Shown here one piece after another: positions 1-33,190 of a stretch of DNA of 33,190 nucleotides. The notes under the pieces are model-generated. The model saw only the letters and a list, made by a program, of their open reading frames with translations. It was not told the origin of the DNA and did not search any database. This stretch comes from Monosiga brevicollis MX1 (lineage: Eukaryota > Opisthokonta > Choanoflagellata > Craspedida > Salpingoecidae). The first letter of the stretch is position 1. The number at the start of each line of letters is the position of its first letter. The translations under genes were made by a program, and so were the position numbers. The stretch covers positions 301,094-334,283 of the forward strand of contig NW_001865077.1 of the NCBI RefSeq assembly GCF_000002865.3, read 5' to 3'.

Positions 1-895
1 GGGAGGAAGGGGGAAGGAAAGGATGAGTGTGTAAATTCCAAAAAGGCTCTTGGGTGGGTGTGTCGCGTGGTATGGCATGCATGGTTGTGTGAGCGCTATG
101 CGTGGCTCGGGCTCGGGCTCAAGCTCGGGCGCGGCATGATCTCTGGTTGAGGATGCGGGCACGATCGTTGAATGTGACAGCGTACATGGAACGTTTGATG
201 CTGGTGTGACAGACGGATAATGAAGGGGAGTGATGGGTAGTTTGAAGGGTGAAGGGTGTTTGGGAAGGAGAGCTAGAGACAGGAGACAGGGGCCAAGACA
301 AAGAGGCGACTGAGCTGGCTACGTACTGGGAAATGAACAGCAGAAGGCGAGAGAAAGCCGGCGCACGGGATGATGCAGAGAAATTGACAGAAAACGCAGG
401 GACGGCAGCGGCGGCGGGGGAGGAGATGAACGGTCATGCGACAATTGTTGCCTTTGGCTATGGAGTGGTGGAGGTACATGTGGCTCCTCCCCCTGTTCGA
501 AGAGGCACCCAGGTGCCCAGCGTGATGTGACCGCGCCTGATGCCACCACAAGAAAGGGGATCGCCAATCCACTGCGGTGTGTTGTGCGTCGTGTGCCGTG
601 TGACGGCCGCGGCTTGTTGGCGACAAGGCCACGAACAGAGCGTGGTCTTTTGTAGTCAGGCTCTCGTCAAGGATCTGCACATGTGATGTACCCGAAACAA
701 GAGGGAGGAGCAGACGAGGAGCAAATGTGAGAAAAGGCACCTCTGTTCCGAGGGGCAGCAAACCAGGAGCCCAGGCGCCAGTCGTGTGTCTGTGTGTCAT
801 GTATGTGAACACGGGCCGCGCAAGATCAGAGGACAGCCATCAACCGTCTATCCCCCAATCGGAGCAACTCAAAGCATGGTGTATATATGCATGTC

Positions 896-916
896 TGTGT
901 GTGTGTGTGTGTGTCT

Positions 917-947
<31 letters not shown>

Positions 948-960
948 CCTGTGTGTGTCT
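896..960. repeat. (GT)n microsatellite, interrupted
   Basis: Alternating GT run with a few C/T interruptions. It yields Cys/Val-only translations in three frames, so open frames crossing it are not genes. Confidence 0.95.
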
Positions 961-1027
961 ATGTGCGTGTGTGCACGCGGAGAGGGTAGAGCGGGGGGCG
1001 AGGCGGCAGGTTCAATGGCAGCGTCAC

Positions 1028-1031
<4 letters not shown>

Positions 1032-1082
<51 letters not shown>
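1032..1082. repeat. (GT)n microsatellite, pure
   Basis: About 25 uninterrupted GT units, 70 bp after the interrupted GT tract. Likely length-variable between isolates. Confidence 0.95.
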
Positions 1083-4000
1083 ATGATCTGGGCTGACGTA
1101 TGCGGCTCGTCATTTCTCGTTCAGTGGAGTGAACGGCTTGACCCCACACCCACACCCCTAACCCATGAAATCAAGAGGGAAATCAATCATCGGGATAGGA
1201 CCCATGGACCCTTGGAAACCAAATCGTCACACCAAAGGGTAGATCGAGTCCGAAAGCGTGGGTGCGAAGGTGGCGAAAAATGTCCGGTAGGGTAGGGTAG
1301 GGTCAGCGTGAATAGCAGGATGACCGCCAGCACAAGCAAAATGAATAAAAATACAAAAAACTTAAAAACAGTTGGAAAAAAAAAATGAAGAGCTGAAGAG
1401 CGCGGTCGCGGTGCAGTCGCTCGCGGTGATGGTGACGGTGATGCAAAAGAAACCGTGCCGCGGGTGTGTGCGAACAAAGTTGCGGGAAAACAGCAACGAG
1501 GAAAGAGAGGAGAGACAGATAGACCGGAAAGAAGCTCGAAAAAGGGGCAGCCGAACGCGCGCGCACACAAAGCAGACACATCACACGCACATGCAGACAC
1601 ATCACACGCACAGATTACAAGCACCCGCACACGCAGAGATCACACGCCAGAAAAGGTTTGTGGTTAGCAGACCAAATTCTCGCAAACAACAGGGGAGATG
1701 AGTGCTTGACGGGAGGAGGGAGGAGGCGCTCTGGCCAAAACCGCTGCGCTGCGCCTTGTTGACATGCAGCCCCCAAGATGGACAAGTCACTGAAAATAGG
1801 AACACACGATACCAGAAGATGGAGAATGGGGTCGGGGCGGGGGCGGAGGGATGTGCATGTGTGTACCACATGAAGCAATGGGCACGGAGAAGGTTGGGGT
1901 GCAGAAAAAACGTGTACGCGGCATGAAAAAAACGGCGAAGCGAGGAGCAAACAGGCAGAGGGCATCTGCACTGATCGCCAACGATTGACAAACTCACAGG
2001 GGCGTGTGTGATTCTAAACCTGGCAGGGACAAGGACCGGTGCAACCTGCCTGGCATCCAAGCCCCCCACACAGGGCAAAATGTCGCAGAAGAAGAAGAAA
2101 AATGCCAGATGCGCAAGCGGTGCGTGAGCTGAGCTGACATGTTCCGTCAGATTTGAATCCACCCGTGCAAGACAAGCAAGAGCAAAAAGAGATAAAAGGC
2201 CAAAGGCAAAAGGCCTAGAGGCAGGCGAGGCGAGGGTGCAAGTCCACAAATGGTTGGAGGTCGCGCCCGTTGTGGCAATGTAAGTAGCACTCACACCAGA
2301 AACGAAAGGCGTTCCGGAGCGGCTGCAGAGCAAGGCGGTGCTGTATCCGTCGCATGGAAAAAAAACCACTGACAACAACCTCTGTTGGCTCCCAACTTGA
2401 CCAGGTTCGGGGTGCAGACCCGCAAGCAAGAAGAGATCCTGAACTGAAGAGCGACACCCCCCTTCTGGCGGCCCTCGGGTGTGGGTTGGTGTGAACAAAA
2501 TGGTGGTCGTCGTACGTGTCTTCGACGTAACCTTGAGCGAGCGGACGCACAGCGAGCACGAGGGTGATGAGAACACAAGAGCGCGGCTGGTCCTTTTTGC
2601 ACTTGTTTGGTTGCAGCAGCGTGTGCCTTGAGATTAGGGGGAAGGCGGGAGGCGGGCATGGTTGGAGGAGGTCTACTTGAGTCTGTGGCCGGTGTAGGGC
2701 CTTGGAACGGGTCGTTCATTCCAGATGAATTGTAGACGGACCTGCGTGGCACATGGCAAGCAGCCACTCAGGTTTGGCTCCTTGACCATTCGTGTGCAAA
2801 ACAAGATTACAAGAACTCTTGTGCACGCATACTCGGGCACAGACAAACACACACACGCATGCACGCACACGAAGATGATGCGCATGAGTGACATGAAGCA
2901 AGATCCTTGGCATGTGTCGCGAGGCCAGAGCGCATTTGATTGTCCAACCGAGCGGGACAGTTGACATGGCTCGTCGGGTCCATTCTGCAGTTCACAGATG
3001 GGTCGTTTGCTCTTTCTGAGTAGGCGAGAGAGTATGGTTTTGGCAACCACGGACAGTCCTCATGCCACACACGCGCAGGCACACACTCGCACACACATGG
3101 ACATACGATGGCCACGCTGGAGGGGCGAGGAGGGGCGAGGAGGGACTCGGCGGGGCCCGACTTCCGGCCTGACTCTTGATTCCTTCCTATTTGAATCTGT
3201 GTCATCTGTGGGTCCAAACGACCTACATGTAATCCTAAATAACAGTACAAAGCACATGGTCCACGTGTACATGTACCATGTACCAATAGCATCGCATTCA
3301 CTTTCTGTCGTGATGCTCAACTTGGTGGTTGGGTATGTGGTCGTTCCCCAAACGCGCGCCATCCCGGCACAAAGCCTTTCTTTGCTTGTGCGCACCGCAC
3401 TGACTCGTTCGCCGCCCACGGCTTTCGCCCACGGCTTGCCGATCATCACAATTAATTCAAGCGGAAAGCAAGCAAGCAGATTTGGGCACGTCCAAAGTGC
3501 TACCATGGGATCAAGTAGGCAGTAGGGACCATTCGCGCATCTCACAACGTCATGAGATATCATTCAAGCTACCCCCACGTCCCGGCCTTTGGTTCCTGCA
3601 GATGTCAAAACGTGTCGTCCCCTCGAAGAAAACGAACACTCCTTCGCACACCTCTTGTTTCGCGTCGAACAGGTGTGGCTTCTGGCGATGAAGGAAGAAC
3701 ACGGAAGAAGAAATAAAAAAAAAAAAAATCGGTCTTGCTTCCGAATGTGAGGTGCATGCAAGCGTGCGAGGAGCGTGTGGTGGTGGTAGGCACGAGCAAT
3801 GGGATCACGACTCCTCCGTCCTGCTCTTCCCTCTCTCTTCTCTTCAATCAAGCGTGTCCAAGGACCTATGACAGTCTAATTCGGAATAACTCGTTGTTTG
3901 ATCTGCTCATGTCATAGCAGGCCAGGCCACTGCAGTCTCATCACTCACAATCACCGCTGAACGTGCCCACAGGTGCGAAGAACATACACAATCTGGAGCG

Positions 4001-5641
4001 CCAAAGGCCACACGTCCCCGACCACCACCCACCGCCGAGCAACTTTTTACACATCAATCATCAATCGATCCCCCACCCAGGCTCATCACTGTGCCACCAA
4101 CCTGGTGTGTGCTTTTGGCTCAAAACGCTTCCTCATGTGCACTCCGACCCATGGCTGGCAGCCTGCAAGTCTTTCACAGGAATCTCTTTGAATGGCATTG
4201 CTTCTTCAGATGCTCTGACATTTTTCGATGTTCTTTTTTTTTTCTTGACGTCTTCATCTCGCAATTTGCATCACACCATCGGAAAAAGCGCCTTCCTGGA
4301 AATTGACCGGGGTATGATGACAGCAACGAGAGCAATGAAAGTCACCTCTTTGGAATTGTCATGGTAAACAGCTGCAAAGTTGCCTCCGTGCAGCACTTGT
4401 TCTGGTTCTCATCTCCCGAAAGTCGAGCACGAAGAATTGTTCGCTGCCAAAAGGACTTTGATCAAGCCTGGCTGGCACGTGCACTTGAACAAAATGGAGA
4501 GGGTCTGGCCTATCATCATGAAATGGTTTGGCACGCACAAAGGTCAACTCGCTTCGGGCCATAAAAAAAAAACACGGGCAAGCTTTTTCTCTTGCCCGTC
4601 GTGCCAAGTTTCCCAAGACCTGCCGAAAGAGTGTTTGATTGACTCGACCCACAAACCCTGACCTCGATCATCAAGAGTGTCAACGCTAGCAACCACAGGC
4701 CGCCTTGCAGCATCCCTCGTGAATTAATTTCCGCCAATACAAAAACCAATCCAAACCAACCCACAAACCAACCCATTGTCATCATGATGTCTCTTGCCAG
4801 AACAACGACCCCACTACTCCCATCATGACAAACTGAATATCTTTTCGCACGATCGGGATTGGCGTGGATTGCCCTTTTTTTTTCCTGCTATCACGAAATT
4901 GGACACTCGACCACAACAACGTGTCTCGTTCCGTCTCTCGCTGCGCAGGAAGAGAGGAGGAGAACCACACGCGTGCATGACATGACATGAAGAAGGTTCA
5001 CCAGATCAAGCAACGACTGACTTATCATCACCATCGACGGCAGGCACACTGTCGTGGTGCGCCCCTGAACGTGAAACGGTTTCGATCCCGATGCATTAAA
5101 TGATAGTAGGAGTAGGAATCGTGTCGTCGAACAAGGCTGGTAGGGAAACATTTCTACCGAAAGAACAAAAAATCCCCCAAAACGTACAACCTGATATTCC
5201 ATATCAGGTAGCCTGGATGATAGATACTTGGCTGATTTGGTTGCCTACCGGTGCCCCATGTTTGCTGTTCGACTGCAAGTCATTGATTGGTCTTAAGAAA
5301 ATTGGGTGCGCAAACGGATTCAGTCTCATTGGTTTCAATTCAAAATCGTGACGTGTGGAAGACCAATGGTAAAACACAGCAGACAAAACACTTCCCTGAC
5401 CCGCAAGCTCATGCAAGTCAAGGACAAGACAGGACAGAACATGGACGCGAGATCGGTGACCCGCACCGACCGATGAACAGATAACCCGCCAGTCCAAACC
5501 ACCTCTGGTCCGTGAGACAACGTGGCGGCGACGAGCACAGCAAGGAAAAAAAAAGGAATCAGGAGAAAACTTAAATCACAGACAAGCTCCTTTGGCATGA
5601 ATGATCAACGAGAAGTCGACACACACACACACAGCGCCACC

Positions 5642-8600
5642 TTATGAGCTCGTCACAGAGCTGCGGGGAACCTTGCCTTGTGATCCATCCGTCTTCATGA
5701 CCATCATTAGACCCTGTGCATCGGCCTCACCCATGGGAACCAAAACCTCACCGGCCATCACCGTCAACAACCCCTTGCCCGAAACAGAGCGCGTGGCCTT
5801 GAGAATGTTGGACTTTGGCGTCGCAGAAGCACCGCGCCCAGCCGCCGGCCGCGGGCGTGACGGCTTGGTTGGGGGCACGGAAGCCCCTGATGCAGCGCTA
5901 GCGCTGTTGGCTGGCCGAGTTGGCGGTCGCGCCGCAGCTACAGGGCCCCCGGCCGGCTTCTCTGGCTTGCTGGGCGGCCCTGGACGTGTTGGGGTTTTGG
6001 GAGAGTTTGTTTGCCCCAAACTTGATGGCGGCTTGGACGGCATTTGCGGTCGCGCCGGAGGCACCGCGGTGGCGGTACTGGCCTTACGTGTTGGGCGCTG
6101 CGCTGGTGTTGGCGTTGACGGCGACGGCTCCGACAGCGCCACCGGTGCTGTCACTGGGGCCTCCGGTCGGCTGGGCACACCACGTCGCGTTGTTGCTGGT
6201 GAGGACTTTCGGGCTGGCTTAACCACTGCCGGTACCACAGGCGGCTTGGTCGGGACGTTCGCCGGCTTGCTGGGCAACACGTTGGGCTTGGATGGTGTCG
6301 TCACGGGCTTTACCGGTGGGGTACTCGGCGTGGTTGCTGGCTTGCTAGGAGCCGAAGCAGGTTTGATCGGTGCAACTTCCGGCTTGCTGGGTAGCACCGC
6401 GGGTTTGGTGGGTGCCGCTTCGGGTTTGCTACTCGGCACCACCGCAGGTTTGGTGGGTGGCGCTTCAGGTTTGCTACTCGGCACCACCGCAGGTTTGGTG
6501 GGTGGCGCTTCAGGTTTGCTACTCGGCACCACCGCAGGTTTGGTGGGTGGCGCTTCAGGTTTGCTACTCGGCACCACCGCAGGTTTGGTGGGTGGCGCTT
6601 CAGGTTTGCTACTCGGCACCACCGCAGGTTTGGTGGGTGGCGCTTCAGGTTTGCTACTCGGCACCACCGCAGGCTTTGCAGACGCTACGTCCGGCTTGTG
6701 GGCCGTTGAGGAGAACTGGCTGGGCAGGACAGGCGGCTTGGGTGGCGGAGGTACAATTGCTTGAGGTTGTGCGGGCACACTCCCCGAGACATTGCTCTGG
6801 ATGTTACTTGCAGGTGAGGTGTGCGACTTGGCAAAAGCCTTTGGCACGGGGAGTGCAAGACCAGGCATGGCTCCCGGAGGTGGCAGGTTAGCTGCCGAAG
6901 AGGCTCTCGAAGACGAATTGGCTGATACATCATCTGCACTCTTCGCGGAAGACGGCGGCACCTTGTGCGTCACCAATGGCGGTGCTGCTGGAGCCGGGAC
7001 CGGGGCCGGGGCCGGGGCCGGGGCCGGGGCCGGGGCCGGGGCCACCACCTTGTGTGGTGTGGCTGGTTTGGCGGGCTTGGTTTCCGACAATGCCGAAGCT
7101 ACACCAGATGATACCGCGGCTGCATTCGTGACGGTTGCAGAAGACGCGGGTATTTTGGGGACAGCAGATGGCTGAGCCTCGGTTTCAGCTGGGGGTGCAG
7201 GCAGCGGCGGAGCAGCGGGCGGTTGCAAGGCCATTGCCTGTGGCTGCGGCTTTTTGGTTGTTGTTGGTGTTGGTGTTGTTGTTGATGCTGGCGCTGGAGG
7301 TGTTGGCTTTGGTTTGGGAGCAGCAACAGACGTTGGCGTCGACACGGGAACGGAGGTGGAGCTCTGGATGGAACTTGGTGTTTGACCTGCAGCCTCATTG
7401 GCTAGCGTTTGCGAGTTGACATAACGATGAGCTGAGCCCTCGTGTCCCGCAGCCTTGAGTGCAGCTGCGGCGGCTTGCGCCTGGCTGCGTGCTGCCGCCA
7501 CGGCCACTGCCGCAGCTGCACTCTGTGCTTGAGCCACAGCGGGGCTGGGCAACAGCTTTGAAGGTTGGTCGTACTCATCATTGTTTGCCATCGCCACAGT
7601 CTTGGTTGTTGCCGGAAGACTAGGCGCTGCCTTGGATGGTGGGGGCGGCCGATGGCGAGTTCCACCACCATTTGCGTCGTCACTAGAAGTGACAGCGGTC
7701 GTCGCCGCTGCAACAGGAGTACTCTCGACTTGCTTCAGTGTCACGTACGTTGACGGAAACCAGCCCTCGCTTCCACTCGGCAGGCGACCTCGTGCCCAGC
7801 CATCCTGACGCTCCTCCAGCACGCTCACACGGTCCCCCGCCTTCAAGCTCAAATCACCAGCTCGCATGGGGTTGTAGGGATACATGGCTTGATACGAGTA
7901 CTCGGCTTCTTGTTGGTCCTTCCGCAGACCATTCGCTGCTTCGGAAGGCACAGTGTTGGCGGCACCACTGCGCACAGACTCCTGTCGAGACATGATGGCT
8001 TCGTACAAAACGCTGGCATTCTCGGATGGTGGGCCGTCGTAGCGTTGAGGTACTTCGTATGAGTTGCGGCTAATCGAGTTGGATCGCCCCTTGCTGTCCG
8101 TGCCAAAAATACAGTGCTCTGGAAACAGCCCTTGCGTCCCCTTGATCGTACCGCGGACCCAACCATTGCCGAGACGCTCAAGCACGGTAACCTGCTCACC
8201 CTCAACAACCGTCAGCTGCCCGGTGCCAGCAGCCTCAAACGACTGAATGACACGAAAGGCTTCGCCTTCCTCGTCGCCTGTGGGGCGAGCAGGTACGCCA
8301 GGCCCAGCCACCGTGGCCTCCTCATCAATGTCACCATATGCTGGGTCATTGTGTGCATCAACCATGGTGTCACGCTCTTCGACATAGGAAGCTGGAAACC
8401 AGCCCTCGCGTGCACCCAGCGTGCCTCGGTACCAGCCGCGGTCCGTGCGCTCCAATACGCACAACACATCCCCTGCTTTGAATGAGAGACGATCCACAGA
8501 CTCATCCGAGTAATCGTGCTGGGCCACTGCCTCGCATAATACTGTTTCGCCAGTGCTTGACAGTTGTGGCTGGGCGTGACTGCGAGCGGCACCTCCGGGA

Positions 8601-11600
8601 ATGGGCGCCACGGCCGCCTTTTGCGAAACGGTTGTTGCAGGTCGAACGGCAGGCACGGCGACGGTGGCAGCTGGCGTAGACTTGGGTACGGCGGAAGTTG
8701 GTGCTGGCCGCGCATAAGTTGGATTGGCATAGTCAGGATTACCACGCGGCGAAGGCTGAGGCGGCGTGCGCACCACCAACGGCCGTGCCGGTACCTCAAC
8801 TGGCCTTTGTGGAACCAATCCTGCCGTGGTCGTCGGTGCCGGTCGGGGTGAGGCAATTGGCTTCACTTCGGGTGTGCTGTGTTCGCCTAGATCTGGCGAA
8901 CTATACACCGCTGAGGCAGATGGCTGGCGATAAGCAGGGTTGGCATTCATGGTCAATGGCTCTTTGGACTGCGTGCGCGCTGGTTTGCTCTGCTTGCTCT
9001 TGCGCCGGCAGCAACAAAAGTATACCACAACCGCTACCACGACCACTCCCCCTCCAGCAGCGCCGGCAATGATGGCGATAGGCAGCTCGCTGCCGCTGCT
9101 GGCCGACGGTGCCGCAGTGCTCGGAGCAGCCGTTGAGCCTGTGTCGGTGGGTGCTGATGAACTGGCCGCGAGATCCAAGGCTCCCAAGTTGGCCAAGCCT
9201 GAAATGTTCCGCAGCACGGCCAAGAAGTCGACGTCCGTTGCCAACTGAAGTACCACATCCCGAAATTGGCCTATCGTGGTTGTGGATAGGAATGTGACGC
9301 GCGTGGTAACGCTCAAGTCCCCGGTGGCACGCCGGCGTCGAGCCACGGTGCGCACAGTCATGCTCGCGTCCACTACGGGAACGCAGTCGCACGCCTCACC
9401 CAATGCGGCCTGTAAAGCGTCCCGATACGCCACTTGGGCCGCAATGTCAAAGTCATCCATCGTCACCCCTGCAAGCTCCCCGGTCACGTACTGCGTCAGC
9501 CGCGACGGAGCCCGTGTCGAGGTCGTTGCTGGAGCCGGCGTCGTGGTAGGCAATGAGATGCCGACCAGCGCTGCGCAAGCCCTGATGCTAGACCCACGAT
9601 TCGCCGCCAACACAGCAAACGTGCGGCCCGCAACCGTGCCTGCGCCAACCAAAGGCACGTTTTCCACCGCCACGTGCAGACGATTGTTCAGTTCAAGCCC
9701 AATGGCAAGAGTTCCCATCTTGCTGCTCAGTGCACCCACAGCGCAGCCCAATTGGCTCGCTCGGGTGCACGCTGCGCCAGCAGCTGTGACGTTGGCGTAA
9801 GGATCCCAAACTGATCCTGTGGCGGCGCAACCTGCTTCCGTCAATCCCAGGGAGTTGATCACAAAGCGATGATCGTATGTCGTTGGCGTGTTACGCTGAA
9901 AATAGTTGAGGGCCACGTAGGCCAATGTTGGCTCAAATGGCGTTGAAGCAGCCTGCGTCAAACTAACTCGACCCTCAATGGTCCCTTCGAGGGCCACCTC
10001 AACTCGATATGGCTCGACATGGAAGCCTACCGAAGTGCAAAGACGACTGCCATCCAACGCCTCCACGACGAGACTGCGACCAGCCACGCTATTCTTCCCA
10101 AAGAGCGGTAAACCATACACGTCGACTGTCATATCGACCAGCGAAAGGACCACTGTGCTCAAGTCACCCGTGTAGGCGGTCAAGTTTCCCATCTGCAAAA
10201 AATAAAACATTATATCAAAAATAAAAAAAAAATAAAAAAATTCAAACCAACAAGAAATGTGAGCTTTTGAGCCCGCTAACATCGCCCATTCACAATTGCC
10301 TCCCAGCTCTACGAGAAAAAAAAAACCATCTTGGCATAGCTTACCGCAATCTCGCCGTCTACATACGGGTCGTAGAGAGTGCCAGTTGCGCTGGCGGCAC
10401 AGGCCGAACCTGCTGCTTCGGCCGCCGCCGGATCTTGAGGCATGGTAGTCACAAAGGCCCTGTAATATTGGCCATTGAGGTTGTGGAGGGTAAGGACGAG
10501 CCGCGTGGGTGCAAATGGGTTCTGCTGTTTCAGAACCAGGGAGCCATATACGCCGTCGTTGTTCCCCAGGGTAGCCGACAGTTGGCGCTCGTCAATTGCG
10601 TACAGAACGCCGCAGCCCGGTGCACCTGATATGTCGATTGAGATCGACTGCCCAATCACCGAAGCCGGGCCAGATAGGGGCAAGTTCAAATCTATAAATG
10701 AAGCACGCACTGTGCCGTTGATAAACGTCAGCTGCCCATGCTTGCTGCGCAAATCACCAACCGCACAATTTAACTGATAGCCCAAGATGCTGTCGGGTGA
10801 AGACCCTGACCCGCAGGCCTGCGCCGAGGCAGAAGCATTGGCGTTCAAAGGATCAAACACGGGTCCTAAGGCCTCGGCACAATCGTTGGCCATGTTGACG
10901 CCCGCCGATCCCAGCCCCTCGCGGATATAGTAGGACACGCCCACTGTCTGTCCTACCAGACTCGGAATGTGCAGATCCACAACAACCAGCGTTTCGCCTT
11001 CTGCCTCTGCCGCCAGTTGGTATAGCTGAACAGAGCCCAGGATGGCACCACGCAGGTATGCAAAGGCCATCTGAACGTCACGACCCTGATCAAAACCCAG
11101 TGGTGCGCACCAGCGCTCCCCCGTGCTCGGATCGCGAATCAAGAGACCTCGACCCGACACAGAATACAGGCCATAGAGAAAGCGTAGCGGATCAGATATG
11201 GAGGCAGACGAGGTCGCTGGCATGCTGCTGTGCCGAGAACTAAGAGCACCCACGGCACAAATAAACTGCTGCGACGGGCTGCAAGGAGCTGAACCGACTC
11301 CATCCGGGTCAAACGTCGGTCCAATGCGTGGGGCTGCACAAGCTGCGGCCCCATATTGTGCCAGGTCTGGCGCAAATTCAGTGATGGTCCACTCGAAATT
11401 GGCCAATGAATCGAGTCCCGCTTGAGTTATAACCACCTCGGCGTCAACGCTGGCTTGGGACATGGTCACGGTCCCCGAAACGCCATTCATTGCAATATTC
11501 GCCTTAACCAGTCGGCCAGGTTGTAAATCGGGCACGCACACGCCTGAGGCATTAACCACCATGCCTGCCGCACATGCGTAGACACACGTCTCCAGCGCAG

Positions 11601-14600
11601 AATCCCATGCAAAACGGCATCCCGCTCGACAAGATCGAGGGGTTCCGTCACCGCAACCTCCAGGGGCACACAGATAGCTGCAGCCCATACACTGCCCCGT
11701 GGTGACGTTGTAGACGCTCTCAGGGCTGATGGCACTGCAAGTGTCGAAGCACTGGCCGTTATAGTCCCGGTGCCGGCACATGCCCGCGCACCCGGTGGCA
11801 GACGCATTGGTGCACTGTCCTGCGCATTTTAGGTCGCATTCTTCGGTCAACGACGTGACCTCGCGACCACAGTATGGTCCCAACGGTTGATTGCCCACCA
11901 TCAGGAGAGCGGTGCTTCTCAAGCCACGACTAAAACCCGCGGAATAAAGCGGCACGTTACTGCTGAAGTGAAGATGCATGGTGCGGGGCGGAGCTGCAGC
12001 CACGGTCACAATATCAGCCGAAGCGCCAGATTCATGCTGCAATTGCACGCCCGACACAAACGTTGTGTTCCCGCTCGTGGCCACTCGCAAGACCAGTCCG
12101 TCCTGCGTCAACGAGAGGACCGTGCCCAAAGCCAAGCCATCCTCGAGCAGTGCCGTCACGGTCGCTCCGAGGTCGACCATCATGGCATCAGAGAGCACAA
12201 GCAGCACCTCCAGCGGTGCCAGTGCAACCTGACCGAGTTGACTCGACAGGTCACCCACCGCGCAGCCGCCGGGAAGTGAGGTGGAGCACTGGCCCACGCT
12301 GGCACATGCGGTCCCCGAGCTGCCGCCACTGCAAACATTGAACGGGTCGTAGGGCGCATAGGTTGAAGTTGGACAGGCCTCCGCCCCGCTTCTGTCAGTG
12401 TATGATGAACCATCAAGGCTCTGCACGAAGCGCCAGTCGGCGGACGATGTTGAATGAGGCCTGTTGTAGGTGAGCTGATTGAAGATAGCTGTCTCAACCA
12501 AACCATCGTAGGCTAGCTGTTGCAGCTGAACGTGGCCTCGAAGAGCAGCGGAGGAGTTGGGTGCATTGTAACCCATAACTAAAGCTTGCCAAGGGATGGT
12601 GGGCACTAGGTTGGCACATGCTATGCTGCCCTGCATGCCCCATCGCAGAGACCGAAAACTGGCTTGCTCTAAACCAAACAACGACAGTGTTGTCACCGTG
12701 ACGCGTGTTGACCCCCCAACGTCTGGCAGGCTCATGAAACTGCCCAGCGCTCCGGCCTGATCAGCAAGTGCAAATGGTTGGAAGCAGTGCCATCATTGAG
12801 TTGCGCCGGAAGAAAATTGCTAACAAGTGCACAGAACAATAACAAAAAGCAAAATAGACACGGTCTGACAGGCAGGCAACTGACCTGATAGTTGAGAAAG
12901 CTTGTTACGGGGGTGCCACTCAGGACGTCATGCGGGGAGTATATGCCTCCGCTCAGGTCGCACACATCTTCACCAAGCTCGAGCTCGGGAACGGGCAGTT
13001 CGTGCAATGTTAGACTCTGCAGTGCTTCAGTGGCAAGGGCTCCATCTACCTCGACGGTGGTCGGATCAAATGGGCTCGGCTGTGACAACGAAACGGCCCA
13101 CCCACTATGAACAGCACTAAAGCTGCGTGGTGATACCAGGCGAATTGTCGCACACGCCATGCGCGCAGCCCCATTGTTGGCAGCATGAATCGTGATGGAG
13201 CGGTTCAGAATGTCGGGCAGTGACAATTGCACGTCAGTCACGATGAGCTGAGTCGGGCGGGTGGACAAAGCAATTGTGCCATGCTTGGTCGACAAGTCGC
13301 CCGCCTCACAGTCAACCACGCTTTCTCGACACTGCTCCACGTAAGTCGAGCTGCCGGTGTTGACCTGAGTGGGGTTGTAGTGCCCACCAGTAGAAGCACA
13401 CATGCTGGAGCTGCCCGCGACACGATCATCGCCCGCGCCATTAACATGGATGTGCCATTTGTGATTGATGGTATCAGCAATATCAGTGGCATAGCGCAGG
13501 TCTACAAAAATCTGGAGCTCGGCTTCGGGATCATCGGCCAATTGCCGGAAGTAGATGTTGCCCACAACCACGCTGTCGAAATGGGCCACGGCTGTCAGTG
13601 TTGCAGCAGCCGGCAACGCCCGGGCACACGCCAAAGGTTGACCATTACTATTGATCAAGGCAAAAAAGTGATGCATAATGCTACTACTGTAGTAGAGTGT
13701 TGCATTGCCATTCACCACAGATTCTGAAAAGCTATACAGTGAACCGGAGGAAGCTGCACCCGTGCTTGTCCACAACGTTTTCTAAAAAGAAGAAGTGAGC
13801 AAACCAAAGACCAACCAAATGAGGGTGCAGAGCATGGAGACAAAAGATGGATACGCAAAAAGCACTGTAGCGCTTGGCTTGAGGACTTACCGTGGTAACA
13901 TCGCCGTCTGTCGAGGCGACAACGCACTCATCGAGAAACGCGTTTGGCAACAACACGAGTCGCAGTTCGGCATTGGCTGCCACCCCAGCGCCTTCAACGA
14001 CAAGAGCGTCTGCCGGCGAAGCCTGGAGAATCACAAAGTCCATGTTGGCAGCGGCAGAGACAAAGGAAAGGTGGGCCTCCAACGGCGTGATGACACGCTC
14101 GACTTGCAACGTCGCACAAGCCAGAGACTCGAGAGTCGTATCGTCCTGCAACAACAAGTGTGCCCCCCCAATCGAGGCCTGTCCCTCCAGCGGGAGCATG
14201 AGGTCAACTCCAACCTGACTCGGCAGTGCTCCGGTGGGTGCAATCGTCAATGTTCCCAACTTGCGAGCCAAGTCACCAACAGTGCAACCAATTTGCTTAA
14301 CTCCAGGACCGCAGGACGCCGTAGCGTAACCACAGCTTCCGTCAGTGCAGGTATTAAATGGGTTGTACACGAGGGACGAGTTGAGGTCTGAGGGACAGGA
14401 GCTGAGGGATGGGTCGAGAAGATGCCAAGAAGCGGTGGAAGCAGGAGCATCCAAGGCAGCGTAAGCCAGCTGCACAATCACAAACGATTCCGACCGTGGT
14501 TGGCCAAGAATTTGAGAAAATTGCACTAATCCTTGAATGGCGCCGTAAAAGCGAGTTGAAACGGCCTTTAACGTCTGTCCGCGCAAGTCGATGGTCGCAC

Positions 14601-17600
14601 ACGCCAGCCGCGGGCTGCCCGCCGTCACCTCGTGCAACACCACGCTCCGGCCCAGAATCGTCGACGGCCCAAACAACGGCAGGTTGTAGTCCACGTAGCT
14701 CGCACTCACACTGCTCTGCCCCGCAAAGCTCCCGTGCTTGCCCGACAGGTCCCCAACCTCACACTGGTCCACCGTCAAGCCGCTGCTGCTGCACGTCTGA
14801 CCCGCGCCATACGGATCATAATGGCCCTGCACCGCGGCAGCACTGCACTGCGCCCGCCCCGCTGTGCCACCCACCAGATCCGCGCTCGGCACCGGCAACA
14901 CATGGACATGCCAGCCCCCAACGCGCGAGGCCAACCCGTCGAGGTCGACCGACACCGTCGTCGGCGCTCCCGGATACGCCTGGCGAAAGACAATGCTCCC
15001 AACCACGCCCTCCATCGAGAATACTGCGCGTGCTTCCCGCGGTGACATCACACGCAAGCTCGCGCACGCCTGCCGTGCCGCAGCACCATCTGGACCGTGC
15101 AACACAATGGACCGACTGGCCACGCTCTCCGTACCAGACAGCGGCAGCTCCAAATCCGTAAACACGGACCGCGACGTCGGCAGCGTCGCATCGGCGCTAA
15201 TACTCAGGCCACCGTGCTTGCTATACAAATCACCCACCTCGCAGCCAGTCTGAAGCACACCCGCACCACAGCCCGAGCCGTAACCACATGCTTCTGTCAA
15301 GCATACTCCAAATGGGTTGAAGTGCCCCCCGGCAGTAGCACAATCCATCCCACTGACGGCTGTCTCATGCACATGCCACTTGTGCCCAGAAGTCGCCATC
15401 TGCGACCCATCGCTGTACCGGAGATCAGCTAACACGGTTGTCTCCGCAAACACCAGTGATTCGGGCTGCTGCAAAATGATGTGCCCCAATACAGAGCCCC
15501 GGAATTCGGCCACCGACGTCAGCACTTTCACATCGGAGCCCCAGCCAATGGTCGCACACGCCAGCCGCGGGCTGCCCGCCGTCACCTCGTGCAACACCAC
15601 GCTCCGGCCCAGAATCGTCGACGGCCCAAACAACGGCAGGTTGTAGTCCACGTAGCTCGCGCTCACACTGCTCTGCCCCGCAAAGCTCCCGTGCTTGCCC
15701 GACAGGTCCCCAACCTCACACTGGTCCACCGTCAAGCCGCTGCTGCTGCACGTCTGACCCGCGCCATACGGATCATAATGGCCCTGCACCGCGGCAGCAC
15801 TGCACTGCGCCCGCCCCGCTGTGCCACCCACCAGATCCGCACTCGGCACCGGCAACACATGGACATGCCAGCCCCCAACGCGCGAGGCCAACCCGTCAAG
15901 CTCGACCGACACCGTCGTCGGCGCTCCCGGATACGATTGACTAAAGCTCACCGTGCCAGATACCCCTTCCATGGAAAATATGGCTTCGGCACTTCGCGGT
16001 TGCAAGACATTCAAGCTCGCACATGCCTGCCGCGTTCCTGAACCAGCGGGCCCATGTAGCACAATAGACCGACTGGCCACGCTCTCCGTTCCAGACAGCG
16101 GCAACTGCAGGTCCGTGTACACGGCCCGGCTCAGCGGAAGGCTTGCACTGCTTGCCACGCTCACAGCCCCGTGCTTACCGGTCAGATCTCCAAGCTCGCA
16201 ACCATACTGCTGCTGGCCCTCACCACAACTGGCGCTGTAGTTGCAAGCCGAACTCAGACACACGCTGTACGGGTTGTAGTGGCCCTGTGCAGTCCCGCAA
16301 TCCATGTTGCTCACAGGCGATTGATGAACGTGCCATGAATGCCCAGAGGTCGGGCCCATTGACATGTTGCTATAGCGTAAATCCACCACAATGGTCGTCT
16401 CTGCAAAAGCAATGTCGCGCGGCTGTTGCAAAGTAATATGCCCCAGCACACTACCCTTGAACTCGGCCACAGATGTAATCAGTTGCACCTCAGGGGCCCA
16501 GCCAATGGTCGCACACGCCAGTCGCGGGCTGCCCGCCGTCACCTCGTGCAACACCACGCTCCGGCCCAGAATCGTCGACGGCCCAAACAACGGCAGGTTG
16601 TAGTCCACGTAGCTCGCACTCACGCTGCTCTGCCCCGCAAAGCTCCCGTGCTTGCCCGACAGGTCCCCAACCTCACACTGGTCCACTGTCAAGCCGCTGC
16701 TGCTGCACGTCTGACCCGCGCCATACGGATCATAATGGCCCTGCACCGCGGCAGCACTGCACTGCGCCCGCCCCGCCGTGCCACCCACCAGATCCGCACT
16801 CGGCACCGGCAACACATGGACGTGCCAGCCCCCAACGCGCGAAGCTAAACCACTGATGTTGGTGGTGACGGTGGTGTGCGGTTCAAAATAGTTTTGTGTA
16901 AAGGTGATAGAGCCATAAACCCCCTCCATGTCAACCAAGGCAGAGTAGGACCGGGTTGGCTGGGTGATGATGGTCGCACAGGCCAGACGCAGCGAGGAGA
17001 GCGAGCCCTGAAAGACGACGATGCTGCGATTGACAATGCTGTTGAGTCCACTCAGAGGCAGAGCTGTGTCTGTGACAAATACGCGTCGCTGCTGCGGCGC
17101 CACATCCAAGTACCCATGCTTCAAATCCAGGTCTCCCACAGAGCAGGTGCCAGAGGAACAGGGGGTTGAGACGCCGGCTGGCGAGTAGCGGGAGCCAGCT
17201 GAGAAGCATCGACTGCTATCACGAACGGCGTCGATGCCAGTGGGACTGTCACCGATCATCCAGCGATGTTGTTTGGTGGAGCTGACGAGCGCACTGACGT
17301 AGGAATACTTTAAAAACAGCTGGGTGTTGGCAGTGGGATCGTCTCTGGGTTGGCGCATGATAGCATCGAGGCGAAAGTAACTGCCCGTGTCAACACGAGC
17401 CATCAAAGTTGTCATTGGCTGAAACACACGGAGACCCGAGACTGCATCAAGCTGAACGCGTCGTATTTCGCTGCAAGCTACTGGGTTTTGATTGACGTCA
17501 AGAAGAAGGACCGCGTGTCCGATGATGCTTTGCGCGCCTGAGAGAGGCGCAATGGTAGAAGGCAAGAGGCCAGAGCGGCATAATTGGTTGGTGGCGCAAA

Positions 17601-18198
17601 AGGCCTCTGGTAGACGCCCGAGAGACGTGTCGAGATCCCCAATGGCGCAATTGGAGGGATCGGCAGGGGTACACAGCGTTGAATAATTGCTGGCGGCACG
17701 TTTGTTCTCTGGGTCATATCGACCACCAAGAGCTGCTCGGGTACACCGATCGGTGGGAGAAAGGGTGTAATCGACAGGATACTCGGTGATGTACCATGAG
17801 TAAGGTTGTGCGGTCAGTGGCCCGTCAGCCCCGGTAAGGGAGGCGTTGACAAGCACCTTGCCAGCGGTTTGCTGAAACTCAACGATGCCCTGTATCCCGT
17901 GCGTCGCAAAATGGGCCACAGCGTCGCAACTCGAGCACGGAGCCTCGGGCGTCGCTCCTGCTTTGAAGTGAAGTCCACAAATATATGAGAGCCCTGCTTC
18001 AGCTATGAAAAAAAAAAAAAATGGCAGGCTCTACAATGGGGCTCAAACAAGGTCAGAGGGGCGACACTCACCGGCTGCAGGGAGCAGAAGCGAGCACAGG
18101 AGGAAGCAGCGCGCGAGCACTTGGACGTGGTTTGGCGGTGTGGACCGCCTTGCTGAGGGCCCCAGCGCTTTGGCACGCGTTGAACTGTGCGACATCAT
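5642..18198 (-). CDS. Giant SOD-repeat transmembrane protein with SH3 tail
   Basis: Five exons: 18198-18072, 17993-13891, 13781-12885, 12756-10345, 10192-5642. Together they give 12,090 nt, an in-frame 4029-aa protein ending in TAA. The start is ATG 18196-18198 (a second ATG follows at once); it gives a long n-region, then a hydrophobic stretch ending LLLPAAG, read as a signal peptide. Residues about 68-2715 hold some sixteen domains of about 160 aa like Cu-only superoxide dismutase (WHVH, GHYDPY, CEVGDLSGKHG, GRSVVLHE, RLACATI), with a Cys-rich island at about 2005-2117. Then come a Thr/Pro stalk, a SEA-like module (2744-2858), a membrane helix (about 2883-2908), NPxY and other Tyr motifs, SH3 domains at about 3064, 3158 and 3277, a long Ala/Pro-rich region with 15-aa repeats, and a cryptic C-terminal SH3. 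Copper-site residues are complete only in domains 3-7 and 10. It is probably a surface receptor or adhesion protein; the ligand and activity are unknown. Exon joins are predicted, not transcript-confirmed. Confidence 0.88.
5645..5815 (-). other. Cryptic C-terminal SH3-like domain
   Basis: The last 57 residues follow an SH3 spacing: an A-x-R start instead of ALYDY, LLTVMAGEVL matching the L-x-V-x-x-G-E-x-L core, and SQGKVPRSSV matching G-x-V-P-x-x-Y-V with Ser for Tyr. The GW ligand-binding Trp is missing (GLMMV instead), so canonical PxxP binding would be weak or lost. It sits 640 residues after the third SH3. Similarity is to the fold pattern only. Confidence 0.5.
6402..6671 (-). repeat. 45-bp tandem repeat, six units, coding
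   Basis: Six head-to-tail 45-bp units; the four central ones are almost identical. On the minus strand each encodes the 15-aa unit KPAVVPSSKPEAPPT. The units are rich in Pro and Lys and contain PxxP cores next to Lys (for example PPTKP), the general form of SH3 ligands. More diverged KPxxxPSKP units continue on both sides (about 6230-6400). The near-identity points to recent expansion and likely length polymorphism. Confidence 0.95.
7001..7043. repeat. (GGGGCC)n hexanucleotide repeat, about 7 units
   Basis: Seven GGGGCC units read on the plus strand. On the coding (minus) strand the tract gives an alternating Pro-Ala run in the tail of the SOD-repeat protein. Four or more G4 tracts make a G-quadruplex possible on the non-coding strand and an i-motif on the coding strand. 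Confidence 0.95.
7730..7903 (-). other. SH3 domain 3 of the SOD-repeat protein
   Basis: SH3 signature with MYPYNP in place of ALYDY, DLSLKAGDRVSVLEE, then DGWARG and GWFPSTYV. All main ligand-groove aromatics are present (Tyr of the ALYDY-like motif, Trp of GW, Pro and Tyr of FPSTYV), so PxxP binding is expected from family knowledge. Confidence 0.9.
8102..8260 (-). other. SH3 domain 2 of the SOD-repeat protein, degenerate
   Basis: Core pattern SFEAAGTGQLTVVEGEQV, GNGWVRG and GLFPEHCI. The ALYDY tyrosines are replaced (QSFEA) and the final Y-V is C-I, so the ligand groove is altered, although the GW Trp remains. The fold is likely retained with changed or reduced specificity. Confidence 0.75.
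8375..8542 (-). other. SH3 domain 1 of the SOD-repeat protein
   Basis: Typical SH3: AVAQHDYSD at the ALYDY position, RLSFKAGDVLCVLER, RGWYRG and EGWFPASYVEE. It has the full set of ligand-groove aromatics. It lies about 155 residues inside the membrane helix, after a Pro-rich, Tyr-containing juxtamembrane segment. Confidence 0.92.
9008..9085 (-). other. Single transmembrane helix
   Basis: LPIAIIAGAAGG followed by a Val/Ala run and YFCCC, then the basic stop-transfer stretch RRKSKQSK. The small-residue segment AGAAGGG contains GxxxG-like packing and the CCC at the inner face could be palmitoylated. This orients the SOD array outside and the SH3 tail inside. Confidence 0.9.
9158..9502 (-). other. 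SEA-like juxtamembrane module
   Basis: About 115 residues between a Thr/Pro stalk and the membrane. The pattern is an amphipathic helix (DIAAQVAYRDALQAALG), a Val-rich strand, a basic turn ARRRR, and a second strand (LSVTTRVTFLS), as in SEA-like ferredoxin-fold modules common before membrane helices. The RRRR is also a possible furin-type cleavage site. The SEA autoproteolysis motif GSVVV is absent. Fold assignment is inference. Confidence 0.5.
11533..11871 (-). other. Cys-rich furin/growth-factor-receptor-like domain
   Basis: About 113 residues with roughly twenty Cys between SOD-like domains 12 and 13. Spacing such as CAGMCRHRDYNGQCFDTC, followed by YNVTTGQC and later TCVYAC, resembles the furin-like Cys-rich region of EGFR/insulin-receptor-type ectodomains (C-x2-C-R-x-F-x-D-x3-C-x2-T-C then YNPTT). 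It lies inside an exon that also encodes the neighbouring SOD-like domains. Confidence 0.65.
14591..16841 (-). repeat. Three near-identical coding repeats at 957-bp spacing
   Basis: Copies at 14591-14977, 15548-15934 and 16505-16841 are almost identical at DNA level and start exactly 957 bp (319 codons) apart. They encode the C-terminal two thirds of SOD-like domains 7, 5 and 3. The domains between them (4 and 6) are clearly diverged from each other. The conserved blocks are very C-rich on the plus strand at silent positions, unlike the flanks. This indicates a two-domain tandem duplication with later homogenisation. Confidence 0.95.
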
Positions 18199-18507
18199 GC
18201 CTCGATGCGCCGCCGGCCACGGCAACGATGGTGCCAAGTGGCGCGGCTGATGATGATGAAGCCAACGAGGCCGGGAGGGAGGCGGAGCCAGCTCAATGGC
18301 GCATGACGTCCCAAAAAGATGACGACAACACGAGGAGCGACTCGATGACCAGAACGCGAGGTAGGAAGAGTAGAGGAAGAAGAACGCTGGCAGCAGAGAA
18401 GAGCACGTCAACCAAGACGCAGAGCGACGGCCGCACTGGCACTGAGCAGAGATGGCGTCCACGCCTTGAGCGGAACGAGAACCAGCTCGCTGCCAAAAGA
18501 AAAAGAG

Positions 18508-18549
<42 letters not shown>

Positions 18550-19906
18550 GAGGGTGAGGGGAAGAACAGGGGCGGGGTGTGGAATCAGAGATATGAGAAA
18601 TATGGGTGATTATTCAGTGTAAAGTGGTGTTAAATCAAAGGGAAGTCAGAGAAGAGAATCATTCTGGCAAGACGTTCAGAGGTACAACGCTATGCCAGAT
18701 TCTCAGCAGAGCTACAGCTGTGTGATGAGTTGTCTTCCGTTTTATGTTAACTTTAGAGGATAAGGGTTGACCCCTCGGAAGTGATTCAACACATGTTTAA
18801 GTTGATCTTACCCCTCTTTTCTGTCATTTACAAGTATGTTCGACTGCTTCATCTTCTTGCTATGGGGTTGACGGATGTCTCTGCGCGCTGGCATGCGAGC
18901 AGGTGCGAGAAGACATGCGAGCTGGTGCGAGAAGACATGCGAGCTGGCTGGACAAAAGGTCTGTTGCTATATGTAAATTCTTTCTTTGCTTTAGATCTCT
19001 GTTTGCGTCAAATCCGTGCTTCCAGAGGTCCAGGGGCCTGATAATTTGTGAGAAAACAAAAGCCGGGCCTGGAATGGTTGAGACACAACGGTGTGTCGGG
19101 GGTGGGGGTGCACTTGTTGTACTTGCGCGACGTGGCCCGTGTGTTGGATGTGGGGTTCCTGTGCAGGCAATAAAGGACAGACAACCCCACGTCGAAGACA
19201 TGCATGTACACATATGCTGCTCGTTTGCACGCCGCCCAGGAAAAAGGTTGCCCAGGCGGCGCAGTGAGTTCGAATCTTGACTTGAGCACTTGGCACAAGC
19301 ATGGAGTAATTGGATCTCACGGAAAGAGGTATGTTGCTGGTCTGCTCTCGGTGGCTTCGCATCGACGCTGCTCAAGCCATCGGGATTCCCGTGTGAGTGA
19401 GATGCTTTGCTATACTCAGCCTCGCATTACCAATTGATGCTCCCTTGTTGAATGCGTGCATCCCCATTGCCCATTGTCCGATTCTTGTTGGAGTGCAAAT
19501 GAGTATCGGGTGTTTCAAGGCACCCCATCTCATTAAATTTTTACGTTCGACTTTATGGTTAAGATCAAAATGGCATGTTTGTTGTTAAAATTTATGGCCC
19601 AAGCTTTGTGAGCAACTTTGTAACAAGTGCAGGTAAAGAGATACACTCACATCATGAGACCTGGTCGGATGATGACTCACACCCGCTAACATTAAAAGAC
19701 CGATGGCACCAGTAGCAATGCATGGGCTTTTCTCATTCGTGTCGTCAAACTTCAAAAAAAACAGGCAGACCAGTCAAAAGCAAAAGAATCAACACAAAAA
19801 CATTAAAAAAAAAAAAAAAACACGGCAAAAAGGAGGGACAAGGGAAGATCCTCTCGGCACAAGAAAGAGAAAGAACGATTGCCATGTTCATCAACGGTTC
19901 TGGAGC
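18199..19906. other. Intergenic region upstream of the giant gene
   Basis: No coding region supported. It lies between the start of the giant gene (minus) and the 3' end of the ankyrin gene (minus), so it should contain the promoter of the former and the 3' UTR of the latter. It holds a (GA)n tract at 18515-18543, a 22-bp direct duplication at 18902-18945 (unit GGTGCGAGAAGACATGCGAG plus CT), a G-rich run near 19100, and an A-tract at 19805-19819. An AT-rich part lies around 19530-19640. No TATA box could be assigned with confidence. Confidence 0.6.
18515..18543. repeat. (GA)n microsatellite
   Basis: About fourteen GA units roughly 320 bp upstream of the start codon of the giant gene. On that gene's coding strand it reads (TC)n, a polypyrimidine promoter element of the sort also seen upstream of the minus-strand CXorf65-like gene. 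Confidence 0.9.
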
Positions 19907-21692
19907 TCAAGATCGCTCGGCGATGAGATTGAGGTCCCGGGAAAGATAAGGATTATTGAGAACGAGGAGCCGCTTGCAAGCCAAGGGAAGACGGTTGGCT
20001 AGCAGCACCCGATGGTCATGGCCAGCCTCGGCATGCATGGTTCGTGCCCGTGCCACACAGAGCGCCTCCAGCGTGGGCACGCCTGTCTCGGGTAGGCCCG
20101 TCTGTCATGCAAGCAAACATATACGGGGGTGAAGGCAGCGTCGGGTATCAGCCATGGGGGTTGGTGGTCGTGCTGCTGAACAACCAAGCGGTTAAGGCGA
20201 GATCTTACGTGGAAAAGATCCACGGCAAGCAAGACTTGCTCCACATCGCCGTGGCCCCGCTGGCGTGCCACGGCCAAAGGCGAGGCATCAGAGTTGTTGT
20301 GGATCTAAGAACGTAATACCACAGAGAAATCATCAGGCCATGCCTTGGATGAGGGCATGAGGAACAAGGGTTTTTTTTTTTTTTTTGGCGACCACAGGTC
20401 AGCGCCAGGTGCCATGAGCCACTGACCGTAGGGTTGGCTCCCGCACAGAGCAGCAGGGACGCAGCTTCAGCATTGCCTGTCGAACAGAAAGGTTTATATG
20501 AGAGGCACGCTTGGCAAGCACACCCGCGAGCCGTGTCTTCAACTTGGGATGAGAAAGTCTCAATGACAGCCCACCACAAAACATACCAGCATAAGCGGCC
20601 GCTCGAAGACAGGTCCGAGACTCGAGACTCTGAGCATTCACGTCGGCACCGGCCTCGATCAGCATTTTAACTATGGAAAGCATTTGCGCGGCGGTGGCAT
20701 GCAAAGCCATTCGTGACACCAAGCCAATCGAGAAACCGAGAGCGAAAGAGCAAGCAAAGGAAAAGAGGGTTGGCACAGTCGTAAAAGCCATCTGCAGTCC
20801 ACCAGTGGCATACCAGCTTGGCGCTTGACATTGGGTCGACCGCAGATAAAGTGCAGAATGGTTTCGCGGCGTAGATTTTTGAGATCAACGGTAGCATCGT
20901 GGTGAATGAGAACGCGCATGCAACCGACGTGGCCAGCACGGGCGGCGAGGGCCAATGGGCTAGAGTGGTTGCGGCAGAGGGCATCCACGTCGCAGTTGTA
21001 CCGCAACAGGGCCTGACAAGTCTCTGCATGACCACTGGAGAAGCGAGAAGGCATTTGGAAAGTATGAGCAGAGGCTGAGCGGCAAGGAACGATGGCAAAA
21101 TGGTTTTGTGCTTGCGGCTTGTGATCACTCGTGGTGCGACCCAAGAGCGAGGGGAGGGGAAAACGCACTGGGCAGCGGCGGCGTGGAGAGGGTGCCAACC
21201 CCGAAGATCCGCCTGCGAGAAGGTAGCACCAGCGCGAACAAGAGGCTCGATGCAGCGAACCAAGCCCAGCTGGGCCGCGAGGTGTAGCGGGGCAATGCCG
21301 GCAAGGTTGGCAAGGGAGGTGTCCGGGCCATAGCCAAGGAGATGCTGCAGGACATCAAGGGCGCTCTCTGGGGTCAGGCAGGTCTGGGCGCCAGCGAGCT
21401 GCGCGTTGGCCATGAGAAGCGATGAGTTGGCATCGAGATTTGCAGCTTCCTCGGCGGCGTAAGCTATGGCGCAGTTGCGAAGGGCAAGGTGAAGGGGCAG
21501 GTTGCCACTCTCATCGATGGGCTGATCGCGGAGTTCAGGTCTTCCGCTGAAGATGGTATCCACCGTGGCTGTATCTCCCGTGTTTAGGGCGTTGATGAGG
21601 TCCTGGCGAGCGAGCGCGTTTTCGTGGGACTGAAGCGCGCGTGTGATGTATGCCGGGTCGAGCTGACTCCAGCTTCCAAACGATCCTGCCAT
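19907..21692 (-). CDS. Ankyrin-repeat protein with SOCS-box-like C-terminus
   Basis: Six exons: 21692-21169, 21034-20814, 20670-20587, 20476-20427, 20304-20209, 20101-19907; 1170 nt, 389 aa, stop TGA. All junctions keep frame and rebuild ankyrin repeats across introns (for example CGRPNV-KRQA joined to VKMLIEAGADVNAQ). About seven repeats span residues 61-327, with motifs NLPLHLALRN, IAPLHLAAQLG, GWHPLHAAAA, SSPLALAARAGH and ASPLAVARQRGHGDVEQVLL. The second repeat carries an insertion of about 40 residues. The C-terminal segment (PTLEALCVARAR then NRLPLACKRLLVL) resembles the SOCS box pattern P-x-S-L-x-x-L-C-R, then LPLP-x-x-L-K-x-Y-L. That would make it an ASB-like substrate receptor for an elongin/cullin ubiquitin ligase (inference). 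ATG 21690-21692 is the first in-frame Met; the GTG upstream was not used. Confidence 0.8.
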
Positions 21693-22216
21693 GCCGGGAA
21701 GTTTGCCAATTTCCAACGCCACGGCGCTCGAGTGCTCGCGCGTGGTCCAGCGGTGCCGATCCGGTGTCGGTCAGGGCAGGATCGGCGAACCACAACCATG
21801 TGCTGCCAGAAGAAGCGCCAATCTGGACGGAGGAGCACACCGGTTATAGCGTCGTGCTACAGCTCCTGGGCAACTGAAATCAAAGAGAAGGCCAAGAAGG
21901 ACGGGCCGGGGCAAGGGAGCTCCCCGTATTTCTGCTCACCCCAGCACGGGGTTCGCAACCGGTTGCGCCCAAAGTCCATGCACAACTCCGCAAAGCCAGC
22001 CAGCCGCGTGTCCACCCTACGTTTCCACCTTTCTCTCCACGGGTCGATCGACCCCCACAGCTCGATCACAACTGCTACTCCTACGCCTCCTCCTCACGTG
22101 CATCCGCGGCAGCGAGCGAGCGGATCAGGCTTTGAAGAGTCCGTCGTCGTGTGCCCACTGCCACTCTCTCTCTCTCTCAAAAAAAAAAAAAAAACTGTTG
22201 AGAGAATGTTATTATG

Positions 22217-22260
22217 TAAAATACTTTTTTACTCAAGACGGTTTTGAAAAAAGTATTTTA
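22217..22260. repeat. Perfect 14-bp inverted repeat (hairpin)
   Basis: Left arm TAAAATACTTTTTT (22217-22230) and right arm AAAAAAGTATTTTA (22247-22260) are exact reverse complements around a 16-nt loop. It could be a cruciform, a footprint of a small inverted-repeat element, or a protein-binding palindrome. No target-site duplication was identified. Confidence 0.85.
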
Positions 22261-22533
22261 CTAGTTGAATCCCATGGAACAGATCTTGCGCCCGCTGCAC
22301 ACGTACCGCGGGCAAATGTGCTGAGGGCATCAGCATGATTCCTTTCAAAAGTGTAACATAAATCACACACATTCACCATTTGCTTGTGATGTGATGATTT
22401 ACAATCAGTTTGAGCGCTAATTATCCCCCTGAATCTTTACAAATCCCAGAAAAGTAAAATACATAGCCTATTTTCCCCTCTCTCTCCCTCTCCCCTGCTT
22501 TGCTTTTTTGCTTTTCAAACGGCAGCGTGCGAT

Positions 22534-22534
<1 letters not shown>

Positions 22535-22565
<31 letters not shown>
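22535..22565. repeat. (CA)n microsatellite
   Basis: About fifteen CA units, 230 bp upstream of the bZIP-like start codon. Confidence 0.95.
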
Positions 22566-22568
<3 letters not shown>

Positions 22569-22791
22569 GACTGCATTTTTCTCGTTTACCCTTTACAGGT
22601 GGCGACCTCGTGCGCGCCTTCCTGTCACTGACCTTTGGGCGCCGTGTTTGGAACTCCTCACTCCTCACTTCCGCTCCCTCCTCCCTCTCTGTGCCTCTCT
22701 CGCTCTTCCTCGCTCGCTTTCTGCCTCTCCTGGTCTTGCGCAGCGCGCACTTTGAAGGAGAACACGACCGTTCGTGCTGGGTCTACTGTTG

Positions 22792-24197
22792 ATGTATTCC
22801 ACCGCCGACGACCACAATGGATCGGCTCCACCGCCCCAGCCCGTTGGCAGCGCGTCGGGTTTGGAGGACATGCCCACGTACTTTTCCCAGCTCGGCACGG
22901 GGACGGAGGACATGGCGGGCCAGGACACCGACTTTGCCACCGACATGAAGTCATTGGTCGCCGACGTCGACTTGATCAACAGCTTCAACATGCAGCCGAT
23001 GGACACCATCAACACCTCCACCGCCGCCGCCGCCGCCGCCGCCGCCAGCAACGCTGTTGCAGCTGCTGCCGCTCCCCAAGGCCATGGACGCCGCGACACG
23101 CCCGTCATTCAGGTGACTCCTCCTGCTGCCAGCTTCGCGCCGGCCACAACCTACAATGCCTGGCCGCCATCCTCCACCTCCGCCGCCGCCGACGACTTGG
23201 GATCTGCCAATGCCCATGCCCATGTCGTCGACCCTGCTTTGCTGAGTACCATGCATCTTCCCATGGTCGATCTGAGTGATTCCGTGGCGTTGAAAGCACA
23301 CTCCCCGGCGACCTCCGCCTCGGACGCCATGTTCCCGTCCATGGCCTTTAACAACGTCAATGCCGTTTTTGGTCACAGTGGCGCCAATTTACAACCTTCC
23401 ACCGCCCACATGGACACCACGGGGCCCGACTTTCCCAACCTCGAGGATGTCACCGGCATCATCTCCGATCTCCATAGCGCCAGCAACAGCGAATGCAACA
23501 GCGAGTGGAGCGACGTCACCTCGGAAGGCACTCACTCTTCCCTTCACGACTCGGAGCATGACTTGGAATTCTCGGTAAGTCGTCCCGTCGCGCTTCTGCA
23601 GATGTGGGTGTTTTTTTTTTGTTTTTGTTTTTGTTTTTTCCCTTTTCTCCCTCCCTTTTGCCTCTCCGCTCTCATAGCAACTGATCCATTTTTTTTTTTA
23701 CATGTTAATTTTTTTTTCCTCCTGGATAGGGAGATGAGGGCATTCGTCGCCAAAGCGGTCAGTTTCTGAGCGTGCCTCTACGCCAGCGCCAGCCCAAGCC
23801 GGCTGTATCAACGGTTCCATCCAAGTATGCCTGGCCCACCGACGTGCTGGAAATGAGCCGTGCCGAGTTTACCAAGCTGACCCACAGCCAAAATTTGACG
23901 GAGGATCAAATTGCCGATCTTCGCATGGCCCGTCGTCGCCACAAGAATCGTCGCTACCAAAAGGGGGCTCGTGTTCGTCGTCGTGAGCGACGTGAACGCG
24001 GCGAAGTGCCCCACCCCCAGTCCCCGGCACAAATGCGCCGCGACCTCAACGCCACCACGCAACAACTCCAACAAGCCTCCAACGCTTGTACGGACCTCCT
24101 CTCTGCCCTCCGTACGGTACCTGGCGCCCTGCAAGTGGCCCACCAAGTGGCCAACCAACATCCTTTTCTCCAAGACGTACTCCAAAACCTCTCTTAG
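22792..24197 (+). CDS. CNC/Maf-like bZIP-type transcription factor
   Basis: Two exons, 22792-23574 and 23730-24197, joined at a phase-0 intron (GTAAGT...GATAG); 416 aa, stop TAG. The N-terminal 261 residues are low-complexity and acidic, with an eight-Ala run and DVDLINSF, which resembles the DIDLI element of SKN-1/CNC factors. Residues 296-331 match the extended homology/CNC helix region (VLEMSRAEFTKL, then NLTEDQIADLRMARRR). Residues 333-346, KNRRYQKGARVRRR, align without gaps with the Maf basic region (K-N-R-G-Y-A-x-S-C-R-V-K-R), including the Maf-type Tyr. The invariant bZIP Asn and Lys/Arg pattern is only partly kept (S-C becomes G-A), and a Pro-containing break (EVPHPQSP) follows instead of an immediate leucine zipper; a weaker helix follows (QQLQQASN...LLSALRTV). 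It is probably nuclear and DNA-binding; dimerisation is uncertain. Confidence 0.72.
23023..23046 (+). repeat. (GCC)8 poly-alanine tract
   Basis: Eight GCC codons in exon 1 of the bZIP-like gene encode poly-Ala, followed by further Ala-rich sequence. Trinucleotide purity suggests length variability. Confidence 0.95.
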
Positions 24198-24953
24198 GGT
24201 TCAATTCGTACCTCTGGTGCTGGTTTTGAGGCGTTGTCTTTTCTTCTCCACAGCCCGTGCGTGTTCTGTGACACACACAAGCTCAATTTTTTATTTGCCC
24301 TTCTTTTCGTTGGTTTCTGCGTGATACTTGCTGCCGTGGCGTTGTCTTTTCCGCCTGTGCCTTCTTTCTCTTTTTTTGAGCGACTCTTTCTGTAGTTCAT
24401 CACATCAGGCTACATCTCTATGTCCCAACTTGTGTTGACGCGCGCCGAGTGCGCGTTGTTTGCCCGCTGAATACCCCTCCCCCCCCTTTTTTTCACTCGG
24501 TACAGCGCCAAAAGAAATTCAATCCTTGAATGAGAATCAACATTGCTTGAAAGATTCCTTCCACCGATCACCCATGAACAACGCAGAAAAAGAAGAAGCA
24601 AGGAACAATGCCAAAGCGCATTCCACCGGTGTTGGGATGATTCGGCGACGCGCAACAATGGCCGGGACCAGCGTGCAGCTCCTTTCGGTGCCGCCGAGCG
24701 TCTTCTATTCCAACAAAGGGTATCGCTTGCCACTTGACATGAATCAACAATGGACACTGCATAGTTCTATATATGCTAAGAAAAGTCAATCGATTAGGAT
24801 GATGAAGAAGAAGAGGAAAAAGGTGAAGAGACAGCCGAGGATTTAAGCAGGCTTTTCCTTCATAGCTAGGCGGGGTTGATCAGGGTTCAACGGGAGCGCC
24901 CGACTCTCAAACGGTTGGGATGGCCGTGGTCGGTATTTGAGGGTGCGCAGGGC
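24198..24953. other. Convergent intergenic region
   Basis: Lies between the 3' ends of the bZIP-like gene (plus) and the CXorf65-like gene (minus). It is T-rich at first (24280-24400), as expected of a 3' UTR or polyadenylation region, then holds a purine-rich run (24800-24840). No canonical AATAAA was seen for either gene and no coding region is supported. Confidence 0.6.
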
Positions 24954-25562
24954 TCAACGACGGATGTGTTGCTTCTTGATCTTGCCACCGTTGGAGAGGG
25001 TCAGTTCAAAGGACGGGCAAACCGTCTGCAGATAGGTCGCGTCACACAGAATGTTGTAAATGCGCTTGCCCTGATCGTCCGAATTACCGCCTCCCTTTGT
25101 TCCACCGCCATCCTCGGCGTCACCACGGCGCTGTTTGCCGTTGCTGGCCTGTCGCCCCACCAGGGAGCGTGAAGAGCCTGGTCGCGAGGGCACCTGGCTG
25201 CCAGTGTTGGAGCCCAGCGAGTCACCCAGTTTGGGCGATACACCCTGCGTGTACAGCACGGGGACATAGACGGCCTTGGCCTTGAAGGCGCTCGTACCAC
25301 GCGCATCCATATCGGCCTGGCCTGGCACATCGCACAGTCTTCCCCGCTCCGAGGCTAGATCCAACTGTGCCGTCGCCTCCATGTCCAACAAGTCTGCCAA
25401 AAAGTCCATAATGTGCCGCAGCCGGCAATCCAAGTTGATCAGCGCGCTCTCCTCATTGCCGTACACGACTCGACAAAACTGCGCCCCGAGCGCATTGTTG
25501 CCACCGCCCCCACTGTTCCCGGCGGCATTCCCGCCGCCCCCGTTGCCCCCATTGCCACTCAT
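24954..25562 (-). CDS. CXorf65/C22orf15-like uncharacterised protein
   Basis: A single-exon frame of 202 aa from ATG 25560-25562 to TGA 24954-24956. After a Gly/Asn-rich N-terminus comes a conserved-looking core: FCRVVYGNEESALINLDC, LRHIMDFLADLLDMEA, then LDLASERGRLCDVPGQ and AVYVPVLYTQG. This order (a short strand with Y-G-x-E/D, N-x-D/N-C, a helix, D-L-x-x-E-x-G-x-L, and Y-V-x-V) resembles the ubiquitin-like CXorf65/C22orf15 family, whose function is unknown. The C-terminus is low-complexity, then a Cys-containing segment ending KIKKQHIRR. The frame is open upstream to 25826, but there it runs through a simple (CT)n repeat encoding Ser-Leu only, so the later ATG was chosen. Family assignment is by pattern memory and moderate. 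Confidence 0.55.
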   Translation of the reverse strand: MSGNGGNGGGGNAAGNSGGGGNNALGAQFCRVVYGNEESALINLDCRLRHIMDFLADLLDMEATAQLDLASERGRLCDVPGQADMDARGTSAFKAKAVYVPVLYTQGVSPKLGDSLGSNTGSQVPSRPGSSRSLVGRQASNGKQRRGDAEDGGGTKGGGNSDDQGKRIYNILCDATYLQTVCPSFELTLSNGGKIKKQHIRR

Positions 25563-25746
25563 CCTCCTTCGCTTGGCGTCCTCAAACCCCTGCCGCAAAC
25601 GCACGCTCTCAAAATCCGCCGCGCCGCTCGCTCTGTGCCGCTGTCCTCGCTGATGCGCGAGAGAGGAGTTTGAGAGAGAGAGAGTTTGAGAGAATTTGAG
25701 AGAGAGTTTGAGAGAGTTTGAGAGAGTTTGAGAGAGAGAGAGAGAG

Positions 25747-25780
<34 letters not shown>

Positions 25781-26037
25781 GTTTGCTGTTGTCAAGCAAG
25801 TCGACGAATGTTCTGACAAACATCATCGAATGCAGTCAGCATAAACTATTCAAGACGCTTGCGCAATGTTATGGAAAAGCCTCTCCCACAACACACACAC
25901 ACTCACTCTCTCTCTTGGCACCGACGATGAGTTCGGTTGCTCGTTCTGCTTGCTTGCTTGGATTCGCTTCCATGGCACCGCGACGACCAAACCGGGGCTG
26001 TCTGCAGGACCTGTCTTCTGTTCTTATTGGCCGGGTG
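25563..26037. promoter_or_regulatory. Divergent promoter region with (GA)n tract
   Basis: Short region between the divergent starts of the CXorf65-like gene and the GH79 gene, so it probably drives both. It contains the interrupted GA repeat at 25660-25777 and a CA/CT run at 25889-25915. An alternative GH79 start at 25927 lies inside it. No TATA motif is evident. Confidence 0.5.
25660..25777. repeat. Interrupted (GA)n repeat with GAGTTT spacers
   Basis: GA runs separated by recurrent GAGTTTGAGAGA units, then a long pure GA stretch (about 25752-25776). On the minus strand it reads as a TC-rich tract about 100-215 bp upstream of the CXorf65-like start codon. Confidence 0.93.
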
Positions 26038-28492
26038 ATGGCATTTTGCTGGGGGATGGGGGCCGTGTTGGCGTTGACGGCAGCAGAGCCACTGTTGGAT
26101 CGAGCCCCCACACCCCAGCCCGTCAAGTTGCAGCCGAGTCCACAGCCCATCGGCCATGTGATGCCGGGATTTGCTTCCTTTGATCTTGACTGGTTGGTGT
26201 CTGTGCATGGCCGGCGTGGTGTGTGCGTGGATGTGCGTGTGTGACTGCTGCTGCTCATCAACCAGTGGCTGGCCTTGATGACGTGCCGATCTCACCCCTT
26301 GCTCCTCCTGACACTAGGTGGCACAACACATCAGAGTCGGGCGGTAGCTGGGGCAATGCCTCGGTACTCGACCTCAACCTCAGCGACCCCTTTGTTCGCA
26401 ACTATGCTTCTGCCATTGCGCCCGGCGTCCTTCGCATCGGTGGTAGTGAAGACAATATTGTCAAATATCTGTGCGTCATCCCACCGTCCACCCACATGTC
26501 GACACACTCTTTGCTCACAATCAACCATGGCAGGGTCGGGGACATGAACGAGAGCGAATGTCAAGCACCCTCGATCTTTCGCAAACAAAATGTGACCCTC
26601 TGCTTGGACATGGAACGCTGGCAAGCTGTGCGTCGCAGCCTCGAGTCCACGATGGTGCCTGCACGTGTGGCCCCGTAGCTCAATCACGGCGCACTTGGCA
26701 ATGTGCAGGTTCTGCGCTTTACTGCCTCGATTGGCGCCCGTCTGGTCTTTGGTCTGCAGTTTCGCACCAATTCTACCGGCTATGATGGACGAAACACGCA
26801 TGCCCTGCTGCAATGGACCGCTTTACACAATCACACCGTCTGTTGCTCACTTTTTTTTTTTTTTTTTTTGTGACTGCATCCCCCTTTCCCCTTCCCCGAG
26901 TGAGGCTCAATCTTTCCCGACATCACCAGTACAGCTCATTTTGCTCGCCTTCTTGGCCTCCTTGGCCTTGACTTTTGATCTCAGATTCACGCTTTTGAGG
27001 TGGGTGAGGAGATGGCGCCTTGGCCGCAAGGTGCTTCCTTCTCCCATTTGATCGACGCCTACAAGAGCGTGCACCGGTGGACAACCGAGCTCTGGCCAAG
27101 CAATCCCGTACGATTGGTTGCTAGCTCACCCCACGTGAAGCCTGCACCCACCATGGCAAGGCAATTCTCAGCCTGACCTTTGGTGCCTTGCCTCAATGCT
27201 TTCCACAGCCCCTTGTTTTGGGCCCCTGCGTAGGCATGAGCGACGCACCGCCCAATAAAAATGATTTTTGGCAAGGTCAGCTGCCGTGCTCAAATACGTC
27301 ATGACTCTTGCCAGCCCAATCATGGCAGCTCTTGCCAAAGAAACATAGAATAGTTCACGACAACTCGTCTTTCGGATGCCAGCCTTTGTCAATGCCACTG
27401 TCCCCACTGGACTCGTCCAAGGACTCGTCATGCACAGGTATTGCACGCTGGTACGCGTGACAGTCCCAATCTGGTCCATTCATGCACACGGTCTTGATTA
27501 TTGCCCCACGCACTTTGGAATTGCAGCTACAACAACAATGGTGGCAATGACTGGCATCAACCCGGCTTCTTAGATCAGACCCTGGTGCAAGCCCAAGCCA
27601 TGTCCACCATGGCTCGCACGGCCGGTGTTCCCCTATGGTGCGGTGAATGCGGACCTCACAACGGCGGTGGCATTGCCAACGTCACCGATCGCGTCTTTAG
27701 TTCCTTCTGGTACCTTGATGCTCTTGGTGGCCTGGCGCGGCTTGGCCTCTGGGAGTTTGGTCGCCAAGCGTTGGTTGGGTCGCACTACGGCTTGCTGGAG
27801 GTAGGTACTCACGCTCTGCTTTTCGTTCCGGCTCATGCACGACCACGCTTCTCACATCCTCGCTGCCGTCCTTTGCTTGCAGCTGGGCACACACTTTCCC
27901 AACCCCGACGCCTTTGTGGCGATTCTCTTCAACCGCCTCATGGGCACGGCCGTTTTGGATGTGACCCTGACAGCAGGCACCAATACCAGCCAACTGCATG
28001 TGTACGCCCACTGCCACGCGGCTCGCGATGGTCGAGCCGTCTACGCATTTATAAACATTGCAACCAACGTCAGCTTTCAGTACGTGCCGCCATGGCCGCA
28101 TAGCATCTTGTTCAAAAAAGTAACCTTCTCAACACACTGCCCTGCGGCTATTAGATTGGATTGGTCTGATGCAGTCTCTGAACTGGATGTCTGGCTTTTC
28201 AATGGAAGCGACACGGGCAGCCAAGTCGCAACCCTGAACAATCGGACGCTGAAGCGTACCCTGCCCGAGGTAAGGTCTCCCCTTTGTGCTTGTAACTCAA
28301 GAACCTCTCGCCCTCGACCTGGTGCAAGTGCCCCCGATGTGCTGACGCTTTGTTATTCATTGTGCCAAGGTCCCAGACCTTGCTCCCGTTCACTTCGAAG
28401 CCGCCACGCTAATGGTCCCACCCATGAGCTACGGGTTTGTGGCACCCACGGCTGTCTTGGCTGCCTGCACATCATCATCCAAAGCGTCATAA
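26038..28492 (+). CDS. Secreted GH79 glycoside hydrolase (heparanase/beta-glucuronidase family)
   Basis: Nine exons: 26038-26192, 26318-26470, 26534-26627, 26709-26837, 26985-27134, 27349-27437, 27527-27800, 27883-28269, 28370-28492; 1554 nt, 517 aa, stop TAA. All junctions keep frame and rebuild family motifs: GVLRIGGSEDN, LCLDMERW, ARLVFGLQ, AFEVGEEM (acid/base region, E186), LWCGECGPHNGGG (nucleophile region, E297), FSSFWYLDALG, ALVGSHYGLLE, THFPNPDAFVAILFNRLMG, HVYAHC, LNNRTLK and the C-terminal MSYGFVAP. The order and size match plant-type and animal GH79 enzymes, which cleave beta-glucuronides in cell-wall or extracellular-matrix glycans. MAFCWGMGAVLALTAA is a compact signal peptide; ATG 25927 would add 37 residues. 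The usual Asn before the acid/base Glu is Glu here. The least certain join is exon 5 to 6. Several donors are weak (GTGCGT, GTTGGT). Confidence 0.85.
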
Positions 28493-28533
28493 AGAAGTTC
28501 CTTCACGGCGAGTTCAAGTGCTTGACTCATTCG

Positions 28534-28539
28534 AATAAA
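28534..28539 (+). promoter_or_regulatory. AATAAA polyadenylation signal
   Basis: Canonical AATAAA 42 bp after the GH79 stop codon, before the 3' end of the convergent PHAF1 homologue. Confidence 0.5.
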
Positions 28540-28686
28540 TTCGGTACTATATCAATCTGGCCCTCTCACTCTTCAGCCTTGACGGCGATCTCTTAATCAT
28601 CGGATGGGAGAGCGCCGAAGACTGTAACAGGAGCTTTTATCACACAGACCGTGCGTCCCCCTCGATAACTCAGGCGGCAAAGGTTT

Positions 28687-30853
28687 TCACGACGGGCTGC
28701 CGACAGACGGCGTGGGTTGCGAGAGGGTAACCACGGCAACATCACCTTCATGTGTTGTCTAACCCAAATCAAGTAAGCGGATGATGAGTCAAAAAAGCGA
28801 CAAAATCAATCCCCAAACCATTCATCCACCCACACACACACACAAAGGGCATGCCTCAGTGGTTATGGTTACCTCAATCAAAACAGTGTCGGTGCCGTAG
28901 AGGAAGCAAGGGTGAAAAGGGTTGGTCGCATTTGGAAGAGCGGGGCGATTCAAAATCACGGCCTTGCCAAACGTGCTGTGTAAACTCTTGGGCAGATTTT
29001 GCCACTAACCAGATCATAGCGTGAGTTGTGTGACACGAGTGCATGGGAACCGTCAACCCCCCCCTTTCCTAAGTCAGAAAGCTCGGAGGAGATGTCTCGC
29101 GCAAAACCATATCTTACGTTGGTGGTGGGAAACACCTTGATGAGCGACGCCACTTCTTCGCCACTTTCAGCAACCGAAACGTCCTCGTGAGTTGAACGCA
29201 GGTCAACCGGCTGCAAACGGCTTGTCGTGTCCATAGCCGTTGGCTGCTGGTGAACCACAGATGCCGCCATGGGTGCGGGGGTCGAGTCCGAGTCGGATTC
29301 TCCAGTCCCCTCACCATCATTTTCTCCACTACCGGAATGTTGCTCCAGCTCATCATCATCACTGTCAAAGTCGCCCCAGCCACTGGATGCGGCCTCGGCC
29401 AGTCGGTGCTTGTCGTTTTGGGTGCCACCGCTCTTGCTTGATTTGTTTGCTTTGTTTCCTTTTTTAGCCTTGCTCCCCTTGCCCTTGCCCTTGCCATTCT
29501 TGCTCGACTTTTGACCCTTGCCGCTCTTGGTCGTCTTGTTGGATGACGGGGCTTTGGCGGGGGTATTGTCGTGGCCGTGGTCATGGTCGTCATCCACCCG
29601 CAAAGCCTGGGCGTGCCTTGTACCATTGCTGTTGGTCTGATGGGCCTGGCCGGTGGCGGCTGAAGCCAAAGCTGCACCATCTACATGCCAGGAAACAGTC
29701 CAACACGTCAGGCTGCACCACACGCACAAGAACAAGGGCAGGAAAGTCATGACGAATGAAGCAGATGGTGCCTTCAAAACGTACTCTCCGAAGCACGCGC
29801 TTGCAAGTGAAGTTGGAAAGGGCAGCGCTGATAGCGGGAAAACTCGTAGTGGCCCGGCACATTGGTGTACAACAGGAGCTTGATCACCGTCTTGAACCGA
29901 CCATCAAACATGACGTCCAGTCCATGCCGATAGTAGTTGTAAAAAACATCGGTGTGGGATTGGCCATCTGGCACATCCGACTGACAAAGGAGTAGGTCAC
30001 AACAGATTCACAATCGAAAAAGGACACGTAAGCAAACAAAGCGATAGTTGTTATGTTTTTGTTTATTTTTGTTCCTTGATGTCTTTCATGTCAAACGGGT
30101 GCGGCAAGGAATTTGGAAATCAAGATTTCCGTCGCCTACCTTGTAGTACACATCATCTGGCGGGCCCAAGGCTAAAAGAACGTCTTGAATGGAAGCGCCA
30201 AACTTGATCTAATTACGGATCGACAGTCGCCAAGATAAGGTGACTAGTGGGAGATGGGACGGTCACATTGCGAGAAAAGAACAAGGGTCTGTCCGGGCTC
30301 CTACCATTTGCTTGCCACGGACCGTTGTGGAGCCAACGTCGAGCCCCAAGCCCGGCCAAACACGGTAAACCTCGTCGGCCTTGGGCGGAGCCTCGGGAAA
30401 CCGCCACTTGTCGCCTGCAATCAATGGAATCAAAACAGGCCATGAAGCGGGGTCAAAAGCACGCGGGGAAGCGGCAAGAAGCAAGTTGCCACTTTCTAAC
30501 AAAAAACCGTACCAAGGTGAATCACGAGATTATCCAGCATTGGAATTGAATTGTCGAGGTGTCGGTATGTGGCTGCCAGGTCAACATCTTTGGACCCATA
30601 CGTTTCCTACCGCATGCACAACGTGAATGGAAAGCCCATCGCGTGTGGGGTCGAACAATCGCGATGGGATTCGAGTTGCACCAGAGAAAGGTTGCACCAG
30701 AGAAAGGGAGTGAGTATAACCAACCTGAAGGGCTTCGGGGACATTGAAGAAGAGGGCCATGCCATAGTATTGCAGCACAAACTTGTGGCGGTCCTTGTCA
30801 TACTCTATGGCAACGTTGCTTATCAGCAACAATGCGCGCCACAAAAAAAAAAA

Positions 30854-30884
<31 letters not shown>

Positions 30885-31562
30885 AGAAAGACGGGAGGTC
30901 GAACGAAGCTCACCGCCAGGGCAAACGCTAAGGGCACAGTAGAGGCGCTCAAAAGTGGGCTGAACCTCTGGCAGATCAGACACGACTTGTCCGCTAAGAT
31001 CAGGACACCACATGTACAGTTCACGGATGAGAATGAGCGCCGATGAGCTGAACTTTGAATCCAACAACTGGTTGGAGCGTTGATATTAGCTCGCTGGAAT
31101 TGCAAAGCAAGTTGTCAAGCTTGGTGCCCGACCTGATATGCAGAACAAGCCTGGCCGGGTCGTAGACCTCAATGACGGTTAGAAGTTGAGTGTCGGCGGC
31201 AAATCGAAGATTGAAGCCACCCGCCCGATTATCCACCATAATGTTGGTACCATTGGCATTCTAGGTGTGAGGGCAACCACATGCAAAAAGAGACATGATC
31301 CTTTCATGAGCTGCGGATCAAGCAAGAAGGAAACAAACAAGCTGGAGCAAGCGCACAAGCGAAAGGTAGGGAGGGCGCAACGAAAATAACGAGGCCAGGG
31401 CCATAGTCTCACTGCAGGGTTGTAGATGATGTCGACGCGTTGTGATGTCTCATATTCTTGCTTCAGCAAGTTTATGGCGTGGTTCAACGACATGCCAAGC
31501 AAGAAGGGGCCAAGGCCCTTGCCTTGAATGGCCTCGCAATCCCATTTTTGGTCGTGATCCAT
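28687..31562 (-). CDS. PHAF1/C16orf70 (UPF0183) homologue with low-complexity insertion
   Basis: Eleven exons: 31562-31413, 31260-31133, 30993-30914, 30804-30725, 30606-30513, 30414-30305, 30208-30140, 29980-29785, 29680-29118, 29004-28873, 28758-28687; 1674 nt, 557 aa, stop TGA. All phases agree. Family landmarks appear in order: LGPFLLGMSLNHAINLL, LLTVIEVYD, LPEVQPTFERLY, PGEYD (made across an intron), IKFGASIQDVLLALGPPDDV, DVFYNYYRHGLDVMFDG, LLYTNVPGHYEFSRYQRC, ILNRPALPNATNPFHPCF and, in the last exon, VAVVTL. Human PHAF1 (about 420 aa) works with BCAS3 at autophagosome-formation sites; the same role here is inference. Exon 9 encodes about 188 residues (303-490) not in the usual family: His/Asp clusters, a Lys/Gly/Ser-rich stretch (KGKGKGSKAKKGNK) and acidic runs. 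The start is the first ATG of the frame; upstream in-frame sequence has only GTG. Confidence 0.85.
30842..30892. repeat. A-rich tract in a PHAF1 intron
   Basis: About 50 bases of A with scattered G on the plus strand. On the coding strand this is the polypyrimidine tract of the intron 30805-30913, 37 bp before the CATAG acceptor. Confidence 0.8.
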
Positions 31563-32894
31563 CGTGGTGGGCGTCGGTGGGGCCTGGGCTGCACAAAGGG
31601 TAGCTGAAGGGACAAACTCTGAATCAGCACCACACCCGCCCACCCAAAAGTCGATACATGCGCGTGTAGGCTCGCATACAAGAGCAGTGGTCTAGTTGTA
31701 TGCAAGGAGAGAGGGAGAGCGCGCGCGTGCGCGAAGGGTAAGCAGGGGAGGGGGTGAGCAAGGGAGTAAGAGGGCTGAAGAAAGATGATGGGGACGGTGC
31801 TGTACGACAGAGAATGCATGGGACGAGAACGAACGGCCAACTGGGTGTTTCGGCTGATGCAGGACAAACAAGGTGTGGACCGGCTGCGCGACGCTGCTGG
31901 CGTGGGGAACACTCGCCAGCCAAGTGCAAAAGGCACTTGCACTACCCAATCAAGACAACAATCATTGCTGCATCATGAGCCAAGCCGCACAGTCCCTGTC
32001 CAGCAAAGAACAGCAAGAGCCCAGCGCGCCAGGTTGGAGCCATCGAATGGCGCGGCCGCACACACACACACCACACACACACACACACACAACAACAACA
32101 ACAACAGCGTACCCTGGTCCAAAAGGCAAGCTGGTTGACGTGATTCAAGCTCTGACCTGAATGCAAACGGGCATCCACATACACATGAGATCGTGCGTGC
32201 ACCGCAGCCGGCGAGCCAGTGGCAGTGGAGCACGCAATGACGACGACGACGACGACCCCTCTTGGACGCGCTGCCGTTTTGGACTTACAAACTTGGAAAC
32301 AAATTTAAAAATAGAGAGTGAAGCGAAGAGAGAGAGGAAACAACTGTAACTCGACTACAAGCTGCGACATTGCATAAAAACATCTACACCAACCATTGTT
32401 TTATCTACATATAGTAACTTTATGTACATTACTAATGAATCAATAAGTGGATGATCTTCTACATATTCTCTGTCCTTCACTACAACAATGCAACAAGCGC
32501 CATTCATCTTCTTCAAACAGCACTGGATTGCACATGTACGCCCCGTCCCTGAATCATGAATGTACCTTAATATGTTGTTCAGCGGGATAGTTCGGTCACC
32601 TCCTTGAAAGTAACATATGTATTCCCTTTTTGTAACAACATATTGCTCTTGGGATTGAGGCAGGTGCGATTAATTGGCAGTCAGTATTTCGGGTCGTGCT
32701 CGGCGATTCTGTCTGCTGTGCGTTTCAAATCAAGCACAGCAGAAGCGCTAAATTTTTGCGGATCAAACGAGGGTGCTCTTGTGTTCATACGCTTCCTGTG
32801 GATGCCATAGCAGCCCAAAGACCAGAAAATCATTTATTTTGAAATAAATCCCATTTCTTTTCCATACGAAACTTATTTGGCTTTGACTCTCTAG
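31563..32894. other. Intergenic region upstream of the PHAF1 homologue
   Basis: Expected to hold the promoter and 5' UTR of the PHAF1 homologue. It has purine-rich DNA at 31690-31790, CA and CAA repeats at 32059-32106, a (GAC)6 run at 32239-32256, and an AT-rich stretch from about 32360 to 32880 that differs from the GC-richer surroundings and includes the palindrome ATTTATTT-TG-AAATAAAT at 32832-32849. No coding frame is supported. Confidence 0.6.
32059..32106. repeat. (CA)n followed by (CAA)n
   Basis: About sixteen CA units with one break, running directly into six CAA units: a compound microsatellite. Confidence 0.95.
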
Positions 32895-33072
32895 GGCTAC
32901 ATGGCTCTGATTGGTATGTCAAATGGCAGCGCCATAAGACGAGTCAGCGAAGCAATGAGACAACTTGGTGGGTAGAAGCAGATGGACAAGACAAGTTCCG
33001 ATTGATCAATGGTCATTCAAGGTTTATTTCGATTGACAAACGCCCGGGACGATTTTTTTTTCTAAACACTTA
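32895..33072 (+). CDS. Possible exon of an unrecognised gene at the window edge
   Basis: After a good acceptor (TTTGACTCTCTAG ending at 32894) one frame reads for about 58 codons with protein-like, aromatic-rich text: DWYVKWQRH, TTWWVEADGQDKFRLINGHS, RFISIDKRPGRF. The W-W, DG-x-x-K-F-x-L and R-F-I-S-I-D pattern recalls beta-trefoil or fascin-like repeats, but I do not recognise the family. The end is uncertain: a T-run, CTAAAC and CACTTAG at 33052-33072 look like the 3' end of an intron, so the exon may stop earlier (for example at GTAGAA near 32971). Sequence from 33073 to the window end is also open in two frames. Weak support. Confidence 0.3.
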
Positions 33073-33190
33073 GTAAGCAAGCTGTTTCCTCATTGGGTGG
33101 ACTTAGACGATTTTCTCTTCTTGGGATGTGGTTGCCACTGCGCCACTCGTGCAAGGTGTGTTCGACGTGGAGACCGAGTTTGGACGATTG

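Follow-up and report, generated by a model that had tools for sequence, protein, structure and literature searches.

The window, a stretch of 33,190 nucleotides from the genome of the choanoflagellate Monosiga brevicollis MX1, contains a gene whose predicted product joins a long array of superoxide dismutase (SOD)-like units, through one membrane helix, to a receptor-type cytoplasmic tail with SH3 domains and YxxP motifs. The tail is the new part of this architecture. Tandem SOD units and a membrane anchor are already known; the anchor is not new because SOD4 of choanoflagellates and filastereans is reported to have a C-terminal transmembrane domain (PMC10416458). The first-pass annotation knew of no described receptor joining SOD repeats to SH3 domains, and a literature search likewise found no report of an SH3/YxxP tail on a SOD-repeat protein. 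Its statement that multi-domain Cu-only SOD proteins are known from animals was too narrow. Reports of SOD-repeat proteins (CSRP/SOD4), either secreted, GPI-anchored or membrane-anchored, cover animals, a filasterean and, under the name SOD4, choanoflagellates (PMC10416458), and the CSRP of Capsaspora has 12 units, nine of them with a Cu site, 12 being the largest number reported.

Continuity of the gene

The gene model and the order of the domains (Table 1) were read from the genomic sequence. Five exons are joined in frame by four GT-AG introns, giving 12,099 nt that encode 4,032 residues and end in a single terminal stop codon. An alternative is that two neighboring genes have been falsely merged across intron 4 or intron 2. 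A break at intron 4 had been named as an example of a possible split. This intron falls within SOD unit 15, the two halves of which score 28.6 and 25.1 bits separately and 51.4 bits when joined. The SOD model used here was built from the units that no intron interrupts, hence without unit 15, and each unit was compared with 200 shuffles; the best scored shuffle of unit 15 reached 4.6 bits (190 of 200 scored). Unit 11 gains across intron 3 as well, from 24.3 and 6.8 bits to 32.2 bits, the best scored shuffle being 10.8 (185 of 200 scored). At intron 2 it is the frame and the splice sites, not homology, that support the join. The intron splits the remnant unit 9, which scores 9.2 bits when joined (best scored shuffle 4.0, 191 of 200 scored), with -1.3 bits for its 5' half and 11.3 bits for the 3' half alone, so that the remnant is not strengthened by joining. 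This result and an in-frame ATG at the opening of exon 5 speak for two genes. Exon 3, however, lacks its own start. A stop codon directly upstream, which is part of the acceptor, closes its frame and the first Met is residue 36, so that an upstream exon is required. Furthermore, the SH3 protein would keep SOD units even if the gene were broken at intron 2. Because intron 4 lies inside a SOD unit and exon 3 lacks a start, a two-gene artefact is very improbable and the gene is treated as one.

Table 1. Features of the SOD-SH3 gene (positions are those of the window)
Feature	Position	Strand	Remarks
Whole gene	5642..18198	-	5 exons, 4,032 aa; spliced frame, GT-AG introns
Exon 1	18072..18198	-	start codon and most of signal-peptide-like hydrophobic stretch
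Exon 2	13891..18002	-	SOD units 1-8, then remnant unit 9 (beginning)
SOD units 1-2	16960..17943	-	copper site not intact
SOD unit 3	16495..16968	-	all four Cu His and E/D
SOD unit 4	16003..16494	-	all four Cu His and E/D
SOD unit 5	15538..16014	-	all four Cu His and E/D
SOD unit 6	15046..15537	-	all four Cu His and E/D
SOD unit 7	14581..15054	-	all four Cu His and E/D
Exon 3	12885..13781	-	unit 9 (remainder), unit 10 with intact copper site, unit 11 (beginning)
SOD unit 10	13134..13616	-	all four Cu His and E/D
Exon 4	10345..12756	-	unit 11 (remainder), unit 12, Cys-rich island, units 13 and 14, unit 15 (beginning)
Cys-rich island	11539..11871	-	no Pfam match
SOD unit 15	10025..10602	-	split by intron 4 (10193-10344)
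Exon 5	5642..10192	-	unit 15 (remainder), unit 16 and pre-membrane module, then membrane helix and tail
SOD unit 16 (last)	9557..10024	-	copper site not intact
Pre-membrane module	9191..9508	-	contains RRRR furin-like site, 9329-9340
Membrane helix	9023..9091	-	residues 2888-2906
SH3 domain 1	8369..8542	-	Pfam SH3_1
SH3 domain 2	8093..8266	-	Pfam SH3_1
SH3 domain 3	7730..7903	-	Pfam SH3_1
45-bp tandem array	6395..6678	-	6.3 copies; encodes proline-rich (PxxP) part of tail
Degenerate fourth SH3-like C-terminus	5645..5815	-	7.1 bits

The SOD array and its copper sites

An iterated profile, for which the repeats in this gene and in two relatives within the same genome were used, finds 15 clear SOD-fold units and one weak remnant (1.9 bits), in agreement with the earlier count of about sixteen. 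The units adjoin each other; only units 12 and 13 are separated, by the Cys-rich island. The profile searches suggested in the first-pass annotation bore out both domain types: Pfam Sod_Cu matches exon 2 in six stretches with 200 bits, far above the cut-off, and SH3_1 matches exon 5. Exon 3 also scores above the Sod_Cu cut-off (40 bits), while exon 4, at 18 bits, and exon 5, at 14 bits, fall below it. An unrelated fold was rejected on the strength of the Sod_Cu matches and of the phmmer and profile matches to SOD structures.

In an alignment to the Candida albicans Cu-only enzyme SOD5, units 3-7 and 10 keep the complete set of four copper histidines together with the E110/D113 pair. An intact copper site is absent from the other ten of the 16 units, including units 1 and 2. 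At the one zinc-His position examined, all six copper-intact units carry Glu. The cysteine pair of the intradomain disulfide is complete in 12 of the 16 units, all six copper-intact ones among them. The spacing in sequence from the last copper His to the second Cys, which bears on loop VII, the electrostatic loop that CSRP/SOD4 proteins lack, is short, as in SOD5. The best phmmer match in the Protein Data Bank is SOD5 (4.9e-11), followed by a Cu/Zn SOD (1.7e-8). In the profile search SOD5 (53.5 bits) has no lead over ordinary Cu/Zn SODs (53.3 and 52.7 bits), and a tandem SOD1 chain ranks first by summed score. Judged by predicted ligands and the best phmmer match, a Cu-only assignment fits six units.

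Units 3 and 5 have about 345 nt in common with six internal differences, every one at a third position, a pattern that is counted as apparent constraint. In the tree of the repeats 16 of the 24 inner branches are open, and it was used for close pairs only.

The membrane region and the cytoplasmic tail

The N-terminal hydrophobic stretch (residues 25-43, hydropathy 1.88) resembles a signal peptide. The one membrane helix, predicted earlier, has a hydropathy of 2.65 and is the sole window above 2.0. Weak Pfam matches of this helix, to EphA2_TM and to small viral membrane families, lie below the cut-off and were put down to chance similarity of hydrophobic segments. The Cys-rich island is confirmed by 16 Cys in residues 2008-2118, and exon 4 has no Pfam match other than Sod_Cu at E≤1. 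The SEA-like module of the first-pass annotation was not recovered, since no Pfam SEA match is found ahead of the membrane helix at E≤10. The RRRR sequence in this region is the sole R-x-[KR]-R ahead of the membrane. At least one such site is expected in 24% of shuffles and furin cleavage is therefore a hint only. Between the pre-membrane module here and that of the contig 30 relative there is no convincing similarity (3.4 bits, partly low-complexity).

The tail comprises 1,124 residues. The SH3_1 match covers three stretches (120 bits, above the cut-off), and SH3 domain 1 matches the N-terminal SH3 of Grb2, which is the best match of the tail in the Protein Data Bank. The score of the fourth, degenerate domain is reached by none of 500 shuffles (396 scored, maximum 4.7 bits). 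The estimate of three or four SH3 domains thus becomes three certain ones and a degenerate fourth. Seven of the ten tail tyrosines outside the SH3 domains are in YxxP motifs, a modest enrichment (p 0.02). There are three NPxY motifs compared to 0.08 in shuffles (0 of 2000 reach three), 56 PxxP motifs compared to 33, and nine PxxPx[RK] motifs compared to 3.4. YxN (p 0.07), Yxx[ILVM] (p 0.12), [RK]xxPxxP (p 0.26) and PxxxP[RK] (p 0.66) are not enriched in the tail relative to shuffles. The proposed coupling to SH3/phosphotyrosine signaling gains from the YxxP and NPxY motifs and from a relative with a probable SH2 domain; the coupling itself is a prediction from sequence. The SH3 tail has 25 matches in the genome, this gene included. 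The sole other match examined, on contig 35, was rejected as a second receptor with such a tail: its 1,081-aa frame looks, by eye, cytosolic and PI3K-like.

Possible function and relation to known proteins

Two further SOD-repeat membrane proteins are present in this genome. The contig 42 relative matches exon 2 in three stretches (55%, 58% and 32% identity) and has a membrane helix and six readable SOD units, four of them copper-intact; its start is hidden by N, and these counts cover the readable units. Unlike the present protein it has a short tail, with no SH3 or SH2 match in that frame. The contig 30 relative shares the SOD units, the membrane helix and a tyrosine-rich tail. It differs in that none of its six units is copper-intact, in having bacterial-surface-Ig-like domains, and in that its following exon probably adds an SH2 domain instead of SH3. 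A search of the genome for SOD candidates, which bears on whether an ordinary single-domain Cu/Zn SOD is present, scored ten, all of them in the genes on contigs 18 and 42, and did not pick up the one on contig 30. A tblastn search of phages with units 3-8 gave no match, and pattern scans with unit 3 alone, able to detect no more than close relatives, pointed to 10 viral and 122 prokaryote stretches, none of which was confirmed. A DLG-like protein of this genome gives just 65 bits against the mbDLG PDZ chain 6x1p.

Superoxide chemistry and a reused fold had been offered as alternative roles of the ectodomain. Both are retained, because six units are copper-intact and ten are not. The architecture is consistent with a surface protein coupling either one to signaling, although the coupling is predicted from the tail motifs and the SH2-bearing relative. 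The reading adopted here, tentatively and at somewhat less than an even chance, is that of a type I membrane protein which belongs with the Cu-only SOD repeat proteins (CSRP/SOD4) and has a large adaptor-type tail. The ectodomain would arrive at the surface metal-free and acquire copper outside. Units 3-7 and 10 would then convert superoxide, supplied by the cell's own NOX, a neighboring cell or bacterial prey, to H2O2 at the membrane, and the remaining ten units may be a spacer or a binding surface. The tail would be a docking platform, its phosphorylated YxxP and NPxY motifs binding SH2 proteins and its SH3 domains binding PxxP ligands. Local H2O2 might inactivate tyrosine phosphatases and so favor phosphorylation of the tail, by analogy with extracellular SOD, the H2O2 from which is reported to oxidize protein tyrosine phosphatases and to raise VEGFR2 phosphorylation (PMC2858087). 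Possible partners occur in the genome: 114 SH2 matches, 169 matches to a kinase family that includes tyrosine kinases, and one gene that looks NOX-type by eye. A bolder version, in which the protein is a catalytic receptor whose SOD ectodomain makes H2O2 as a second messenger and promotes phosphotyrosine signaling through its own SH3/YxxP tail, SH3 and, separately, SH2 tails having been joined to SOD repeats in one unicellular lineage near animals, is unlikely.

The SOD units could instead be chiefly a structural or binding scaffold of a long adhesion or prey-contact receptor that signals through the SH3/YxxP tail, the copper sites being secondary. This is doubtful, but a serious contender. 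CSRPs without copper are reported from arthropods and tardigrades, and oyster dominin, a SOD-like protein, is reported to serve in immune recognition (PMC13017621). The ten units here and all six of the contig 30 relative match the SOD profile without an intact copper site, which argues that catalysis is not required in every SOD-repeat membrane protein. A neighboring gene in this genome combines, within a single frame, cadherin repeats with a membrane helix and an SH2 match. Against a mere scaffold, the four His and the E/D pair are kept together in the six units and in four of the six readable units of the contig 42 relative, and such joint retention is hardly due to drift. An endocytic or phagocytic scavenger receptor, with NPxY and SH3/PxxP driving uptake of bacterial prey or of ligand and the SODs shielding the contact zone from superoxide, is quite unlikely; choanoflagellates typically feed on bacteria and the excess of NPxY is clear, but this motif serves in PTB docking too. 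It is improbable that the protein is an antioxidant CSRP of the membrane-anchored type already known, its tail merely tied to the cortex without signaling: an oyster CSRP is reported to be an active SOD (PMC13017621) and the tail of the contig 42 relative is short, but the length of the present tail, its three SH3 domains and its YxxP and NPxY motifs exceed an anchor.

The function of CSRPs "has largely remained enigmatic", as a 2026 review puts it (PMC13017621), and tadpole tail regeneration is reported to need SOD4, with H2O2 signaling proposed (PMC10416458). A SOD-repeat protein with an SH3/YxxP tail, together with a counterpart in this genome that probably carries SH2, would imply that signaling can be part of the role of such ectodomains, and would make a direct test possible in a unicellular organism. 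The architecture suggests that extracellular oxygen-radical chemistry may be linked to tyrosine-kinase signaling in a single-celled relative of animals, and adds an unusual ectodomain to the known receptor repertoire among these relatives.

The copper-intact units resemble C. albicans SOD5 in the four copper His, the E110/D113 pair and KHG after GDL. Fungal Cu-only SODs are, however, single-domain enzymes, secreted or GPI-tethered, whereas here the units form an array on a receptor-like protein. Docking proteins of the p130Cas, CIN85 and DCBLD2 type have SH3 domains, several YxxP and PxxP docking sites, or both, but are not known to have a SOD ectodomain; the likeness is one of general architecture. 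The closest comparison is with CSRP/SOD4, which share the tandem Cu-only SOD units, the signal peptide, the first two units without a copper site, the extracellular location and a membrane segment. The present protein differs in having 16 units instead of 12, six of them intact, a Cys-rich island and a pre-membrane module. CSRP/SOD4 proteins end as secreted chains, with GPI or with a plain C-terminal membrane segment, whereas here an internal helix precedes the long SH3/YxxP tail, and the protein is therefore placed as a variant of CSRP/SOD4.

Gene structure and the SOD units

The predicted coding sequence of the SOD-repeat gene, spliced from five open blocks of the minus strand of the genomic sequence, comprises 12,099 nt and encodes a protein of 4,032 residues. 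The four introns have lengths of 69, 109, 128 and 152 nt and GT/AG ends. The Pfam family Sod_Cu matches exon 2 in six stretches (2e-59) and exon 3 (5.9e-10); its matches in exons 4 and 5 stay below threshold. For placing the units, a profile was built by iteration from this gene plus the two same-genome relatives, so that it was trained on the sequences it scored. The 'about sixteen' SOD-like domains of the first-pass annotation are right because this profile places 15 units and one weak remnant.

Coordinates of features in the gene under study, its surroundings and its relatives
Feature	Position	Strand	Basis or content
SOD unit 1	aa 67-222		iterated profile
SOD unit 2	aa 238-387		iterated profile
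SOD unit 3	aa 391-542		iterated profile
SOD unit 4	aa 550-706		iterated profile
SOD unit 5	aa 710-861		iterated profile
SOD unit 6	aa 868-1025		iterated profile
SOD unit 7	aa 1030-1180		iterated profile
SOD unit 8	aa 1185-1341		iterated profile
SOD unit 9, weak remnant	aa 1422-1466		iterated profile, 1.9 bits
SOD unit 10	aa 1473-1626		iterated profile
SOD unit 11	aa 1643-1762		iterated profile
SOD unit 12	aa 1781-1906		iterated profile
SOD unit 13	aa 2126-2265		iterated profile
SOD unit 14	aa 2270-2419		iterated profile
SOD unit 15	aa 2435-2568		iterated profile
SOD unit 16	aa 2582-2725		iterated profile
N-terminal hydrophobic stretch	aa 25-43
Membrane helix	aa 2888-2906		hydropathy over 2.0
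Alternating units 3-7	window:14581-16968
RRRR site	window:9329-9340
45-bp tandem array	window:6395-6678		6.3 copies, 98% match
Flanking frame	window:20667-21770	-	ankyrin repeats match
Flanking frame	window:23730-24197	+	Maf-type bZIP factor match
Flanking frame	window:26190-26678	+	glycosyl hydrolase family 79, marginal match
Run of N, contig 42	L009 about 6056-7858
Contig 30 relative	L020:6140-9999 and L021	-	YDGV/YEGV motifs repeated in the tail
Cadherin/SH2 gene	L022:1854-7001, running into L042	+	cadherin, TIG, EGF domains; VWD just under cut-off

Because the placing profile had been trained on these sequences, the three units cut by introns were rescored with a separate model built from the other units only. 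Unit 15, cut by intron 4, scores 28.6 bits in its exon 4 half, 25.1 in its exon 5 half and 51.4 when joined; the best scored shuffle reached 4.6 (190 of 200 shuffles scored). A break in this intron (10193-10344), the refuting case named in the first-pass annotation, is thereby countered, and the prediction of one gene stands. Unit 11, across intron 3, also gains on joining (24.3 and 6.8 bits for the halves, 32.2 joined; best scored shuffle 10.8, 185 of 200 scored). Remnant unit 9, across intron 2, gives -1.3 bits for the 5' half, 11.3 for the 3' half alone and 9.2 joined (best scored shuffle 4.0, 191 of 200 scored), which does not support the join. The predicted join at intron 2 rests on splice sites, phase and exon 3 itself, whose frame is closed by a stop directly upstream and contains no Met before residue 36. 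No link to the SOD-repeat gene was seen for the three flanking frames.

Copper sites

When aligned to the Cu-only SOD5 of Candida albicans, six of the 16 units (3, 4, 5, 6, 7 and 10) retain the full set of four copper histidines along with the E110/D113 pair. The other ten, including units 1 and 2, do not have the full set; remnant unit 9 is unaligned at three of the four histidine positions and unit 12 at the fourth. In a phmmer search of solved structures, exon 2 matches SOD5 best (4.9e-11, compared to 1.7e-8 for the best Cu/Zn SOD). This preference is gone when the search profile is built from 12 units (all except the three intron-split ones and unit 12): SOD5, at 53.5 bits, is then level with Cu/Zn SODs at 53.3 and 52.7, and a tandem SOD1 chain is first by summed score. 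The Cu-only assignment therefore rests on the ligands: the earlier description of the repeats as Cu-only holds for six units on this basis and agrees with the phmmer result, but draws nothing from the profile search.

About 345 nt that span the copper site are common to units 3, 5 and 7 and are sharply set off from the first 125 nt, which diverge. Within this stretch, units 3 and 5 differ internally six times, each time at a third position. This pattern points to recent exchange between units and to constraint acting on the protein. These near-identical stretches alternate with a second unit type (units 4 and 6), and units 3-7 have the look of a pair that was duplicated and has recently exchanged sequence.

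Predicted membrane anchorage and cytoplasmic tail

A single helix exceeds the hydropathy threshold and is followed by a tail of 1,124 residues. For the Cys-rich island, Pfam gives no match. The module preceding the membrane had been called SEA-like, a name that is not borne out, as Pfam gives no SEA match at E<=10; nor has the module another match in the genome among three candidates scored. This module holds an RRRR sequence, which is the one furin-like site ahead of the membrane and a possible cleavage point; 24% of shuffles have such a site somewhere before the membrane by chance. A GDLSV stretch follows the RRRR.

The tail contains three clear SH3 domains (SH3_1, exon 5, 2.8e-35, three stretches) and a weakly scoring fourth at its C terminus. 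Their best solved match is the N-terminal SH3 of Grb2, to domain 1; domain 3 matches the SH3s of Btk and PACSIN. Ten of the 18 tail tyrosines are outside the SH3 domains, seven of them in YxxP and the others in YGDI, YEAI and YVNS. SH2 ligands have the shapes YxxP (Crk, Abl, Nck), Yxx-hydrophobic and YxN (Grb2). All ten resemble these shapes, but only some motif classes are enriched over shuffles. YxxP occurs 7 times versus 3.1 in shuffles (p 0.02), NPxY 3 versus 0.08 (0 of 2000 shuffles), PxxP 56 versus 33 and PxxPx[RK] 9 versus 3.4 (p 0.009). YxN (p 0.07), Yxx[ILVM] (p 0.12), [RK]xxPxxP (p 0.26) and PxxxP[RK] (p 0.66) are not enriched over shuffles. Part of the proline-rich stretch is encoded by the 45-bp array, which is possibly length-variable.

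Relatives, proposed mechanism and known systems

The genome comprises 39.47 Mb in 57 contigs. The contig 42 relative shares three stretches with the gene under study (55%, 58% and 32% identity) and has six readable SOD units, of which the second aligns poorly and the last four keep their copper site intact. It also has a membrane helix and a tail that is short and, in this frame, gives no match to SH3 or SH2. A run of N directly upstream hides the start of the gene. In the contig 30 relative, a protein of very large size, bacterial-surface-Ig-like domains are combined with six SOD units, a membrane helix and a tyrosine-rich tail with repeated motifs. Its frame ends at L020:7632. A second open frame, which overlaps it and has tyrosine repeats that look similar by eye, holds an SH2 domain over the cut-off (2.6e-8). 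A GTGAGG donor could join the SH2 frame in phase at 8 acceptors, and 83 GT/AG combinations in total would do so for introns of 55-400 nt. Because such joins exist, the link is possible, and the relative is probably joined to SH2 in the next exon. By these predictions, the SOD-repeat membrane proteins of this genome include one form with SH3, one probable form with SH2 and one lacking both.

Of the proposed mechanism, the anatomy alone is read from the sequence; its steps are inferred. Given the signal-like start and the helix, the protein would be exported and displayed at the surface with its tail inside. Copper would be loaded outside the cell and the six units would dismutate superoxide, as suggested by ligand conservation and by the reviewed biochemical properties of Cu-only SODs and of oyster CSRP (PMC13017621). 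Hydrogen peroxide made beside the membrane could inactivate phosphatases and so favour tyrosine phosphorylation; a precedent is extracellular SOD and VEGFR2 (PMC2858087), and PMC10416458 also proposes H2O2 from NOX-made superoxide for SOD4 in regeneration. The tail, judged from its motifs, would recruit SH2 and PxxP partners. The genome has 114 SH2 matches (0 of 14 prokaryote controls), 146 PDZ matches and at least 169 to PK_Tyr_Ser-Thr, a family that also covers non-tyrosine kinases and matches in 9 of the 14 controls. NAD_binding_6, to which ferric reductases also belong, has one match, to the C-terminal third of the family only, and the frames beside it resemble NOX by eye. Taken together, these matches fit a holozoan of choanoflagellate-like kind, in line with the first-pass annotation. 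In the chief rival explanation, the SOD beads serve mainly as a scaffold for binding; this reading is favored by the contig 30 relative, none of whose six units has an intact copper site.

No description of an SOD-repeat/SH3 receptor fusion was found in titles and abstract openings of the listed open-licence papers on choanoflagellate and Monosiga SOD, choanoflagellate SH3 receptors, Cu-only SOD and SOD4/Capsaspora, and the main text of the CSRP review (PMC13017621) has no mention of SH3, transmembrane or 'choanoflag-'. Predicted receptors with cytoplasmic SH2 are not new in this setting, because the gene adjoining the contig 30 relative encodes, in a single frame of 2,002 residues, cadherin repeats together with a membrane helix and a match to SH2, and so links an adhesion ectodomain to SH2. 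According to that 2026 review, CSRPs have 4-12 units, the largest being the twelve-unit protein of Capsaspora, and are secreted or GPI-anchored; their units 1 and 2 generally have no copper site, likewise in the gene described here. SOD4 is reported to have a C-terminal transmembrane domain and to be present in choanoflagellates (PMC10416458). On these grounds, the predicted protein is placed with the CSRP/SOD4 proteins, as a variant.
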